Source: Phycisphaerales bacterium | Lineage (GTDB): Bacteria; Planctomycetota; Phycisphaerae; Phycisphaerales; SM1A02 | Length of the DNA stretch: 64,000 nt | NCBI GenBank assembly: GCA_009691915.1 | Contig: SIAD01000010.1 | Span: 1 to 64,000 of the forward strand | Direction: 5' to 3' | Shown: piece by piece, positions 1 through 64,000 of the stretch | Layout of the letters: the number at the start of each line of letters is the position of its first letter | Position numbering within the stretch: the stretch's first letter is position 1 | Notes under the pieces: model-generated | What the model was told of the DNA's origin: nothing | Seen by the model: only the letters and a program-made list of their open reading frames with translations | Databases searched by the model: none | Translations under genes and position numbers: made by a program

Positions 1-107
1 ATGGTGGCGTACTGGCTCGGCACGAGCCGATCAGCACCGAGCGCGGTTGATGCGACAGATGTGAGCGCCACGGCGGCGAGGAAACGAGAAAGGCTTTCAA
101 TGTGCAT
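1..107 (-). CDS. Secreted beta-helix-type protein, N-terminal fragment cut by window edge
   Basis: Reading the minus strand from the ATG at 107-105, the first 35 codons encode a signal peptide (polar start MHIESLSR, hydrophobic core FLAAVALTSVA, likely cleavage after ALG-A) followed by DRLVPSQYAT. An opening of the form VPSQYxTIQ right after the signal peptide is a habit of planctomycete secreted right-handed parallel beta-helix proteins (pectate-lyase fold). AAGGAG at 114-119 sits 6 bases before the ATG and supports the start. The rest lies outside the window, so the fold assignment rests on about ten mature residues and is inference. The gene is divergent from trmB, with 232 bases of non-coding DNA (108-339) between them in which I see no clear promoter. 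Confidence 0.6.
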   Translation of the reverse strand, partial: MHIESLSRFLAAVALTSVASTALGADRLVPSQYAT

Positions 108-339
108 GTGCAGCTCCTTGAAAAGGCAAGACCCCAAGCCACCCGAATCATGGGCAACTTACACCGCCAGGGGGGAAAGTCCAACCAATCCCGCATGTGT
201 TGCTGACCTGTGCCAAACCAATGGGGACCCCATTGTCGCCAGATCTGTCCCGCGGCACTCGCAGTTCCGACCGCGCTTGCGCCATCGCCGCGGTCACCAA
301 CTTCTTCCCCGCAAACGCCCAATAAACTCCGCCACCCCC

Positions 340-1035
340 ATGGACCTCGCTCGCGGAAAGAATCTCGATGTCGGATCCCACGGACTCGACATCTCTCAAC
401 TTCCCACCTTTGACGCTGGACCGTTCAACCCAGGCTCGCTCTTCCCAGACCCGACGCTTCCGCTCGAACTCGAGATCGGCTCGGGCAAGGGGACATTCCT
501 CGTACAGCAGGCCGCGCTTCAAAGCGACACCAACTTCCTCGGCATCGAGTGGGCGACGGAATTCTGGCGATACGCCGCCGACCGCTCCCGCCGCCGCGCG
601 ATCGCGAATGTGCGCATCCTCCGCGCCGACGCGACGCAGTTCATCAGGCACTGGATGCCCGATGGATCCGTGCGCACGATCCATCTCTATTTCAGCGATC
701 CCTGGCCCAAGTCACGCCATCACAAGAGGCGGGTCATCCAGGACGAGTCGCTCGCGCAGTTTCACCGGGTGCTTGGCCCGGGAGGACAACTTCGCATCGT
801 CACCGACCACGAGAACCTATGGAAGTGGGATCTCGCCCTTGTAGAGCGACACGCCGATCTGTTCACACGGGGCGAGTTCATCGCGCCACCTTCGGCGGGC
901 GAAGGTGAATTCGTCGGCACAAACTTCGAGCGCAAGTTTCGGCGCGAGGGCCGCCCGTTCATGGCGATGTCGTTGACGAAGCGGTCGGCTGCGGACGGGG
1001 CTGCCGCTTGCCCAGCCACTCAACAACTTTCGTGA
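340..1035 (+). CDS. trmB: tRNA (guanine-N7-)-methyltransferase TrmB
   Basis: Transfers a methyl group from S-adenosylmethionine to N7 of G46 in tRNA variable loops. The 231-residue product has the SAM-binding motif LEIGSGKG (near residue 45) and the family hallmark DPWPKSRHHKRR, followed by a typical C-terminal part (TNFERKFRREG). The reading frame is open back to position 1, but the ATG at 340 gives the normal family length and puts the SAM motif at the usual distance; the upstream codons are low-quality sequence and would overlap the divergent secreted gene. The last 77 bases overlap the end of the convergent hydrolase gene. Family assignment is firm; the start is a choice. Confidence 0.93.
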   Translation: MDLARGKNLDVGSHGLDISQLPTFDAGPFNPGSLFPDPTLPLELEIGSGKGTFLVQQAALQSDTNFLGIEWATEFWRYAADRSRRRAIANVRILRADATQFIRHWMPDGSVRTIHLYFSDPWPKSRHHKRRVIQDESLAQFHRVLGPGGQLRIVTDHENLWKWDLALVERHADLFTRGEFIAPPSAGEGEFVGTNFERKFRREGRPFMAMSLTKRSAADGAAACPATQQLS

Positions 1036-2101
1036 TCACTTCCGGCTCGACTCCCGTCTTGATCCTCTGATACTCGTCGGGAAGTCCGGTGCGCGCCTTC
1101 TGAAAGAGATGGTTGAGCCCGTCGAACACGACGATCTCAGGTGGTACAGGCGCCTTGCCCCCCGCCTCCTCGATCGCACCCCGATTGTGCGTGGGCGACA
1201 CCTGAGTGTCCTTTCCTCCGAACACGAAAAGAGTCGGGACGGCAAGGAGGGCGACACTGGGCGCAGGGTCGAGCCTGATGAAACACGCCAGCCACGGACT
1301 CTTGAGACCCGGCGCGGCCATCTTCGCCGTCGCGGCGACGATCTCCGCGCTCGGCGCCTGCCCCGAGTTGCATTCGATCTGCGCCGCGACAAGAGCCAGC
1401 AGCGCCTCATCGAATGTCGCCCCATCTGCACCTGACTCCATCGCATCCATCAGGTCGCGGTGCTTCTCGACCGCGATCGCCGCCAGCATCGGATCAATTC
1501 GCGCCGCGCGGTAGAGGTCTTGCGTCTGAGTAGTCAGCACTTCGCGCCCGCTGATTCCAGGGGCAGCCAGAAGCACTGCAAAGTCGACGGCTGGGTTCGG
1601 TCCCGCCGCCATAAGTGTTCCGATCAGCCCGCCCTCACTGTGGCCAATGACTCCGACGCGGTTGGGATCGACTCCTGGAACCTTTCGTAGGAACTCCACC
1701 TCAGCCTTCGCATCCGCCATGAAGTCGAGGGTCGTCGCCAGGGAAGGGTTTCCCGTCGACTTGAAAACCCCGCGATCATCACATCGAAGCGACGCAATCC
1801 CCGCCTTCGCGAGAGCGTCGGCAATCTCCTTGAATGGCTTGTGGCCGAAGATCGTCTCGTCGCGGTCCTGGAGTCCGCTCCCAGTGATGAAGACGACTCC
1901 CGCGACGGGAGCCTTCGCCGAGGCCGATCCCTCGGCCGTAGGCACCAGCAGCGTCCCGACGAGATCCCCCGCAGGCCCGGCCACCGACACTTCCTGTTCG
2001 ACCGCATCGATCGGCAGAGCGCCGACCGCTACCAAGCACACCACCGCAAGACTCAGCGCGCTCACGACGCTCGTTGCGACGCGCTCGCCGCGCCCCGCCA
2101 C
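959..2101 (-). CDS. Exported alpha/beta hydrolase (S9/acyl-peptidase-like)
   Basis: A 380-residue protein with an N-terminal hydrophobic segment (about residues 9-29) that looks like a signal peptide or anchor, then an alpha/beta-hydrolase domain. The oxyanion-side motif GSGLQDRDE (about 74-82), the nucleophile elbow GHSEGG with Ser155, and a late His331 in DGLNHLF give a plausible catalytic set; the acid is probably the Asp in FGGKDTQV. This layout matches the COG1073-like dipeptidyl/acyl-peptidase hydrolases; the substrate cannot be told. It starts inside the 3' end of rsfS (40-base overlap), so it is probably translated with the rpsU-rsfS transcript. Its Pro/Ser/Thr-rich tail overlaps the end of trmB. 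Confidence 0.85.
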   Translation of the reverse strand: MAGRGERVATSVVSALSLAVVCLVAVGALPIDAVEQEVSVAGPAGDLVGTLLVPTAEGSASAKAPVAGVVFITGSGLQDRDETIFGHKPFKEIADALAKAGIASLRCDDRGVFKSTGNPSLATTLDFMADAKAEVEFLRKVPGVDPNRVGVIGHSEGGLIGTLMAAGPNPAVDFAVLLAAPGISGREVLTTQTQDLYRAARIDPMLAAIAVEKHRDLMDAMESGADGATFDEALLALVAAQIECNSGQAPSAEIVAATAKMAAPGLKSPWLACFIRLDPAPSVALLAVPTLFVFGGKDTQVSPTHNRGAIEEAGGKAPVPPEIVVFDGLNHLFQKARTGLPDEYQRIKTGVEPEVITKVVEWLGKRQPRPQPTASSTTSP

Positions 2102-2484
2102 GACACGCGAGGCGCGTCGGGCCAGATCCCCTCGAGGTCATAGAAGGCCCGCTGCCCGGGTTCGAAGAGATGCACGACGACATCCACGAAATCGAAGACG
2201 AGCCAGCTCGCTCCGGAGTCGGCGTCGGAGCGCCACACGGGCGACCCGCGTTCCTTCCCCATCTTGTCAATCGCCTCGCCGACTGAGCGCATCTGCCGCT
2301 GGCTGGTTCCCGACCCGATCACTACCAGATCGCAGATGGGAGACCGGCCGACAAGATCGATGACCGCAACATCCGAGCACTTGAGCTCCGACATGAGCAC
2401 TGCCGCATCGACCGCGAAGACCCGCGCGCGCGCCGCGTCCGCGGCCGTGCTGTCGGAGTTCCTGCTGTGTGGCTTGGGGCGCAT
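2062..2484 (-). CDS. rsfS: Ribosome silencing factor RsfS
   Basis: RsfS (Iojap/YbeB family) binds uL14 on the large subunit and blocks subunit joining when growth slows. The 140-residue product carries the family core: FAVDAAVLM, the DVAVIDLVGRSPICD strand, the GTSQRQMRSV helix, and the end motif WLVFDFVDVVVHLF followed by RAFYDLEGIW. The ATG at 2484 (MRPKPHSRNS) gives a length close to the family norm; longer reading-frame starts would lie inside rpsU in another frame and encode compositionally odd sequence. It lies 20 bases after the rpsU stop and overlaps the hydrolase start by 40 bases, making a three-gene unit. RsfS beside ribosomal protein S21 is functionally coherent but not the usual nadD neighbourhood. 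Confidence 0.9.
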   Translation of the reverse strand: MRPKPHSRNSDSTAADAARARVFAVDAAVLMSELKCSDVAVIDLVGRSPICDLVVIGSGTSQRQMRSVGEAIDKMGKERGSPVWRSDADSGASWLVFDFVDVVVHLFEPGQRAFYDLEGIWPDAPRVSWRGAASASQRAS

Positions 2485-2504
2485 CGCGCGCGGCAAATGT
2501 TCGC

Positions 2505-2888
2505 TCAGCGAGACGGCTTTCGACCGCCGCCTGAACCGCCTCGGCGCGGACCCGAAGGCCGCCCGCCTGCCGGCCGTCCGCCGCCTGTCCGTCCGGTGCT
2601 GGGCCGTCCGCCGCGGCTGGGTCCACTGCTGCCGCCGCTCCGCTCCCGTGGTCCGCCTGTTCCGCCGAAGGACCCGAATCCGCCACGATCGCCAGCGGAC
2701 GAGTCGCGCATCGAGAACGAGCGAAGCGGTCCGCGGATCTTCGCGCGACGCTTCACTTCCGAAGGCTTCTCGTAGTACTGCCGAGCCTTCACATCCTTGG
2801 TGATCCCCTCCCGCTCGCACAACTTCTTGAAGCGGCGCAGCATCTGCTCAGCGGTTTCGTTTCCTCGGCTCTTGACTCGAATCGGCAT
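2505..2888 (-). CDS. rpsU: Ribosomal protein bS21 with long Gly/Arg-rich tail
   Basis: Small-subunit protein that helps initiation near the anti-Shine-Dalgarno end of 16S rRNA. Residues 1-62 are ordinary bS21 (MPIRVKSRGNETAEQMLRRF, then KKLCEREGI and the basic YYEKPSEVKRR segment). Residues about 64-127 form a tail made almost only of Gly, Arg, Ser and Pro with repeated RGG, GGRP and SGGS pieces; typical bS21 proteins are about 70 residues, so this one is nearly doubled. AAGGA lies 8-9 bases ahead of the ATG, and a candidate promoter lies just upstream. First gene of the rpsU-rsfS-hydrolase unit. The tail looks disordered and RNA-binding; that role is inference. Confidence 0.92.
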   Translation of the reverse strand: MPIRVKSRGNETAEQMLRRFKKLCEREGITKDVKARQYYEKPSEVKRRAKIRGPLRSFSMRDSSAGDRGGFGSFGGTGGPRERSGGSSGPSRGGRPSTGRTGGGRPAGGRPSGPRRGGSGGGRKPSR

Positions 2889-2920
2889 CTCGTGAATTCC
2901 TTTGGTTTGGAGGGGCGGCG

Positions 2921-2949
2921 ATTAGAGCAGGTTTCTGCGGCAAACGCAA
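2921..2949 (-). promoter_or_regulatory. Candidate sigma-70-type promoter for rpsU
   Basis: On the minus strand a TTGCGT -35-like box (2944-2949) is separated by exactly 17 bases from TCTAAT (2921-2926), a 5/6 match to the -10 consensus. Predicted transcription would begin about 25-30 bases before the rpsU ATG at 2888, leaving room for its AAGGA ribosome site. Found by eye; the -35 match is weak. Confidence 0.45.
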
Positions 2950-2991
2950 GCCTCACGGAAAGTTGAGAAACTCCGCGCACCACCCCTTCCC

Positions 2992-3561
2992 ATGCCGATC
3001 CTTGTCGACGCCAACAACGCACTTCATGTCACCGGCGTCCTCCCTCCAGACATCGCCGGAGTCGATGAAGCAGGGCTCGCCGCACTCGTCAACGGCAGTC
3101 GGTACGCGAGTGATGTCGTCTGCTTCGTCTGCGATGGCGCACCGCGTGGCCGACCGACCGTGGCCACAGGAGCCGTGCAGTTCGTCTATTCCGGGGCGCG
3201 CCTCTCAGCGGATGCCGTGATCGGCAGGCTTGTCGATGCCTGCACCGCCCCCGCCTCGATGACCGTCGTCACCAACGACCGCGCCGTCGCCAGGCACGCC
3301 GCACGCCGAAAGTGCAAGGGACTCTCTGCCGACGAGTTCCTTGCCGCGCTCGCGCGCGACTACGAGTCGCGCCTAGGCGGCAGTTCCTATCGCCGCCTCT
3401 CTCGACCGAAGTTCGCCGCACTCTCGAGTGCTCAGGTGGAGGCGTGGAAGGCGTACTTCGGGCTCGCTGATCCGGCGAGCCTTGAGCGGCTTGCCGCGAG
3501 CGCGCGCGAAGGCCCCGCGCACAAGAAGCCCCATGACCGCCGCACGCCGCGTGCGCTCTGA
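2992..3561 (+). CDS. NYN/PIN-like nuclease-domain protein (YacP-like)
   Basis: A 189-residue protein that opens with ILVDANNAL, the first acidic strand of NYN (YacP/DUF901-like) domains, and continues with CFVCDGAP, YSGARLSADAVIGRL and VVTNDRAVARHA, which supply the second and third acidic positions of the PIN-like active site. Such proteins are RNA-directed endonucleases (YacP/Rae1 is the known example). The C-terminal third is basic and Ala-rich. It is divergent from rpsU and 27 bases upstream of pdxH, probably co-transcribed. Substrate unknown; assignment to the superfamily is good, to a named enzyme is not. Confidence 0.75.
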   Translation: MPILVDANNALHVTGVLPPDIAGVDEAGLAALVNGSRYASDVVCFVCDGAPRGRPTVATGAVQFVYSGARLSADAVIGRLVDACTAPASMTVVTNDRAVARHAARRKCKGLSADEFLAALARDYESRLGGSSYRRLSRPKFAALSSAQVEAWKAYFGLADPASLERLAASAREGPAHKKPHDRRTPRAL

Positions 3562-3588
3562 TAAGCCGCGCTCGCCTACTCTGAACGC

Positions 3589-4272
3589 ATGGGAGCGCCC
3601 ATCGATCCATCCCAGTTCCTCGAGATTCCGCCCGGCGAAACTCCAGCGCTCGCCTTCACGCCGACAGCGATGGACTTCGACAATCCGCCGGTCGATCCAG
3701 TTGCCGAGATTCGACGATGGCTCGACGAGGCCTTCAAACTCCCCGTTCCCAATCCCAATGCGCTGTTCCTGGCGACCGCGACGCCGAGCGGTGGGCCGTC
3801 GGTCCGCACCGTGCTGCTAAAGGCATTCGACGAGCGCGGTCTTGTCTTCTTCACGAATCGGCAATCGCGCAAGGGGAAGGAACTCCTCGCAAACCCCGTC
3901 GCGGAAGCTCTCTTCTACTGGGACCAGCTCGGGCGGCAGATCCGCGTCGCGGGTGCCGTCACGACGCTGACCAAGGAGGAAGATGACGCCTACTTCGCTA
4001 CGCGAGCGCGCGACTCACAGATCGGGGCGTGGGCAAGCGACCAGAGCCAGGAACTCGCCGACCGCGACACCTTGATGACGCGGGTCATGGAAACATTCGC
4101 CCGCTACGACGGAAGCGCCGTGCCCCGTCCCGCGCATTGGGGAGGCTTCCGCATCGCGCTCGACAAAATCGAGTTCTGGCAGGCCCATCCGTTTCGGATT
4201 CACGACCGCGTCATCTACCGGCGCCTTCTTGAGTCAGGTTCCCGCTGGAACGCCGTTCGGCTCTTTCCATGA
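3589..4272 (+). CDS. pdxH: Pyridoxamine 5'-phosphate oxidase
   Basis: FMN-dependent oxidase that makes pyridoxal 5'-phosphate from pyridoxamine or pyridoxine phosphate. The 227 residues show the family sequence throughout: ALFLATATPSGGPSVRTVLLK (split-barrel FMN site, about residues 59-79), FFTNRQSRKGKELL, LFYWDQLGRQIRVAG, the SQIGAWASDQSQ segment and the closing signature FRIALDKIEFWQ with the C-terminal WNAVRLFP (most relatives end RLAP). Length is typical. Its last 39 bases overlap the convergent end of dnaE. Confidence 0.95.
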   Translation: MGAPIDPSQFLEIPPGETPALAFTPTAMDFDNPPVDPVAEIRRWLDEAFKLPVPNPNALFLATATPSGGPSVRTVLLKAFDERGLVFFTNRQSRKGKELLANPVAEALFYWDQLGRQIRVAGAVTTLTKEEDDAYFATRARDSQIGAWASDQSQELADRDTLMTRVMETFARYDGSAVPRPAHWGGFRIALDKIEFWQAHPFRIHDRVIYRRLLESGSRWNAVRLFP

Positions 4273-7200
4273 TTGTGACGACTGTGTTGATTGCGATGTG
4301 TCCGATGGCCGCTCGCTTCGGCCGCCGTATCCCCCGCCGCCGCCGTTGAATCGTCCCTCTCGTTCGCGCTTGGGCGGCATCCAGCCACCTCGCACGATGA
4401 CACTTCCTCCTCCGACGACTTCCGCAATCTTCCGCAGCGTGCTTCGGTCAGCGACGATGCGTACGCCGTGCGGCACGAGCGTCGCCGTTCCTCCATCGAC
4501 TTCCAAGGAGACCGTCACTTCAACCGGACGCCCCTTCAGATTCGCCACGCTTCCCGACGCCTGACGCAGAGTTCCGAGCAGCATGCGAACTTTCTGCTCG
4601 AACTGCTCGGTGGACTCCCCCGCAAGCGCGGGATCGCGCAGACGGATCTCGATTGATCCGGTCAAGTGCGCCGCTGCATCTTCGATCTGGTAGGCACGGT
4701 CGACAATGATGCTTGGCTCGGCCCGCGACCGGTCGATGCTCCCGACCAAGACGACAACCTTGCCATCAACCATCAGTTCGCCGCAGCTTGCGTAGGTGTC
4801 GGGAAAGAGAACCGCTTCGAACGCGCCCGCGCGATCGGCGAGTGTCGCCATGGCCATCCGGCGATTGGCCTGGGCGCCGCGCTGCGAGATCACCTGCCGT
4901 ACCCGCGTGATGACACCGACGATGATGACCGGCGCCCCCGCGCCGAACTCCGCGATCCGACCACTGTCCGCGGTGGCAAAGGTGGCGATCTCGTCCTTCC
5001 AGAGTTCGAGGGGATGGCCCGAAAGATGGATTCCCATGACTTCGCGCTCGAAATTGAGCGTCGTCATGCGGTCCCACGGCTCGGTCCTCGTAAGCGGATG
5101 CGCGGACACCGCATTGGTCGGCGCGCCCGCAGTCTCCGCAGGGCCCTCGGGCACTCCGAACATCGACAACTGCCCCGCCGCCTTGTCGCGCGCCAGACTC
5201 TGACCGGCACTCATGGCTTCATCAAGCGTCGCGACCATCGCCGCCCGTTGCTCAACGCCGTGCAGCGAGTCAAGCGCGCCCGCCTTCACCATCGTCTCCA
5301 GTGCCGCGCGGCCGATGGCGCGGGACGAAAGCCGCGCGCAGAGGTCGTAGACATCGTGGAAGGAACCCCCTCGGTTGCGCTCTTCAAGGAGTGCGGTGAT
5401 CGCGCCCTCGCCGACTCCCTTGAGTGCCTGCAGCCCGAATCGCACATGACCGTGCGCACTGTCGCGCGGCTCGTCCTTCGCGAACACGACGGAGAACCCG
5501 CGCTCCGAAAGGTTGATGTCGGGGGCCTTCACCTCAAGTCCGATGTGACGCCGCTCTTTGGTCGAGTCCGGCCAGGTGATCTTGCGGCACTCGTCGAGAT
5601 AGACCGCCCAGTCCTCCACCTTCTGCGCCTGGCTCTCGAAAGTGAGAACCGCCGCCATGTACGGCGCGGGAAAGAAAGTCTTGAGGTACGCGGTCTGGTA
5701 GGCGAGGATCGCGTACCCGGTCGAATGGCTCTTGTTGAAGCCGTAGAGGGCAAACTTCAGGATCAGATCGAAGAGTTCGTGACCGCGGTCCTCGGAGAGT
5801 CCGCGCGTCGCCGCCCCCGCGACGAAATCCGCCCGCGCCGCATCGATGACATCTTCCTTCTTCTTGGAGATCGCCTTGATGATCGAGTACGCGGCCCGCA
5901 GCTCAATCCCACCGAGCTGGTGTAGAACCTGCATCACCTGTTCCTGATAGACCATGATCCCGTAGGTCTCCGCCGTCAGACGATCGACGACCTCGTGAAC
6001 CTTGCCCACCGACTGTCGCCCCGACTTGCGCTGGCAATAGTCGTTGATGAGATCCATCGGTCCGGGGCGGAACAGCGCATTGGCCGCGATCAGGTCTTCG
6101 AGCCGGTCGGGCTGCATGTCCACAAGCAACTTTCGCATTCCACCCGACTCGAACTGGAAAATCCCCGTCGTCTCCGCGCGCCGAAACAGCGCGAGCACTC
6201 GCTGGTCAGCAAGGTCGATCCGATCAAGGTCGAGAGGATCCGCACCCCGCGAGCCCAGGGTCTTGTCAAACTCCGCGCCGCGGCCGACCGCCTGCCAGCG
6301 CTCCCGCTCACCCATCGACGAGCGAATCATTCCCTTGGCGAGCTCGATCGTTGAAAGCGTCCGCAGACCGAGGAAGTCCATCTTGAGGAGCCCAACACGC
6401 TCGCAGGTGGGACCGTCCCACTGCGTGATCGCGTCAGTGCCACCACCCGTGGCACGGCACAAGGGCACGATCGTCTCCAGAGGCTGCGTGGCGATGACAA
6501 CACCCGCGGCGTGAATCCCCGCGTGGCGCGCATGGTCTTCAATCCCCTGAGCGTGCTCGATCACCCTCCGGATGGTCGGGTCGTCGTCAAAGGCCGCCCT
6601 CAGCTGCGGCTCCCGCTCGAGCGCGCGCTTGAGCGTGATGTTGAGCTCCGCCGGAACGAGATTGGAGAGCCGCTGACCCTCCGAAGGAGACAGGCCAAAC
6701 GCCCGCGCCACATCCTTGACTGCCGCCTTCGCCTTCAGCCTTCCAAAGGTGATGATCTGCGCGACATGTCCATACTTCCGGCGGACATACTCGAGGACTG
6801 CCGGGCGACCGTCCTGACAGATGTCGATGTCGATGTCCGGATTCTCCTTGCGGTCTGGATCGGTGAATCGCTCGAACAGCAGCCCGTACTTCTCCGGACA
6901 GGCGTTCGATAGTCCCAGCACATAGCCGACCATCGTGCCCACTCCTGAACCTCTAGCCATCGCGGGAATCCCGTTCTGCCGCGCCCAGTTCACGAAGTCC
7001 CAGACAATCAGGAAGTACGCGCTGATCCCCTTCGAAGCGAGGATCCCGAGTTCCCGATCCAGTCTCGAACGAATCGCCGCAGTCGACCCGTGCGGGCCAT
7101 ACCGCCACACCAGCCCCGCTTCACACAGGAGCGCGAGTGCGCGATCGCATCCCTCACGAGCCTCATCAAGAGAGGACCGCCCCTCCTTGGCGTCGAACGG

Positions 7201-8208
7201 CTGCAGTTCGAACCCGCGGCAGTACTCCTTGAACCACTCGGTGAGGTCGCCCGAGTGGTACTGCGGACTCGTCGCGGGCGTGGTAACGCGCACCATCGGC
7301 GCGTGACTCTCCCCAACGGGCAGTTCAACCGAGCAGCGCGCGGCGATTGCCACGGAGTTCGCGAGTGCCTCAGCCTCTCCCTCCTGATCAAACAGCGCGG
7401 TCATTTCGGCCGGACTCTTCACATAGAGCGACGGTGGATACTTGTAACGACCCTCTGCGTCTTTCGTCCGTCCCATCGAGATGCAGCAGAGCGTGTCGTG
7501 GATGTCGTAGTCGGACTCGCGCAGGAAATGCGCGTCGTTGTCCGCGACCAGTGGGAGGCCGAGCTCCGCAGCCAGTTTCTTGAGCAGCGGGTTGATCCTC
7601 TCCTGCTCATCGTTGTGCCGTTGCAGCTCGATATAGAAACGCGGTCTGCCATACTCGTCGGGGCCGAAGCAGTGCGCATGCCATCGCGCCTCGTCCTTGG
7701 CGAGCGCCCAGTGCGACGGCTCGCCCGTGGTTGCGAGTTTCATCAGGTGGTGGGCGATGCTCGAACCAAGATGTCCGTTGATGGCGATGAGTCCGCCGTT
7801 CCACTGGGTGAGCGTCGACTTGTCCATGCGTGGCTTGTGGTAGAAGCCGTTGACGAAGGCATCGGTCGAGAGCTTCATGAGATGGCGCCACCCCTCAAGG
7901 TTCTGGGCGAGAAGCACCAGATGAAACCCGCCATCACTCATGCCCGTCGCCGTGCGATCGCGCCGATCACCCGCCCGTCCATCACGGTCGGGGGCGACAT
8001 ACGCCTCGATCCCGAGGATCGGCTTGATCCCCGCCTTGCGGGCGGCTTCGTAAAACTCCATCGCCCCGTAGAGATTGCCGTGATCAGTGACCGCGACCGA
8101 GGTCATCCCGAGTGCCTTCACTCGCTTGACGAGTTCGTCGATGCGGTTGCCCCCGTCGAGCAGCGAGTACTCAGAGTGGAGGTGAAGATGGACAAACTCG
8201 CCCGCCAT
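4234..8208 (-). CDS. dnaE: DNA polymerase III alpha subunit DnaE
   Basis: Replicative polymerase, 1324 residues (E. coli 1160). Order: N-terminal PHP domain (HLHSEYSLLDG, TDHGNLYG, GIEAYV, then ELQRHND and NDAHF), the C-family polymerase palm with catalytic PDIDIDICQDGR, the fingers and thumb (ARHAGIHAAGVV, GLLKMDFLGLRTL, FRPGPMDLI, YQEQVMQVL, FNKSHSTGYA), and an OB fold (VGVITRVRQVISQRG, ATLADRAGAFEAVLF). The PHP metal ligands seen by eye look intact, unlike E. coli. The tail ends in a Gly-rich GGGGGYGG stretch and a Ser/Thr/Gln-rich end. It begins 6 bases after the aminotransferase stop, so it is the last gene of a three-gene unit, and its end overlaps pdxH. Confidence 0.97.
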   Translation of the reverse strand: MAGEFVHLHLHSEYSLLDGGNRIDELVKRVKALGMTSVAVTDHGNLYGAMEFYEAARKAGIKPILGIEAYVAPDRDGRAGDRRDRTATGMSDGGFHLVLLAQNLEGWRHLMKLSTDAFVNGFYHKPRMDKSTLTQWNGGLIAINGHLGSSIAHHLMKLATTGEPSHWALAKDEARWHAHCFGPDEYGRPRFYIELQRHNDEQERINPLLKKLAAELGLPLVADNDAHFLRESDYDIHDTLCCISMGRTKDAEGRYKYPPSLYVKSPAEMTALFDQEGEAEALANSVAIAARCSVELPVGESHAPMVRVTTPATSPQYHSGDLTEWFKEYCRGFELQPFDAKEGRSSLDEAREGCDRALALLCEAGLVWRYGPHGSTAAIRSRLDRELGILASKGISAYFLIVWDFVNWARQNGIPAMARGSGVGTMVGYVLGLSNACPEKYGLLFERFTDPDRKENPDIDIDICQDGRPAVLEYVRRKYGHVAQIITFGRLKAKAAVKDVARAFGLSPSEGQRLSNLVPAELNITLKRALEREPQLRAAFDDDPTIRRVIEHAQGIEDHARHAGIHAAGVVIATQPLETIVPLCRATGGGTDAITQWDGPTCERVGLLKMDFLGLRTLSTIELAKGMIRSSMGERERWQAVGRGAEFDKTLGSRGADPLDLDRIDLADQRVLALFRRAETTGIFQFESGGMRKLLVDMQPDRLEDLIAANALFRPGPMDLINDYCQRKSGRQSVGKVHEVVDRLTAETYGIMVYQEQVMQVLHQLGGIELRAAYSIIKAISKKKEDVIDAARADFVAGAATRGLSEDRGHELFDLILKFALYGFNKSHSTGYAILAYQTAYLKTFFPAPYMAAVLTFESQAQKVEDWAVYLDECRKITWPDSTKERRHIGLEVKAPDINLSERGFSVVFAKDEPRDSAHGHVRFGLQALKGVGEGAITALLEERNRGGSFHDVYDLCARLSSRAIGRAALETMVKAGALDSLHGVEQRAAMVATLDEAMSAGQSLARDKAAGQLSMFGVPEGPAETAGAPTNAVSAHPLTRTEPWDRMTTLNFEREVMGIHLSGHPLELWKDEIATFATADSGRIAEFGAGAPVIIVGVITRVRQVISQRGAQANRRMAMATLADRAGAFEAVLFPDTYASCGELMVDGKVVVLVGSIDRSRAEPSIIVDRAYQIEDAAAHLTGSIEIRLRDPALAGESTEQFEQKVRMLLGTLRQASGSVANLKGRPVEVTVSLEVDGGTATLVPHGVRIVADRSTLRKIAEVVGGGSVIVRGGWMPPKREREGRFNGGGGGYGGRSERPSDTSQSTQSSQSWKEPNGVPAGT

Positions 8209-8214
8209 CGCACC

Positions 8215-9114
8215 TCATGGTAGAGGCGCACCGAGCGCTTCATCATCGACCATTTCTGTGTACGCGCCCCGCAGCGCTTGCGTCAGGGCTCCGACCGCGC
8301 CCGAGCCGATGGGGGTTGCTTCTACATGGACGACCGGCAGGATTCCGAAGCTCGAGTTAGTCAGGAATACCTCGTCGGATCCGAGCAGGTCGTCGATTGA
8401 GAGAGTCGCCGAGGTCTCGACCACGAGTGACTGGGCGCGTGCAATCTCCATAACCGCTGCCCGTGTGATCCCCGGCAGCACCGCGCTTGGCTCTCCCTCG
8501 CCGCGCGCCATTGGCGTCCGCAGTCGCCCGTCCTTGATCAGGAAGACATTGCTCACTGACCCCGAGGCAAGCCGATTCGCGACTGTGAAATGGATGCTCT
8601 CAGAGCATCCCGCCGCGGCCGCCGCCTGAAGTTCGGAAAGCCTCGGCCAGTACCAGATTGTCTTGTGTCCGGCGAACGCGTCCAAGGGATTGACGCGAAG
8701 CGATGCCACGCGAACTCGCACCCCCTTCTCAAAGAGTTCCTCCGGATAGTTCGTCAGGGTCTGCGCGACAATCGCAATCGTCGGGTCGTGTCTCACACCC
8801 TTGGTCTGAGCCGACGGCGAGAGCATCAGATCGCCACCGGTGACCGTCACCCGAATGCGCGCCGCCTCAAGGGAGTTCTCATCGAGCGTCGACTCGACCG
8901 CTTTGGCGAGCGGTCCCAGGTGCAGCTCGTCCGTCAGGCGCAGCTCTGTCGCGGATGCCTTCAGCCGCCTCAGATGATCCATCAGTCGATGGACCTTCCC
9001 CTGGCTCGCGACCATCGTCTCGAAGAGACCGATTCCATGTTGAAGTCCCGAGTCGAAGAGAGAGACCTTTGCGTCTTCGACCGCCACGAACGCGCCATTC
9101 ACCCAGGCTTTCAT
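8215..9114 (-). CDS. Class IV PLP aminotransferase / aminodeoxychorismate lyase-like
   Basis: A fold-type IV PLP enzyme of 299 residues. WVNGAFV and LFDSGLQHGIGLFETM are the N-terminal class IV motifs, K151 in GHKTIWYW is the expected Schiff-base lysine, and VFLTNSSFGILPV matches the C-terminal part. The region that normally reads AEGSxxN, whose Glu contacts the pyridine nitrogen of PLP, reads ASGSVSN here, so Ser184 takes the place of that Glu. The overall form resembles 4-amino-4-deoxychorismate lyase (PabC) and branched-chain aminotransferases (IlvE); I cannot choose, and the missing Glu adds doubt about ordinary transamination. It lies between a small membrane-anchored protein gene and dnaE in one transcription unit. 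Confidence 0.8.
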   Translation of the reverse strand: MKAWVNGAFVAVEDAKVSLFDSGLQHGIGLFETMVASQGKVHRLMDHLRRLKASATELRLTDELHLGPLAKAVESTLDENSLEAARIRVTVTGGDLMLSPSAQTKGVRHDPTIAIVAQTLTNYPEELFEKGVRVRVASLRVNPLDAFAGHKTIWYWPRLSELQAAAAAGCSESIHFTVANRLASGSVSNVFLIKDGRLRTPMARGEGEPSAVLPGITRAAVMEIARAQSLVVETSATLSIDDLLGSDEVFLTNSSFGILPVVHVEATPIGSGAVGALTQALRGAYTEMVDDEALGAPLP

Positions 9115-9131
9115 GAAGACGAATGTACTCC

Positions 9132-9581
9132 TCAGTTACCCACGGTGGCCGCCGGGCCCGGTGCCTCGGGCGTAAAGACTCCGATGATGGCGATCGGGTG
9201 GTCGGCACCATCGACGCGCACTCGCACCCCGATGGTCGAGCCACCTGAGTACCCGATGAGCGCCCAGTGGGTCGCGCTTCCATCGGACCCGAGGCCCGAG
9301 TCGCCCGATCTCACTTCAACCGTCGCCTCACTCGACCCGTCAGATGACGCCGCCACCCGAAGACGCGAGCGCAACTCTTCGACGATGGCGATCTCCGCGG
9401 GCGCGAATTGTGTGATTGGCCTTCCGGGTTCGATCGCCTGCGCCTCGAGGACCTGCAGCAGTTCGAGACGCACTCGATCCCCGGCCACGCGCAGTCGCGT
9501 CTCCTGCGCGCGCGCGATGAGGAGCCCGACACCGATCACTAGTGCCGGTATCAGCAGAAGACGAATCACGCGACGGACCAT
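9132..9581 (-). CDS. Small membrane-anchored protein of unknown function
   Basis: Not recognised. From the ATG at 9581 the product is 149 residues: a basic start MVRRVIR, a single hydrophobic segment (about 8-24: LLLIPALVIGVGLLIAR), then an exported-side domain of about 120 residues rich in Val, Ala, Glu and Ser that ends PEAPGPAATVGN. The reading frame runs further upstream, but that would overlap the divergent ABC-F gene; this start leaves a 30-base divergent gap. It is the first gene of the unit with the class IV aminotransferase (17 bases on) and dnaE. No Cys or obvious catalytic motif. Confidence 0.6.
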   Translation of the reverse strand: MVRRVIRLLLIPALVIGVGLLIARAQETRLRVAGDRVRLELLQVLEAQAIEPGRPITQFAPAEIAIVEELRSRLRVAASSDGSSEATVEVRSGDSGLGSDGSATHWALIGYSGGSTIGVRVRVDGADHPIAIIGVFTPEAPGPAATVGN

Positions 9582-9611
9582 CCTCGCAGAGTAGCCGCGT
9601 AGGATCGACGA

Positions 9612-11564
9612 ATGCCCCTCGCGACGCTCACGAAAGTCCGCTTCGGCCACGGCACGCGGCTGCTGTTGGATGAGGCGACGCTCTCCATCGAGCCGGGAGA
9701 GAAGATCGGACTCGTCGGGCGCAACGGCTGCGGAAAGAGCACATTGCTCAAGTTGCTCGAGGGCCGACTCAAGCCCGACGCGGGGGTCGTGGGGCTGCAA
9801 CGGGGCCTGCGCATCGGGTTTCTCACCCAGGACCCGGACATCGATGTCAATGACACGCTGCGCGAGGCGGCCGAACGCGCGTTCACCCGGCTCTTTGAGA
9901 TTCATCACGCTCTCAACGCGCTCTACGAACGACTCGCGCATGCCAAGGACGACGAAATCGCCCCGCTGCTTGATCGCCAGTCGCGGCTCGAGCACGACCT
10001 CGAAGCCGCGGGCGGCTACGCGATCGACCACCGCATCGACGCCGTCCTGCATGGTCTTGGCTTCACCGACGAACAGTTCGCACTGCCGGTGTCGAAGCTC
10101 TCCGGCGGACAGCGAGCGCGTGCGGGACTGGCGCGGCTACTCCTCGAAGAGCCGGACATGCTCCTTCTCGACGAACCCACCAACCATCTCGACATCGAAG
10201 GCCGTCGATGGCTCGAAGACTTTCTTGCCGACGAGTTCGCTGGCGCCGTCATCGTCGTCAGCCATGACCGATGGCTCCTCGACCGCGTTGTCTCGCGCAT
10301 CGTCGAGATCCACGATGCCGGGCTGCGCGAGTACCCCGGGAACTACGCGGACTTCGTCCTCCTGCGACGACAGCGCGCGCTCACACAGCAGCGCGTTCAC
10401 GAGAAGCAGCAGGACAAGATCTCCCGCGAGGAGGCGTACATCGCCCGCTACAAGGCGGGGCAGCGCGCGCGGCAGGCGAAGGGCCGGGCCACGAGACTCG
10501 AGCGGTACCAGCGCGACGAATTGGTAGAGCGACCGGTCGACTTCGAAGTGATGCGACTCGAACTGCCCAAGGCCGAGCGAGTCGGCGACATTGTGATCGC
10601 CGCCCACGCTGTCTCCAAGGCCTACGGGGAGCGAGTTCTTCTCACGGATCTCGATCTCACTCTCAAGCCGGGTGATCGCCTCGGCATCGTCGGTGCCAAC
10701 GGCACCGGCAAGACCACGCTTATCCGCATCCTTATGGAGACCGAGGCCCCCGATGCGGGCGTCCTCAAGTCGAGCCCGCGTCTTTGTGTCGGCTGGTTCC
10801 GCCAGGATCAGGATCATCTGGATCCGACGCTCGAAGTCTGGCGCCACCTGCAGATGACCGTGCCGCGGCGAAAGAATGGCGCGCGCCTGTCGGAGCAGGA
10901 GGCGCGCGATCTCGCCGGGGCGTTTCTCTTCTCCGGATCTGCTCAGGAATCGACCATCGGTTCACTCTCGGGCGGTGAGCGCGCACGCGCGGTGCTCGCG
11001 GGTCTCGTTGCCGGGGCGCACAACCTCCTCATCCTCGACGAACCGAGCAATCACCTCGACATTCCGAGTGCCGAGCGGCTGGAGCAGGCTCTGTCGCTTC
11101 CGCCCGATGAGGGCGGCTACGACGGCACCTTGATCCTCGTCAGTCATGATCGAGCGTTGCTTCAGGCGACCTGCGACCAGATCCTCTGTCTCGAAGGAGA
11201 TGGGGCGTGGAGTCTCTTTCAGGGGACCTACATGGAGTTCGATGCGCAGCGACGAAGCGGGGCAACCGCCGCGGCGAAGGCGGCGCCGAAGCCGTCTCCA
11301 AGGCCCGCACCAGAGCCCGCGAAAAAGAAGGCCGCGCCGAAAGCCGCGCCGAAGAAAACCGGCAAGGGGAGCAGTTTCCACATCGAGGATCTCGAGCGAC
11401 GGATCGAAGAGGTTGACCGCCTGATCGCGTCGATTGATCAGCGCATGGGCGAGCCGGATGTCTATATGGACCGCGCCCGGACTACGGCACTGATTGACGA
11501 ACGCAAGGATGCGGAAGCGGCGAAGTCAGCGCTTGAGTCAGAGTGGAGTCGGCGCGCCGGTTGA
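9612..11564 (+). CDS. ABC-F ATPase, Uup-like
   Basis: A soluble duplicated ABC protein of 650 residues without membrane segments. First cassette: Walker A GRNGCGKST (about 37-45), signature LSGGQRARAGLARLL and Walker B MLLLDEPTNHLD. Second cassette: GANGTGKTT, LSGGERARAVLAGLV and LLILDEPSNHLD. Between them is the charged interdomain linker (IARYKAGQRARQAKGRATR) that ABC-F proteins insert toward the peptidyl-transferase centre. An Ala/Pro/Lys-rich hinge and a C-terminal coiled coil (EDLERRIEEVDRLIASID...) match the Uup-type DNA/ribosome-binding extension. Family is firm; whether it acts in translation or in DNA transactions like Uup is not decided by sequence. Confidence 0.92.
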   Translation: MPLATLTKVRFGHGTRLLLDEATLSIEPGEKIGLVGRNGCGKSTLLKLLEGRLKPDAGVVGLQRGLRIGFLTQDPDIDVNDTLREAAERAFTRLFEIHHALNALYERLAHAKDDEIAPLLDRQSRLEHDLEAAGGYAIDHRIDAVLHGLGFTDEQFALPVSKLSGGQRARAGLARLLLEEPDMLLLDEPTNHLDIEGRRWLEDFLADEFAGAVIVVSHDRWLLDRVVSRIVEIHDAGLREYPGNYADFVLLRRQRALTQQRVHEKQQDKISREEAYIARYKAGQRARQAKGRATRLERYQRDELVERPVDFEVMRLELPKAERVGDIVIAAHAVSKAYGERVLLTDLDLTLKPGDRLGIVGANGTGKTTLIRILMETEAPDAGVLKSSPRLCVGWFRQDQDHLDPTLEVWRHLQMTVPRRKNGARLSEQEARDLAGAFLFSGSAQESTIGSLSGGERARAVLAGLVAGAHNLLILDEPSNHLDIPSAERLEQALSLPPDEGGYDGTLILVSHDRALLQATCDQILCLEGDGAWSLFQGTYMEFDAQRRSGATAAAKAAPKPSPRPAPEPAKKKAAPKAAPKKTGKGSSFHIEDLERRIEEVDRLIASIDQRMGEPDVYMDRARTTALIDERKDAEAAKSALESEWSRRAG

Positions 11565-11594
11565 GATGCGCGTTCAGACGCTCGTTCAGGAAGG

Positions 11595-12485
11595 TCACTC
11601 GCGACGGGTCTTGAAGACCACCGCGCCGCGCTCGTCGACAAGATCCCACTCGGAAGCCGCATGCGCGGCGCCGTCAGGGAGATCGAAGCGACTTCCGCCG
11701 ACCTGGTTCACGATCGACACGCTGCCGACCTCGCTCGTCGCGCCGGTGGCGGCATCGACGCTGCGTAGCGTGTACTTCTGAGCGGTTGGCAGATCGAGCC
11801 AGACGACCATGAGCTGCTTGAAGTCCGGCGAGAGCATCACCGACGCGACGCCGTTATCTCGGTTGGTCGCCCCCGTCAGCCCGCGCACGATGCAGCGCTG
11901 GTCGAGGAATGTCGGAAGCCCAGGCCCGATGTACCCGAGAAGTTGGTCCGAGACCGCGCGCTGAAGCGCGAGTTCACTGATCCGCGTCGCTTGTCTCGTC
12001 GTCGCGACATTGAACGCCAGCGATGCGAGCAGACCTCCGGCCAGTACCAGAGTCGCTGCGCGCCAGACGAATGCCGAGCGCCGCCACGGCGCGGACACTT
12101 CGGCTGCGGAGCGGCGATAGCCAAGGGAACGATGGCTGAGGGAATCTAGTGTGGACTCGCCTGCAGAGATGTCGCGTCCAGAAGCCCCGACGACCGGTCG
12201 CCCGATAGAAGCGATCGGAGCCAATTGATCGTCGCTTTCCTCGACCGCTTCGGCGACCGACGCGAGCACTCGAAGACGAAGTGATCCTTCAGGCTCAACG
12301 ATCGGCAGGAAGCTGGTCTGCGTTACCAACTCCGCCTGGTACTCAATCACTTCCCGCTGAAAGAGTGGCGTGGCATCGCGGAAGAGTCTCTCCAGACGCA
12401 CTGCGTCTGCAGGCTCTAACGCACCCAACACTTCAAGTTGGGACAGTTCGATGATTTCGTCGCGGTTTTCTGAAAACGCCGTCAT
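11595..12485 (-). CDS. Anti-sigma factor, RskA-like, single-pass membrane protein
   Basis: Taken from the ATG at 12485 the product is 296 residues. Residues about 10-90 are an anti-sigma-domain-like helical region (IIELSQLEVLGALEPADAVR), without the zinc His-Cys-Cys motif of ZAS proteins; about 141-161 is one membrane segment (WRAATLVLAGGLLASLAFNV); the outer part ends in a domain with VVWLDLPTAQKYTLRSVD, similar to the C-terminal RskA domain. It follows the ECF sigma gene on the same strand, the classical arrangement in which the anti-sigma factor holds the sigma at the membrane and is released by proteolysis. The 222-base gap between the pair is unusually long. Function by context and architecture. 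Confidence 0.78.
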   Translation of the reverse strand: MTAFSENRDEIIELSQLEVLGALEPADAVRLERLFRDATPLFQREVIEYQAELVTQTSFLPIVEPEGSLRLRVLASVAEAVEESDDQLAPIASIGRPVVGASGRDISAGESTLDSLSHRSLGYRRSAAEVSAPWRRSAFVWRAATLVLAGGLLASLAFNVATTRQATRISELALQRAVSDQLLGYIGPGLPTFLDQRCIVRGLTGATNRDNGVASVMLSPDFKQLMVVWLDLPTAQKYTLRSVDAATGATSEVGSVSIVNQVGGSRFDLPDGAAHAASEWDLVDERGAVVFKTRRE

Positions 12486-12542
12486 TCGTACACCTCGGGC
12501 CAATACTTCTCTGGCCTTGCTACCCGCAGACAATCAGTACCA

Positions 12543-12601
12543 GCAGCGGGGAAAACCGCTGCAAGGCCCTTTTCTCTTTGGGTGACGCAAAACCCGTCAC
12601 C
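12543..12601. promoter_or_regulatory. Two adjacent hairpins in sigma/anti-sigma gap
   Basis: The 222-base gap 12486-12707 between the sigma and anti-sigma genes contains two perfect 7-bp inverted repeats: GCAGCGG/CCGCTGC (12543-12549 and 12556-12562, 6-base loop) and GGTGACG/CGTCACC (12581-12587 and 12595-12601, 7-base loop). On the transcribed minus strand the loops read TTTTCC and GGTTTTG. Further on, GTCAGCTGAC is a perfect palindrome near 12618-12627. No good T-run follows either stem on the minus strand, so simple termination is not obvious; attenuation, processing or a protein site are all possible. Confidence 0.5.
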
Positions 12602-12707
12602 ACCGTTCCTTGGGTCAGCTGACACGCGTCAACCACACCCTCTTCCCTATACGCAGCAAGGTTGCGCTTTTCGCGCTTCCCTCTTCCGCGTCCCTGTTAT
12701 CGGCCTT

Positions 12708-13256
12708 TCAGCCGGTTTGTTCGATCCCAAACTTCTCACGCAGTCGCGTCAGTCCTCGACTGAGCGCACTCTTGATCGTGCCTACCGGCATGTTTCGCTG
12801 CTCCGCGACTTCGCGAAGCGTGAAACCATGAAGGTAAACCCGTTCGATCACATCCCGTTGCAGTTCCGGGAGTTCGTTCATTCGGCGACGGATCGCGGCG
12901 CTGCCTTCCCGGACTTCGGAGTCTTGGCGCGGGGCTACCCCAGTGTCATGCACTGACTCATCAAGTGTGACGCTACCAGGCCGAACCATCCGCCTGCGAA
13001 GGCGGTCTATAAACATTCTTCTGCTAAGAAGCAGAACCCAAGTCACGAGCTTGGCGCGAGATGGGTCAAAGCGATCAGCTGTCCGCCAGACGCGCACAAA
13101 CACGTCCTGGGTGGCATCTTCCGCTTCGGCCACGGTCCCGAGGACCTGACAGGCATTCCGGAAAACTAGTGACCCGAACCGGTCGTAAAGCGTCCGAACA
13201 GCGGCTTCGTCGGCCTGCGCGACCCTTTGCATCAAGATCCAGTCTTCGTTTTCCAT
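12708..13256 (-). CDS. ECF-family RNA polymerase sigma factor
   Basis: A 182-residue sigma-70 family protein with regions 2 and 4 only. Region 2 shows LYDRFGSLVFRNACQVL, the DATQDVFVRVWR core-binding helix and FIDRLRRR; region 4 shows LPELQRDVIERVYLHG, then FTLREVAEQRNMPVGTIKSA as the recognition helix-turn-helix and SRGLTRLREKF. The ATG at 13256 has AAGGA six bases before it; a second ATG six bases earlier would overlap that site, and longer starts add unrelated residues. Its partner anti-sigma gene follows after 222 bases, and a type IV prepilin gene is divergent across a 326-base regulatory region, making the prepilin a possible target. ECF subgroup not assigned. Confidence 0.92.
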   Translation of the reverse strand: MENEDWILMQRVAQADEAAVRTLYDRFGSLVFRNACQVLGTVAEAEDATQDVFVRVWRTADRFDPSRAKLVTWVLLLSRRMFIDRLRRRMVRPGSVTLDESVHDTGVAPRQDSEVREGSAAIRRRMNELPELQRDVIERVYLHGFTLREVAEQRNMPVGTIKSALSRGLTRLREKFGIEQTG

Positions 13257-13582
13257 TCCCATTCCTTGTCCAGTCCACGCGTAAATTTCGCGTCGCCACT
13301 TGACCATGCCACCAAATGACACAATGCCATTTCTAAGAAGGCACGAGCTGCGAAAGGGACCATCCATCCCTCTCCACCGGGAACCGTACTCCGGATCTGG
13401 GCAAAATCAACAGGGGTGCCGGACTTTCCTGTGTTTCCTCCCCCCCGTGGGGGGCGAGCCCCGGGCCCCCCACCCCACACGAATCATGAAAATTGTTCAG
13501 AGCAACCGATTCACCCTCGGAATCCGTGGCAGAATACCTCCTAGGGGAGTGAGCAGGTCCGCCGTTTGCGGCAGGAGTGTGT
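13257..13582. promoter_or_regulatory. Divergent regulatory region, sigma factor / prepilin
   Basis: This 326-base gap has no gene I can support. It holds a run of seven C (13440-13446) and six G (13449-13454) that can form a 6-bp stem with a 2-base loop, followed at once by CCCC-GGG-CCCCCC (13459-13471), so the G-run can pair with either side. At 13487-13499 lies TGAAAATTGTTCA, a 13-base imperfect palindrome in a short AT-rich island that could be an operator. CCGC and GCGG near 13560-13571 form a small stem just before the prepilin ribosome site. Promoters for both genes should lie here; I could not place them convincingly. Confidence 0.4.
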
Positions 13583-14371
13583 GTGCACAAAGACCCTTCG
13601 GAGAATCCTCTTCCGGGTTCCGAGCGCAGTTGCAGTGTGCGTGCGCGGCGGGCTTTCACCGTCGTCGAATTGCTGGTCACAATTTCCATCTGCGCGCTCT
13701 TGATGGGACTGCTGATGCCGGGACTCCGCGCAGCTCGCGAGGGTGCGCTCAGGATCCAGTGTGCCTCCAATATGCGCCAGATCGGAATCGCGATCTACGC
13801 CTACGCGTTCCAGCATGACGACATCCTTCCGGCGACGATTTTCGATGACGACCGCGAACACTACAGACCAGGGGAGATGATGGCACTCACGACCGGACTC
13901 ATGACGCCAACCGGCAATGAGGCCCCGACGCCCGCTGACTGGGATGGACTTGGCCGACTGCTCTTGTTCCTCGACACACCCCGCGCGCTCTATTGCCCAT
14001 GCCATCACGGCGAACACCCCTGGGACCACTACGCCGATGCGATCTACAAGGGGTCAGAGGAGCGTCTGTTCTGCAACTACCACTTCATCGGTGACACAGT
14101 CGTCAGCGAAGTCGAAAGCGACAACGGAGCGCGACGGCGACTCTTCCAGCTTGAGAAGGGTGACATCATCGTCGCCGACGGCATGCGCACGCCGAGCGAC
14201 CTCAACCACAATGACGGCGCGAATGTCCTTCGTGCGGACGGATCAGTGCTCTACTGGTACGACCACGCATTCCGGATGCGTAACGCATTCGCCGAGACTG
14301 CTGCGGACGAGTCTCCGGTGCCTGCCCGATACGAGGAGATCTGGAAGATCTTCAACGAGCGACAGAACTAG
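13583..14371 (+). CDS. DUF1559-like type IV prepilin/pseudopilin
   Basis: A 262-residue protein with a class III (type IV pilin-like) leader: RARRA-FTVVELLVTISICALLMGLL, cleavable before Phe with Glu at +5, then AAREGALRIQCASNMRQIGIAI, typical of the planctomycete DUF1559/prepilin family. Near the C-terminus LNHNDGANVLRADGSVLYW matches the conserved family ending in which a displayed DGSV turn follows a His/Gly motif. Planctomycetes carry many paralogues; role is presumed in secretion-type pseudopili or the cell surface, but is not established. The GTG at 13583 lies 5 bases after AGGAG (13573-13577); the GTG at 13577 overlaps that site. Divergent from the ECF sigma gene. Confidence 0.85.
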   Translation: MHKDPSENPLPGSERSCSVRARRAFTVVELLVTISICALLMGLLMPGLRAAREGALRIQCASNMRQIGIAIYAYAFQHDDILPATIFDDDREHYRPGEMMALTTGLMTPTGNEAPTPADWDGLGRLLLFLDTPRALYCPCHHGEHPWDHYADAIYKGSEERLFCNYHFIGDTVVSEVESDNGARRRLFQLEKGDIIVADGMRTPSDLNHNDGANVLRADGSVLYWYDHAFRMRNAFAETAADESPVPARYEEIWKIFNERQN

Positions 14372-14386
14372 CGCACCGCGCGAGTT

Positions 14387-15382
14387 TCACGGCGCCCCAG
14401 CGCCGACCCCAAACTCCAGAACCGCAGCCTGAATCCTGTGCTGTCCGATGCCCGGGTCGATCGCTTCGTATGCGAGCACACGCACTTCAGGGTCGACAAA
14501 GATATTGTCGATGTGCCAGAGGGGCAAGGCGCGCGGGAAGGTCCCTCCCCACCCCGATCCCCCAAGATCGAATGCGTTACGCATCGGCGATGCAACCAGC
14601 GTGAGCGATGCCCCCCCACGCACGGCATTGAAGTCCCCGAGCATGAGATCGGGGTTCGCGGCGCCCCGCTCCGCGAGGCGCGTTCGGATCGTCTGCATCA
14701 CCTCAACGCGACCTCGCCGCACATCGGATGGGGCGTCGAGGATGACGGCGCTCCACGCGCGAACCCCGCTCGTTGCGTCGAACCGAATGAGTGCGCCCGC
14801 TGAAGACCCATCGTCGAACAGCGGGATCGCCTCGGCGATCGGCAATCGACTGATGACGGCAAACCGCCCCAAACTGACAGCGGCGATCCCAGACGGGATC
14901 ATTCCTCTGAGTTCTGCGGCGGCGACAACCCCTCCTGGCTCGGAGACGAACACGACATCGGCGCCAGCGAGTGCAAACGCGTCGTGGATCGAAGTGGCCA
15001 GGGCGTGAGCCACCATCGCGGAAGTCGCCCCGGGCCAGTTTGCGTTGAAGTGGGCGACCCGTACGACTCCAGCGCGACTGGCCGACGCCGCGAGCGACGG
15101 ACCCCACGGACGCCAGTCCTGAGCCAGCGTGACTCCGGCCGCTACAAGCGCAACTCCAAGGAGCGTCGCTGCCAGGTGTCGGCGCCTTCCGACCGCGAGA
15201 ATCACGCTGCACGCCGCCGACGCGGCGATGGCGGCGACGCTGGGAATCCAGTGCAAGTATTGGGTCAGCACCCACGAGTCGGTGACGACTCGGCCGATCC
15301 CCCACCCAAGAGCGACGAGAAACCCGAGGGCTGCGATCGCGTTCAGCACGCCGAACCTTTGATGCCAGGACGCGTCGCGCAC
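14387..15382 (-). CDS. Membrane-anchored endonuclease/exonuclease/phosphatase (EEP) family protein
   Basis: 331 residues. The first 90 contain three membrane segments (about 10-30, 42-62, 70-88); the rest is an EEP-fold domain: RVAHFNANWPG (first Asn), ADVVFVSEPGG (the metal-binding Glu), LMLGDFNAV (Asp/Asn pair) and LWHIDNIFV near the end. The family includes AP endonucleases, DNase I-like enzymes and phospholipid phosphodiesterases; membrane-anchored versions of this length are usually unassigned and act outside the cytoplasm. Its start overlaps the end of the upstream IMPase-family gene by 40 bases, so the two are probably translated together. The substrate is unknown. Confidence 0.82.
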   Translation of the reverse strand: MRDASWHQRFGVLNAIAALGFLVALGWGIGRVVTDSWVLTQYLHWIPSVAAIAASAACSVILAVGRRRHLAATLLGVALVAAGVTLAQDWRPWGPSLAASASRAGVVRVAHFNANWPGATSAMVAHALATSIHDAFALAGADVVFVSEPGGVVAAAELRGMIPSGIAAVSLGRFAVISRLPIAEAIPLFDDGSSAGALIRFDATSGVRAWSAVILDAPSDVRRGRVEVMQTIRTRLAERGAANPDLMLGDFNAVRGGASLTLVASPMRNAFDLGGSGWGGTFPRALPLWHIDNIFVDPEVRVLAYEAIDPGIGQHRIQAAVLEFGVGAGAP

Positions 15383-16398
15383 CCGCGCTCAACGAGCACT
15401 TGCCCCGCGGCCGAGCAGACCATCGAGGCGATGAACTTGTCGCAGGCGAGCGTCCCGAGGTTCTTCGAGAGAGTCGTCCCTGAGAACTCAAGCGCTCGCC
15501 CCGCTAGATCCGACACTTCGGCCCCCGACTCCGCGGCAACAACCGCGCCCGGCGCATGATCCCAGACGCACTCTTCGCGAGTCGCGCTGGGAACGCGCAT
15601 GAAGCAGTCCGCGGCTCCTTCCGCGACCAGCGCGTACTTGCACTGGCTGTCCAACGATACCGAACGCCACGGGAGTCGAGTGTGATCCATCACCCGTCGC
15701 ATCCTCTCGGCGCGCGAACTCCCCTCGATCGAGTCGCACACCAGCCAGGGCGTCCCGCTGGCCGCAGGGCGACGCACTTCGGAGACAGTTGATGGCATCA
15801 CTCGCGCGCCATCAGCGGGCGCGAACTTCCACGCTCCGCCTCCCGCCGATGCGAAGTAGACGGTGCCTGGCTGAGCGTCAGAACCAATCTCGAGCGGGTC
15901 GCGCCCCATCATCAGGGTCGGACAGCTGAGCACGCCGACCGCCGCGCGATTCTTCTCAATGAGCGCCAGACAGAGCGCGTAGTGACGCCCCGAACGGAAA
16001 CCCTTGGTCCCGTCGATCGGGTCAACGGTCCACCAAGTGTCGCTGGATGGTGCCGCGCTCGAAGCAAGAAATCTTGCCGGATCTCTGGGCGCGTCCGAAC
16101 CCATCGCCGACCTGACCGCATCGATTGCTCGACCAAGGAGCGTCTCGCCCTCTCGCCCGCCTACGCTCGACTCCCCTTCTTCGCCGATGACCGAAACTCC
16201 CGGGCTGCGACGCTCAAGCACCGCAGAGACGGCGATCTGCACAGCAAGGTCGCCGGCCGTGACTGGTGTTCCGTCGGGCTTGATCATCGGAACGCGTGCG
16301 TCGGACTTGGCAAGAACGGCCCTTAGCGCACCGAGCCCTGCCAAAGCCGCCTCGACCGCGATAGTCACGCGCTCGTCAATTGGAGGCATCCGCTGCAC
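15343..16398 (-). CDS. Inositol monophosphatase-family phosphatase (3'(2'),5'-bisphosphate nucleotidase-like)
   Basis: A 351-residue Mg-dependent, Li-sensitive-type phosphatase. Metal motifs are complete: GEEGE (about 72-76), DPIDGTKGF (126-134) and WDHAPGAVVAAE near residue 285. The N-terminal SDARVPMIKPDGTPVTAGDLAVQ and the inserted residues before the first Asp motif resemble eukaryote-like HAL2/CysQ 3'(2'),5'-bisphosphate nucleotidases that clear PAP from sulfate assimilation, rather than SuhB; histidinol phosphatase-like members cannot be excluded. Divergent from dnaK; overlaps the EEP gene downstream. Confidence 0.85.
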   Translation of the reverse strand: MQRMPPIDERVTIAVEAALAGLGALRAVLAKSDARVPMIKPDGTPVTAGDLAVQIAVSAVLERRSPGVSVIGEEGESSVGGREGETLLGRAIDAVRSAMGSDAPRDPARFLASSAAPSSDTWWTVDPIDGTKGFRSGRHYALCLALIEKNRAAVGVLSCPTLMMGRDPLEIGSDAQPGTVYFASAGGGAWKFAPADGARVMPSTVSEVRRPAASGTPWLVCDSIEGSSRAERMRRVMDHTRLPWRSVSLDSQCKYALVAEGAADCFMRVPSATREECVWDHAPGAVVAAESGAEVSDLAGRALEFSGTTLSKNLGTLACDKFIASMVCSAAGQVLVERGCATRPGIKGSAC

Positions 16399-16454
16399 GA
16401 ACCGAGGATAGCCAGTTCGGCTCGAATCGAGCCATTTCTACATCGCGGCGTGGT

Positions 16455-16470
16455 TGGCACGGGATTTGCT
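16455..16470 (+). promoter_or_regulatory. Sigma-54 (RpoN) -24/-12 promoter ahead of dnaK
   Basis: The 16 bases read TGGCACGGGATTTGCT, a perfect match to the RpoN consensus TGGCACG-N4-TTGCW with correct GG to GC spacing, preceded by T (consensus Y). It sits in the 115-base non-coding gap between the divergent IMPase-family gene and dnaK. Predicted start of transcription is near 16481, about 33 bases before the dnaK ATG. No CIRCE-like inverted repeat is present. A sigma-54 promoter would require an AAA+ enhancer-binding activator, which is not encoded here. Confidence 0.62.
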
Positions 16471-16513
16471 CTATCTCCGCGTCGCTTTGGGCGGCAGAAA
16501 CGGAACCACACCC

Positions 16514-18424
16514 ATGTCCAAAATCATTGGAATCGACCTCGGCACCACCAACTCAGTCGTCGCCATCATGGAGGCAGGCCAGCCCAAGGTGCTCATCAAC
16601 TCGCAGGGAAATCGCACGACGCCGTCGGTCGTCGGCTTCACTGAAAAGGGTGAGAGGCTTGTCGGGCAACCTGCGCGCCACCAGCAGATCACCAATCCAA
16701 AGAACACGGTGTTCTCGATCAAGCGCTTCATGGGCCGCCGTGGTTCGGAAGTGAAGGTCGAGCAGACCCGCGTCCCCTACACCTGCGTTGGCGGCCCGGA
16801 CGATCTCCTCAAGGTCGACATCCGCGGCAGGCTGTACACGCCGCCAGAGATCTCGGCCATGATCCTCCAGGATCTCAAAAAGGTCGCGGAGGATTACTTG
16901 GGCGAGAAGGTCGACCGCGCGGTCATCACCGTCCCGGCGTACTTCAATGACTCCCAGCGCCAAGCGACCAAGGATGCGGGCGAGATTGCCGGCCTCAAGG
17001 TCGAACGAATCATCAACGAGCCGACAGCCGCCGCGCTGGCGTACGGCCTCGAGAAGCGGGCGAACGCGAAGATCGCGGTCTTCGATCTCGGAGGCGGAAC
17101 ATTCGACATTTCCATCCTCGATGTGGGCGACGGAGTCTTCGAAGTGCTCGCCACCAACGGCGACGGTCATCTCGGCGGCGATGACTTCGACCAGTACCTC
17201 ATCGATTTCGTGGCGGAAGAGTTCCGCAAGAAGGAGGGGATCGACATCCGCAAGGACGCGATGGCCCTTCAGCGCCTGAAGGAGGCCTCGGAGAGGGCGA
17301 AAGTCGAACTTTCCACTCAGATGGAAACCTCGGTGAACCTCCCGTTCATCACGGCTGACCAGAACGGTCCCAAGCACCTTCAGGTCACAGTGACGCGCGC
17401 CAAATTCGAGGAACTCTGCGCATCTCTGTTCGACCGCCTCCGGGGCCCGTGCAAGGCGTGCCTCAGCGATGCCAAGCTGGATCCCAAGGAGGTCAAGGAA
17501 ATCGTGATGGTCGGCGGGTCGATCCGCATCCCCAAGGTGCAGGAGATCGCCAAGGAGATCTTCAAGACCACCGAGCTCGATCGCAGCATCAACCCGGACG
17601 AGGTCGTGGCGGTCGGCGCCGCGATTCAGGGTGGTGTGCTCCAAGGGGAGGTGAAGGATGTTCTCCTCCTCGATGTGACTCCGCTCTCGCTTGGCGTCGA
17701 GACCCTCGGGGGCGTGATGACCAAGCTCATCGAACGCAACACCACGATTCCCACGAGCAAGAAGGAAGTGTTTTCGACTGCGGCCGACAACCAGACCTCG
17801 GTCACGATCCATGTCCTGCAGGGTGAACGCGAATTCGCCACAGACAATCGAAGCCTCGGACGGTTCGACCTCACGGGCATTCCCCCCGCCCCACGCGGTT
17901 CGCCACAAGTGGAAGTCGAGTTCTCCATCGATGCCAACGGCATCATGAATGTCTCCGCGACCGACAAGGCCTCGAGCAAGAAACAGGAGATCCGCATCTC
18001 GGGATCGAGCGGCATCAGCAAGGATGAGGTCGAGCGAATGCGCAAGGAGGCCGAAGAGAACGCCGGTGCCGACAAGGCAAGGCGCGAACTGGTCGATCTC
18101 CGCAATCAATCGGAACAGTTGATCTACGCCACGAAGAAGACGCTGGAAGATCACGGCAGCCGCCTCTCAGCTGAGAGCCGCGCCAAGGTTGAGAGCGCGA
18201 TCTCCAACCTTGAATCAAAGGTCAAGGGAGACGACCGCTCGGCGATCGAGGCGGCCGTCAAAGGGCTGAACGAGGCTGCGGCGGAGTTGGGCAAAGCCGC
18301 CTACGAGGCGTCCAAGTCCGCTGCTCCGGATGGAGCGACCCAGCAAGGTGGCGGCTCCTCGACCGCGGGCTCTGCCAGGGACGATGTGATCGATGCCGAG
18401 TACGAGGTCAAGGACGGCCAGTAG
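16514..18424 (+). CDS. dnaK: Chaperone DnaK (Hsp70)
   Basis: ATP-dependent Hsp70 of 636 residues. Nucleotide-binding domain: [19 protein letters not shown] at the start, [42 protein letters not shown] and [18 protein letters not shown]; linker [16 protein letters not shown]; substrate domain with [19 protein letters not shown] and [19 protein letters not shown]; helical lid and the conserved acidic end [11 protein letters not shown]. The ATG at 16514 starts MSKIIGI; the frame is open 60 bases earlier but those codons cover the promoter. No grpE or dnaJ lies nearby, so this is a solitary dnaK, likely one of several Hsp70 genes. ptsI follows on the same strand after 140 bases. Confidence 0.97.
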
Positions 18425-18427
18425 TCG

Positions 18428-18467
18428 AACTCTGACGCGCAGCGGCAGTCGAAGACGCAACAGAGTT
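18428..18467 (+). other. Inverted repeat between dnaK and ptsI
   Basis: AACTCTG (18428-18434) and CAGAGTT (18461-18467) form a perfect 7-bp stem over a 26-base GC-rich loop directly after the dnaK stop. There is no T-run after it, so it is a weak candidate for termination; it could equally be a processing or stabilising structure in a dnaK-ptsI transcript. Confidence 0.35.
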
Positions 18468-18564
18468 GATAGGATCCTGCCTAGGACCGATTCAACCGTC
18501 GCTCTCGGCAGCCGATTGGGTCGGACCGCCGCCGCGACCGATTCTTTCGGAGGCCGCGCGGACG

Positions 18565-20322
18565 ATGGAAGCCATCAAAGGGATTGCAGCGAGCCCGGGG
18601 ATCGCCATAGGCAAAGCCGTGGTGCTGGGGGAGTCACAGGAGCGGATCGCCTATCGCACAGTCGAAGAGGACCAAGTTCCCGCAGAACTCGCCCGAGTTG
18701 AGAGGGCACTCGAAGCATCGCGCGCCGATGTCCGGCGGCTGCGGACTCGGATGGCGTCGCGCGCCGGGGAGGATGCCGCCAGGATCTTCGACTTCCACCT
18801 CGGGTTGCTCAACGACCAGTTACTGGTGGGCCCGATTCTTGGTGACATCACACGAGAACGGGTCGTCGCGGAGTACGCGGTCGCCGAAGGCTTCCGAAAA
18901 TTTGCGGACATGCTCAGAGCCCAGCCGGCGGACACGATCGCCGAGAAGGCATCGGATGTCGTCGATCTGCAACGCCGTGTCCTTGGGCACCTAGGCGAGC
19001 AGGTCGCGACGCGCGTGACCAACACGCGCGGGCCGGTCGTTGTCGTCGCTCACCAGCTCACGCCGAGCCAAACCGCTGAACTCCACAAGGCGCGCGTCGG
19101 TGGCTTTGTCACGGACGCGGGCGGTCTCACCGGCCACACGTCGATCCTTGCACGGGCACTCGGCATGCCGGCGGTGGTCGGCTGCGGCCGCGCGACCCAG
19201 AACATCGAGGAGGGGGACACTGTCATTCTGGATGGTGATGGCGGAGTTGTCATTGTCCGGCCCGACGATGGGCTGCTCGAGCGATACCAGTTTCTGGCAC
19301 GCGAGGCGGAAGCCCGTACGCGCGCGCTGCGTGAGACGGTCGCGGAGGAGTCGGTCACTCGTGACGGAATGGCCATCCAGCTCCTCGGCAATATCGAGTT
19401 TCCCGAGGAGATCACCCAGGTGCTGGCTAACGGCGGTGCGGGCATCGGCCTCTATCGAACAGAGTTCCTCTACCTGACGAGTGAGGTTCCTCCCACCGAA
19501 GAGGACCAGCTGGAGAGTTACAGACGCGCGATCGAACTTTGCGCGGGGAGACCGCTCACCATCCGAACACTTGATCTCGGGGCGGACAAGTACACGCAGG
19601 AGCATCTCGACGAGGCTGAGCGCAACCCATTCCTGGGCCTCCGCAGCATTCGGTTCTGTCTGGCGAATCCGGAGATATTCAAGACGCAGTTGAGGGCGCT
19701 TCTTCGCGCCAGCGCCCTCGGACCAATCAAGATCATGCTCCCACTGGTCAGCCATGTGATGGAGATCCGCGAGACTCGGATGATGCTCAATGACCTCTGC
19801 GAGGAATTCGACGAGCAGGGCGTTCCCTTCGACCGCAACATCGCGCTGGGGATTATGGTTGAGACACCCGCCGCGGCGCTCATGGCCCGCGCCTTCGCGA
19901 ACGAGGCTCGGTTCTTCTCTATCGGCACCAATGACCTCATCCAGTACACCCTTGCTGTGGATCGCGGCAACGAGCGGGTCGCCGGGCTCTACAACGCCGC
20001 CAACCCGGCCGTTCTGACCCTCATCAAGAGCGTTATCCGGACAGCCCGCCATGTAGGGATCGACTCCAGTATCTGTGGAGAGATCGCCGGACAGCCTCTT
20101 TTTACGCCGTTGCTTGTGGGAATGGGTGTGCGTACACTATCGATGAGTCCCGGGCAGATTCCCGCCGTCAAGCGGGTGGTTCGGAGTCTCGAGATTGACC
20201 ATTGTGAATCCCTCGCGCGGCGAGTGGGTTCGTTTGACTCGGATCGGCAGGTGCTTTCATGCCTGCGCGACGAACTTCGGAGAATCGACCCAGAGGCTCT
20301 TGCTCGCTCAGAAGGCAGCTAG
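18565..20322 (+). CDS. ptsI: PTS enzyme I (phosphoenolpyruvate-protein phosphotransferase)
   Basis: Takes phosphate from phosphoenolpyruvate and passes it to HPr. The 585-residue protein has the N-terminal EI swivel/HPr-binding region (KGIAASPGIAIGKAVVL), the active-site segment GGLTGHTSILARALGMPAVVG with His191 (E. coli His189), and the C-terminal PEP barrel with GIGLYRTEFLYL, LGADK, NPFLGLRSIRFCL, IMLPLVSHVMEI, SIGTNDLIQYTLAVDRGNE and Cys504 in CGEIAGQP. No GAF domain is present, so it is the ordinary EI type, not the PtsP/nitrogen type. The ATG at 18565 begins at the conserved MEAIKGI; earlier codons are not family-like. No HPr or EII gene lies in the window. Downstream of dnaK on the same strand. 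Confidence 0.95.
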   Translation: MEAIKGIAASPGIAIGKAVVLGESQERIAYRTVEEDQVPAELARVERALEASRADVRRLRTRMASRAGEDAARIFDFHLGLLNDQLLVGPILGDITRERVVAEYAVAEGFRKFADMLRAQPADTIAEKASDVVDLQRRVLGHLGEQVATRVTNTRGPVVVVAHQLTPSQTAELHKARVGGFVTDAGGLTGHTSILARALGMPAVVGCGRATQNIEEGDTVILDGDGGVVIVRPDDGLLERYQFLAREAEARTRALRETVAEESVTRDGMAIQLLGNIEFPEEITQVLANGGAGIGLYRTEFLYLTSEVPPTEEDQLESYRRAIELCAGRPLTIRTLDLGADKYTQEHLDEAERNPFLGLRSIRFCLANPEIFKTQLRALLRASALGPIKIMLPLVSHVMEIRETRMMLNDLCEEFDEQGVPFDRNIALGIMVETPAAALMARAFANEARFFSIGTNDLIQYTLAVDRGNERVAGLYNAANPAVLTLIKSVIRTARHVGIDSSICGEIAGQPLFTPLLVGMGVRTLSMSPGQIPAVKRVVRSLEIDHCESLARRVGSFDSDRQVLSCLRDELRRIDPEALARSEGS

Positions 20323-20613
20323 GGCCAGTCACTAAGGACCAGAACACACATCATGCAGGGGCCGGCAGGATCCGTGATCCATGCGCGAGCGTCGAAGGGG
20401 CAATCCCATCGAGCGAGCTCCCAGCGGGACTATGAAAGGCCCGCCTCTGCCTGAGGACGGAACACACGAGATGCCGTTGAATAAACTAATGCTTCAGTCA
20501 ACCTTGTCGGTTGACCACCCCAGCTGGCCGTGTCCTTGGACACTTCCAGTGGTCGAAGCGCATCTTCGGGCGTTCCGTCATGACTCGCCGCCACAGTGCG
20601 GCAGGATGACAGC
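20323..20613 (+). promoter_or_regulatory. Structured leader of RNase E/G gene
   Basis: This 291-base non-coding stretch ends in four small hairpins in a row: GTCAACC/GGTTGAC (20497-20503, 20509-20515, loop TTGTC), GTGTCC/GGACAC (20530-20535, 20538-20543, a CTTG-type tip), CGAAG/CTTCG (20554-20558, 20564-20568) and GCCGC/GCGGC (20587-20591, 20598-20602), the last just before the ribosome site AGGA (20603-20606). A TAAACT box at 20482-20487 could be a -10 element. E. coli rne autoregulates through hairpins in its own 5' leader; a similar role here is inference. Confidence 0.5.
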
Positions 20614-23600
20614 GTGCCAGACAACAACGACACCGTAGAAGACAACGACCACAACCTAGAAACACCGGGGGAAAGCGTCGGAGATGACGCCACACCCGCT
20701 GATTCCCCACCGATCCGGGCTGAGGACTACCTGGAGGAGGCACGGGAACGCGAGGCGCGTGAAACCCTGCGCCAGGAGATCGAGGAGTCGCTCTCTTCAG
20801 ATAGTGCTGCCGACCCCGAGGCGAGCGCCGAGGAGGACGCCGAGGCGGAGTCGACCGAGCAACCCGAGACCATAGAGGCTGAGAAGGTCGCCGAGGCCGG
20901 TGACTCTGAGCCCTCGGATGAGTCCGTCCCCGGCAGCAATGGCGAAGCCGACCCCGACGCGCCAGAGTCTCCCGTAGCGGGAGCCGAGAGTGCAGAGGAT
21001 GGCGCAGAGAAGGAACGGCCGCTTACCGTGCGGAAGGCGGCGCGCTCAGTCAAGGCGCTCCCACCGCGCGCGGTGACACTGGTCGTCAACGACGAGCCGG
21101 GCGAGGAATGCCGGATTGCAGTTCTGGCCAACGGCCGACTTGACTCGTACTTCTCCGAGCGCGAGGCGAGCGCAACGAATGTTGGCAGCATCTACAAGGC
21201 TCGGGTGATGAATGTCGAGGGGGCGATCCAGGCCGCCTTCGTGGACTTCGGCTCGGGCCAGAACGGCTTCCTGCATATCAGTGATCTCCATCCCAAGTAC
21301 TTCCCGGGTGAGGGGCGCACCGAGCAGGTTGGCAAGAAAATCGCCCGCAGCGAACGCCCGCTCATTCAGCACGCACTCAAGAAGGGCCAGGAGATCCTGG
21401 TGCAGGTGATCAAGGAGGGACTCGGATCGAAGGGCCCGACGCTAACGAGTTACCTCAGCCTTCCCGGCCGACTCCTGGTGATGATGCCCGACATGGATCG
21501 CGTGGGCGTCTCGCGCCGCGTCGATGACGAGGACCAGCGCCGTGAGATGCGCAAGATTCTTGACTCCATCGCGTTGCCCGAAGGATTCGGGTTCATCTTG
21601 AGGACCGCCGGATTCGATTCCAGCAAGACTGAATTGCAGCGCGACGCGGCATATCTCCAGCGCCTCTGGGATTCCATGGAAGCGCGCAGCGCCAAGACCG
21701 GCGCACCCTGTGAGCTCTACACCGAGAGCGATGTGCTCGTGCGAACGCTCCGTGATCACACCGACTCGTCGGTCGAATCCATCATCGTCGACTCGCCCGG
21801 TGCCTTTGAACGCGCCAAGATGTTCCTAGATGTGATCGCCCCCAACACGGCGGCGAAAGTTCTCTACTACAACGGGAATGCGCCGATCTTTGAGGCCTAT
21901 GGGATCGAGAAGCAGATCGACGAGATCCACGCGCGCGCGGTGCCGCTTCCCTCGGGCGGCGCTCTCGTCTTCGACCAGACCGAAGCGCTTGTCGCCATTG
22001 ATGTCAACAGTGGACGGAGCCGCGGCGCGCGCGACTCGGAGACCAATGCGTTCCAGACCAACTGCGAGGCTGTCGAAGAACTCTGCCGCCAATTGCGGCT
22101 GCGCGACCTCGGCGGGCTTATCGTCGTGGACTGCATCGACATGCGTTTTGTCCGTCATCGCCGCGAAGTCGAAGACCGGCTGACCGCCCTTCTCAGGCTC
22201 GACCGGGCGAAGAGCTCGTTCGCCCCGATCAGTGAATTCGGCATCATCGAGATGACGCGGCAGCGCATGCGACCCAGCCTGCGCAAGATGCATTACGCCG
22301 ACTGTCCGCATTGCAACGGTGCCGGAGAGGTGCGCCTTCCCGACGCAGTGGCTGCCGACGCGATGCGACGGGTCGCGTTGCTCTTCTGCCACACTGAGAT
22401 CCAGCGAGTGGAAATCGTCTGCTCCGTCCGGGTTGCCGGGGAGTTGATGTCCAAACGACGCCGCGCGATGCATGAGATGGAAGAGAAGTTCGGTAAGCGC
22501 GTTGATGTGCGAATCAGCGAGGCGTTCGCCGCGGACCGCATCGAGATGTACGCCTATGACGACCGCAGTGCGGACATCGAACTTGATCGACTCGCGGCAC
22601 TCTCCAAGCCAAGGCGTGACGCGCTCCACGACGATCTCCCGGAAGAGGACGAAGTCGAGTTGACGCCAACGGAAGCGCTGGCGCGACGCCGTCGTCGGCG
22701 CCGGCGCCCTGCCCCGGCCGACGCGACCGCTATCGCCATGGCCGGTGGGTTCGACAACCTTCCTGCAATCCTTCCCGGAGAACTGACCGTACGCGCGGCG
22801 ATGGCGGCCAGGGGCTTGGACCGTGGTGACGACAGCAGTCCGAGGGCTGACACAGACGGCGCACGCCGCGACCGCGACCAGGATCGGCATCGACGAGGCC
22901 GGGGACGGGGGCGCGGCGGCGAGACATCATCGACCTCCGCGCCGCGCGACTCGCGACGGGCACCAAGATCCGAGCAGACACAATCGCGCCCGCAGGAAGC
23001 AGCCAAGGATCAACCACCCGCGCACGACGACGAGAATGGTTCGTCCCAGTCCGGCCGGCGCAGGCGCGGCCGACGACGGGGCCGAGGCCGCCGTTCATTC
23101 GAGTCGCTCGCCGAAATGGCGATGGATGGCTCGGCGTTCGAGACGACACGGGTCGCTGAAGCCGCGGGATCAAGTGTGGAGGAGCTTCTGATGAAGCTGC
23201 GTGCTGCGGTGGATCCCGAGATCGCAGCACTGCTTCTGCCGACGACCATCATGCTCCCGCCTGAACTGTTGAGCGTGTTGAATGGACTCTTCCCCAACGC
23301 AGGGAGTACCGAAGGCCGCGACAGCGCTGATCGAGGAACTGCCGAGGGGGGCGGTGAGGGCGGCGGCGACCCGGGCTCCGACGCCGAGAGCGCACCACGC
23401 TCGCAGAAACGCGACGACGATGCCGGCACTGGTCGACGGCGACGCGGCAGCCGACGGGGCCAAGGTGGCCGCGGACGCGGTGGTCAAGGTGGTAATCCCC
23501 GCGCTTCTGGCACAGTGTCGGAGCAGCACTCCGAACCGGCACCGCGCGCTGCCGAACCAGCGCCTCCCGCGCCTCCAGCGCCTCCCGCGCCTCCTGCGGC

Positions 23601-23712
23601 GGCGGCACCTGCGGAGCCACCTGCCAAGCCCAAACGCCGGTCCCTCTATGGAGCGGCGGTGAGACTTCTCTCGTCTGTCGAACGATCGCGCGCCAAGGGG
23701 CGCCCCGAGTAA
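20614..23712 (+). CDS. rng: Ribonuclease E/G family endoribonuclease
   Basis: Single-strand endoribonuclease of RNA decay and processing, about 1032 residues. An acidic N-terminal region (about 1-130) precedes the catalytic core: S1 domain (NVGSIYKARVMNVEGAIQAA, VDFGSGQNGFLHISDL), 5' sensor/DNase I-like region with the two catalytic Asp motifs ALVAIDVNSGR and GLIVVDCIDMR, and the Zn-link CPHCNGAGEV. After it comes a tail with two Arg/Gly blocks (RRRRRRRPAP, RGRGRGRGG; later RRRRGSRRGQGGRGRGG), a short ordered helical part between them (SSVEELLMKLRAAVDPEI) and a Pro/Ala repeat. GTG at 20614 follows AGGA by 7 bases; an in-frame GTG at 20596 lies inside a hairpin. dxr follows after 13 bases. Confidence 0.93.
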   Translation: MPDNNDTVEDNDHNLETPGESVGDDATPADSPPIRAEDYLEEAREREARETLRQEIEESLSSDSAADPEASAEEDAEAESTEQPETIEAEKVAEAGDSEPSDESVPGSNGEADPDAPESPVAGAESAEDGAEKERPLTVRKAARSVKALPPRAVTLVVNDEPGEECRIAVLANGRLDSYFSEREASATNVGSIYKARVMNVEGAIQAAFVDFGSGQNGFLHISDLHPKYFPGEGRTEQVGKKIARSERPLIQHALKKGQEILVQVIKEGLGSKGPTLTSYLSLPGRLLVMMPDMDRVGVSRRVDDEDQRREMRKILDSIALPEGFGFILRTAGFDSSKTELQRDAAYLQRLWDSMEARSAKTGAPCELYTESDVLVRTLRDHTDSSVESIIVDSPGAFERAKMFLDVIAPNTAAKVLYYNGNAPIFEAYGIEKQIDEIHARAVPLPSGGALVFDQTEALVAIDVNSGRSRGARDSETNAFQTNCEAVEELCRQLRLRDLGGLIVVDCIDMRFVRHRREVEDRLTALLRLDRAKSSFAPISEFGIIEMTRQRMRPSLRKMHYADCPHCNGAGEVRLPDAVAADAMRRVALLFCHTEIQRVEIVCSVRVAGELMSKRRRAMHEMEEKFGKRVDVRISEAFAADRIEMYAYDDRSADIELDRLAALSKPRRDALHDDLPEEDEVELTPTEALARRRRRRRRPAPADATAIAMAGGFDNLPAILPGELTVRAAMAARGLDRGDDSSPRADTDGARRDRDQDRHRRGRGRGRGGETSSTSAPRDSRRAPRSEQTQSRPQEAAKDQPPAHDDENGSSQSGRRRRGRRRGRGRRSFESLAEMAMDGSAFETTRVAEAAGSSVEELLMKLRAAVDPEIAALLLPTTIMLPPELLSVLNGLFPNAGSTEGRDSADRGTAEGGGEGGGDPGSDAESAPRSQKRDDDAGTGRRRRGSRRGQGGRGRGGQGGNPRASGTVSEQHSEPAPRAAEPAPPAPPAPPAPPAAAAPAEPPAKPKRRSLYGAAVRLLSSVERSRAKGRPE

Positions 23713-23725
23713 CGCAGTTCACACG

Positions 23726-24928
23726 ATGCGTTCGACACGGCGCCTCATCGTCCTCGGTTCCACCGGCTCGATCGGCGAGAACACCCTCACGGTCGTTCGT
23801 CATCTTGCCAGAGAGGAGTCGATCGCATTTGAGGTAGTCGGGCTCGCCGCCGCCCGCAATGGCGCGGCGCTCGCGGCGCAGGCGCGCGAACTCGGTCCGC
23901 TGGCAGTCGCACTCGCCGATGTGAATGCCGCGTTGCCTGATCTACCCACGGGGATACGGATCCATCGCGGCCCGACGGCCGCGGTCGAACTCGTGAAGGA
24001 AACCGCGCGCCCGGGAGATCTGGTGCTGGCTGCAATCGTCGGCTCGGCAGGGATCGCCCCGGTACTCGCCGCCATCGAAATGGGCTGCGACATCGCGCTT
24101 GCCAACAAGGAGGCGCTCGTCGCCGCCGGTGCCATCGTCACCGCACGGGCCCGCGAGCGCGGTGTGCGGATCATCCCCGTGGACAGCGAACACAGTGCGA
24201 TCGCGCAATGCCTTCGCTCGGGAGACCCCGCAGCCGAGGTGCGGAGAATTGTCCTAACTGCCAGCGGAGGCCCGTTCCGGCAGGCTTCGGTAGAGACGAT
24301 TGAGCGCGCAACGCTGGCTGACGCACTCAAGCACCCCACATGGACGATGGGGCAGAAAGTCACTATCGACAGCGCGACGATGATGAACAAGGCCCTCGAA
24401 ATCGTCGAGGCGCACTGGCTGTTCGGGCTGGACGCGGAACGGATTGATGCGATCGTCCATCCGGCATCGATCGTCCACTCCTTTGTTGAATTCGTCGATG
24501 GAAGCGTGATTGCCCAGATGTCACCGCCTGACATGCGTTTGCCAATCCAATTCGCGCTGACCTGGCCGCGGCGTGCGCCACTCTGCTGCACACCACTAGA
24601 TTGGGCCTCGCTGCGAACGCTCGACTTTCACCCCATCGATCACCAACGGTTTCCGGCGGTGGCGCTCGCCGGTCAGGTGATTCGAGCGGGCGGAACCTCC
24701 GGTGCGATTCTCAACGGTGCCAATGAGGCCGCGGTCGAAGCTTTCGTCGCGGGCCGGATCCGGTTCGGGCAGATCTCACGGCTCGTCGCCGCCGCGCTTG
24801 CCGCGATCCCGGCGGTGCCAGCGCTCACGCTCAACGATGTGTCGGGAGCGGACTCGGCCGCACGCGCATTCGTCGCTTCGGAGATCTCGCCTAACCTACC
24901 GAAATGGCGCTGTTCGACTCAGGCGTAA
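23726..24928 (+). CDS. dxr: 1-deoxy-D-xylulose 5-phosphate reductoisomerase
   Basis: NADPH- and metal-dependent enzyme of the MEP isoprenoid pathway, converting DXP to MEP. The 400 residues are full length with the nucleotide motif LGSTGSIGENTL, the NKEALVAAG segment, metal ligands in PVDSEHSAIAQC, the LTASGGPFR loop, and the substrate site around HPTWTMGQKVTIDSATMMNK and EAHWLFGL, followed by VHPASIVHS and MSPPDMRLPI. Its last 25 bases overlap the start of the M50 protease gene, the familiar dxr-rseP arrangement. A polyprenyl synthase that uses this pathway's products lies at 56 kb. Confidence 0.96.
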   Translation: MRSTRRLIVLGSTGSIGENTLTVVRHLAREESIAFEVVGLAAARNGAALAAQARELGPLAVALADVNAALPDLPTGIRIHRGPTAAVELVKETARPGDLVLAAIVGSAGIAPVLAAIEMGCDIALANKEALVAAGAIVTARARERGVRIIPVDSEHSAIAQCLRSGDPAAEVRRIVLTASGGPFRQASVETIERATLADALKHPTWTMGQKVTIDSATMMNKALEIVEAHWLFGLDAERIDAIVHPASIVHSFVEFVDGSVIAQMSPPDMRLPIQFALTWPRRAPLCCTPLDWASLRTLDFHPIDHQRFPAVALAGQVIRAGGTSGAILNGANEAAVEAFVAGRIRFGQISRLVAAALAAIPAVPALTLNDVSGADSAARAFVASEISPNLPKWRCSTQA

Positions 24929-27057
24929 ACCTGCTGCTAGTAGTTCTCGGATTCGGGATCCTCATTGCCGTCCACGAGTTCGGGCACTTCATCGCGGCGA
25001 AGTGGGCCAATGTGCGCGTCGATGCGTTCGCCATCGGCATGGGACCGGTGGTCGCCTCGTTTCGTAAGGGGGTTGGCGTGAGGATTGGCTCCACCGAGCG
25101 CGCGGTGAAGGAGCGCTGTGGACGCGCGGCAATCACGATTCCACGGTTGGAACTTGATGGGCTCGGGATCTCGGAGACCGAGTATTCGCTGAGGCTGCTT
25201 CCTCTCGGAGGATTCGTGCGGATGCTCGGTCAGGATGACCTCGAACCCAACGCCACGAGTCATGATCCCCGTTCCTATTCCAGCGCGCCAATCTGGAAGC
25301 GAATGGTCATCGTGTCAGCAGGAGTGGCGTGCAACTTGATTCTCGCCATCGCCATGTTTGTTGCCGCGTTCATGATCGGGGTCCGGTTCGATGCGCCGGT
25401 TGTTGGGACAGTTGTCGCCGGTGAACCCGCCGACATTGCCGGGATCCGTCCCGGCGACACGGTGATCTCGATCGACGGTACACGCGCATCGACCTTTGCC
25501 GACCTGCAAATCGCCGCCGCGATGAGCAAGCCGGCGACACCGCTGGCGATCACGCTCCTGCGCACCAAGGACGGCGTCGCGCATGAAGTCCGAGTCAGCG
25601 TCGAACCTGAACAGAGCGCCATCGCCGGCATGAGAACGATCGGCGTCGCCCCCGCCGCCAGCACGGCGCTCGTCGGCCAAGTCGAGGCGCGGCAGTTCCT
25701 GTACGGCGCGCTCGAGCGGGCGGGATTCTGGGATCACACTCCCGACGCCATGCCCGTGAATGCGGTCTGGGGAGTGACGGCCGCCACGCTCAGTGGACCA
25801 GATGGATCGCCACCGAAGCGTGAGGCGTTCGAGGCTGAGTTCCGCGGCGGAACCCTGCTCAGTGTCGGCACTGAAACAGTGGCGACCTACGAGTCGCTTG
25901 AACAGGCGGCGCGCGTGTCTGGTGGGAATCCGTTGGCCACACGGTGGCGTCTTGACGGGATCGGAGAGTTTGACATCGCCCTCAACTGCGTTCCCTCGTG
26001 GCAGCCGCTCATCTACACCGAGAAACCCGCGCTCGCCGAAGTCGACTACGAAGTCGGGATCATGGGCCTCTCGCCACTGGTCAGGATCGGGCGGATCCCG
26101 GCGGCCTCGCCAGCAACCGGACTCCTCGCTGAAAACGATGTGATCCTCAGGGCGGGAGAAGTGATTGGGCCGAGGCTGATGGAGTTCCGTATCACGCTCG
26201 CCGAGCGCGCCGGCGAGTCAGTCACGCTTCGCATTCTGCGTCAGGGAGCCGAGATCGAGTGCACCGTTCCTGTGCGCCGCGATGGCAAACTCGGAGTCGA
26301 GGTAGCCAGTGCCTGGGATATTCCCTTGATTGCACGGCCGTTCGCACGCACCGGGGCGCCGCCGGGCGTGCCGACGCCAGTCGCTCCACTGGAACTGATG
26401 CCCCTGACGAGGATTGATGAGATCGACGGGCACTCGATCGGCACCTGGGCCGACATCTTTCGAGCGCTTACGGGCGCAGCGGCCGCCAGAAGTGCCTCGG
26501 TTGCGATGCGCGTGACCGACCCGATCAAGGGAGCCACTACAGAGAGCGTCTCGATCTCATTCGACCCAGCGGCTCAAGCCGACCTCGCTCGCCTCTCCTG
26601 GCGTCCGTCACTCGGACCGGAGTGGTTCAGCCCCGCCGAGACGCTGCTCGAAGCGCATAGCGATCCGTTCAAGGCGGTCGTTATGGGGTTCTCCGAAACG
26701 AAGAAGGTGGTCCTCATGACCTACCTCACACTCGATCGACTCTTCCGCGGCACCGTCGGTGTATCGCAGCTTCGCGGGCCAGTCGGGATCCTCCACATCG
26801 GCGCACGGATCGCACCCCGTGGGGTGACCTACCTCGTCTTCTTTCTGGCGATGATTAGTGTCAATCTCGCGGTCATCAACTTCCTGCCGATCCCCATCGC
26901 CGATGGCGGCCTCATAGTGTTTCTCCTCTACGAGAAACTCCGCGGCCGACCGCCCAGCACCGCCTTCCAGAGCGGCGCCCTGGTGACCGGCGTGGTCATC
27001 GTGGGACTGCTGTTCGCGGTCACCTTCTACAACGATGTGATGCGACTGGTTGGTTGA
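24904..27057 (+). CDS. rseP: RseP-type site-2 zinc metalloprotease (M50), enlarged
   Basis: Intramembrane protease that cuts membrane segments of, for example, anti-sigma factors. Residues 24-28 are the zinc site HEFGH in the first membrane helix; a second helix follows near residue 137-160 (MVIVSAGVACNLILAIAMF), and the end has the third conserved motif FLPIPIADGGLIVFLLYEKL with the Asp ligand, plus a last helix. Between them are PDZ-like parts (EPADIAGIRPGDTVISIDG; GLLAENDVILRAGEVIG; LTRIDEIDGHSIGTW), suggesting three PDZ units rather than two. The protein is 717 residues against about 450 in E. coli. Translational overlap with dxr. It is a candidate to process the anti-sigma factor at 11.6 kb; that is inference. 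Confidence 0.92.
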   Translation: MALFDSGVNLLLVVLGFGILIAVHEFGHFIAAKWANVRVDAFAIGMGPVVASFRKGVGVRIGSTERAVKERCGRAAITIPRLELDGLGISETEYSLRLLPLGGFVRMLGQDDLEPNATSHDPRSYSSAPIWKRMVIVSAGVACNLILAIAMFVAAFMIGVRFDAPVVGTVVAGEPADIAGIRPGDTVISIDGTRASTFADLQIAAAMSKPATPLAITLLRTKDGVAHEVRVSVEPEQSAIAGMRTIGVAPAASTALVGQVEARQFLYGALERAGFWDHTPDAMPVNAVWGVTAATLSGPDGSPPKREAFEAEFRGGTLLSVGTETVATYESLEQAARVSGGNPLATRWRLDGIGEFDIALNCVPSWQPLIYTEKPALAEVDYEVGIMGLSPLVRIGRIPAASPATGLLAENDVILRAGEVIGPRLMEFRITLAERAGESVTLRILRQGAEIECTVPVRRDGKLGVEVASAWDIPLIARPFARTGAPPGVPTPVAPLELMPLTRIDEIDGHSIGTWADIFRALTGAAAARSASVAMRVTDPIKGATTESVSISFDPAAQADLARLSWRPSLGPEWFSPAETLLEAHSDPFKAVVMGFSETKKVVLMTYLTLDRLFRGTVGVSQLRGPVGILHIGARIAPRGVTYLVFFLAMISVNLAVINFLPIPIADGGLIVFLLYEKLRGRPPSTAFQSGALVTGVVIVGLLFAVTFYNDVMRLVG

Positions 27058-27066
27058 GTCTCGTCC

Positions 27067-27774
27067 ATGCCTGGTCGCCGCTCCATCATCACCGGTGCAG
27101 GCAGCGGCATCGGTCGGGCTCTGGCGATTCTCCTTGCAAAGGGCGGTCACCGCGTCGCTCTGTCGGGGAGGACGCGGCACCGACTTGAGGAGACGGCATC
27201 ACTATGCGGACAGCCGCCCGAAAGGGTGCTGGTTCATGCCGCCGACCTGCGAGTCCCGGCCGAGGCGCACGGACTCATCGACGCGACGGTCGCGCACTTT
27301 GGGGGTGTTGACACGCTCATCAACTGCGCGGGAGCCGCACCACTCGTGGCGATTGAGAACACCGACGAGGCCCTCCTTAGGGACACCTTTGCGATCAATG
27401 CGCTGGGCCCGGCTGCGTTGATCCATCGGTGTTGGCCCCACTTCGTCGCGCAGCGAATGGGGAGAGTCGTCAATGTCTCGACGCTTGGCACCACCGATCC
27501 ATTCCCTGGCTACTTTGCCTACGCCGCCGCCAAGAGCGCGCTCGACTCGATGACTCGAAGCGTGGCGCGCGAGGGGTCCGAGCATGGCATCACCGCGTTC
27601 TCGGTGAACCTCGGTTGCATCGAGACTGAGATGCTCCGGAAGAACTTCTCCCTCAAGCAGATCCCCGCCTCCCGGACTCACCCACCGGAACTGGCGGCGG
27701 CGTTCATCAAGGAGTTCGTTGATGGACTCCACGATGCCGAGAGTGGATCATGCACTCCCCTCCTGGGGCCGTAG
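27067..27774 (+). CDS. Short-chain dehydrogenase/reductase
   Basis: A classical SDR of 235 residues: cofactor motif TGAGSGIGRA (about 9-18), the NAG-like element NCAGAAP, the Ser region NVSTLGTTDPFPG and the catalytic YAAAK, then NLGCIETEM which lines the substrate pocket. RTRHRLEE after the second strand carries Arg where NADP-preferring members have a basic residue, so NADP is likely. Substrate unknown. It begins 10 bases after the M50 protease gene and ends 13 bases from the convergent end of smpB. Confidence 0.88.
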   Translation: MPGRRSIITGAGSGIGRALAILLAKGGHRVALSGRTRHRLEETASLCGQPPERVLVHAADLRVPAEAHGLIDATVAHFGGVDTLINCAGAAPLVAIENTDEALLRDTFAINALGPAALIHRCWPHFVAQRMGRVVNVSTLGTTDPFPGYFAYAAAKSALDSMTRSVAREGSEHGITAFSVNLGCIETEMLRKNFSLKQIPASRTHPPELAAAFIKEFVDGLHDAESGSCTPLLGP

Positions 27775-27786
27775 CGACGACTGCCG

Positions 27787-28272
27787 TCAACGACGGCGAT
27801 GGACCGCTCGATCAATCTCGCGCTGACTCTCGCGCTTGGCAATCGACTGCCGCTTGTCCGACTTGGTCTTGCCGAGCCCCACCCCGACGAGCAACTTGGC
27901 AAACCCGTTCTTGAAGTAGATCTTGAGCGGGACGAGAGCGACCCCCTTGGCCTTCATCATCCCGGCCAGCCGCTCGATTTCGCGCCGCTTGGCGAGCAGC
28001 TTCCGGACGCGCAGAGGCTCATGCTGCCGATCTCGACCCGCCGGCGGGTACTCGGCGATGTGGACACCGTGGAGGTCGAGCCGGAGTGGCGCAAACTCCG
28101 CCATCACCCACCCTTCAGCGAGGCTGACCTGCGAGGCGCGCACCGACTTGACTTCCGTTCCCTTCAGTTCCATGCCACATTCCACCGACTCGCTGATGGA
28201 GTAGTCGTGGTGGGCCCGACGGTTCTCGATCGTCGGGCCAACTGAGGAAGATTTATCGTTTTTCTTAGCCAT
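27787..28272 (-). CDS. smpB: SsrA-binding protein SmpB
   Basis: Binds tmRNA and brings it to stalled ribosomes. Taken from the ATG at 28272 (MAKKNDKSSS) the product is 161 residues, with ENRRAHHDYSISESVECGMELKGTEVKSVR, the conserved first barrel, then EYPPAGRDRQHEPLRVRKLLAKRREIERL (split here as family landmarks) and the basic C-terminal tail KTKSDKRQSIAKRESQREIDR that enters the decoding centre. The frame is open 53 codons further but those residues are not family-like. tmRNA itself was not found in the window. Confidence 0.95.
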   Translation of the reverse strand: MAKKNDKSSSVGPTIENRRAHHDYSISESVECGMELKGTEVKSVRASQVSLAEGWVMAEFAPLRLDLHGVHIAEYPPAGRDRQHEPLRVRKLLAKRREIERLAGMMKAKGVALVPLKIYFKNGFAKLLVGVGLGKTKSDKRQSIAKRESQREIDRAVHRRR

Positions 28273-28508
28273 AAATGAAACTTCTCGCGACTTGTGCGCC
28301 TGCGCTGCCAGCGACTGTCGGAATTCGCTTGCGCAGGTCGGTTTTTGTGGCAGATTACTGGCACGCACCCTGAAATGGTGCGTAGTGTCTCTTGAAGCAG
28401 GATTGGTTGTAAGGGGTATTTCGGCAGCCACTCGCCTCTCTATTGTTTCGTTATTGTTTCGCTAATCCAAGATTCGAACCCCCCACCACTCTCAGAGGCA
28501 CTCTCCGA
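28273..28508. promoter_or_regulatory. Divergent control region, smpB / secreted metallopeptidase
   Basis: This 236-base gap is richer in A and T than its surroundings. It holds a perfect 7-bp inverted repeat ACGCACC/GGTGCGT (28363-28369 and 28377-28383, 7-base spacer) and, 58 bases further on, a tandem direct repeat TATTGTTTCG twice with 11-base period (28441-28450, 28452-28461). Both lie on the metallopeptidase side and look like operator material. A -35/-10 pair with good spacing was not found. Confidence 0.4.
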
Positions 28509-31328
28509 ATGACTCCAGCACTTCTTACTTGCGCTTACTACGTACTCACAGCGGCCACCATTTCGCTCCTTGCATCCGATGCACCAGCTCTTGCGCCTCA
28601 GGCAGTCGGCGCGGCCAGCAACAAGGGTGTCGCCATCGATGTTCCCGCCGCCCGACGGGACTTCTTCGACGCCAACCCGGCGGCCGACTTCTTCGAACGC
28701 GGCGGACGGATCACACGCGTCTTTGGACGCGCGTTCTCGACTGGTCGCAATCCCAGCGAGAGTGCTACGGGTTTCATCCGCGATCATGCCGATGTGTTTG
28801 GCGTCAAGGCCACCGACCTTGCACTCTTCGGGGCCTTCCCCGATGCGATTCACTCGGTCGACCTGCTGTGGGACGAAGTGAACGAGACCTACAAGTTCAC
28901 GCTCTTGGGCTACTCACAGGTTGTCAACGGAATCCCGGTGTTCCGATCATCTTTGAAACTCCTCATGCGCAACGAGAGCGGCTATCCGATGGTTCTGGCG
29001 TCGTCCGAACTTCGGGATCTCGGATCGTTCGCGGCGGCCGGGAGGCCGACCCTCGGAGACTTTGACCGCGCCGCATGGTCGAGTCAGGCCCTGCGCAATC
29101 TTGCGGAGGAGGCCACCGACGCGCAGCTGGTGATCTTTGCTGGAGTCGATGACAGCCCCGCGACGCCGAAGCTGGCGGTGAGCTTCATCGTCATCCGCGG
29201 TGTGCCCGGCTCAGGTCTCTCCAAGATGCTCTATGTCGTTGATGCGGCTACGGGCAAAGTGCTCTTCGAGGAAGAGCAGGTCTGCAATGTCGACATCACG
29301 GGTACGGTTCAGGGATACGCGACGACGGCGTGGGCCGCTGATGCGTGCAACCCGGAAGTCCCGATTGGTTTGCCCTACGCCACAGTGAGCTATCCGGGTG
29401 GCAGCGTGACCGCGAGTTCTACCGGCGCATTCACAGTCCCCAATGCCGGGACCGGATCGCTGGCACTCACCTCGAATCTCGCGGACGCAGGCAAGTACTT
29501 CAAGGTCACAAATAGCGCAGGCAGCGCGTCGACACTGACCGACACTGTTGCCAGCGGCGCGACGACGACATTCATGCATAACGCCGCCAACTCCGCGGAA
29601 CAGGAACGCTCGCAGGTCAATGCGTACCTCCACGCCAATGTCGCGCGCGACTTCATCATTGCGGCCAACCCGAACTACCCCACCATCTCGACCCAGCAGA
29701 ACGCGACGGCCTTCCAGATCAATGTCAATCTGGCGTCGACCTGCAATGCGTATTACAACGGCACCTCGATCAACTTCTATCTTGCGGGCGGCGGCTGCAA
29801 CAACACCGCCTTCTCGACGGTTGTCCATCATGAGTATGGCCACCACATGGTCGCCACGGGCGGAAGCGGCCAGGGTGCCTACGGTGAGGGAATGGGCGAT
29901 GTCATCGGTGTATTGATCAGCGAGACCGCTGTGCTGGGCGTCGGCTTCCAATCCTGTTCGACTGGGATCCGCAACGCAGCCAACTCCTGCCAATACGACT
30001 CGGCAGGGTGCTCGAGCTGCGGCAGCGAAATCCATGCATGTGGCCAGCTGCTCTCAGGGTGTGTCTGGAGCACTCGGACCGGCCTCATCTCATCCGAGCC
30101 GGTCAACTACCGGACGATCATTCGAAACCTCTCGTTGAACAGCGTCCTCCTCCACGGAGGCACGACGATCGCAGGCGACATCACGATTGACTTCCTGACG
30201 CTTGACGACAACAACGCTGACATCAATGACGGCACCCCGCACTATCCGGAGATCAGCTCGGGATTCACGGCCCATGGTCTGCCCGGTCCCGTGATCTCCC
30301 CCATCAAGTTCAACTTCCCCAGCGGACTTCCCACAACTGGCACGCCCTACGGAACCGTGTCGCTGTCGGTCCAGGTGGCGCCGCTCGGCGGCCAGCCACA
30401 GCCCAACACGGGTCGGATCTATTGGCGCACGGGAACCGCAGCCTTCCAGAGCGCGGCGATGACTCAGACCACCGCCAACAACTACACCACAGTTCTCACG
30501 CTGGGCGCATGCGGCACCTCGGTCGACTACTACTTCGAGGCCAAGACCACCACCAATCTTGTGGTGACCAGTCCATCGACCGCCCCCACGGCTTTCCATA
30601 GCGTGGCCTCGGGCTACGGCGAAGTGACGACTGTCGATGACAAGCTCGAGACCGCGACCCTTTGGACGGTGGGCGCAACCGGCGACGCCGCTACGACCGG
30701 AGTATGGACGCGGGTCGATCCCAACGGAACACTAGCGCAACCCGAGAATGACCACAGCGACCCTGGGACGATGTGTTTCGTGACCGGTCAAGGAACTGCC
30801 GGCGGCTCGCTCGGTGAGTCCGACATCGACGGCGGAGCAACTACGCTCACTTCACCGAGTTTCAACGGGACCGCCGTGGGCAACGCGACCCTCAGTTACT
30901 GGCGCTGGTACTCCAACGACACTGGCGCAAGCCCCAACGCGGACTCGATGCCGGTTCAGATCTCCAACAATGGCGGGACCACCTGGGTCCAACTGGAGTC
31001 GGTCAGCGCGAATACGAATGCGTGGATCTTCAAGAGCTTCCGGATTGCAGATTTCGTCACTCCGACTGCGACCATGAAGGTGCGGTTTGTGGCCAGCGAT
31101 CTCGGCAGCGGTTCAGTCGTCGAAGCCGGCGTTGATGATCTCAAGGTCGCAGGTTTCAACTGCACGGCGCCGTACGAGCCAGCCGACGTCAATCAGGACG
31201 GCGTCGTCGATGGACTTGACCTCGGGATGGTTCTGAGCGCCTGGGGCACCCCCGGCGGCGACATCAATGGGAGCGGCACCACTGACGGGGCCGACCTAAC
31301 TGTCCTCTTCTCCGCTTGGAGCGGCTGA
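28509..31328 (+). CDS. Secreted gluzincin metallopeptidase with dockerin-like C-terminus
   Basis: Large exported zinc peptidase, 939 residues from the ATG at 28509. Order: signal peptide (MTPALLTCAYYVLTAATISL), FTP/propeptide-like region (about 60-250), a beta domain, then the zinc site HEYGH (His441, Glu442, His445) and GEGMGD (Glu460), which resembles the GEGWSD part of fungalysin (M36) peptidases but with shorter spacing. Cys-rich segment 480-525, then beta-sandwich domains and a MAM/jelly-roll-like part. The end, DVNQDGVVDGLDLG and DINGSGTTDGADL with SAWG/SAWSG, is the two-EF-hand dockerin-like tail of Phycisphaerae exported proteins. The frame is open 22 codons earlier, without signal-like sequence. 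Confidence 0.88.
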   Translation: MTPALLTCAYYVLTAATISLLASDAPALAPQAVGAASNKGVAIDVPAARRDFFDANPAADFFERGGRITRVFGRAFSTGRNPSESATGFIRDHADVFGVKATDLALFGAFPDAIHSVDLLWDEVNETYKFTLLGYSQVVNGIPVFRSSLKLLMRNESGYPMVLASSELRDLGSFAAAGRPTLGDFDRAAWSSQALRNLAEEATDAQLVIFAGVDDSPATPKLAVSFIVIRGVPGSGLSKMLYVVDAATGKVLFEEEQVCNVDITGTVQGYATTAWAADACNPEVPIGLPYATVSYPGGSVTASSTGAFTVPNAGTGSLALTSNLADAGKYFKVTNSAGSASTLTDTVASGATTTFMHNAANSAEQERSQVNAYLHANVARDFIIAANPNYPTISTQQNATAFQINVNLASTCNAYYNGTSINFYLAGGGCNNTAFSTVVHHEYGHHMVATGGSGQGAYGEGMGDVIGVLISETAVLGVGFQSCSTGIRNAANSCQYDSAGCSSCGSEIHACGQLLSGCVWSTRTGLISSEPVNYRTIIRNLSLNSVLLHGGTTIAGDITIDFLTLDDNNADINDGTPHYPEISSGFTAHGLPGPVISPIKFNFPSGLPTTGTPYGTVSLSVQVAPLGGQPQPNTGRIYWRTGTAAFQSAAMTQTTANNYTTVLTLGACGTSVDYYFEAKTTTNLVVTSPSTAPTAFHSVASGYGEVTTVDDKLETATLWTVGATGDAATTGVWTRVDPNGTLAQPENDHSDPGTMCFVTGQGTAGGSLGESDIDGGATTLTSPSFNGTAVGNATLSYWRWYSNDTGASPNADSMPVQISNNGGTTWVQLESVSANTNAWIFKSFRIADFVTPTATMKVRFVASDLGSGSVVEAGVDDLKVAGFNCTAPYEPADVNQDGVVDGLDLGMVLSAWGTPGGDINGSGTTDGADLTVLFSAWSG

Positions 31329-31333
31329 GGCCG

Positions 31334-31339
31334 TATACT
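31334..31339 (+). promoter_or_regulatory. Candidate -10 element for tRNA-Leu
   Basis: TATACT, a 5/6 match to the -10 consensus, lies 16 bases before the tRNA 5' end, so transcription would start about 9 bases upstream of it. No convincing -35 box is at the right distance (TTGGAG at 31316 is too near), so this is only a weak call. Confidence 0.3.
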
Positions 31340-31354
31340 CTCCGCCCCTCGCTT

Positions 31355-31443
<89 letters not shown>

Positions 31444-31453
31444 CAGGAACACG

Positions 31454-31484
31454 GCGCCCGCGCACACGCGCGGGCGCTCTCTTT
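31454..31484 (+). terminator. Rho-independent terminator after tRNA-Leu
   Basis: A perfect 10-bp stem, GCGCCCGCGC (31454-31463) and GCGCGGGCGC (31468-31477), with a 4-base ACAC loop, is followed by TCTCTTT. It starts 16 bases after the tRNA 3' end and separates it from queE. It is the clearest intrinsic terminator in the window. Confidence 0.85.
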
Positions 31485-31527
31485 GTGAAGCGTGTTTTCC
31501 GGTCGATCCCGATAGTCTCATCCCCCC

Positions 31528-32205
31528 GTGCCACTCAGAGTCAACGAGATCTTCCACTCCATTCAGGGGGAGTCGACATTCGCTGGGGAACCATGCATCT
31601 TCGTGCGGCTTTCGGGATGCCCGCTGCGTTGCCGCTACTGCGACACCGCCTACGCCTTCCGCGAGGGTGTGTCACGGTCGGTCGAGTCTGTGGCCACCGA
31701 AGTGCTGGCGAATCCCTGTCGGCTTATCGAAATCACGGGTGGCGAACCACTCGCGCAACGAGAAGTTCACCCACTGATTGTGCGGCTCCTCGACGCAGGG
31801 CGCACTGTGCTCATCGAGTCATCAGGGGCGATCGACACCGCCGAAGTCGATCCTCGTGCGCACCTCATCCTCGACATCAAGACGCCGGGATCGGGAGAGT
31901 CGCACCGCATGGTCTGGGCAAATCTCACGCGACTGCGACCGCACGACGAAGTCAAGTTCGTCGTCTGCTCGCGCGAGGACTATGAGTTTGCGCGAGAGAC
32001 AGTCATCCGCGAGCGGCTAGTCGAGCGCACCCGATGCGTGCTCTTCTCCCCAGCCCACGAGCAACGAGGATGCGCGGAGATCGAAGGCACGCCGGGACTC
32101 GAGCCGCGACTGCTCGCCCAGTGGATCCTTGAGGATCAGCTGAGTGTCCGCCTCCAGCTCCAGATGCACAAGTTCATCTGGGATCCCGCGACCCGCGGGG
32201 TCTAG
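31528..32205 (+). CDS. queE: 7-carboxy-7-deazaguanine synthase QueE
   Basis: Radical SAM enzyme of queuosine/7-deazaguanine synthesis that contracts 6-carboxy-tetrahydropterin to CDG. 225 residues: the N-terminal VNEIFHSIQGESTFAGEPCIF, the cluster motif C31-x3-C35-x2-C38 (CPLRCRYC), the ITGGEPL motif, and LDIKTPGSGE with KFVVCSREDY. GTG start at 31528, 44 bases after the tRNA terminator. Other que genes are not in the window. The C-terminal LQMHKFIWDP is the usual family end. Confidence 0.95.
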   Translation: MPLRVNEIFHSIQGESTFAGEPCIFVRLSGCPLRCRYCDTAYAFREGVSRSVESVATEVLANPCRLIEITGGEPLAQREVHPLIVRLLDAGRTVLIESSGAIDTAEVDPRAHLILDIKTPGSGESHRMVWANLTRLRPHDEVKFVVCSREDYEFARETVIRERLVERTRCVLFSPAHEQRGCAEIEGTPGLEPRLLAQWILEDQLSVRLQLQMHKFIWDPATRGV

Positions 32206-32208
32206 TAC

Positions 32209-32946
32209 TCAGTAGATCCATCCTTCGACGAGCGCCTCTGCGGGCACGGCCGAGGAGACCTGCGGCAGAAGCAGGACGAGCGCGTCCACTAGGTCTCCGT
32301 GCTCGTCGGCGATGGCCTGTTCGATCACGGGTGCCGGGACAGGCACTCCGAAGTCGACGACTCTCGCCACGATCTCGGCGCGCACGCGCCGCGGCGGCTC
32401 GCCTTGCCCCTTGTACCCGTGCGCTGGCCATCCCCTGGAGTAAAGGATGCTCGCCGGACATCCCTCGCAGGCGGTGACTCGCGACGCCGTCGGTGCCACG
32501 GGGACGATCGAGATTCCGGCCTCGTGAAGCGGCAGAAGAACCTCGCACAGGAGTGCCCACGACTGCTTGAACACACGAAGATTCATCGGGGCCAGCGGTG
32601 CGCGCAGGTCGTAATCGGTTCTTCGCCGCGGCTCAATGCGCGATACCTGCCTCAGCGCCGTTCGAAATGCCCTCGCCGATCCCGCGTTCTTCGCCCAGCG
32701 CGCGGAGGCGATCCAGCTGGCCTCGACCGAGTGTGCAGCAAGCGTTTTCAGCGGCAGTCCGGACGCCGCACCGATTCTCCAGAGGTGATCCTCTGTCCCC
32801 GGCACCGATTCTTGAATCATCCGAACGAGGCTTCGGCGATCCGTTCGCGTGATTGAGACCGGCGCGCCCAGAGACCACGACGCAACTCGAATTCTGTGGG
32901 TGCCGCCATCGTCGGCCCCCGAGAAGTCGACGCCATGCACGATCAT
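32209..32946 (-). CDS. DUF429-family protein
   Basis: From the ATG at 32946 the product is 245 residues, starting MIVHGVDFSGADDGG. VDFSGA followed by a strand and an acidic motif near the end (ADEHGDLVDALVLLL) match the DUF429 family, predicted to have an RNase H-like fold. The middle holds MNLRVFKQSWALLCEVLLPL and a conserved PVAPTASRVTACEGCPAS stretch. No enzymatic activity is established for the family. Longer starts in the same frame would overlap the upstream FmdB-like gene, which begins the pair and ends 7 bases before this ATG. Convergent with queE, with only 3 bases between the stop codons. Confidence 0.72.
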   Translation of the reverse strand: MIVHGVDFSGADDGGTHRIRVASWSLGAPVSITRTDRRSLVRMIQESVPGTEDHLWRIGAASGLPLKTLAAHSVEASWIASARWAKNAGSARAFRTALRQVSRIEPRRRTDYDLRAPLAPMNLRVFKQSWALLCEVLLPLHEAGISIVPVAPTASRVTACEGCPASILYSRGWPAHGYKGQGEPPRRVRAEIVARVVDFGVPVPAPVIEQAIADEHGDLVDALVLLLPQVSSAVPAEALVEGWIY

Positions 32947-32953
32947 GCGAGGC

Positions 32954-33193
32954 CTAGTCCCTGCGTCCGCACTGCGACTGTGCCTTCCCGCACGGACAAC
33001 AGTTGCCCGAGTGGACATGCGATGAGCCAGCTGATCCACCAGCCGCTGACGGCGTTCCGAACACGCTTTGCTTGCGACGGAAGGCGCGTCCCTTCCCCCT
33101 GGGGTCCTTGACTGGCTTGTCGGCGTCAGCCATCGGACGCAGGAGCGTGATGACTTCGCCGTCGCTCTCGGAGATGTACTCGTACTGCGGCAT
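32954..33193 (-). CDS. FmdB-type zinc-ribbon small protein
   Basis: 79 residues. MPQYEYISESDGEVITLLRPMADADKP (given in pieces: MPQYEY, then the SESDGEVITLL strand) is the FmdB/CxxC-type N-terminal ribbon in its planctomycete form, where the first CxxC is replaced by ES-DG; the C-terminal NCCPCGKAQSQCGRRD supplies a Cys cluster. Function unknown; members are loosely called regulatory. ATG at 33193; a TTG three codons earlier is also possible. Located directly upstream of the DUF429 gene, probably one transcript. Confidence 0.65.
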   Translation of the reverse strand: MPQYEYISESDGEVITLLRPMADADKPVKDPRGKGRAFRRKQSVFGTPSAAGGSAGSSHVHSGNCCPCGKAQSQCGRRD

Positions 33194-33214
33194 CGAAGGC
33201 AAGTGTAGGCAGCG

Positions 33215-34039
33215 CTACGCGCGCGAGCGCCTGCGGTGAATGGTGGCGGCGTCTGCGAACGCCTCCCGCTTTAGGGCTGCAAGCTCTGCCGTTGTGAGAT
33301 CGCGCCACGCGCCGACAGCAAGCCCCTTGAGCCTGAGCGGTCCCATGCGAATCCTTCGAAGCCGCTTCACAGGATGGCCAAGATCGGCCATCATCCTTCT
33401 GATCTGTCGGCTTCGACCTTCGCGCAATTCCATGGTGAGCAGCGTGCGTGATCCATCGCGGCGGAGGATTCGCAAGTGCGCCTTCCTTGTGCGGGATCCG
33501 GGCTCATCCGCCTCAGGAAGAAAGATCCCTTCTTCGAGCCTCGAGATGTCGGCGGGTCGCACCCCGCCCTTCACCAGCACCTCGTACTCCTTGTGCACTT
33601 CGTAGCGCGGATGGGTGAGGCGATTGGCGAGCTCGCCGTCATTTGTCAGGAGGAGCAGCCCGCTGGAATCCATGTCCAGTCGACCCACCCCGTAGAGGCG
33701 CGCTTTCGATGGATGGTCGACGAGGCCCGACGCGAGCCTTCGTCCCTCGGGATCGCTGTTGGTGCAAACATAGCCCGCCGGTTTGTTGAGAAGGACATAG
33801 ACAAGCTCAATGCTCCGCCGCAACGGCCGACCATCGACAATGATCCGATCTTTGCTTGCATCGACCCACGCGGGCAGCGCATCGACGACTTCCCCGTTCA
33901 CTGTGACGAGCCCCTGCACGATCATCGCCTCGGCGGCGCGGCGCGACGCAACTCCGGCATCGGCGAGGAGTTTCTGGATCCGCACACCTCGAGAAGCATC
34001 GGTGTATGAGTGGCGTGGCTTGGGGCTTCGACGGGCCAT
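33215..34039 (-). CDS. rluB: RsuA/RluB-family rRNA pseudouridine synthase
   Basis: Isomerises uridine in rRNA. 274 residues: N-terminal S4 RNA-binding domain (RIQKLLADAGVASRRAAEAMI, VNGEVV) and a catalytic domain with YVLLNKPAGYVCT, the active-site motif GRLDMDSSGLLLLTNDGEL carrying the nucleophile Asp, HKEYEVLVKG and LREGRSRQIRRMMADLGHPV. The basic C-terminal tail fits RluB-type enzymes, which modify the peptidyl-transferase loop of 23S rRNA; RsuA or RluE specificity cannot be excluded. Divergent from the repeat-protein gene. Confidence 0.9.
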   Translation of the reverse strand: MARRSPKPRHSYTDASRGVRIQKLLADAGVASRRAAEAMIVQGLVTVNGEVVDALPAWVDASKDRIIVDGRPLRRSIELVYVLLNKPAGYVCTNSDPEGRRLASGLVDHPSKARLYGVGRLDMDSSGLLLLTNDGELANRLTHPRYEVHKEYEVLVKGGVRPADISRLEEGIFLPEADEPGSRTRKAHLRILRRDGSRTLLTMELREGRSRQIRRMMADLGHPVKRLRRIRMGPLRLKGLAVGAWRDLTTAELAALKREAFADAATIHRRRSRA

Positions 34040-34081
34040 CCCACAAAGGTAGCGGTTCCATCACGGCGTACCCTCCGCAGT

Positions 34082-36127
34082 GTGAGTGGCACCACATGGA
34101 TCGCTTGGATGGCCGCGGCGATCGCCTTCGGAGCGGGTTGCACGACTGTGCACGGGCCAGCCGCGGCAGGGCCTGGGGATCCCAAGCCGGACGGAAGATC
34201 ACCCCTTGTCTTCGCCTGCTCCCGTGCGGATGCCCACCTCGATCCCACCCCAAACGGGGTGCTGCTGGGGAGATTGCTCGATGCCACTCGCCTGCGAACT
34301 CCCTACTCCGACACGGCGCGAGTCGTGGAAGCCGCATGTTCAGCGCCGCCCGGAGGAACGATCTCGGCGCCGATGAGTGCCGTTGCCAGATCACCGCTTG
34401 GAATTGCAGGCACTGCAGGAGCGCTGGCTGATGGGCTTCATGTTTCGAAGGGTGCGCCGAAAACTCTGGCGCCGCGCACCCCTCAGAGGCGCGTGGCCGA
34501 AGTTGTGGCCCGTAGCTTCGGGCTGGATCCTCTTTCGCTCTCGCCCTACCAAGGCAGCGTCCCCGTCCCGTCGGTGCAGGGAGCGATCTACGCCATGGAC
34601 TTTCTCCTCAACGAGCCGCGACTTCTACTGGCCCACGCACTCGAGGATCGCCCCAGTCCGCGCGAGTGTTGTGAGTTTCTGGTGTGGCTCGGCGGCGCCG
34701 TCAGCCCAAGCGCGGAAGACGCGGCACCCAGGAAGGAGTTCATGGCGCGTGCGCAGCGCGACATTTCCGGCAGCACGGGAGGACTGATCTTCGCCGTCGC
34801 GCAGGCCATCGCCCACATCGATGCGGAGATTGCCGTCACGGCGGATTGGGGATCGGCGGAATCAGAGGCCGTCCCCCCGGAACTCGCGGGCGCGGTCACC
34901 GGAGCAATTCTGGGTGCCGAGAATGTCCCGGGAATCGGCTGGATTGTTGTCGGTGGCCTCGAGGCGAACACCTTTGACATGTCGATCGTGTCTGGCGTCT
35001 TCGATCCCGGCGGCGACGACACCTACACATGGCGTGCGATGAAGACCGGCAATCAGGGGATCATCGACCTCGCGGGGAACGACCGGTATACCGGCAGTGC
35101 CGAGCATGGCCCCGCAGCCGGAATCTTCGGACTCTCCTTGATCGATGACCACGCCGGGGACGATCGGTACGAGGGCCAATCGTTCGCTTGTGGCGTGGGA
35201 GTCTTCGGAGCAGGCGTGCTGATTGATCGGGGCGGCAACGACCGGTACTCATGCCTGCGATGGGGACTGGGAGCGGGCGCATTCGGCGCCGGGTTCATCA
35301 TCGACGAGGCTGGGAGCGACTCGTACGAGAGCGGCTCGTATTCGCAGGGACTCGGAGGACCGCTGGGAGTTGGCGCGATCATTGACGGCGCAGGCAACGA
35401 CCTCTATCGAGCCGATGGCGTGGTGCCCAGCGTGTACGACACGCCTGGCGTTTCGTACTCGATGAGTCAGGGAGTCGGCTTCGGTGCGCGCCGTCTCTGC
35501 GCCGGTGGTGTCGGACTGCTTGTCGATGCCGAGGGTGATGACCGCTACGAAGGGGGCGAGTTTTCGCAGGGCGGCGGCTACTACTTCGGGTTCGGCGCCC
35601 TCATTGACGCAAGCGGCAGCGACCTCTACCGAGGCGACCACTTTTCGCAGGGATTCTCGGCGCATGAGGGCGCGGGGGCACTCATCGATCTCGAAGGCAA
35701 CGACACTTATTGGGCGACCATGTCGGCGTGCCAAGGCGCGGCGTGGGACTACGGCGTGTCGCTGCTTCTGGACGCGGATGGCGATGACACCTACCGAGGC
35801 GGAATCTTCTCTCAGGGTTCGGCGGCGAATCAGTCGATCGCCGCGCTGTGTGACCTCTCGGGGAGCGACCGCTACGAGGCGACGGGTCCCTCCGTGCAGG
35901 GAGAGTCGGCGGAGAACTCCTATCACTTCGCCGCGACCAAGGCGCGATCGTTCAGCGTGCTCGCCGACACCGGCTCGGGTGTGGACTGGTTCTCGTCGGG
36001 ACGCGCGCTCGGAGCAGTGACTGTCACGGGCGGGCCGAATGATCCATCGGCGCCCGCGTCAGCGCGGCTCTTCGGACTCGCCATCGACCTTCTTCGCCCA
36101 GAGGCTGCGGCTAGACTCGTCCCGTGA
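34082..36127 (+). CDS. Exported GxDxY-repeat protein, unknown function
   Basis: I do not know the family. Taken from the GTG at 34082 it has 681 residues: a membrane-targeting start (TTWIAWMAAAIAFGAGC, perhaps a lipoprotein with Cys near residue 19), a largely helical region to about residue 300, then about eleven repeats of roughly 26 residues (34,987-35,960) with consensus x(L/I)(I/L)D-x2-G-(N/D/S)-D-x-Y-x-G-x-F-SQG-x5-G-x-G. Examples: ALIDLEGNDTYW, LLLDADGDDTYRGG, LLVDAEGDDRYEGG. The period suggests a beta-solenoid. A start at 34010 is open but would overlap the divergent rluB gene. It overlaps the YihY-type gene by 4 bases (GTGA), first of a five-gene run. Confidence 0.7.
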   Translation: MSGTTWIAWMAAAIAFGAGCTTVHGPAAAGPGDPKPDGRSPLVFACSRADAHLDPTPNGVLLGRLLDATRLRTPYSDTARVVEAACSAPPGGTISAPMSAVARSPLGIAGTAGALADGLHVSKGAPKTLAPRTPQRRVAEVVARSFGLDPLSLSPYQGSVPVPSVQGAIYAMDFLLNEPRLLLAHALEDRPSPRECCEFLVWLGGAVSPSAEDAAPRKEFMARAQRDISGSTGGLIFAVAQAIAHIDAEIAVTADWGSAESEAVPPELAGAVTGAILGAENVPGIGWIVVGGLEANTFDMSIVSGVFDPGGDDTYTWRAMKTGNQGIIDLAGNDRYTGSAEHGPAAGIFGLSLIDDHAGDDRYEGQSFACGVGVFGAGVLIDRGGNDRYSCLRWGLGAGAFGAGFIIDEAGSDSYESGSYSQGLGGPLGVGAIIDGAGNDLYRADGVVPSVYDTPGVSYSMSQGVGFGARRLCAGGVGLLVDAEGDDRYEGGEFSQGGGYYFGFGALIDASGSDLYRGDHFSQGFSAHEGAGALIDLEGNDTYWATMSACQGAAWDYGVSLLLDADGDDTYRGGIFSQGSAANQSIAALCDLSGSDRYEATGPSVQGESAENSYHFAATKARSFSVLADTGSGVDWFSSGRALGAVTVTGGPNDPSAPASARLFGLAIDLLRPEAAARLVP

Positions 36128-37425
36128 GCCTCTTCAGTTCATCGAACCGAGGCTGGGTGATGGCACGGTGGTGCGTCTCGCACCTCGCCCAGGTGCGTGC
36201 CCCCGAGATGGCCGCGGCCCTCGCATTTCGCACTCTTTTCGGGCTGATTCCCGTGTTCTTTGTGGCCACGCTGGTCACCCGCAGCCTCCTCGGGGAGGCG
36301 TTTCCCAAGTTCGTTCGTTCGCTCGTCGAGACAGTGGGTCTCGGAAGCGTCAGCGGCCCCACGGACTCATCGACAGCGGAGGCGTCAGGCGCAGCGTCGG
36401 CCACCACAGTGCCGCTGAGCGCGTGGATCGAAGAGCTTGTCACATTCACCGGGACGCTGAATCTCTCCGCCCTCGGAGTCGTGGGCGTGCTGATCGTGCT
36501 GGCATCGGCTCTCTGGCTCATCGTCACGATCGAAGAGACATTCAATGTCGTCTGTCGTGTGACCAATTCGCGGCCATGGGTCAAGCGCGTCGTCGTGTAC
36601 TGGGCCTCGCTCACACTGGGACCGCTCATCCTGGCTGCGCTTCCACTAGCGACCAGCGAACTGCGCACCCTCGTGGCGAGCAGCGACACGCTCAACCGGG
36701 GATATCTGCTCCTTGAACCAGTTCTCGCCTTCGCGCTCCTGTGGGGGTTGCTCATCTTTTCGTACTCCGTGATCCCGGCGCAGCGGATGCACCTGAGCCC
36801 CGTCCTGATCGGCGCGCTCACGGGTGCGGTCGGGTTGGAACTCGGACGGAACTTCCTGGGCTTCTATATGGAGCGAGCGTTCACTGTGAATCGGCTCTAC
36901 GGATCGCTCGGTCTCGTCCCGCTGTTCATGTTCTGGGTGTACTCGATGTGGCTGATCGTCTTGTTCGGGCTCCAGGTCTCGTCGCTTCTGAACATTCTCA
37001 TGAACCGCCAGACGCGGCGGATCGCGCTCGCGGGCCCGTTGCGCTCGTTCGACCCCCGCCTCGCGGTGATGGCGATGGAGTGGTTCAGCGAGCGGTATCG
37101 ATGCGCTCAGCCGGGCCATCTGGCTGGGCTGGCCGACGCGATCGAGATCGACCAATCCACGGCGAAGCACCTGATTGACTGCCTCGCGCGCGCCGGACTC
37201 ATCATCCGCGTCGGTACCGAGGGGATGGTCCTTCCCGCGCGCCCGCTCGAACTGATCCGAATCGAGGACGCGCTTGCGGTCGGCTACGAAATGTCGTCCG
37301 ATGGCCGCCAGAGTTCACCCGGTGGTATCGTCGGGCGGCTCCGCGCGTCTCAGATGGAGAGCGTCGCGGGACTGACATTTGCCCAGCGGCCCACTTGCCA
37401 AGATCCGTCACGCATAGCAGACTGA
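36124..37425 (+). CDS. YihY/BrkB-family membrane protein with C-terminal winged-helix part
   Basis: 433 residues. The conserved first helix region (APEMAAALAFRTLFGLIPVFFVA) and later helices (LGVVGVLIVLASALWLIVTIEETFN, LILAALPLA, LLEPVLAFALLWGLLIFSYSVIP, LIGALTGAVGLELGRNFLGFY, LVPLFMFWVYSMWLIVLFGLQ) give about six membrane segments as in YihY/BrkB proteins, once misnamed RNase BN. After residue about 300 a soluble part (RYRCAQPGHLAGLADAIEID, ...LIDCLARAGLIIRV) looks like a winged helix. Role uncertain; possibly lipid or polymer transport. GTG start shares GTGA with the repeat-protein stop, implying coupled translation. Confidence 0.82.
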   Translation: MSLFSSSNRGWVMARWCVSHLAQVRAPEMAAALAFRTLFGLIPVFFVATLVTRSLLGEAFPKFVRSLVETVGLGSVSGPTDSSTAEASGAASATTVPLSAWIEELVTFTGTLNLSALGVVGVLIVLASALWLIVTIEETFNVVCRVTNSRPWVKRVVVYWASLTLGPLILAALPLATSELRTLVASSDTLNRGYLLLEPVLAFALLWGLLIFSYSVIPAQRMHLSPVLIGALTGAVGLELGRNFLGFYMERAFTVNRLYGSLGLVPLFMFWVYSMWLIVLFGLQVSSLLNILMNRQTRRIALAGPLRSFDPRLAVMAMEWFSERYRCAQPGHLAGLADAIEIDQSTAKHLIDCLARAGLIIRVGTEGMVLPARPLELIRIEDALAVGYEMSSDGRQSSPGGIVGRLRASQMESVAGLTFAQRPTCQDPSRIAD

Positions 37426-37438
37426 GTAGAGCCCACCA

Positions 37439-37816
37439 ATGACCCCTGACACCTCCGACACCTCCTCCACTTCGCTTGTGACCATCAGTCCGAAGAACCA
37501 ACACCTGATCGTCCGGCTGCACGCGCTCTCGATCGGTGCCCGCGAGGCCCTCGCAATCGTTGAGGAGGCATCCCGAGCACTCGAGGGCGCGACGAAGGGA
37601 AAGAGGTTCGTCATCGACCTCTCGAGGACGAACTCGCTCTCCAGCATGGGGCTGGGACTGTGCGTCGACCTGCGCAACCGTGCCGTCGATGCAGGCCTCA
37701 AGCCTGCGATCGCCGGAATGAATGTGCAGTTGGCGGAACTCTTCCACATGATGCGCGTCGACCGCCTCTTCACGATCGTTTCGTCGGCGGGCGAACTTGA
37801 GCGGATTCTCTTGTGA
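37439..37816 (+). CDS. STAS-domain protein (anti-sigma factor antagonist-like)
   Basis: 125 residues. A Ser/Thr-rich start is followed by a STAS fold: VRLHALSIGAREALAIVEE, then KRFVIDLSRTNSLSSMGLGLCVDLRNRA where the SSMGL stretch corresponds to the phosphorylated Ser region of SpoIIAA-like proteins, and IAGMNVQLAELFHMMRVDRLF. Such proteins bind serine-kinase anti-sigma factors, but stand-alone STAS proteins also act in signalling and lipid trafficking (MlaB). It lies 13 bases after the YihY-type gene and overlaps the small lipoprotein gene by 4 bases. The kinase partner is not in the window. Confidence 0.82.
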   Translation: MTPDTSDTSSTSLVTISPKNQHLIVRLHALSIGAREALAIVEEASRALEGATKGKRFVIDLSRTNSLSSMGLGLCVDLRNRAVDAGLKPAIAGMNVQLAELFHMMRVDRLFTIVSSAGELERILL

Positions 37817-38046
37817 AGTGCAGACGCATCGCCGCGCTGCTTGCGGGCACGGTGTGTGTCGCCGGGATTCTGGGGTGCTATGAGAAGGTCATTCGGACAA
37901 CACAGGGGGATGTGACAACACAGGTCAACAAGCCAGACTTCGACGAGAAACAAGGGGCGCTCGACGAAGTGCTGTGGGGGCCGGTGCCCGCGGGTCAGGA
38001 TCCTGAGGCGTACTACCGGAAGAAGAAGCGACTCATGGCCCAGTAG
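37813..38046 (+). CDS. Small putative lipoprotein
   Basis: 77 residues beginning with GTG in a GTGA overlap with the STAS gene. MKCRRIAALLAGTVCVAGILGC is a typical lipoprotein signal with lipobox GILG-Cys22; the mature part is 55 residues, charged, with VIRTTQGDVTTQVNKPDF, LDEVLWGPVP and a basic end. Not recognised as any family. The tight spacing on both sides places it in the run from the repeat protein to nuoB. Confidence 0.72.
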   Translation: MKCRRIAALLAGTVCVAGILGCYEKVIRTTQGDVTTQVNKPDFDEKQGALDEVLWGPVPAGQDPEAYYRKKKRLMAQ

Positions 38047-38081
38047 CCCGCGTCACAGCCCCTGACTAGACTCTGATTCCC

Positions 38082-38651
38082 ATGGGCCTTGAGGCATCTC
38101 TCCCAGTCGACGGCGTCCTGACCACGAATCTCAACCGGGTCGTCAACTGGGCGCGCCGCTCAAGCATCTGGCCGATGCCATTCGCCACCGCCTGCTGCGG
38201 GATCGAGTTGATGGCGACAGCCTGCTCGCGCTTTGATCTCGCACGGTTCGGCGCCGAAGTCATGCGATTCTCTCCCAGACAGGCCGATCTCCTCATCATG
38301 GCCGGTCGGGTCAGCGTCAAGACTCTTCCCGTGCTCCAGCGCGTGTATGCCCAGATGGCCGAGCCCAAGTGGGTGATCTCGATGGGCGCGTGCGCCTCAA
38401 CCGGCGGCGTGTTCGACACCTACGCCGTCGTGCAGGGAATCGATCAGTACCTGCCGGTCGATGTCTATGTCCCGGGGTGCCCCCCCCGCCCCGAGATGCT
38501 CATCGAAGGGATCATGACCATCCAGCGAATCATTGACGAGGACAACATTCCCCGGGACCCCAGTGGGCTCCGGCGGCCGCTAAACATTGCGCTGAGTCCG
38601 AACTATCAACCGCGCGATCAGCCGCTGCCCGTCACGATCGGCGTGACATGA
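38082..38651 (+). CDS. nuoB: NADH-quinone oxidoreductase subunit B (solitary)
   Basis: Complex I subunit that carries the terminal N2 4Fe-4S cluster near the quinone site. 189 residues with all four ligands: tandem C38-C39 (ACCGIE), C104 (GACAS) and C133 (PGCPP), plus [15 protein letters not shown] and [18 protein letters not shown]-terminal [10 protein letters not shown] and length agree with NuoB rather than hydrogenase small subunits. No other nuo gene is present in the window; neighbours are a small lipoprotein gene upstream and a convergent aminotransferase whose 3' end overlaps by 20 bases. Isolation from the nuo cluster is the odd point. Confidence 0.92.
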
Positions 38652-39945
38652 CTGGTGTGACCGACTTGACTTGATGCTCCGCCGGGGGCACGGCCTGAAG
38701 CGTTCGGACGAACGCGTCAATCCTCGCGACCCCCTTCTCGATCTCCTGTGTCGAGCACGCGAACGAGAGCCTGATGTGACATCGCGCGCACTCGCCGAAG
38801 TCCTCTCCAGGCACGACGGCAACATGTGCCTCACTGAGAAGCGCCTCGGCGAACGCCTGCGCCGAGTCGATGATCCGACCACCGGGCGAGCGTGATCCCA
38901 TCAAGGCGGAGATGTCCGGGAACGCATAGAACGCGCCGTTGGGCTCGACGCATCGAAGTCCTGGGATTGAGCAGAGGAGCGTGTGAATCACGCGCGCGCG
39001 CGCGGCGAATGCGCTGCGCATCGACTCCACGCTCGGAGCCGTCGCGGGCGCGAGTGCCTCGACTACGGCAGGCAGAAAAAAGCTTGGAATCGAGTTTGTC
39101 ATCTGCCCCTGAAGCTTGATGACCTCCTTCGCGAACTGGCCGCTCTGGCCCGGCGCGCAGAGATACCCGATGCGCCATCCAGTCATGGCGAAGGCCTTGC
39201 TCATACCGTTGATGGTCACGGTGCGATCGGCGACCCGTGAATCGCTCCCCGGCGACCAGTGGACCGCACGCGCATTGATCTCGGGATAGACAAGTTTCTC
39301 GTAGATCTCGTCGGAGAGGATGGAGATCGACGGGAAGCCTGCAATCACATCGACGATCGCGCGCAGTTCGTCGGGTGGGTAGACGATGCCGCACGGATTG
39401 CTCGGAGAGTTGAGGAGGATCCCGATCGTCTTTGGCGTGATCGCGGCGCGGATCTGATCGACCGTGACGCGGAACCCATGCTCGACTGAGCCTGGGACTT
39501 CGACGCACACCCCGCCGGCAAGCTCGATGAGAGGGCGGTAGGTCACCCACGCCGGTGTCGGCAGCAGAAACTCGTCGCCGCGAAGAGGCTCGATCATCGT
39601 CTGGAGCGCCATGTAGACCGCGTGCTTGGCACCCGAGGTCACCGTGATGTCCTCCATCCTGCAGGCGATGCCGTTCTCCTCGCGCAGCTTGCGTGCGATC
39701 GCCTCTCGCGCGCCCTTGTCCCCGGGTGTCGGTGCGTATTTCGTCATCCCGGCCTCGAGCGCACGAATCGCGGCCGCCTTGATGTTGGGTGGCGTGTCAA
39801 AGTCCGGCTCGCCCATCGCAAAACCAACGACATCGACTCCTGATGCCCTGAGCGCTGCGGCCTTCGCGCCGACGGCAAGCGTGGCGGACTCTTTCATCTG
39901 CGCAATGCGTGAAGCGATGTGCATTCGGAGGAGAGGGTAGTCCAT
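38632..39945 (-). CDS. Class I aspartate/aromatic aminotransferase (AAT-Ib type)
   Basis: PLP fold-type I enzyme. From ATG at 39945 the product is 437 residues; ATG at 39924 ([10 protein letters not shown]) is equally in keeping with the family. Landmarks: [62 protein letters not shown], the PLP-lysine motif [17 protein letters not shown] and the carboxylate Arg in [10 protein letters not shown]. This matches the AAT subgroup Ib (aspartate or prephenate aminotransferases). Substrate not resolved. Convergent with nuoB, divergent from pfkA over 40 bases. Confidence 0.9.
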
Positions 39946-39985
39946 GCGGCCACCCGCTGGCGTAGCGGATAGAGTCTCGTCGACG

Positions 39986-41152
39986 ATGTCTCCCGAGCGA
40001 ATCAAGCGGATCGGTGTATTGACCGGCGGTGGCGATTGCCCCGGGCTCAACGCGGTCATCCGCGCCGTGGCCAAGACCGCGATGCTCCAGTACGGCATCG
40101 AAGTGATGGGGATCGAGGATGGGTTCCTTGGTCTCGTTGAAAACCGCGTACGCCCGCTGACTTTCAAGGATGTCTCCGGGATTCTCACGCGCGGCGGGAC
40201 GATCCTAGGCAGCAACAACAAGTGCAATCCCCGCCGCTTCGCAACCGGGACGGCAGCCGACGGATCACCGATCTTCTCTAATGTCACGCCACAGTGCCTT
40301 GACTCGATTCGCGCCCACCGACTTGATGCGATCATTGTGATCGGCGGAGACGGGACGATGGCGGCTGCTTCCACATTCGTCCACGCGGGGATCAATGTCA
40401 TCGGCATCCCCAAGACCATCGACAATGACCTCGTTGGAACGGAGATCAGCTTCGGGTTCCTGACCGCGGTGGCGACCGCCACCGAGGCGCTTGATCGACT
40501 GCACTCGACCGCCGACAGCCACCATCGCGTGATGGTCTGCGAAGTCATGGGCCGTAACGCCGGGTGGATCGCGCTGACAGCCGGCGTGGCCAGCGGCTCC
40601 GACATGATCCTCATCCCGGAGATCCCCTACGACGAGGGATCGATCGCCTCGTACATCAACCGGCGGATGGATAGCGGCCCTGGCTTCGCGATCGTTGTTG
40701 TCGCTGAGGGCGCGACATCCCGGGGGGGATCGCAGTCCGTAGCCCGCATCGACCTATCGAGCTCCGAACCAATCCGGTTGGGGGGAATCGGACAGCGCGT
40801 TGCCGACTCGATTGCCGCACGCACGAGTGCTGAAGTGCGCACCACCGTGCTCGGCCACATCGTGCGCGGCGGCACACCAATCGCCGCTGACCGCATTCTC
40901 GCTACGAACTTCGGCTTTCATGCGATGAAGGTCCTGATGGAAGGTGCGCGCGGAAGGCTGGTCGTGCGCGAGAGCAACGCCTACGGCGACATCGACCTTC
41001 TCACATCGGCAGGCCAGCAGCGACGAGTCTCGCCAGGCAATCCGCTCATCACGGCGGCCCGCGCGATCGGAACGAGCTTCGGCGATTCCGAGGAGCTGTC
41101 CAGCGTGCTGCCGGGTTCGTCCGGCGCTTCAAGCCCGTCGGCGGTCTGGTGA
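39986..41152 (+). CDS. pfkA: 6-phosphofructokinase
   Basis: Phosphorylates fructose 6-phosphate in glycolysis. 388 residues: GVLTGGGDCPGLNAVIRA, TRGGTILGS, GGDGTMAAA with Gly123, IPKTIDNDL with Lys143, VMGRNAGWIAL, and GHIVRGGTP. Gly123 is the residue of ATP-using enzymes (PPi enzymes have Asp there), while Lys143 is the residue that PPi-using and group III enzymes have in place of Gly. The combination points to a group III, ATP-using enzyme, but the phosphoryl donor should be tested. ATG at 39986 begins MSPERIKRIGV; earlier codons overlap the divergent aminotransferase control region. Confidence 0.92.
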   Translation: MSPERIKRIGVLTGGGDCPGLNAVIRAVAKTAMLQYGIEVMGIEDGFLGLVENRVRPLTFKDVSGILTRGGTILGSNNKCNPRRFATGTAADGSPIFSNVTPQCLDSIRAHRLDAIIVIGGDGTMAAASTFVHAGINVIGIPKTIDNDLVGTEISFGFLTAVATATEALDRLHSTADSHHRVMVCEVMGRNAGWIALTAGVASGSDMILIPEIPYDEGSIASYINRRMDSGPGFAIVVVAEGATSRGGSQSVARIDLSSSEPIRLGGIGQRVADSIAARTSAEVRTTVLGHIVRGGTPIAADRILATNFGFHAMKVLMEGARGRLVVRESNAYGDIDLLTSAGQQRRVSPGNPLITAARAIGTSFGDSEELSSVLPGSSGASSPSAVW

Positions 41153-41207
41153 TCTGCGAACGCGTGCACTCGAGTTCTCGTCGTCACAGCTCGGCTAGCC
41201 TTGCATC

Positions 41208-42068
41208 GTGCGCTGTGCCGTCTTCCTCGACCGCGACAACACGCTGATCGCCAACGATGGAGATCTCGGCGATCCCGCACAAGTACGACTGATTACGGGA
41301 GCGGCGTGGGCCGTCCGCGCACTGCACGAGGCGGGGTACACACTGGTCGTTGTTACCAATCAGGGTGGCGTGGCAAGAGGGAGATACACCGACGGGGATG
41401 TTGATGCGGTGCACAAGAAGACCGAAGCGCTCCTCGCTCAGTCGAGCCGATGGAGCGGAGGCAGGTCCCTCATCGAGCGGTGGATGTCCTGCCCATTTCA
41501 CCCTGATGGGACGGTCGCCGAGTACCGACGCGAGCACCCCTGGCGAAAGCCCGCCCCGGGAATGTTGATCGCAGCTGCGGCTGACCTCGCCATCGACCTC
41601 TCGCACAGTTGGATGGTCGGTGATCAGGAGCGGGACATTGAAGCGGGCCGCGCGGCCGGCTGCAGAACCATCCTCGTACATCCTGATGCGGCCACGCGGG
41701 GCGATGCAAAGTCAGCAAGCGGTGCCGACTTCGTCGAGTGCGACCTCCTTCACGCCTCCCACCGAATCATGCGCGCCGACGGGAAGGATGGCGGCGCGCG
41801 ATGGGAACCGACGAGCGCGGTACGACTCGTTGCTGCGCCCGGGCAGCTCGGCGAGGCGCGGGTGCGCACGATGGTTTCCGCAGTGGCCGCAGAGATAGCG
41901 GCGGCCCAAGGCGTCATACTGGTGCGTTGCGAGGTTTGCGAGGGCGGAGCCGATCTTGAAGTTGTCGGACCGGAGATTGTGGTGCTCGGACTCGCGGCGG
42001 AACTCCGCCGACGGAGCAACCTCTTGGCTTCCGGACACGGCGAGTGTGCGCTGTGGATGCACGAATGA
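41208..42068 (+). CDS. HAD phosphatase, HisB-N/GmhB-like, with extra C-terminal domain
   Basis: 286 residues, GTG start. Residues 1-185 are a HAD subfamily IIIA phosphatase: nucleophile and acid D8-x-D10 (FLDRDNTL), TNQGG, and MVGDQERDIEAGRAAGC. It resembles D,D-heptose 1,7-bisphosphate phosphatase (GmhB) and the histidinol-phosphatase half of HisB. The Zn loop keeps C95-x2-H98 (CPFH), but the second pair, normally CxC before RKPAPGM, reads H110-P-W112. Residues about 190-286 are an additional domain (with RCEVCEGG) I do not recognise. The stop overlaps the glycosyltransferase start (ATGA), consistent with a lipopolysaccharide-heptose or similar sugar pathway. Confidence 0.78.
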   Translation: MRCAVFLDRDNTLIANDGDLGDPAQVRLITGAAWAVRALHEAGYTLVVVTNQGGVARGRYTDGDVDAVHKKTEALLAQSSRWSGGRSLIERWMSCPFHPDGTVAEYRREHPWRKPAPGMLIAAAADLAIDLSHSWMVGDQERDIEAGRAAGCRTILVHPDAATRGDAKSASGADFVECDLLHASHRIMRADGKDGGARWEPTSAVRLVAAPGQLGEARVRTMVSAVAAEIAAAQGVILVRCEVCEGGADLEVVGPEIVVLGLAAELRRRSNLLASGHGECALWMHE

Positions 42069-43147
42069 CTCTCCGTCCTGCCGCGGCCGTGGCCGGAGCT
42101 CTGCCCGACGACATTGGATCAATCCTCGTGGTTCTGCCATCGTGGGTCGGCGATGTCTGCATGGCGATCCCCGCGATCCGCCACCTGCGCGCATGTCGGA
42201 AAGACGCGCGAGTCATCGCCTTTGGCCGACCATCGCTCAGGGCGCTGGTCGATGGCCTTCCATTCGTGGATGAGTTCATTGGCGGGTCCATGCGGGCGCC
42301 ATCTGTGATAGCCGAGGCGCGCGCCATCCGGCGACGGCGGTTCGGTGCCGCGATCATCCTGCCGAACTCATTCCGGAGCGCTCTGTTTGTGCGAGCGTGC
42401 GGGATCGCCCACCGAGCGGGAGCCGCGCGCGACGGTCGAAGTTGGCTGCTCACGGTCCCCTGCGCAGACCCCCGCACTCTACGGACGGCGGCACAGGCCT
42501 ACTCACGACTCGCCGAAGAGTGCACTGGCCACAAGGTCGAGTCGATGCGGGTTGAACTCCGCGTCACCGACTCTGAGCGGCGCGCTGCGGCGATATTGCT
42601 CGGAGAACCCCAAGACGCTCCTCCTGAGCGCCGATGGATCCTTCTCAATCCGGGCGCCAACCGCGAGGACAAGAGGTGGGATCCAGGGAACTTCGCCGCT
42701 GCTGCGTTGCGGATCGCGGCACTCACACGGGCCGGTCCTTCCGGAGTGCCGATCGCGGTGACCGGCTCCCCGCCCGAAGCGTCGCTCTGTGCGCAGGTGG
42801 CCGCGGCCTGCGGCGCACTGGACCTGTCGGCTCGGGGAGTCACCCTCGCCGGTCTCAAGGGAGTCCTCGAACGAACGGCGCTGCTCGTCACCAACGACAC
42901 GGGTCCGAGCCACATGGCGGCGGGGCTGAACACGCCCGCGATCACGCTCTTTGGTCCGACCGACCATCGCTGGACCGCCCTCGCCTACCCGCTCGAACGC
43001 CGGCTTGTCGCAGAACCTTTTCTCACGGAGGACGCGATCGCTGATGAGCATCCGCACGCCTGCTCGATCGCGCGCATCCGAGTCACCGATGTCGTGCACA
43101 CAGCTGACGCGCTCCTGGCTCGTGTTCATCGCCCGGGTGAGGCGTAG
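42065..43147 (+). CDS. Glycosyltransferase family 9 (heptosyltransferase-like)
   Basis: 360 residues from the ATG at 42065, which shares ATGA with the previous stop. GT-B fold of ADP-heptose:LPS heptosyltransferases: SILVVLPSWVGDVCMAIPAIRHL at the N-terminus, RRFGAAIILPNSFRSALFVRA, the nucleotide-sugar site ILLNPGANREDKRWDPGNFA, and LLVTNDTGPSHMAAGLNTPAITLFGPTDH (shown in part: NDTGPSHMAAG). Acceptor unknown. Coupling to a GmhB-like phosphatase and to plsY suggests a role in envelope sugar or lipid assembly. Confidence 0.88.
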   Translation: MTLRPAAAVAGALPDDIGSILVVLPSWVGDVCMAIPAIRHLRACRKDARVIAFGRPSLRALVDGLPFVDEFIGGSMRAPSVIAEARAIRRRRFGAAIILPNSFRSALFVRACGIAHRAGAARDGRSWLLTVPCADPRTLRTAAQAYSRLAEECTGHKVESMRVELRVTDSERRAAAILLGEPQDAPPERRWILLNPGANREDKRWDPGNFAAAALRIAALTRAGPSGVPIAVTGSPPEASLCAQVAAACGALDLSARGVTLAGLKGVLERTALLVTNDTGPSHMAAGLNTPAITLFGPTDHRWTALAYPLERRLVAEPFLTEDAIADEHPHACSIARIRVTDVVHTADALLARVHRPGEA

Positions 43148-43156
43148 GATCTCCTC

Positions 43157-43849
43157 GTGAACGCGCCACTCTGGATCGTCTGGATCGCTGGAGCGTTCGT
43201 CGCAGGCAGCATTCCGTTCGGCATGATCATCGGCCGCGCGCACGGGATCGACATCTGCGCTCTGGGTTCGAAAAACATCGGCGCAACCAATGTCGGACGG
43301 GTTCTGGGCCGGCGATGGGGCATGGTTTGTTTCGCGCTCGATGCATTCAAGGGCGCCGCACCAGTCGCCGCACTCATCCTCCTCGCATCGCCCACCGCCG
43401 CGAACGCGCGAGAGAGCACACTCATTCCGCTTGTTGGCGCGGCTGCGATCCTCGGGCACATCTATTCGCCGTGGGTTGGCTTCAAGGGTGGCAAGGGGGT
43501 CGCCACGAGTTTTGGGGCGCTCCTTGCAATGTGGCCAACGATGACCTTTGCCGCGCTGGGCGCGCTCGTCGTGTGGCTGATCGTCGTCAAGGCGTCTCGC
43601 TTCATATCGCTCGCCTCGATGGTGGCCGCCGCGTCCCTTCCCATCCTCTATGCCGCTTTCGCTCTCTGGCCCATCGACGAGGGCGCGTGGTCGCGCCTCC
43701 TCTCCTCGGGGCCACTTCTTGTCGCGACGCTCGCGCTCGCCGTGCTGGTCCTGTGGAAGCACCGCGCCAACATCGCACGGCTGCGCGCGGGAACCGAGCC
43801 GCGGGTACGCGACTCCACGAAGCCCCCCTGCGCTACAGTGCAGTCATGA
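43157..43849 (+). CDS. plsY: Glycerol-3-phosphate acyltransferase PlsY
   Basis: Integral membrane enzyme that transfers the acyl group from acyl-phosphate to glycerol 3-phosphate, the first step of phospholipid synthesis with PlsX. 230 residues, GTG start, with the three family motifs: GSIPFGMIIGR, SKNIGATNVGRVLG, and GHIYSPWVGFKGGKGVATSFG (the last a run of conserved Gly and Lys), and about five membrane segments. Its stop overlaps the purB ATG (ATGA). A short hydrophilic tail after WKHRANIARL is normal. Confidence 0.95.
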   Translation: MNAPLWIVWIAGAFVAGSIPFGMIIGRAHGIDICALGSKNIGATNVGRVLGRRWGMVCFALDAFKGAAPVAALILLASPTAANARESTLIPLVGAAAILGHIYSPWVGFKGGKGVATSFGALLAMWPTMTFAALGALVVWLIVVKASRFISLASMVAAASLPILYAAFALWPIDEGAWSRLLSSGPLLVATLALAVLVLWKHRANIARLRAGTEPRVRDSTKPPCATVQS

Positions 43850-45291
43850 CTTCGCACGCGCCGATAGTTGGATACCGATCCGCGCTCGAGACACGCAACG
43901 CATCGGCGGCAATGCGCGGGATCTGGAGCGATCACCGGCGGTTCACTTCGTGGAGGCGGATCTGGCTGGCGCTGGCTCAGGCGCAGATGGAACTGTCGCT
44001 TGGCCCGACTCAGCAGCAAGTCGAAGCGATCCGGCGTCAGCTGGAAACGATCGACCATGTCGCCGCCGAAGCGCATGAGCGGAGGCTGCGGCATGACGTG
44101 ATGGCCCATGTCCACACGCTCGGGGATCAGGCCCCAGCGGCGCGGGCGATCATCCATCTCGGTGCCACTAGCCAGGATGTTGTGTGTAATGCCGACGCGC
44201 TTCTTCAGCACGCGGCACTCACTCTCACGGCCCAGCGACTCGCGCGGGTCATTGACCGCCTCGGAACATTCGCAACCGCTTGGCGCGACCTCCCCTGCCT
44301 CGGATTCACTCACTTCCAGCCGGCACAGCCGGTCACCGTGGGGCGACGCGCGACGCTCTGGGCGCAGGAATTCGCCGTCGCACTCGCCGAAGTCGAATCG
44401 CGCCTCGCGGGGATCCGCCTGCGGGGTCTGCGCGGCGCGACCGGAACACAGGCGTCGTTCCTCGCCCTGTGCAAAGGGGATGCTGCCATGGTTGATCGCC
44501 TCGAGCACCGGTTTGCTGAACTGCTCGGGTGGCCCTCCGACCGCCTCTGGCTGGTCACGGGGCAGACCTACCCGCGGATCTGGGACGCGCAGATGCTCTC
44601 ATCGCTGGCGATCGCAGCCTGCAGTGTGCATAAATGCGCCACCGACATCCGCCTCCTGTGCAACCTTCACGAACTCGATGAACCTAGCGAGTCTGATCAG
44701 ATCGGCTCGAGCGCAATGCCCTACAAGCGCAACCCGATGCGATGCGAGCGGGCCACGGGTCTCGCGCGCTTCGTGATCTCACTGGTACACAATGCCTACG
44801 ACACAGCAAGTACGCAGTGGCTCGAACGCACACTCGACGACTCCTCGAACCGTCGGCTCTCGATCCCGGAGGCGTTCCTCGCACTCGACGGCGCGCTCGA
44901 AGTCATGGCGAATGTCGTGGGTGGGCTCGTCGTCTATCCGCACTCCTGCAAAGCCCGTCTCACCGCGGAACTCCCGTTCCTCGCCACCGAAGACATCATG
45001 CTGGCCGCGGTCGCGCAAGGTGCCGACCGCCAGGACGCCCACGAGAGAATCCGTACGCACGCGCGCGCGGCGGCCCATCGTGTCAAGGGCGAAGGAGCCC
45101 CGAATGACCTCCTCGACCGCCTCCGCCAGGACGGGATGTTCGCTACTCTCGACTTCTCAAAGGTGCTCGACGCGGGCCAATTCATCGGCCGCTGCCGGGA
45201 GCAGGTCGATGGCTTCGTACGCGATGTGGTCGAGCCGATCCGCGTGCGATACGACTCAGAACTGGGATCCGAGCCAGAGTTGAGGGTCTGA
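43846..45291 (+). CDS. purB: Adenylosuccinate lyase
   Basis: Cleaves SAICAR and adenylosuccinate to release fumarate in purine synthesis. 481 residues from the ATG at 43846. Motifs: HLGATSQDVVCNAD with the catalytic His region, GFTHFQPAQPVTVGRR, and the fumarase/aspartase signature GSSAMPYKRNPMRCE. The C-terminal cap domain is full length. Start is fixed by the ATGA overlap with plsY; the open frame extends far upstream inside plsY but without family sequence. Placement with envelope genes appears to be a matter of operon packing. Confidence 0.94.
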   Translation: MTSHAPIVGYRSALETRNASAAMRGIWSDHRRFTSWRRIWLALAQAQMELSLGPTQQQVEAIRRQLETIDHVAAEAHERRLRHDVMAHVHTLGDQAPAARAIIHLGATSQDVVCNADALLQHAALTLTAQRLARVIDRLGTFATAWRDLPCLGFTHFQPAQPVTVGRRATLWAQEFAVALAEVESRLAGIRLRGLRGATGTQASFLALCKGDAAMVDRLEHRFAELLGWPSDRLWLVTGQTYPRIWDAQMLSSLAIAACSVHKCATDIRLLCNLHELDEPSESDQIGSSAMPYKRNPMRCERATGLARFVISLVHNAYDTASTQWLERTLDDSSNRRLSIPEAFLALDGALEVMANVVGGLVVYPHSCKARLTAELPFLATEDIMLAAVAQGADRQDAHERIRTHARAAAHRVKGEGAPNDLLDRLRQDGMFATLDFSKVLDAGQFIGRCREQVDGFVRDVVEPIRVRYDSELGSEPELRV

Positions 45292-45302
45292 AGGGTCCAT
45301 CC

Positions 45303-45875
45303 ATGCCCGTCCCGAGGATCACGATTGGTCGCACAGTCCTCCTGGTTATCGATGTCCAGGAACGGCTCATCTCGACGATTCACAATCACGACGCACTTGT
45401 CGACCGATGTTCCCTGCTTGTTGAGGGTTGTGCCCAGCTGGAAGTTCCGATCCTCGTCACCGAGCAGTACACACGCGGACTAGGGAAAACGGTCGCCAAG
45501 ATTGCGTCTGCGCTCCCAAAGAGCGCGCTCGTGTTTGAGAAGACTCAATTCAGCGCATTCACTCCCGAAGTCCGTGGCGAGATCGCACGGCTTGGTGCCA
45601 GCACAATCCTCGTCTGCGGCATCGAGGCCCATGTCTGCGTACTGCAGTCGGTGCTTGATGCGTGCGCTTCAGGAATCCAGCCATTTCACATGACCGACGC
45701 CATTTCTGCAGGCCAGGCCGACCAGATTGCCCCCGCATTCGTGCGCATGGAACGCGCCGGGAGCATTCCCTCGGGAGCCCTCTCAAGCCTCTATGAGATG
45801 ATGGGTTCCTGCGAGCATCCGGCGTTTCGTGCCATGCTTCCGATCGCCAAGGGAATCGTCGCGGCATCCCCTTGA
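45303..45875 (+). CDS. Isochorismatase-family cysteine hydrolase
   Basis: 190 residues with the catalytic triad of the family: Asp in LLVIDVQERLI, Lys in VFEKTQFSAF, and Cys in VCGIEAHVCVLQSVLDA (preceded by the cis-peptide GIEAHV). The form is that of YcaC/ISOC-type hydrolases rather than siderophore isochorismatases; substrate unknown. It lies 11 bases after purB. The stop codon sits in the first copy of a 15-bp tandem duplication. Confidence 0.87.
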   Translation: MPVPRITIGRTVLLVIDVQERLISTIHNHDALVDRCSLLVEGCAQLEVPILVTEQYTRGLGKTVAKIASALPKSALVFEKTQFSAFTPEVRGEIARLGASTILVCGIEAHVCVLQSVLDACASGIQPFHMTDAISAGQADQIAPAFVRMERAGSIPSGALSSLYEMMGSCEHPAFRAMLPIAKGIVAASP

Positions 45876-45900
45876 TCCCGGCAAACTTGATCCCGGCCAA
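45871..45900. repeat. 15-bp tandem duplication spanning a stop codon
   Basis: CTTGATCCCGGCAAA (45871-45885) is followed directly by CTTGATCCCGGCCAA (45886-45900), 14 of 15 bases identical. The first copy contains the TGA stop of the isochorismatase-like gene and, because the unit is 15 bases, the second TGA is in the same frame. Confidence 0.8.
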
Positions 45901-45966
45901 CTCCAGCGGTTGGAATGGGCTGGTTCCTGACCCAGAAACACCCCCAAGGATCCTGTAACCGAGAAA

Positions 45967-46155
45967 CTAGGCCTTGGGAGGGGCTTCGCGTCCGGCAAGA
46001 ATCGCGATTCTCACTTCCTGCGCCGCGGAACGCACTTCCTGCATCGACTTGCGAGCTCGAGTGCCCGCCGCACGATTCCCGCCTGCGGCCTTCTCGAGAT
46101 CCTCGCGTGCGCTGGTCACCGCTGCAATGAGCTTTTCGTAGGATTGCATGATCAT
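45967..46155 (-). CDS. Histone H1-like (Hc1-type) small protein
   Basis: 62 residues from the ATG at 46155, with a strong AAGGAGG nine bases upstream. MIMQSYEKLIAAVTSAREDL, then NRAAGTRARKSMQEVRSAAQEVR and a short tail resemble the small bacterial histone H1-like/Hc1 family, in which AAGTRxRKxMQE is conserved. These proteins are helical, basic-acidic mixed, and are thought to act on the nucleoid. It is a monocistronic gene, convergent with the isochorismatase-like gene and divergent from the fabZ-like gene. Confidence 0.75.
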   Translation of the reverse strand: MIMQSYEKLIAAVTSAREDLEKAAGGNRAAGTRARKSMQEVRSAAQEVRIAILAGREAPPKA

Positions 46156-46221
46156 GGGTGGATGCCTCCTTGTGCGTAGAATAGTACCAACCCCTCGGCT
46201 TTCGAAGAAATAGGGGCTCTG

Positions 46222-46695
46222 TTGGCATCCCCCCTTCTCTTTCCAATCGACGAAATTGACCGCGCGGCCACCGCCTGCGACAAGGCGGATATCGACCGAT
46301 ACCTCCCTCAGAGGGGTCAAATGAGGATGCTCGACCGGGTGATCTGGCTCAGCGAGTCAGGAACCAGTTGCTTCGGGATTCGGACGATCCGCCACGATGA
46401 GTTCTGGGTTGATGGCCACATCCCGGGACGGCCGCTGTTTCCGGGTGTGCTGATGATCGAGGCGGCCGCTCAACTTTGCAGCTTTTCGAATACCCGACTG
46501 GGGAGGACGACCGGATTCCTTGGATTCACCCGTTGCGACGATGTCGTCTTTCGCGGAACGGTGGTCCCTGGCGATGATTTGTACATCCTCACTGCCGAGA
46601 TTGATTACAACCGACGACGGTTTATCTCGAAGACGCAGGGGATCGTCGGTGAGAAACTGGTTTTTGAGGCGACCATCACCGGTATGGCCATATGA
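46222..46695 (+). CDS. fabZ: FabZ/FabA-like 3-hydroxyacyl-ACP dehydratase
   Basis: Hot-dog fold dehydratase of 157 residues. ADIDRYLPQRGQMRMLDRVI corresponds to the FabZ start (LPHRxPFLLVDRV), and GHIPGRPLFPGVLMIEAAAQL contains the catalytic His and the helix; the acidic catalytic residue is the Glu in this helix. Family members dehydrate 3-hydroxyacyl-ACP in fatty acid synthesis; this one is somewhat diverged (QRGQM in place of HRYPF), so a specialised acyl substrate is possible. TTG start at 46222 after AGGGG; no ATG before the conserved region. Overlaps manA by 4 bases. Confidence 0.82.
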   Translation: MASPLLFPIDEIDRAATACDKADIDRYLPQRGQMRMLDRVIWLSESGTSCFGIRTIRHDEFWVDGHIPGRPLFPGVLMIEAAAQLCSFSNTRLGRTTGFLGFTRCDDVVFRGTVVPGDDLYILTAEIDYNRRRFISKTQGIVGEKLVFEATITGMAI

Positions 46696-47762
46696 CCAAT
46701 CTCCCGGTGCCGCTTGGGCCCTTGCGACTTGGGCCACTGTTCAAGCACCGCACATGGGGGGGATCGCGACTCCACACGATGATGAGTGGCGAGCATGCAG
46801 CGCATGGCGAGCAAGATCCGATCGGCGAAGCATGGCTCCTGTCGGATCTTCGTGGCCGTGACTCCGCCGAGAGCACCCTCGTCACCGCCGGACCCCTCCT
46901 GGGCCGCTCCCTCCACGATCTGTTGTTGGACGATGAAACACGGCGTGCCCTCCTTGGGCGCACGCCGCCAGGCAACGACGCGACCTTCCCGCTCCTGGTG
47001 AAGATTCTCGATGCGAGAGAGTCCCTCTCCGTGCAGGTTCATCCTCGCCGAAGCGGACCCGCAGCAGAGGCAGCCGCCCCCAAAGACGAACTCTGGTTCG
47101 TCCTTGAGGCGAGCGAAGATGCGCGCGTTTACCGAGGGATCCGCGATGGCGTCACTTCGAGTGAAGTCGCCCGTCGCGCACGAGACGGAACCCTTCTTGA
47201 AGTACTCGTTTCGCACTCCGCACGCCCAGGAGATGCGATCTGGATTCCAAGCGGCACATGCCATGCTCTGGGCGCGGGGCTTGTCGTTGCCGAGGTGCAG
47301 ACCCCGAGCGACACTACCTATCGGCTCTGGGACTGGAACCGAGCTGATCCCGCGCGGCCGCTGCACATTGACTCCGCGCTGGCTGCGATGTCGCTTGGAC
47401 CCGAACAACTCCTCCCCGAGATTCGCCATGTGGACCTCGACGGCCCCTGTGCACTCGGGAGCGACTCCATTGAACTGCTCCAATCGTCGCCGTGGTTTGA
47501 AGTCTCGCTCCGCAGCATTGGCGATGACGCGCGCGCGACGATCGGTTCCCGAGGGGCGGCATCTGTGTGGACCATCCTTAGCGGGAGCCTCTGGATCAAT
47601 GGCCTCATGAAGCCCCTCGACGCGTGGGAGACGGTGGTGATACCGGCCGAGCATGGCGGTATCTCCATGCGAACTCACGAAGGTGCGGCGCGTGTGCTGG
47701 TGACTGACCTGCCAGACTCTCTCGGGAATGTTCGAGAGTTCGCCCCCGGACGCATGACCTGA
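46692..47762 (+). CDS. manA: Class I mannose-6-phosphate isomerase
   Basis: Zn-dependent cupin isomerase of mannose 6-phosphate and fructose 6-phosphate. 356 residues, ATGA overlap with the fabZ-like gene. GPLFKHRTWGG at the N-terminus, PLLVKILDARESLSVQVHP with zinc-site His, KDELWFVLEA, PGDAIWIPSGTCHALGAGLVVAEVQ and TTYRLWDWNR are landmark motifs of the type found in Bacillus ManA/YvyI. The C-terminal cupin half is complete. Confidence 0.92.
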   Translation: MTNLPVPLGPLRLGPLFKHRTWGGSRLHTMMSGEHAAHGEQDPIGEAWLLSDLRGRDSAESTLVTAGPLLGRSLHDLLLDDETRRALLGRTPPGNDATFPLLVKILDARESLSVQVHPRRSGPAAEAAAPKDELWFVLEASEDARVYRGIRDGVTSSEVARRARDGTLLEVLVSHSARPGDAIWIPSGTCHALGAGLVVAEVQTPSDTTYRLWDWNRADPARPLHIDSALAAMSLGPEQLLPEIRHVDLDGPCALGSDSIELLQSSPWFEVSLRSIGDDARATIGSRGAASVWTILSGSLWINGLMKPLDAWETVVIPAEHGGISMRTHEGAARVLVTDLPDSLGNVREFAPGRMT

Positions 47763-49277
<1,515 letters not shown>

Positions 49278-49313
49278 CTTCCATGTGGCCGGCGGCGGCC
49301 CGGGGCCCGCTCG

Positions 49314-49667
49314 TCACTGGTCCCACGATGGTCGCTGCCATGTGGTGACGCGTCCCTCGGCATCGAAGTAGATCGCCCACACTCGGTCCGACGCGGGCTG
49401 ATCCTTGAACATGGCTCCGGTCGCAAGAGTCGAAAGGTTGTCTCCGTACTGCCAGCAGGCTGGAACGCGGGTGACGCCGCCTGGCCCCATGCTTGCGGCG
49501 TGCTTCGATGATGGCTTGCCCAGCAGCGCGGCGACCTCCGTCTCAGTCATGCCCCGTTGGAGTTGAGCAAACTTCTCGGCGCTGGGAACCTGGCACGCGA
49601 CGGCACCGAGCGCTAGGACAGCAACCGTCCCAGCCCGAACCATGCATGCGCGAACTCGGCGGATCAT
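49314..49667 (-). CDS. SmpA/OmlA (BamE-like) lipoprotein
   Basis: 117 residues from the ATG at 49667. A signal of MVRAGTVAVLALGAVAC ends with Cys25 as the probable lipidated residue (the lipobox AVAC is not ideal). The mature part, EKFAQLQRGMTETEVAALLGKPS, is the opening of the SmpA/OmlA fold (BamE), followed by WQYGDNLS and RVWAIYFDAEGRVTTWQ. BamE-type proteins take part in outer-membrane protein assembly, but many lipoproteins with this fold have other roles. Convergent with atpD, 36 bases apart. Confidence 0.8.
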   Translation of the reverse strand: MIRRVRACMVRAGTVAVLALGAVACQVPSAEKFAQLQRGMTETEVAALLGKPSSKHAASMGPGGVTRVPACWQYGDNLSTLATGAMFKDQPASDRVWAIYFDAEGRVTTWQRPSWDQ

Positions 49668-49734
49668 GACGGCGAGAATAGCTCGCTCGGGCCGACTTCC
49701 CTTTCGGGGTGATCCCCTGCACAATGCCTCTCTC

Positions 49735-51717
49735 ATGAACGAATCAGCCCTGAACGCAGTCTCCGCGCTCGTTGAGCGGCATGGGGAGAGTGAGCGCGCA
49801 CGGATTGAGCGGGGCATCACCCAGGTTGCGGTGCGCTGGCGAGCAGAGGATGGTGAGGAGAGCGCGATGGCGCGCTTCTGCGCCGAGAGGTTCGTGGCGG
49901 ATGGACCTGACCTGGATCGCCTCCTTGCCCGTCTCGAAGGAGCACTTGAGCAGGTCAATGGTCACCTCTATGAGATGCACAGGACGCTTCGGCGCCACAG
50001 CGACCTCGCGGGCGATGACTTCCCAGTCGTCGACGACATCCTCGCGACCTTTGACCCCGCGCCCGATCTCTCCGACCAGTTCTATCGGCAGCGGATCGCG
50101 TTTCTTGCTCTGCTGAACTTCGACCGCGCGAGCCTCCGAGCAATGCTGGACGAGGGGCCGAAGTGGACTTCAGCCTTGTGGGCCGCCGCCCGCGTCGCAC
50201 AGTCGTTTGGCCCGCGCATCCCCAAGGAACTCTCTCAGAAAGCACGCATGATCAGCCACGCCTGCCAGCAATGGGTGGCCAAGTTCCACATCCCTGTCGG
50301 AACCCTTGTCGATGCCGCCGGCGCTCGGTGGTATGCACCCGACCGCGCACTTCTCACCCACTGGCTCGTACGTGAAGAGATCAAGGCCCAGTACCACACC
50401 AATGGCGGACTCGCGCGACAGCGCACGCTCGCTCATGTCATCGGTCGCGCCATCGATGGTGGCATTCCGACGGCGGTCATGGACCGGTCCGCGAAGGGCG
50501 ACTGGGATCCGGCAAGTAACACACTCGCGGGTGTCGCGATCAAGCCTGAGGAGACGATGGGTCTCGCACGGTACGAGCGTTGGCTTGAACAGTTTGCCCT
50601 CTCGCGCGAGTTCGACGCGCACTACCCCGAGCATCCGACGGCGCTGGCGCGAAAGTTTGAACTGGCCCGGGAGATACCCGAACCGGAAGTCGAACGACTC
50701 CTCATCGACCTCCTTGAGCACCCGGTGCGTGTCGATCTGGCGAAGCTCCTCGCAGCGCGAGTCGGACGGAGGCTCGAACCATTTGACATCTACTTCGATG
50801 ACATCGCCGAGGCCCGACCCGGAGCGGAACTCGACAAGGCCGTCAGGGAGCGCTTTTCCGACGAGAAGGCCTTTGAACGGGATCTTCCAATGGTCCTTCG
50901 AGATCTCGGCTTCTCTCCATCCGACGCGGATTTTCTCGGAAGCCACATCAAAGTCGAGATCGCCCGCGGGTCAGGCCACGCGATGCGACCGCAACTGACC
51001 GAGTACGGGGCGTGGCTGCGCACGAGCCGCTTGAAAGACCAGCTCGGCTGGGACGGGTTCGACACGGCGATGCACGAACTCGGCCACAACCTTGAGCAAC
51101 TCTGCTCGACCTACTTCGCCCCGAGACCGGCCCTTAGGAATGTCCCCAATACCGCGTGCACAGAAGCATTTGCCTTCCTCTACCAATCGTTGGGCAAGCG
51201 AGTCCTCGGTCTCGAACCCGAGGGCGGCCACACGCGCGCGTTCCAGATCGACTCGATCCAGACGATGCTTGCGGCGTGCCAGATCGCTGGCCCCAGCCTC
51301 CTCGAGATCCAGGTCTGGCGGTGGCTCTACGCCACTCCCGATGCCTCAGTCCACGACCTTCGGGCCGAAGTCCTTCGCATCGCCGATCACCTCTGGAAGC
51401 GCCACTACGAACGCGACTTCGGCCACGACTCGAGTCACCTGCTCGCCGCCTACCAGCACATGATCGGTCACCCGCTGTACTTGGCGGACTACACGCTCGG
51501 CCATGTCATTAGCCACCAGATCCGATCTCACATGCGCGGGAAGGACCTTGCCAGCGAGACCAAACGAATCACCTCGATCGGACGCTTTACTCCCGACCTC
51601 TGGATGCACAAGGCAGTCGGCACGGGCGTTTCCGCCGCGACGCTCGCCAACGACACCGCGCACGCCCTGATCGCGTTCTCCGCAGAAACGGGTGCTGGGT
51701 GGGGTGTTTCTGCGTAG
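49735..51717 (+). CDS. M3-like zinc metallopeptidase
   Basis: 660 residues from the ATG at 49735, without a signal peptide. The zinc site is HELGH (His447, Glu448, His451), and ACTEAFAFLYQSLGKR supplies Glu477, 26 residues after the second His, which is the spacing in M3 (oligoendopeptidase F/thimet) enzymes. It is otherwise mainly helical; much of the rest is not closely recognisable, so it may be a separate branch. Cytoplasmic peptide breakdown is the usual role. The gene is divergent from the BamE-like gene and convergent with the isc cluster. Confidence 0.75.
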   Translation: MNESALNAVSALVERHGESERARIERGITQVAVRWRAEDGEESAMARFCAERFVADGPDLDRLLARLEGALEQVNGHLYEMHRTLRRHSDLAGDDFPVVDDILATFDPAPDLSDQFYRQRIAFLALLNFDRASLRAMLDEGPKWTSALWAAARVAQSFGPRIPKELSQKARMISHACQQWVAKFHIPVGTLVDAAGARWYAPDRALLTHWLVREEIKAQYHTNGGLARQRTLAHVIGRAIDGGIPTAVMDRSAKGDWDPASNTLAGVAIKPEETMGLARYERWLEQFALSREFDAHYPEHPTALARKFELAREIPEPEVERLLIDLLEHPVRVDLAKLLAARVGRRLEPFDIYFDDIAEARPGAELDKAVRERFSDEKAFERDLPMVLRDLGFSPSDADFLGSHIKVEIARGSGHAMRPQLTEYGAWLRTSRLKDQLGWDGFDTAMHELGHNLEQLCSTYFAPRPALRNVPNTACTEAFAFLYQSLGKRVLGLEPEGGHTRAFQIDSIQTMLAACQIAGPSLLEIQVWRWLYATPDASVHDLRAEVLRIADHLWKRHYERDFGHDSSHLLAAYQHMIGHPLYLADYTLGHVISHQIRSHMRGKDLASETKRITSIGRFTPDLWMHKAVGTGVSAATLANDTAHALIAFSAETGAGWGVSA

Positions 51718-51735
51718 AACTGTGAACGGCCTCGC

Positions 51736-52167
51736 CTAGGCGCTGAAACTCGACCCGCATCCGCAGGTTGTCGAAGCATTCGGATTATTGAAGACAAAGC
51801 CCCGGCCCATGATCTCATCCTTGAAGTCGATGGTCGTTCCGTTGAGATACAGATAGGACTTGGGATCGCAGACGACGCGGACCGTGAATGGTCCGCCCGT
51901 AGCCGTAGTCGTGGCCGCCGCCGCCGTCGCGGTTCCGCCCGCGACCGCCGCGGCATCGACACTCTTGGGTGCCCGTCGGTCAAAGGTGTACGACCAGAGC
52001 TCATCAGACGGCTTCTCGACCTCGGTGAGATCGAGGATGTACGAGAACCCTGAGCACCCGCCTCCCTTGACCCCGACGCGCAGGCGGATCTTCTCCGCAT
52101 TGAGCCCCTGCTGGTTGATGATGGTGTCGATCTCTCGCGCGGCGGTTTCCGTTACAACAAGCGGCAT
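51736..52167 (-). CDS. A-type Fe-S carrier (IscA/ErpA/HesB) with low-complexity insertion
   Basis: Carries Fe or Fe-S clusters during assembly. 143 residues against about 107-115 for the family. VVTETAAREI, GVKGGGCSGFSYIL, VCDPKSYLYLNGTTIDF and GRGFVFNNPNASTTCGCGSSF are the normal family landmarks with the ligands Cys38, Cys135 and Cys137. Residues about 64-92 form an insertion of Ala, Thr and Gly after SYTFDR, in the place where the family has only a short turn; position 100 is an additional Cys. Last of the run iscS-iscU-iscA, 9 bases after iscU. Confidence 0.93.
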   Translation of the reverse strand: MPLVVTETAAREIDTIINQQGLNAEKIRLRVGVKGGGCSGFSYILDLTEVEKPSDELWSYTFDRRAPKSVDAAAVAGGTATAAAATTTATGGPFTVRVVCDPKSYLYLNGTTIDFKDEIMGRGFVFNNPNASTTCGCGSSFSA

Positions 52168-52176
52168 GTTTACTCC

Positions 52177-52608
52177 TCAGGCGTTGTGACCAACTGCGGA
52201 GGGCGCAGCGGCCGAACCAGACTTCTTCTTCCAATCCTCGATGGCCCCGCGAATCGAGTCCTCTGCGAGCACACTGCAGTGGATCTTGACCGGCGGCAGG
52301 CTCAGTTCCTCGACGATCTGCGTGTTTCGGATCGTGAGCGCCTCATCCACGGACTTCCCCTTGATCCACTCTGTCGCCAGCGAACTGCTGGCGATCGCGC
52401 TGCCGCAGCCGAAGCACTTGAACTTCGCGTCCTCGATGACCCCCTGGTCATTCACGCGGATCTGGAGCTGCATCACATCGCCGCATTCAGGGGCTCCGAC
52501 GATGCCGATCCCGATGTCCTTGCGCGAAGCGACCTCCTTGGAGGTGCCGAACGACCCGACATTGCGCGGGTTCTCATAGTGGTCGATGACTTTCGTGCTG
52601 TATGCCAT
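52177..52608 (-). CDS. iscU: Fe-S cluster scaffold IscU
   Basis: Scaffold on which a 2Fe-2S cluster is assembled with sulfur from IscS. 143 residues: MAYSTKVIDHYENPRNVGSF, VGAPECGDVMQLQIRV (first Cys and the Asp of the Fe site), FGCGSAIASSSLATEWIKG (second Cys) and LPPVKIHCSVLAEDSIRGAI (third Cys). In place of the LPPVK motif recognised by HscA the sequence is intact, though no hscA/hscB gene is nearby. A short Ala/Ser tail follows. 36 bases after iscS. Confidence 0.95.
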   Translation of the reverse strand: MAYSTKVIDHYENPRNVGSFGTSKEVASRKDIGIGIVGAPECGDVMQLQIRVNDQGVIEDAKFKCFGCGSAIASSSLATEWIKGKSVDEALTIRNTQIVEELSLPPVKIHCSVLAEDSIRGAIEDWKKKSGSAAAPSAVGHNA

Positions 52609-52644
52609 GGTGACTCCTTGCGGGCTAGAGAGGCGATTGTGGAA

Positions 52645-53886
52645 CTAGTGCGTCTGCCAGACGATCTTTGAAATGTCGACCCCCTCCTTGTGGAGGTCGT
52701 AGAGCGGGCTGAGCTTGCGTAGATGGTTGACCGCCCCCTCAATGAGGCTGATCGCCCTGTCGATTTCTTCGGCTGTCGTCCATCGTCCCATGGAGAGGCG
52801 GAGCGACGAGTGCGCCATCTCATCGCCGATCCCGAGGCTCTTGAGGACATAGGACGGCTCGAGGCTCGCGCTGGTGCATGCCGAACCGGACGAGCACGCG
52901 ATCTCCCTGACACCCATCATCAGGCTCTCCCCCTCGACGAAGGCGAACGAAATGTTGGCGGTCCCGGGGATGCGCCGCGTGGCGTGCCCATTGACCTGCG
53001 TGACATCGAGCCGCGAAGTGAGTTCCCGCTCCAGCTTGGTGCGCAGGGCGAGAAGGCGAGGGCGCTCCGCATCCGCCTCATCTCGGCAGAGTTCACACGC
53101 CTTCCCGAATCCGACGATCCCAGTCACATTGTGGGTCCCCGATCGCATCCCGCGCTCCTGGCCGCCACCATCCTGAAGGGCTTCCAGACGAACTCGGGGC
53201 TTGCGGCGGCGGACATAGAGACCGCCGACCCCCTTCGGGCCGTAGATCTTGTGAGCACTCCACGAGAGCAGGTCGATGCAATCTGCCTCGACATTCGTAG
53301 GCATCTTGCCGACCCATTGCGTCGCGTCGGTATGGAAGATGATCTCCTTCGAGTGGCAGAGCCTGCCAATCTCAGGAACTTCATTGATGGTCCCAAGTTC
53401 GTTGTTGGCCCACATGACAGAGACGAGGATGGTGTCGGGACGAATCGCCGCCTCGACCATGGCCGCCGTGATAACCCCGTCGGGTGGAGGCGAAATGAAT
53501 GTCGCGTCAAACCCCTCGCGCTCCAGTCGGTGCACAGGATCAAGCACCGCCTTGTGCTCGTGGGCCACCGTCACGATATGACCGCGACCGCGTTGACCCT
53601 GAGGAGCGCGCGCGTAGATCTCGGCCGCTCCCTTCACCGCCAGATTGTTGGACTCGGTAGCCCCCGATGTAAAGACGACTTCCTTGGCCTGTGCTCCAAT
53701 GACCGCCGCGCACTGCTCGCGCGCTTGCTCGATCGCATCTTCTGCCTCCCAGCCGAACCGGTGGTTGCGCGAGCCCGCATTTCCGAACTTTTCGGAGAAA
53801 TAGGGGAACATCGCTTCAACGACCCGCGGATCGCAGCGCGTGGTTGCGGCATTGTCGAGGTAGATTGGATTCTTGCTTGGATTCAC
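52645..53886 (-). CDS. iscS: Cysteine desulfurase IscS/NifS
   Basis: PLP enzyme that draws sulfur from cysteine for Fe-S and other thio-cofactors. 413 residues: IYLDNAATTRCDPRV, TSGATESNNLAVKG, VAHEHKAVLDP, the PLP-lysine motif LLSWSAHKIYGPKGVGGLYV (in part SAHKIYGPKG), and the mobile loop SSGSACTSASLEPSYVL with the catalytic Cys. It starts with GTG at 53886, with AGAGGA seven bases before; the frame continues upstream without family sequence. The loop motif SGSACTSxxxEPSYVL is that of group I (IscS) enzymes. Starts the isc unit; panC is divergent. Confidence 0.95.
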   Translation of the reverse strand: MNPSKNPIYLDNAATTRCDPRVVEAMFPYFSEKFGNAGSRNHRFGWEAEDAIEQAREQCAAVIGAQAKEVVFTSGATESNNLAVKGAAEIYARAPQGQRGRGHIVTVAHEHKAVLDPVHRLEREGFDATFISPPPDGVITAAMVEAAIRPDTILVSVMWANNELGTINEVPEIGRLCHSKEIIFHTDATQWVGKMPTNVEADCIDLLSWSAHKIYGPKGVGGLYVRRRKPRVRLEALQDGGGQERGMRSGTHNVTGIVGFGKACELCRDEADAERPRLLALRTKLERELTSRLDVTQVNGHATRRIPGTANISFAFVEGESLMMGVREIACSSGSACTSASLEPSYVLKSLGIGDEMAHSSLRLSMGRWTTAEEIDRAISLIEGAVNHLRKLSPLYDLHKEGVDISKIVWQTH

Positions 53887-53959
53887 AGTTCGTCCTCTAG
53901 GTTGTTGAGACTCAATCTCAACCACATGGTAGGAACGAGACGCCCCAAACGCCACCCCC

Positions 53960-54838
53960 ATGAGGTTGATCGAAGACCCCAATGAGCTAGTTGATACCGT
54001 CGGATGTGCTCTCGTTCCGACCATGGGGGCGCTGCATGAGGGGCATGCGTCATTGATCAGGGCTGCCGCAGGTTCCGGCCTTGGGGTTGTCGTGACGATT
54101 TTTGTGAATCCGACGCAGTTCGGCCCTAGGGAGGACTTCCTCAAGTATCCGCGGACCCTGAACGATGACCTTGCGGTCGCGGAGAGTGCAGGGGCGCGCG
54201 TCGTGTTCGTTCCGGGTGTCGACGCGATCTACCCGCGCGGCCTCGCTGCCGCCCGCGCGGAAGCTGCCGTCTTGCCGCTCCCTCCAGCCGCGCACGAACC
54301 CCACCTCGAGGACGCCTGCCGCCCGACCCACATGGCGGGAGTCTGCCAAGTTGTGGCCCGGCTCTGTGATCTTCTGTCGCCAGCGGTTGCCTACTTCGGA
54401 GAGAAGGATTTTCAGCAACTTCGTGTCATCGAACAGATGGTTGCGATGGACCCCACTCGATGGCCCGCCCTCAGGGTCCTCCCCTGTCCGACCATACGGG
54501 AACCCGATGGCCTCGCTATGAGCAGTCGCAATGTGTTTCTCAACGCGGAGGAGCGCCTCCGCGCGGCGGCGATTCCCCGTGCGCTGCTGGCGACGAAAGA
54601 ACGCCTGGCCCACGGCGAGTCGGTGAACATCGGGCTGCTCTCCGAAGCGGAATCTGAGATGCGGGTAGCGCTGGCGGAGGCCGGACTGGGGACTCAATAC
54701 GCGGTCATCCGGAACTCCCACACCCTGATGTCCGCCGGAAGTGACGCCACGGAACTTCGCGCCCTCGTTGCGGCTCGGCTTGGCGGAGCCAGACTGATCG
54801 ACAATATGGAAGTTTGGACACGAGGCCAAGGCGACTAG
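53960..54838 (+). CDS. panC: Pantothenate synthetase
   Basis: Joins pantoate and beta-alanine, using ATP, to make pantothenate. 292 residues: ALVPTMGALHEGHASLIR carries the HIGH-like motif (LHEGH), FVNPTQFGPREDF, the pantoate-binding YFGEKDFQQLRVIEQMV, and GLAMSSRNVFL with the KMSKS-equivalent. Full length. The other pan genes are not here. 10 bases ahead of the double thioredoxin-fold protein gene. Confidence 0.95.
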   Translation: MRLIEDPNELVDTVGCALVPTMGALHEGHASLIRAAAGSGLGVVVTIFVNPTQFGPREDFLKYPRTLNDDLAVAESAGARVVFVPGVDAIYPRGLAAARAEAAVLPLPPAAHEPHLEDACRPTHMAGVCQVVARLCDLLSPAVAYFGEKDFQQLRVIEQMVAMDPTRWPALRVLPCPTIREPDGLAMSSRNVFLNAEERLRAAAIPRALLATKERLAHGESVNIGLLSEAESEMRVALAEAGLGTQYAVIRNSHTLMSAGSDATELRALVAARLGGARLIDNMEVWTRGQGD

Positions 54839-54848
54839 AATCCGCGAG

Positions 54849-56162
54849 ATGCACACTCCCCGATTCGCCGTGGTTTCCGTGGCGCTGCTCGCCTGCGCTT
54901 CGGGCGCATGGGGTCAGTACGGCGGTGGATACGGGCCGCCAATGCCAGCGCCCCCAGCTCCTGCACACCCGACGACCCCCGCTGCTCCCCAGTTTCCCGA
55001 GGAAGACGACGAGGACCTCGATGCTCAGCCGACAACTCCGGGCACTCCGTCAACCCCCACGCCTGGTGCGCCAGCGGGACCGTCTGCGCCAAAGGCCAAG
55101 AGCACCGAACGCTTCAACTGCTCCGCCCCGGAGAAGGGTTGGGTCGCCAAGCTCGATCAAGCCGATCGGGCGGCGATCGATGAGCGCCTTGGTTACGCCC
55201 TGCCGGCGATGTCCTCCGATCTTGACTGGGTTGGCTCGACCACCAGCGCACCAACTCTGGAGGGAAAGGTCGTCGTCATCCAGACCTTCGATGTGAACTC
55301 CGGCGGATTGGGCCCGATCGACAAGGTGGCTAGTGCACTCAAGGCCCTCGATGACGAAGCGGATCTTGTGGTGATCGGAGTGCAGGTCCCCACCAAGGTA
55401 GAGGCGTCAACCCCACGCGTCGCGAAGTCGAAGGCCAAGGCAAGCCTGTGCGTCGACACGACTGGGGCGTGGTGCGACGCGCTCGGCGCGTTCAGAAAGC
55501 CGGTCAACTTTGTCGTCGACAAGTCCGGGACCGTCCGCTTCGTGGGTCTCACCGCGAAGGGAGTCCTGTCGGCGGTCAAGGTGCTCCTGGAGGAGCCGCG
55601 CCGGCCGGAGGGTGCCGCGGATCGCCCAGCGGCAACTGTTGCGGCTGACCCCACGGCGTCATTCCCGACCTACACGGGTCCTCTGAGTGGCGCGAATGAT
55701 CTGCGCGGCAAGCCGAGTCCGGAGCTGCTCGTCGACCAGTGGATGTCGAAGGCCCCGGACACCCGTGGAAAACTCATCATCGTCGACTTCTTCTTCACAG
55801 GATGCGCCCCGTGCCGCGCCGCGATCCCGCACATGAATGAGATCGCCGACCACTACAAGAACCAGGTCGCGGTCGTCGGCGTCTCGTGGGAAACCAAGTC
55901 CACCTACGACTCCGGACTCACGCGCTACAAACTCAAGCAGAGTGACTTCCACTATGCCACCGGCCTCGACTCAAGCCGCCGCACAGTCGGAGCCTTCGGG
56001 GTGCAGAGCTATCCGAATGTCGCGGTCATCTCATCAGATGGCGTCGTGCGGTGGCAGGGGCATCCGACAGGGCTGACGCAGGCCGTGCTCGACCCAATCG
56101 TCGCCGCCAACCTGGCACTCGCCCCAACGGGCGGGAGTGGGTCGCGCGGCTGGGTGAAGTGA
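54849..56162 (+). CDS. Secreted protein with two thioredoxin-fold domains (TlpA-like)
   Basis: 437 residues. Signal peptide (MHTPRFAVVSVALLACASGAWG), then a Pro/Thr/Ala-rich linker to about residue 80, a first thioredoxin-like domain (VVVIQTFDVNSGGLG, with VPTKVE and KPVNFVVDKSGTVRF) whose active-site Cys pair is missing, and a second domain (IIVDFFFTGCAPCRAAIPHMNEI with CAPC, VVGVSWETKS, then YPNVAVISSDGVVRW). The second resembles TlpA/ResA thiol-disulfide oxidoreductases; the first looks like a peroxiredoxin-type but catalytically dead copy. Exported thiol chemistry is likely; partner unknown. Confidence 0.85.
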   Translation: MHTPRFAVVSVALLACASGAWGQYGGGYGPPMPAPPAPAHPTTPAAPQFPEEDDEDLDAQPTTPGTPSTPTPGAPAGPSAPKAKSTERFNCSAPEKGWVAKLDQADRAAIDERLGYALPAMSSDLDWVGSTTSAPTLEGKVVVIQTFDVNSGGLGPIDKVASALKALDDEADLVVIGVQVPTKVEASTPRVAKSKAKASLCVDTTGAWCDALGAFRKPVNFVVDKSGTVRFVGLTAKGVLSAVKVLLEEPRRPEGAADRPAATVAADPTASFPTYTGPLSGANDLRGKPSPELLVDQWMSKAPDTRGKLIIVDFFFTGCAPCRAAIPHMNEIADHYKNQVAVVGVSWETKSTYDSGLTRYKLKQSDFHYATGLDSSRRTVGAFGVQSYPNVAVISSDGVVRWQGHPTGLTQAVLDPIVAANLALAPTGGSGSRGWVK

Positions 56163-56193
56163 CTGTCACTCCCGCAGCGGCTCAAGAGCACTG

Positions 56194-57186
56194 CTAGTAC
56201 ACGCGTTCGACCGTCGCATCGGCAATCGACTCGAGCAGCCGCCGCGACGGTGAATCCGTGAGGCACTCCACTCGTTCCTTCGCCGAGCTGACCAGTTCCA
56301 TCGCCCGTTCCCGTGCGGCGCCGAGCGAGCCGGTGCCGCGCACGAGCGCAACAAGACCCGTGCGGTCGCAGGCCGCAATGGCGCGCAGCGTCTCCTCGCG
56401 CCCTGGGGCACTCGCCCGTCCAAGGTGGATCACGATGGGGAGAGTCAGCTTGCCCTTCTGCAGGTCGATCCCGAGCGTCTTGCCGACAACGCTTTCCTCG
56501 CCGATCAAGTCTAGGAGGTCGTCCTGAATCTGGAATGCCATACCCAGGTCTTCACCATATCGATGCAGCGCGGATACGACGCTGTCCGCGCCGCCGGCCA
56601 GGCGCGCCGCGAGAGCGCAGCACGCGCCAGAGAGAACTCCCGTCTTTCGCCGGATAATCTCGAAGTAGGTGGCCTCGCTGAGCGCGGTGTCCCCGCGATG
56701 TGTCAGCTGCAGGATTTCGCCGGAGCAGAGCTGGGTCGTCGTCACCCCCAATGCCGAGTTGAGCCAAGGAAGACCGACCGACGAGCACAAATGGAACGCG
56801 CTCGAAATCAGAAAGTCCCCAAGCATCACGGCTGTCTCGTTGCCTCGCAGACTGTTCACCGTTGCGCCGCCCCGGCGCATCTGTGCCTCGTCGAGCACAT
56901 CGTCATGGACAAGGGTGGCCATGTGGATCATCTCGACGACGGCGGCAAGAGTGTCGATGCGGGAGTCCACCTCCGTGTCTTCCGGCATTGAGTCGCGGAC
57001 CGCCCAACCAGAGATGATCACCAGCGTCGGTCGAAGCATCTTGCCTCGGTACCTCTCCACATGTCGGGCGAGGGAGTTGACCTGGGCCAAGTCGCTCTGG
57101 AGCTGCCGCTCAAACCGCGCGGCAACGCGATCAAGCCGAGCCGCAAGAGTCGTGGCCATTGCGTCGCTGCTGAGAAGTTCCTTCAC
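56194..57186 (-). CDS. Polyprenyl diphosphate synthase
   Basis: Trans-isoprenyl diphosphate synthase of 330 residues. KMLRPTLVIISGWAV, the first Asp-rich motif in LVHDDVLDEAQMRRGGATVN, and the second in AFQIDDLLDLIGEE (IQDDLLD) with LGIDLQKGKLTLPIV are those of long-chain medium prenyl synthases such as IspB/HepT that make quinone side chains. Product length cannot be read from sequence with confidence. Uses C5 units from the MEP pathway, of which dxr is at 23.7 kb. Confidence 0.92.
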   Translation of the reverse strand: MKELLSSDAMATTLAARLDRVAARFERQLQSDLAQVNSLARHVERYRGKMLRPTLVIISGWAVRDSMPEDTEVDSRIDTLAAVVEMIHMATLVHDDVLDEAQMRRGGATVNSLRGNETAVMLGDFLISSAFHLCSSVGLPWLNSALGVTTTQLCSGEILQLTHRGDTALSEATYFEIIRRKTGVLSGACCALAARLAGGADSVVSALHRYGEDLGMAFQIQDDLLDLIGEESVVGKTLGIDLQKGKLTLPIVIHLGRASAPGREETLRAIAACDRTGLVALVRGTGSLGAARERAMELVSSAKERVECLTDSPSRRLLESIADATVERVY

Positions 57187-57234
57187 GCGGATCCGATGGT
57201 AGGGACGATCGCTGGTCCAACAGAGTCGGCCTCG

Positions 57235-58065
57235 TCAGCGGTCGCGGTTCTCCGCGACGATGTAGACGATCCATCCCGCGCAGGCATCTCCGGCCTTCGT
57301 CGGCTTGAAGACCCCGTTGCCCCCGCCGGTCTTGCGGTCGGTCCCTTCCCAATAGACCACCGGGCGCACGAAACCTGCCTCGATGAGCGTCTCGGTGATC
57401 TCGGGAATCGTCCACAGCCGCCAGTCGTAGGTGAACGCCCGCCGAAGTTCGCTCCCGTCAGGGAATCGGAAGTGAATGTGGTTCTTGACCTCGTGAGTGA
57501 TCGGATTGACCTTGGCCTGGTCCCAGACATAGGTGAATCCGTCGAGCGATCGCTCCTCCTCCTCCTCCTCCCACGACCCCGAGCCACCATAGGCATCGAC
57601 GATCATCAGCCCGTCGCCGCGGATGTTGGCGCGCGCGTGGGCGAAGTAGTCGCGCAACTCGGACCGTCTCTTGAATACGAAGTAGCTGAAATTGAGTGCC
57701 ACCAGCACATCACACGGAGTGGTGACGACACTGCGAACATCCCCACGACGGAAGGCGATCCGGCTGCGGACACTCGCGGGGAGCTTGGCGGCCCGTTCGC
57801 GCGCATGCCGCACTACCGCGATGTCGAGGTCGACGCCGGTTGCGTGATTGGATTTGCGCCACTGCGCCCACTCCCGGGCCATCTGAGCAGATGCGCAGAA
57901 GTCTTCGCGAAGGTCGTGGGCCTTCTTCCCCCGTAGTTGTCCGTACACGCGATCGATGAATGCGCAGTCAGACTCCGTTCCCTGCACCGCGAGCTCGTAG
58001 AGCTCATGAGGATCGGAGTTCTTCGCAGTACGCCATCCGCGCCGGGTTCTACTTCGTTTCGCCAT
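57235..58065 (-). CDS. SAM-dependent class I methyltransferase
   Basis: 276 residues. AHDLREDFCASAQMAREWA replaces the usual GxGxG loop with the LREDFCGTA-type sequence seen in one planctomycete/proteobacterial methyltransferase group; ATGVDLDIAVVRHARE gives the Asp that binds the SAM ribose, and DVLVALNFSYFVFK is motif IV. The acidic run EEEEEE near residue 170 is unusual. Substrate unknown. It is 53 bases upstream-side of ahcY on the same strand (ahcY ends before it starts is not the case: ahcY lies 5' of it), so ahcY may be expressed with it and remove its product S-adenosylhomocysteine. Confidence 0.75.
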   Translation of the reverse strand: MAKRSRTRRGWRTAKNSDPHELYELAVQGTESDCAFIDRVYGQLRGKKAHDLREDFCASAQMAREWAQWRKSNHATGVDLDIAVVRHARERAAKLPASVRSRIAFRRGDVRSVVTTPCDVLVALNFSYFVFKRRSELRDYFAHARANIRGDGLMIVDAYGGSGSWEEEEEERSLDGFTYVWDQAKVNPITHEVKNHIHFRFPDGSELRRAFTYDWRLWTIPEITETLIEAGFVRPVVYWEGTDRKTGGGNGVFKPTKAGDACAGWIVYIVAENRDR

Positions 58066-58118
58066 AGGGGGGCGAAAAGTCTAGCGGGAGTGGCGCGCAC
58101 GCGTCGGACCAATCGTCC

Positions 58119-59630
58119 TCAGTACCGGTAGTGAGTCGCCTTGTAAGGACCGTCAGCAGGGATCCCCAGATACGCCGCCTGTGCCGGAGTGAGTTCGGTC
58201 AGCTTCGCCCCAAGCTTCCCGAGATGGAGCCTGGCCACCTTCTCATCGAGCAACTTGGGGAGCGTGGACACCGTGCGCCCGTACTGCTTTGTGTTGGAGT
58301 GCAACTCGATCTGCGCGATCACCTGATTGGTGAAGCTCGCGCTCATCACGAACGAGGGATGGCCGGTCGCACACCCCAGATTGAGCAACCTTCCCTCGGC
58401 AAGGACGATGATCGAGTGGCCGTCTGCGAAGACCCACTCATCGACTTGTGGTTTCACCTTGACTCGCCGTGCTCCCTTGACCGACGCCAGTCCTGCGATG
58501 TCGATCTCATTGTCGAAGTGGCCGATGTTGCCGACGATGGCCTTGTCCTTCATCCGCGACATCTGATCAGCACTGATGACATTGCAGTTGCCTGTCGCGG
58601 TAACAAAGAGGTCCGCGCAGGAGACAACATCCTCGAGCCTGACGACCTCGTATCCCTCCATGCATGCCTGGAGCGCACAGATCGGGTCGATTTCCGTGAT
58701 CTTGACGCGGCACCCCTGCCCGCGAAGGCTGCTGGCGCACCCCTTGCCGACATCTCCGAAGCCGAGCACTACGGCGACCTTGCCGGCGAGCATCACATCG
58801 GTCGCACGCATGATCCCGTCGACGCACGAGTGGCGGCAGCCGTACAGGTTGTCGAACTTGCTCTTGGTCACCGAGTCGTTGACATTGATCGCCGGGAAGA
58901 GAAGTTCCCCCTTCTCCTGCATCTGGTAGAGGCGATGGACACCCGTTGTCGTCTCCTCGCTCACGCCCCTGATCGTGGTGGCGATCCTGCCAAAGAGTCC
59001 CGGAGAACATCGGGAGAGATCGCCAAGTAGTGTCAGGATGACGGCATGCTCTTCGCTCGTGGCGCTGGCCGGACTCGGCACCGTACCCGCCTTCTCGTAT
59101 TCGAATCCCTTGTGTACGAGAAGCGTGAGGTCGCCGCCGTCATCAAGAATCAGCGTCGGGCCCTTGCCTCCGGGCCAGTTCATCGCTTGGTAAGTGCACC
59201 ACCAGTATTCGGGAAGGGTCTCGCCCTTCCAGGCGAAAACCGGAATGCCCGCGGGCGCATCGACCGTTCCAGTGGGGCCGACCGCGACTGCGGCGGCCGC
59301 ATGATCCTGCGTCGAGAAGATGTTGCATGAGGCCCAGCGCACTTCGGCACCGAGATCGACGAGTGTTTCAATGAGCACCGCGGTCTGGATCGTCATATGC
59401 AGCGACCCTGAGATGCGTGCCCCCTTTAGAGGGGACTTGCCCTTGTACTCCTTGCGCAGGGCCATGAGCCCGGGCATCTCGAATTCGGCTAGCTCGATCT
59501 CCTTGCGGCCGTATCGGACCGTCTCGTGGGAGATGTCGCGCACCTCGAACGGCGGGTCTGCCGCTAGCGCGAACGAGGTGTTCATGAATGGCGTCAGGTG
59601 GTGCTTGATGGGGGCGGTTGTAGTGCTCAC
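58119..59630 (-). CDS. ahcY: Adenosylhomocysteinase
   Basis: NAD-dependent enzyme that splits S-adenosylhomocysteine to adenosine and homocysteine, relieving inhibition of methyltransferases. 503 residues from the GTG at 59630, with AAGGA seven bases before. [24 protein letters not shown] (in part) , [27 protein letters not shown] with the catalytic Lys/Asp region, the Rossmann loop [10 protein letters not shown], and the C-terminal KPQVDEWVF and [10 protein letters not shown] are family hallmarks. The longer form with the additional segment is seen in many bacteria. Neighbouring methyltransferase and ArsR-methyltransferase genes form a methyl-cycle context. Confidence 0.96.
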
Positions 59631-59733
59631 TGATGTATCCTTGCAAAATGTGGAGCGAATGGGCTTCAATCCGTCTATGCAGATGAACGAATCATAGTAC
59701 GGGCTCCCCCTCGCCGTTAGGATTGGACACTCC

Positions 59734-60465
59734 ATGAAACTCACTGCTCTCGTTCCTGACACTCTCGCTGGACTGACAGTTGTTGCCGCCCTCGCGGCTG
59801 GCGCCGCGCTCGATGCCTCGCAGGCCGGGGGAGTCGCGAAGGGATCTCCATATCCCCTGGCAACCTGCCCGGTTTCCGGCAAGCCGCTCGGAGAGTCCCC
59901 GACGATCCTCGTCATGGAAGACAAGGAGAATCCACTTCTTGATGGCCGCGAGATCCGTTTCTGCTGTGGGAAGTGTCCCGAACAGTTCAAGGCCGACCCA
60001 TCGAAGTTTCTTCCGGCCGTCGACGAGGCGATCATCACGCTGCAGCGGCCCGGCTATCCGCTCATGAACTGCGCGGTGATGACCGAGGATGCGCTTGCCA
60101 AGCCTGGCGAGCCGGACGCCGACAAGATCAAAGAGATCGTGGTCCACAACGAACTCGTGCGCCTGTGCTGCAAGGGGTGCGTGAAGAAGGTCAAGAACGA
60201 CCCTGCCAAGATCCTTGCGGCGATCGACGCGGCGGCGATCGCTGCACAGAGCAAGGCGTATCCGCTGGTGACCTGCCCCATCTCGGGGGAGGCGCTCGAC
60301 GACGATGCAGCACGGATCGTCATCTCCGAGAGGCTCGTGAAGCTCTGCTGCATGGGCTGCGCAGAGAAGGCGCGCAAGGATCCGCTCAAGGTCCTCGCAA
60401 AGCTCGATGCCGCAACCGCCGCCAAAGCCGCACCGGCACCGGCCGCGCCATCCGCCACCAAGTGA
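59734..60465 (+). CDS. Exported three-fold YHS/TRASH-like Cys-cluster protein
   Basis: 243 residues with a signal peptide ([21 protein letters not shown]). The mature protein is three copies of a 68-residue unit: [13 protein letters not shown]...[20 protein letters not shown]...[19 protein letters not shown]...LCCMGC, giving Cys45/77/78/81, Cys113/145/146/149 and Cys181/205/206/209. Each unit ends in DPxKxLxxID. CPxSG plus CCxxC is a metal-binding pattern of YHS/TRASH type. A short Ala/Pro/Lys tail ends it. Copper or other soft-metal binding in the periplasm is the likely role by analogy. Divergent from ahcY, convergent with the ArsR-methyltransferase gene. Confidence 0.75.
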
Positions 60466-60480
60466 TCTCCAACGCCGCGT

Positions 60481-61521
60481 TCAGCGGCGCGAAAAGAGCG
60501 CACAGAAGAGACCGGGGCCACGCACATCAACGACCGGTGTGATCCGCCGCCACCTCCTCAAGACGACCGGAGCGGCACGCGCCCACACCTTGGCGCTCTC
60601 TTGCGAGAACCCGAGGTGTCGGTGTCCCATGGAAGTTCGGTAGGAAGTCCGTTCGTGCTCGACCATGTCGATCACCAGAATCCTCCCCCCGACCTTGACG
60701 CACCGGGCAATCTCCGTCATCGCACGCGACGGATCTTCGATGTGATGGAAGAGCAGCATGGCGATCGCCGCGTCGAACTCCGCGTCGCGCGCGGGGAGCG
60801 CGAGGATGTCACCGCGCCGGACTTCCGTGTTGGTCGCTTTGGAGAGACGCCGCCGTGCGGCGTCGATCATCGCCGCTTCGCGGTCGATGGCGACGACCCG
60901 GCCGACCGACGGCGCGAGCCGCTGAGCAACCTCGCCAGTGCCGCACCCGATGTCTGCGACGACCCAATCGGGATCGAGCAACGCAAGCAGCCCGTCGATT
61001 CCTCCCGCCTCGCCGAAGAGCTCACGGCGGATCGCGTCCCACTCGCCGCCGACTCTCCCGAAATACCCGAGTGAATCCATCGGTCGATCGGCAATGACGG
61101 CAGCCAGCCGTGCATCGTCCTCGGCTGACTGCGCACTCCCTGTGAGCGCATGCTTTGAGAGCTCCCACAGCGACTGCATTTCCTTGGAGACCGCAGTGAG
61201 GTCGGCGCGATACAGGCTGGTGGTCCCCTCGAGGCGCCGCGTCACAAACCCCCGCTCGAAGAGAGGCTTGATGAGCCGACTGGCCGTCGATTGGGGAACC
61301 TGAAGAGCGCGCGCGAGTTCCCCGACGGCAAGTTCGTTCGCCTCGAGTGCGCGGAGCACTCTGAGGCGTGCGGCATCACTGAACATTGCGAGCATCTGGG
61401 TCCAGCGACGCGCGGATGTCGACGCAGAAGTAGTCGAGGAAGGCACGGCCGCCGCGCGCGCGGGTGTGAGTACCGCACGGCGGGATGCCGACTCCCCTCG
61501 CAGTCGCGCCCGCCTCGCCAT
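60481..61521 (-). CDS. ArsR-family regulator fused to SAM methyltransferase domain
   Basis: 346 residues. After a Ser/Ala/Arg-rich stretch of about 42, an ArsR-type winged helix (LAMFSDAARLRVLRALEANEL, AVGELARALQVPQSTASRLIKPLFERGFV in part) is followed by a class I methyltransferase domain: VVADIGCGTGEVAQRLA (SAM loop), VVAIDREAAMIDAARRR and FDAAIAMLLFHHIEDP. No metal-binding Cys pair is seen in the wing helix, so a metal sensor is unlikely. Such fusions include regulators of the SAM cycle that sense S-adenosylhomocysteine (SahR type). It follows the TPR lipoprotein gene by 4 bases; ahcY lies 850 bases away. Confidence 0.85.
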   Translation of the reverse strand: MARRARLRGESASRRAVLTPARAAAVPSSTTSASTSARRWTQMLAMFSDAARLRVLRALEANELAVGELARALQVPQSTASRLIKPLFERGFVTRRLEGTTSLYRADLTAVSKEMQSLWELSKHALTGSAQSAEDDARLAAVIADRPMDSLGYFGRVGGEWDAIRRELFGEAGGIDGLLALLDPDWVVADIGCGTGEVAQRLAPSVGRVVAIDREAAMIDAARRRLSKATNTEVRRGDILALPARDAEFDAAIAMLLFHHIEDPSRAMTEIARCVKVGGRILVIDMVEHERTSYRTSMGHRHLGFSQESAKVWARAAPVVLRRWRRITPVVDVRGPGLFCALFSRR

Positions 61522-61525
61522 CGCT

Positions 61526-62209
61526 CTAGAGCCCCGGAGGGATCGCGGTCTGTGTGTCGATCAAGACCCCTTCAGCCTGCAGTGCCTGAGACACACGAGG
61601 GTCCGTGGCTGAGATTCCGTACGCCTGTCGAAGCCTCCGATTGGCCTCGGACTTGTTCCCGAGCGTCAACTGAAGCATGGCCATCTGGTAATAGGGTTCC
61701 GCGATCCGCGGGCGCACGACGCCAGAGTCGATCTCGATCGCGCTGCGCAACGCCGCCATCGCGCTGTCATTGTCTTTGAGCTCCTGCGCGTACTTCGCCA
61801 GAACGAGGTAGGGCTGGGGCGATCCAAGCGCCGCACCCGCACCCTTGAGGAGCTGATACATCTGAGTGCTGTCCCCTTGGCGACTCATGACTCCGGCGAG
61901 CGCGCCGATGATCTCCATGTTTCCCGGCGAGTGATCGTTGGCGGTTTCGAGGCAGCGGCGAGCGGTCACGAGGTCGCCAGTGTTCGCCTTGGCAACTCCA
62001 TATCCGTACTCGGCCTGCCAGTTGCCCGGTGAACTGTTCACGACGACCTGAAAGGTCTCCGCCGCCTTCGCCCACTCACCGAACTCGAGATAGTGATTGC
62101 CGAGTTTGATCGACTCCTCGGTCGGGCGAGGACTATTGCACGCACAGAGTGACAATGAACACGCAAGAAGAGAGCAGGCGATCGTTCGCGCAGAGGTGGG
62201 GAAGTCCAT
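61526..62209 (-). CDS. TPR-repeat lipoprotein
   Basis: 227 residues from the ATG at 62209. Signal ARTIACSLLACSLSLCAC ends at a lipobox (LCA-Cys). The rest is tetratricopeptide-like: IKLGNHYLEFGEWAKAAETF, AEYGYGVAKANTGDLVTARRCL, PYLVLAKYAQELKDNDSAMAALRSAI and PYYQMAMLQLTLGNKSEANRRL. Resembles Tol-Pal or pilus-secretion type TPR lipoproteins, function unknown. The start codon overlaps that of the divergent small protein (shared CATG). Four bases before the ArsR-methyltransferase gene. Confidence 0.82.
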   Translation of the reverse strand: MDFPTSARTIACSLLACSLSLCACNSPRPTEESIKLGNHYLEFGEWAKAAETFQVVVNSSPGNWQAEYGYGVAKANTGDLVTARRCLETANDHSPGNMEIIGALAGVMSRQGDSTQMYQLLKGAGAALGSPQPYLVLAKYAQELKDNDSAMAALRSAIEIDSGVVRPRIAEPYYQMAMLQLTLGNKSEANRRLRQAYGISATDPRVSQALQAEGVLIDTQTAIPPGL

Positions 62210-62651
62210 GTGGGTAGAGTGTACGAAAGTGAGTCCCCACCGACGAGCCGACGGGCGATGGCGCGTTGCCGTCATCCTCGAGCACATCCTTCCGAGCGGC
62301 GATCGCCACTTCGACTGGCTGTTCGATGAGGGGGATCCGCCGCTTGATCCCGCCGCGAGGCGGCTGCGCGCGTTCCGCTGCGACTGTCCGGCCGCGGGGC
62401 TCGAGGTCGGCGACACTCGGGCCATCGAGTCGATGGGCCGTCATCGCGGGAAGTACCTGTCCATCGACACACCGACCGTGCTCGCCGAGGATCGCGGCAC
62501 GGTGTCGACGGTGTTCCGTGGACTGTGGCGCAATGTCGAATCACATCGCCCGGAGTCGGTCCAGCGGATCGAACTCCGCGTCGACGGCACCGCGGATCAC
62601 CTCGCGTTTGAGATCACCAGCAACTCGACGATTCGTAGAGTGCCCGGCTAG
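62208..62651 (+). CDS. Conserved-looking small protein of unknown function
   Basis: Not recognised. From the ATG at 62208 the product has 147 residues, mixed charged and without membrane segments: RWRVAVILEHILPSGDRHFDWLFDEG, DPAARRLRAFRCDCPAAG, RGKYLSIDTPTV and a basic-acidic end. Longer starts overlap the TPR lipoprotein gene; a GTG at 62229 is an alternative. GC-rich codon use resembles its neighbours, so it is likely real. Its stop shares CTAG with the hisS stop. Confidence 0.55.
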   Translation: MWVECTKVSPHRRADGRWRVAVILEHILPSGDRHFDWLFDEGDPPLDPAARRLRAFRCDCPAAGLEVGDTRAIESMGRHRGKYLSIDTPTVLAEDRGTVSTVFRGLWRNVESHRPESVQRIELRVDGTADHLAFEITSNSTIRRVPG

Positions 62652-63979
62652 CTGGCCACCCGAACGGCGTCGGCGACCTCAGCAAGCGGAACAAGCCGCT
62701 GCGATCCGGCGTCGAGGTCCTTGACCGCCACCATGGCGCTCTCAAGTTCGGTGCCAATGATCACCGCGAATCGCGCTCGGCACTTCCCAGCCTCACTCAA
62801 CAGCTTGCCGACATTGTGAGTGGCCTTGTAACTGTGGCGGACATGGAGTCCCAGCCGACGAAGGTCAAAGGCAAGCCTTGCCACCAGCGCATCGGCCTTC
62901 TCCGGCCCTGCGGAGATCAGGAATGCGTCAGTCCGTGGCAGGAGCGACCTCTCGGATTCCGTGGGGAGCTTCCCGCGGTCCTTGAGCACGAGCCCCAGCA
63001 CGACATCGCCCATCCCGAATCCGACCGCAGGCAGCGACGGCCCGCCAAAGAGTTCGACGAGCCGGTCGTATCTCCCGCCGCCGGCAATCGCCCGCTCCGC
63101 TCCTGACGCTTCGTGGATCTCAAACACCGTCCCCGTGTAGTAGGCGAGGCCGCGCACAATGCCGAGGTCGATCTCGCACCACGCGCCGAGCCCCGCCTCG
63201 CGCAGGCGTCGCGCGATGTCCGCCAGCGGTTCTGCATCGGTCTCGTCGCACCCCAGTGCCTTCGCGATTTCCGACGCATCACTGTCGATGGGCAGTGTCG
63301 TCTTCGCAAGCGCGGCGAATCGGTCGATCGCCTCCGCCGGCAACCCTATCGCGCGCGCACGGGTGTCGAACTCCTTGGGATCCATCTTGTCGCGACGGTC
63401 AAGGAGTGTGAACGCCTCCGCCAAACTCTCGGCCGCGGCCCCGAGAGCGCGAAGTCCTGCGCCGACCGCACCGCGGTGGCTCAGTCGGACCCGCACATCG
63501 CTGGGGCCAAGCCCCAGCCGCTCCAAGGCCAGAATTGCGGTTGAAAGCACATCGACATCGGCCTGCGCTCCCAACAGCCCCACCATGTCGACATTCCACT
63601 GAATGAACTCGCGCAATCGCCCGCGCTGCGGCCGCTCGGCGCGGAAGTGCGATGGAATGGCGAACCACTTGACCGGCATCGAGAGACCACCGGCCCGCGC
63701 CGCCACCATTCGTGCCAGCGTCGGCGTGAACTCGGGGCGAAGCGCGTAATCGTCTTCGCCTCCCGCGCGTCGAAACGAGAAGAGTTCGTTCACGATCCCG
63801 TCACCGCTCTTTACTGTGTAGAGCGAGAGGTGCTCGAATGTGGGTCCATCAATCTCGTCGAACCCGTGCACGATCGACGCGTGCCGCCACGCCGACTCGA
63901 TGTGCCTCCGAACGGCCATCTCTTCGGGGTAGAAGTCCCGCGTCCCTTTCGGAGCCTGATGCGTCGCGGCCGATGCCAT
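62648..63979 (-). CDS. hisS: Histidyl-tRNA synthetase
   Basis: Class II aminoacyl-tRNA synthetase, 443 residues. KGTRDFYPEEMAVRRHIES starts it, with motif 1 then DDYALRPEFTPTLARMVAAR (motif 2 beginning), RAERPQRGRLREFIQWNVDMVG, the histidine-specific GLAYYTGTVFEIHE and GGGRYDRLVELFGG, motif 3 GFGMGDVVLGL, and the C-terminal anticodon-binding domain (DAFLISAGPEKADALVARL). Unlike some relatives it keeps all histidine loops. Convergent with the small protein gene. The ATG at 63979 is 21 bases from the window end, so upstream signals are cut. Confidence 0.96.
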   Translation of the reverse strand: MASAATHQAPKGTRDFYPEEMAVRRHIESAWRHASIVHGFDEIDGPTFEHLSLYTVKSGDGIVNELFSFRRAGGEDDYALRPEFTPTLARMVAARAGGLSMPVKWFAIPSHFRAERPQRGRLREFIQWNVDMVGLLGAQADVDVLSTAILALERLGLGPSDVRVRLSHRGAVGAGLRALGAAAESLAEAFTLLDRRDKMDPKEFDTRARAIGLPAEAIDRFAALAKTTLPIDSDASEIAKALGCDETDAEPLADIARRLREAGLGAWCEIDLGIVRGLAYYTGTVFEIHEASGAERAIAGGGRYDRLVELFGGPSLPAVGFGMGDVVLGLVLKDRGKLPTESERSLLPRTDAFLISAGPEKADALVARLAFDLRRLGLHVRHSYKATHNVGKLLSEAGKCRARFAVIIGTELESAMVAVKDLDAGSQRLVPLAEVADAVRVAS

Positions 63980-64000
63980 GGGGCAAGTGTAGGAACTTGC

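Follow-up and report, generated by a model that had tools for sequence, protein, structure and literature searches.

The window analyzed here, a 64,000-nucleotide stretch of DNA from a Phycisphaerales bacterium, contains an open reading frame on the plus strand (34082..36127, GTG to TGA) that, by ORF calling and translation, encodes a protein 681 aa long to which homologs align along its length. We refer to it as the solenoid gene after the predicted fold of its product. The start codon is uncertain because an upstream GTG at 34010 is a possible alternative that would give a longer protein. Just downstream and on the same strand is a gene (36124..37425) predicted to encode a BrkB/YihY-type membrane protein (PF03631, E 3.9e-31), an adjacency that is conserved. 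The GTG start codon of this gene overlaps the stop codon of the solenoid gene (GTGA), suggesting that the two are probably co-transcribed. Upstream and divergent, on the minus strand, is a gene for an RluB-type pseudouridine synthase (33215..34039), assigned from PF00849 and PF01479 and from synteny. The order RluB-type gene, solenoid gene, BrkB/YihY gene was kept in 26 of the 80 loci that we fetched, including L057 and L072. The RluB-type neighbor is conserved, but we think that it is not part of the function of the solenoid protein. Outside the clade with this gene order the neighbors were mixed and shared no pathway, and no neighboring gene or fused domain names a ligand for the solenoid. 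The other ORFs of the window that were scanned are mostly housekeeping genes. An ORF of 961 aa at 28443-31328 has a dockerin-like C-terminal match below threshold (PF00404, E 0.003) and no further known domain.

The sequence-only reading had described eleven repeats of 26 residues with a strict core that included LID and FSQG. We found exactly eleven D-x-x-G-x-D-x-Y motifs in the solenoid protein, whereas the same protein shuffled 5000 times averaged 0.02 motifs and never had more than 1, so the eleven repeats are real. The first Asp of each motif is at D308, 329, 356, 382, 408, 435, 482, 509, 536, 564, and 591. The corresponding turns, assigned from the motif count and from family conservation, are encoded on the plus strand at 35003..35026 (DPGGDDTY), 35066..35089 (DLAGNDRY), 35147..35170 (DHAGDDRY), 35225..35248 (DRGGNDRY), 35303..35326 (DEAGSDSY), 35384..35407 (DGAGNDLY), 35525..35548 (DAEGDDRY), 35606..35629 (DASGSDLY), 35687..35710 (DLEGNDTY), 35771..35794 (DADGDDTY), and 35852..35875 (DLSGSDRY). 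The period held for most units, which are spaced by 26-28 residues, but not between turns 1 and 2 (21 residues) or across a gap of 47 residues that corresponds to one degenerate unit with an insertion. Likewise, DxxGxDxY proved to be strict, but LID and FSQG are loose; FSQG occurs only three times in the protein and QG is found in most units. The repeat register is also kept in homologs. At the DNA level the copies of the repeat have diverged, with identities mostly of 61-78%, and Tandem Repeats Finder reported no DNA array at the solenoid gene. We therefore rejected a recent tandem expansion of the DNA, and the divergence of the copies indicates an old protein repeat.

We used AlphaFold2 with a 70-sequence alignment of the family to predict the structure of the whole protein, with a mean pLDDT of 91.2 and a pTM of 0.91. 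The model has two parts. Residues 41-245 (34202..34816, plus strand) form an N-terminal helical domain with a pLDDT mostly above 90. When folded alone this domain had a pLDDT of 88.5, and its comparison with PDB structures gave no usable match (best VIA Z 3.9). It is poorly conserved, with 6-45% identity. Residues 262-671 (34865..36094, plus strand) are modeled as approximately 12-13 coils, mostly of three short strands each, with a pLDDT of 97-98 over most of the length and repeating short strands up to residue 669. This prediction leaves us nearly certain that residues ~262-671 adopt a beta-solenoid fold, as the earlier reading had proposed, rather than an unrelated one. That reading had passed over the helical domain, the conserved patch outside the repeats, the PDZ-bearing relatives, and the spread across the phylum.

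A Foldseek search of the model against the PDB returned nothing significant, with 3p4g ranked at the top (best E 2.5), and comparison with the BFVD viral library also gave no significant match. The structural match to 3p4g rests on VIA-align run on the Foldseek candidates, which gave a Z of 18.2 and an rmsd of 3.0 over 267 residues (spanning 268-671); the next row had a Z of 10.3. The TPS domain of HxuA and other right-handed beta-helices (4i84; Z 10.3) resemble the solenoid in being parallel beta-helices with several strands per coil, but they are without the Asp turn ladder and their repeat sequences are dissimilar.

The 3p4g structure is the Ca2+-bound beta-helix of a Marinomonas antifreeze adhesin and is built from 19-21-residue xGTGNDxuxuGGxuxGxux repeats (PMC3492233; PMC6891781). 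Since the nearest solved fold is Ca2+-bound, the likeness to calcium-binding turns of a non-RTX period that had been noted from the repeats fits. Region IV of MpAFP (MpIBP), the RTX adhesin of Marinomonas primoryensis from which 3p4g derives, shares with the solenoid a one-sided Ca2+-type turn with a GxD core and a single continuous beta-solenoid of comparable coil number (13 repeats in MpAFP). The two differ in coil length (19-21 residues in MpAFP, ~26-27 in the solenoid family) and in the start of the turn, which is x/G in MpAFP and D in our family. MpAFP region IV is embedded in a giant adhesin, whereas the solenoid of the window protein comes after a helical domain. The identity between the two proteins is 16%, with no sequence-profile match at E 5. 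Because MpAFP is the best structural match, we considered whether the solenoid protein binds ice in the same way. MpAFP binds ice through outward-pointing Thr and Asx that are arranged in a flat array (PMC3492233). Across 70 homologs, the Thr of xGTGND is replaced mainly by Ala, Gly, or Ser, and Thr is outside the eight commonest residues at this position; homologs also occur in anammox bacteria. We rejected ice binding as extremely unlikely, as the outward Thr-x-Asx ladder of MpAFP is missing in the solenoid family.

RTX proteins contain tandem GGxGxDxUx nonapeptides that form a parallel beta-roll, and they leave the cell by type I secretion using a C-terminal signal. In RTX turns, the ligands that GGxGxD offers to Ca2+ are carbonyls of Gly and the carboxylate of Asp (PMC6891781). 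The six equivalent residues in the solenoid family are D-x-x-G-x-D. Among 70 family members and 21 divergent paralogs, the Gly and the second Asp of the turn are 86-100% conserved at all eleven units and the first Asp is 81-100% conserved. Because the Gly and both Asp residues are conserved in every unit, a one-sided Ca2+ column along the solenoid is likely by analogy with RTX turns, and we consider it probable that the protein binds Ca2+. By analogy with the hydrophobic residue in RTX GGxGxDxU and MpAFP xGTGNDxU, the turn Tyr more likely points into the core than outward. The RTX beta-rolls of serralysins and CyaA (GGxGxDxUx) have in common with the solenoid the GxDxU half-turn, which is Ca2+-bound in known structures (PMC6891781), but they have another period and motif and two motif sides per coil instead of one. 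The GxD turns resemble half of an RTX nonapeptide and RTX structures were among the weaker fold matches, so we asked whether this could be an ordinary RTX protein exported by type I secretion. We regard this as very improbable: canonical GGxGxD occurs four times in the whole 80-locus set compared to 846 occurrences of DxxGxD, there is one motif per ~26 residues rather than per 9, the relatives carry N-terminal export signals, and the window protein has no RTX match in Pfam.

These N-terminal signals vary in clarity. The window protein has a short hydrophobic N-terminus (34082..34156, plus strand) that ends in AFGAGC-TT, with a weak lipobox-like site at Cys20. Its sequence, IAWMAAAIAFGAGC, is a weaker version of the signals of relatives, with Gly at -3 of the putative lipobox and no charged n-region when read from GTG 34082. 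Several relatives in the same genus have clear lipoboxes (LSAC, LAAC, LAGC, IVGC, LVGC), others in the genus have Sec-like signals, and signal peptides or lipoboxes are found in many relatives. Thus, the solenoid protein is very likely to be exported.

Searches of the window protein against Pfam-A, NCBIfam, and PDB sequences gave no significant match, with all hits below every Pfam and NCBIfam curated cut-off, in agreement with the earlier view that no named family fits. A profile of the 70-sequence family matched only the PDZ part and noise in the PDB, no record in the plasmid collection matched the solenoid protein, and we came across no description of the family in the literature searched. 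A distinct, Ca2+-dependent adhesin family (PMC12153261) was set aside as having beta-sandwich repeats. Homologs of the solenoid protein were present in 17 of 18 genomes of the same genus and in 38 of the 61 genomes of the relatives search, which included the window's own genome. A search of a phylum-wide sample recovered homologs in 109 of 292 Planctomycetota genomes. Homologs also occur in genome records titled as beta- or gammaproteobacteria, Lentisphaerae, and Acidobacteria, these being titles of MAGs. Four genomes tested in the family around genome G163 contain hydrazine synthase, which shows that this family includes anammox bacteria; a solenoid homolog is present in 25 of the 33 genomes of this family, and some genera are without one. 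There is good support both for the wide spread of the solenoid family and for its having no name in any library that we searched.

Beyond the window's clade, most relatives start with an export signal, which is followed by PDZ, a helical domain, and finally the solenoid. A custom profile detected PDZ in 39 of the 80 fetched loci, and Pfam (PF13180/PF00595) supports several members. Neither Pfam nor the custom profile found a PDZ domain in the window protein, and it is absent from its genus too. In this the window protein and its genus differ from periplasmic PDZ proteins, which the other relatives resemble in their N-terminal PDZ; the relatives have no protease domain attached. Eight loci, recognized by an MTFNIR motif and confirmed by Pfam in three cases, have an endonuclease/exonuclease/phosphatase-type (EEP) domain in place of PDZ. 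These ORFs (L063, L064, L065, L066, L067, L069, L070, and L106) thus join a secreted EEP-type domain to the solenoid; such a fusion is unusual and may be a clue to the substrate. The solenoid ORFs of L057 and L072 start with FG-GAP-like sequence; Pfam places FG-GAP and UnbV/ASPIC domains ahead of PDZ in L057, and in both loci (L057:3181-7218, L072:3415-7386) an FG-GAP/UnbV-ASPIC region is in frame with the PDZ-helical-solenoid protein. Distant paralogs from other Planctomycetota (L126, L127, L136, L139) have C-terminal HEAT repeats. When a tree is built from the solenoid, PDZ is missing from the window's clade, which takes in neighboring genera, and the EEP members form a branch of their own. 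Thus, the N-terminal modules appear to have been lost or exchanged while the solenoid was retained. Judging from genome size and from relatives that derive from lakes, the window's lineage may resemble streamlined freshwater planctomycetes such as the Nemodlikiaceae (PMC6461901).

Conservation within the solenoid is not limited to the turns. Four residues outside the repeat motif are near-invariant in the family and in the divergent paralogs, respectively: R470 (96% and 100%), Y500 (97% and 90%), H528 (100% and 95%), and D556 (100% and 100%), whereas identity over the helical domain is as low as 6-45%. P427 (93%), W555 (100%), and Q584 (94%) are conserved in the family only. According to the predicted strands, all of these residues (35360..35833, plus strand) lie in or beside the corner that joins strands two and three, in successive coils. 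H528 and D556 share a register, at -8 from the next turn Asp, and the third corner is variable in earlier coils. At the second corner there is a Gln ladder (Q422, Q463, Q496, Q523, Q551, Q578) that is probably structural. On this pattern of conservation the R470/Y500/H528/D556 patch is the best candidate for a functional site, and we lean toward the corner-3 site being functional.

These observations led us to a model that we hold to be somewhat better than even: an exported, Ca2+-clamped beta-solenoid with a ridge at corner 3 that binds an extended ligand of the envelope or extracellular space. The protein would be exported, in related species often as a lipoprotein, and its N-terminal helical domain would be followed by a rigid beta-solenoid, most of whose ~26-27-residue coils have three strands. 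Stacked at corner 1, the D-x-x-G-x-D turns of neighboring coils would hold a Ca2+ column, with the Tyr that follows each turn packed into the core. Corner 2 would be formed by a stacked Gln-Gly ladder. At corner 3, P427, R470, Y500, H528, W555-D556, and Q584 in adjacent coils would make up the functional site. The solenoid would display this site on the envelope for the binding of an extended polymer, for example a polysaccharide or a peptide chain; that the ligand is a polymer is plausible, and we propose it tentatively.

Some polysaccharide lyases and epimerases are built on beta-helices. In these enzymes the catalytic residues are in a groove on adjacent coils, and the conserved Arg, Tyr, His, and Asp of the solenoid are predicted to be on successive coils. 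The main rival to ligand binding is that this set is catalytic and the protein an enzyme that modifies a polysaccharide of the envelope or the extracellular space. The persistence of these four non-repeat residues on neighboring coils in divergent paralogs would suit an enzyme, as would the probable export and the fusion of several family members to a catalytic-type EEP domain. By contrast, no enzyme family was matched by sequence (Pfam, NCBIfam, PDB) or among the fold matches returned, and neighbors outside the RluB/BrkB clade are not consistently carbohydrate-related. We consider catalysis unlikely and favor ligand binding by the third-corner ridge. The same residues could instead serve folding or oligomer contacts in a rigid, Ca2+-stiffened rod acting as a structural spacer, adhesin stalk, or coat subunit. 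The closest solved fold sits in a giant adhesin (PMC3492233), freshwater planctomycetes have been seen colonizing particles (PMC6461901), and relatives contain protein-interaction domains (PDZ, HEAT, FG-GAP). Stalks vary in repeat number, whereas the unit number and position-specific residues are constant in this family, and the residues of the conserved patch are polar (R, H, D, Q) and are confined to a few adjacent coils. We thus find a purely structural role doubtful and prefer recognition of a ligand by the corner-3 ridge.

Ca2+-turn solenoids are already known; the DxxGxDxY motif, its period, the site, and the domain setting are without description in the sources that we searched. The solenoid adds to this design a motif and a period that are new to it, in a large family (about a third of the sampled Planctomycetota genomes) that is missing from the libraries we searched. 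Planctomycetota have unusual cell walls, and the distribution of the family suggests a shared envelope feature in this phylum. More speculatively, and with rather low expectation that every part will hold, this may be an undescribed phylum-wide family of Ca2+-clamped solenoids, common to streamlined freshwater planctomycetes and anammox bacteria, in which exchangeable N-terminal modules (PDZ, EEP nuclease/phosphatase, FG-GAP) accompany an Arg-Tyr-His-Asp ridge that serves as a new site for catalysis on, or recognition of, envelope polymers. The four-residue site is a specific target for mutagenesis.

Many Planctomycetota genomes hold several solenoid paralogs. The hydrazine-synthase-positive genomes (L141, G163 family) have one homolog each, mostly as a single copy. 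On an Acidobacteria-titled contig (JAFLBB010000020.1; L109 and L099) there are two solenoid genes ~60 kb apart, one of which reads as two ORFs and is possibly frameshifted.

What the first reader, a model, noticed from the sequence alone, without database searches (positions are those of the whole stretch)
59734..60465. Three-fold CPxSG...CCxxC protein of the cell exterior
Three 68-residue units, each with one Cys in YPLxxC and three in CCxxC, form a tidy internal triplication with a signal peptide. It may bind three metal ions outside the cytoplasm. The unit is like YHS/TRASH but with a CC pair not typical of either.
Basis: partly seen in the sequence, partly recalled or inferred. Interest (0 to 1): 0.55.

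Follow-up and report, generated by a model that had tools for sequence, protein, structure and literature searches.

The report
Exported triple-TRASH protein, likely copper handling
A planctomycete gene encodes a probably exported protein made of three copies of a known metal-binding finger with rearranged cysteines; its relatives often sit beside copper/silver efflux pump genes, so it probably holds or hands over copper outside the cytoplasm.

Summary
ORF 59734-60465 (243 aa) has an N-terminal hydrophobic segment and three C...CCxxC units. Units are 68, 68 and about 57 residues, not all 68. Pairwise similarity is 14.5 to 19.9 SD above shuffles, and all 12 Cys are invariant in 13 aligned relatives. 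The unit is a TRASH/YHS treble-clef finger: Pfam TRASH_HVO_1752_C is over its cut-off; fold neighbours are YHS domains of toluene/phenol hydroxylases and ribosomal L24e, at weak scores. The triplication is old: units group by position across planctomycetes. The CC pair is not an oddity. In a 154-unit non-redundant census, units with Cys first and no second Cys carry CC in 99 of 100 cases; D-x2-C units in 7 of 32. The CC form sits mostly behind hydrophobic segments, the D form mostly not. Outside the window's genus, 12 of 16 genomes with both a relative and a CusA/CzcA pump encode them within 10 kb (0.3 expected). The window's genome lacks such a pump; the gene lies between ahcY and an ArsR-methyltransferase gene. 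Best reading: a periplasmic Cu(I) buffer or chaperone. Metal binding and identity are untested. A new variant of a known kind.

The parts
59734..60465 (+). Gene for the exported triple-TRASH protein (243 aa)
   Evidence: relatives in 51 of 61 related genomes, the window's own included
59734..59826 (+). Probable signal peptide (about residues 1-31)
   Evidence: hydropathy 2.31 over 12 residues; pLDDT under 50 for residues 1-31
59848..60054 (+). Unit 1 (residues 39-107): C45, C77, C78, C81
   Evidence: Pfam TRASH_HVO_1752_C best stretch 68-87
60052..60258 (+). Unit 2 (residues 107-175): C113, C145, C146, C149
60256..60426 (+). Unit 3 (residues 175-231): C181, C205, C206, C209
   Evidence: unit model pLDDT 92
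60427..60462 (+). Ala/Pro-rich C-terminal tail
   Evidence: sequence; lower pLDDT
58119..59632 (-). Context: ahcY (S-adenosylhomocysteine hydrolase), divergent; its start is approximate
   Evidence: Pfam AdoHcyase 3.5e-138; divergent ahcY 46-152 nt away in 9 of 15 family loci (L057-L070, L072)
60481..61521 (-). Context: ArsR-type HTH fused to a methyltransferase domain, convergent
   Evidence: Pfam HTH_5/HTH_20 plus Methyltransf_11

Best explanation
This is an exported protein of three TRASH-type treble-clef fingers. Each finger offers a four-thiol site (C...CCxxC), and the protein most likely binds soft metal, above all Cu(I), at about one site per unit. It would act as a periplasmic copper buffer or chaperone. 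In many relatives it is encoded directly behind the CusA pump and probably loads copper onto CusB/CusA, the job CusF does in E. coli (recalled). In the window's lineage, which has no CusA-type pump over the cut-off, it would only hold or pass on the copper that a CopA-like ATPase exports, or supply cuproenzymes such as the CuA-type oxidase subunit. Shown: old triplication, N-terminal hydrophobic segment, family, invariance of all 12 Cys, gene linkage in relatives. Inferred: metal binding, metal identity, stoichiometry, hand-over.
For: All 12 Cys are invariant in 13 of 13 aligned proteins. TRASH_HVO_1752_C scores 29.5 bits against a cut-off of 27, and 13 of 13 members match YHS and TRASH profiles at E<=0.01, best 5.2e-19. 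AF2 gives pLDDT 85.6 for the whole and 92.0 for unit 3, as a hairpin plus two helices. Fold neighbours are YHS domains of toluene/phenol hydroxylases and L24e, with NosL at rank 48. CusA lies on the same strand within -85 to 169 nt in 17 of 66 loci with a homolog; overlaps of 4 nt suggest one transcript. 12 of 16 genomes outside the genus with both genes have them within 10 kb, 0.30 expected. Neighbours classified as RND pump, CusB-type adaptor, OEP, heavy-metal P-type ATPase and multicopper oxidase. The same unit type sits at the C-terminus of a CusB adaptor (L075, L076) and in DUF2231 membrane proteins. CusF is found in only 10 of 61 genomes and 0 of 19 in the genus. 9 of 53 family proteins have a His-rich C-terminus. 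Window genome: Cu-ATPase 492 bits (cut-off 397), COX2.
Against: No metal was measured. The window's genome has no over-cut-off CusA/CzcA and no HMBD, and the gene sits beside ahcY, so its copper link is borrowed from relatives. The protein scores below the YHS gathering cut-off (19.1 against 30.3). Fold hits are individually weak (best Foldseek E 0.27, best Z 5.5). Four thiols per exported unit would also suit disulfides.
Confidence: 0.62

Rival explanations
1. The fingers are structural: each unit holds Zn(II) or is held by two disulfides, and the protein is an exported scaffold or binding protein whose cysteines only stabilise it.
For: Treble clefs are often structural zinc sites (PMC4999995, abstract and passages). 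Each unit has four Cys, an even number, and this form is enriched behind hydrophobic segments, as disulfide proteins would be. Three relatives (L086, L089, L093) lack all four Cys of unit 1 yet keep the unit, which fits a disulfide pair as well as a metal site.
Against: Linkage to CusA pumps, adaptors and copper ATPases. Positions P3 and P4 are shared with D-type units, and the L24e cysteines bind Cd in a crystal (PMC4626032, passages). A scaffold role does not explain the copper linkage.
Confidence: 0.2
2. It is a periplasmic sponge for other soft metals (Ag, Hg, Cd, Zn) or for several metals, not mainly copper.
For: CusA/CzcA-family pumps also move Ag, Zn, Cd and Co (recalled). TRASH domains are proposed for heavy metals in general (PMC8261052 passage). 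NosL/MerB are said to descend from TRASH-like fingers (PMC4999995 passages).
Against: Neighbours include P-type ATPases with a YHS unit and multicopper oxidases, which point to copper.
Confidence: 0.13
3. In the window's lineage it belongs to the methionine/SAM cycle with ahcY and the ArsR-methyltransferase protein and has left metal handling.
For: Divergent ahcY within 152 nt in 9 of 15 loci, and the ArsR-methyltransferase gene close by in most of them. SahR, an ArsR-family regulator, controls ahcY in Proteobacteria (PMC4239095, passages).
Against: All 12 Cys are retained, and the N-terminal segment predicts export from the compartment of the SAM cycle. The synteny may be simple neighbourhood inheritance, since flanking genes are conserved as well.
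Confidence: 0.05

Closest known systems
TRASH domain (Pfam PF24273, PF08394; L24e; archaeal CopR)
   Same: Fold class, P1/P3/P4 cysteines, metal theme; PF24273 over its cut-off
   Different: Three tandem copies in one exported protein; long first gap (31 residues in units 1 and 2); no HTH or sensor part
YHS domain (PF04945), as in Cu-ATPases and toluene/phenol hydroxylases
   Same: Hairpin plus helix fold; C-x3-C core followed by a D/N-P motif; 13 of 13 members match at E<=0.01
   Different: First position Cys in place of Asp, second Cys missing, extra Cys next to the third; the window protein alone is below the gathering score
CusF periplasmic copper chaperone
   Same: Small exported protein encoded with CusCBA in relatives; proposed role
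   Different: No PF11604 match in the Pfam scan of the window protein; CusF is a small beta barrel with a Met/His/Trp site (recalled)
NosL copper chaperone
   Same: Listed among Foldseek matches (7og7, rank 48, E 4.0); said to descend from duplicated TRASH-like fingers (PMC4999995 passages)
   Different: Two fused fingers whose zinc core is lost, against three four-Cys units

Membership tests
TRASH superfamily | Match to a curated TRASH profile | tested here: met
   PF24273 29.5 bits, cut-off 27; 13 of 13 members at E<=0.01
TRASH superfamily | Cys ... C-x3-C core | tested here: met
   C45...C77-x3-C81 and likewise in units 2 and 3; invariant in 13 proteins
TRASH superfamily | Treble-clef fold | tested here: inconclusive
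   L24e and YHS domains are top fold neighbours, but E>0.2 and Z<6
TRASH superfamily | Binds a transition metal through the cysteines | not testable with these tools
   needs protein
YHS (PF04945) in the strict sense | Whole-protein score over the gathering cut-off | tested here: not met
   19.1 against 30.3 bits for the window protein; relatives reach 5.2e-19
YHS (PF04945) in the strict sense | D-x2-C first pair | tested here: not met
   C-x2-S/M/S in the three units; D-type and C-type are separate classes in the census
CusF | PF11604 domain | tested here: not met
   absent from the Pfam hits of the window protein up to E 1; no PF11604 match in the window genome
CusCBA-linked accessory protein | Encoded with CusA | tested here: inconclusive
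   immediately adjacent in 17 of 66 loci and within the stretch in 26 of 66; not so at the window, whose genome has no over-cut-off CusA

The most novel reading that the evidence does not exclude
The TRASH/YHS superfamily has two mutually exclusive metal sites: D-x2-C...C-x3-C for the cytosol and C-x2-x...CC-x2-C for the cell exterior, in which the second ligand has moved next to the third. Planctomycetes stacked three or more of the exterior form into a dedicated Cu(I) carrier that stands in for CusF at CusCBA pumps, and put single copies of the same site on CusB and on a membrane partner, so that one site type forms a hand-over chain.
Probability: 0.35. Interest if true: 0.62.

Novelty: new variant of a known kind. 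Interest (0 to 1): 0.42.

Why it matters
CusCBA-type pumps in E. coli work with a periplasmic carrier, CusF (recalled). CusF was found in only 10 of 61 genomes examined here, so most of these planctomycetes have no known one. A triple-TRASH protein encoded right behind CusA is a concrete candidate. The near-strict swap between two cysteine layouts, with a matching tilt between exported and non-exported context, gives a simple testable rule for reading the many proteins now labelled only YHS or hypothetical.

Tried and rejected
Selenocysteine: one search lists one in-frame TGA in several relatives. In the four of these that I fetched whole (L067, L073, L074, L095) the gene is uninterrupted and the stop is the normal terminal one inside an overhanging match (coordinates). 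A fifth case, a TAA in G036, was not fetched.

Metalloregulator reading of the ArsR neighbour: the fused methyltransferase domain and the ahcY neighbour make a SAM/SAH role more likely than metal sensing (inference); not followed further.

Anti-phage defence: no PADLOC match. PDB by sequence: none for the single protein; with the profile only phenol hydroxylase at E 0.53. The window holds no Rfam hit other than one tRNA, so no SAH riboswitch reached threshold at ahcY.

Flaws in my own steps: one search translated the wrong strand for minus-strand loci and was superseded. In one search the gene caller missed many homologs and was superseded. The 'DUF2231' column is meaningless because that reference fell into the merged cluster c0. 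The unit tree is the quick tree in place of an unfinished careful one. In the census 40 of the YHS-derived places were picked by me, most because they were partial profile hits, which enriches the C-type; the exclusivity of the two layouts does not depend on that, the proportions do. The seed pattern fixed P1 to C or D and P2 to a few residues, and left the residue after P3 free. The export test uses crude starts and truncated loci. In one search the CusA list was copied from the part that was printed ('more matches are not listed'), so 12 of 16 may be an undercount.

Papers: PMC4626032, PMC4999995, PMC7830388, PMC4239095 and PMC8261052 were seen as abstracts in listings and as passages; others as search listings only; Ettema 2003 only as a reference entry. 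Searches that showed me nothing on triple-TRASH proteins or on the two layouts.

Full report
What is there. The ORF at 59734-60465 on the + strand encodes 243 residues. It has a hydrophobic N-terminus, three units with Cys at 45/77/78/81, 113/145/146/149 and 181/205/206/209, and an Ala/Pro-rich tail. The units are homologous beyond chance: u1-u2 20/65 identical, Z 14.5; u1-u3 21/52, Z 18.7; u2-u3 26/55, Z 19.9, each against 2000 shuffles. The step is 68, 68 and then shorter: first Cys to CC is 32, 32 and 24 residues. Unit 2 reads CAVMT, not CPxSG.

Conservation. Relatives were found at E<=1e-4 in 51 of 61 related genomes, the window's own included, and at 26 loci of the genome collection, mostly Planctomycetota, with one Hydrogenedentota record and some records labelled only as bacterium. 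A profile of 13 sequences found matches in 71 of 148 genomes of the phylum at E<=1e-10, many of them partial. In the 13-sequence alignment all 12 Cys are invariant. Among 53 family proteins at E<1e-20, after dropping two duplicate loci, 39 have three CCxxC motifs, 10 have four, 3 have two and 1 has five. All 55 before dropping duplicates have a hydrophobic segment ahead of the first unit. In a tree of 138 units, unit positions cluster: 10 label changes against 65.6 in shuffles, with 64 columns and many weak forks. So the triplication is older than these lineages and the units mostly kept their places. Three relatives (L086 and L093 from one genome, L089 from another family) lack all four Cys of unit 1 while keeping the unit, as expected if the four act as one site or as two paired bonds.

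Family. Pfam TRASH_HVO_1752_C scores 29.5 bits against a cut-off of 27; YHS scores 19.1 against 30.3. All 13 aligned members match both at E<=0.01, with YHS down to 5.2e-19. AF2 models are confident (whole protein pLDDT 85.6, pTM 0.77; unit 3 alone 92.0) and show a hairpin plus two helices per unit. The nearest solved folds are the YHS domains of toluene and phenol hydroxylases and ribosomal L24e, all with weak single scores (Foldseek E 0.27 or worse; VIA Z 5.5 or less). The consistency of the lists supports the TRASH/YHS treble clef; the scores alone would not. I did not see the atomic coordinates, so the site geometry is unmeasured.

The CC pair. I searched all frames of the fetched loci with a profile of such units and tabulated the Cys columns: P1 (C or D), P2 (three residues on), P3, the next residue, and P4. 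Of 402 units, 330 of 331 with P1=Cys and P2 not Cys (P3 and P4 both Cys) carry the CC pair; of 41 with P1=Asp and P2=Cys, 8 do. At 60% non-redundancy (154 units) the figures are 99 of 100 and 7 of 32; in loci found with the Pfam YHS profile alone (57 units) they are 17 of 17 and 7 of 27. So there are two layouts: D-x2-C...C-x3-C and C-x2-x...CC-x2-C. In the second, one thiol has apparently moved from P2 to the position after P3. Known chemistry for the first: in L24e four Cys bind Cd, and in YHS domains Asp often replaces the first Cys (PMC4626032, passages). That the moved thiol is a ligand is my inference.

Where the layouts occur. In the YHS-derived non-redundant sample, 11 of 17 C-type frames have a strongly hydrophobic stretch ahead of the unit, against 5 of 26 D-type frames (Fisher p 0.004; all units 46 of 65 against 5 of 31, p 6e-7, crude starts). 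Inside the gene clusters studied here, the proteins of the P-type ATPase cluster carry the D form (one hit, in L089, starts after the D position), and the CusB tails, the proteins beside the gene and a PSCyt1 protein carry the C form.

Gene neighbourhood. A homolog was called in 66 of 67 loci. The cluster that contains CusA (ACR_tran; TIGR00914 1065 bits for L073) is present in 26 of 66, and on the same strand within -85 to 169 nt in 17 of 66; several overlaps are exactly 4 nt. Eight of these 17 are the more distant proteins with an extra N-terminal part, mostly from Pirellulaceae. Outside the window's genus, 12 of 16 genomes with both a long relative and an over-cut-off CusA/CzcA have them within 10 kb, 0.30 expected from genome size. 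Other neighbours are OEP, CusB-type adaptors, heavy-metal P-type ATPases and multicopper oxidases. CusF (PF11604) is found in only 10 of 61 genomes and in none of 19 in the genus.

The window itself is different. Its genome has no CusA/CzcA over the cut-off, no HMBD and no CusF. It has a copper-type ATPase (TIGR01511 492 bits, cut-off 397) beside an RND pump of another class, two COX2 matches and a weak SCO1 match. The gene lies between divergent ahcY and a convergent ArsR-methyltransferase gene. Divergent ahcY within 46-152 nt is found in 9 of 15 loci of the family (L057-L070 and L072). The ArsR protein resembles a SAM-cycle regulator more than a metal sensor (inference; SahR in PMC4239095, passages).

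Mechanism. Most likely the protein is exported and binds Cu(I) in each four-thiol unit. In relatives it would feed CusB/CusA; in this lineage it would buffer copper exported by the ATPase or supply cuproenzymes. Steps shown: repeat, N-terminal hydrophobic segment, family, Cys invariance, linkage in relatives. Steps inferred: metal binding and identity, one metal per unit, transfer. The main rival is a structural zinc or disulfide role, which the even Cys number and the exported context also fit.

Verdict. But the CC pair is the mark of a widespread sub-type, not a peculiarity of this protein. It is a new variant of a known kind, of moderate interest, and mainly useful as a candidate carrier for planctomycete Cus pumps and as the lead to a two-layout rule for TRASH/YHS sites.

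Noticed in passing
L073:8774-12583 and other CusA-linked loci: The linked CusA proteins are long (about 1250-1300 aa): they match TIGR00914 in two blocks, about 1-516 and 653-1040, which suggests a replaced or inserted periplasmic part.
   Followed up: no
L088:8730-9434, L081:8663-9541, L090:8552-9499, L089:8560-9600: Proteins next to the triple-TRASH gene carry one CC-type TRASH unit; in L081, L088 and L090 it is fused to a DUF2231 membrane domain, a possible membrane partner.
   Followed up: partly
L086, L089, L093 (unit 1): All four Cys of unit 1 are missing together while the unit sequence is kept; these proteins are His-rich at both ends.
   Followed up: partly
L148 (G071:C25:6854-7555): A 315-aa planctomycete ORF with four YHS-profile matches in a row, another multi-unit form.
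   Followed up: no
window 54849-56162: A 437-aa protein with a C-terminal AhpC-TSA/ResA-like thioredoxin domain; it could keep exported thiols reduced, but it lies 3.5 kb away and its position is general synteny.
   Followed up: no
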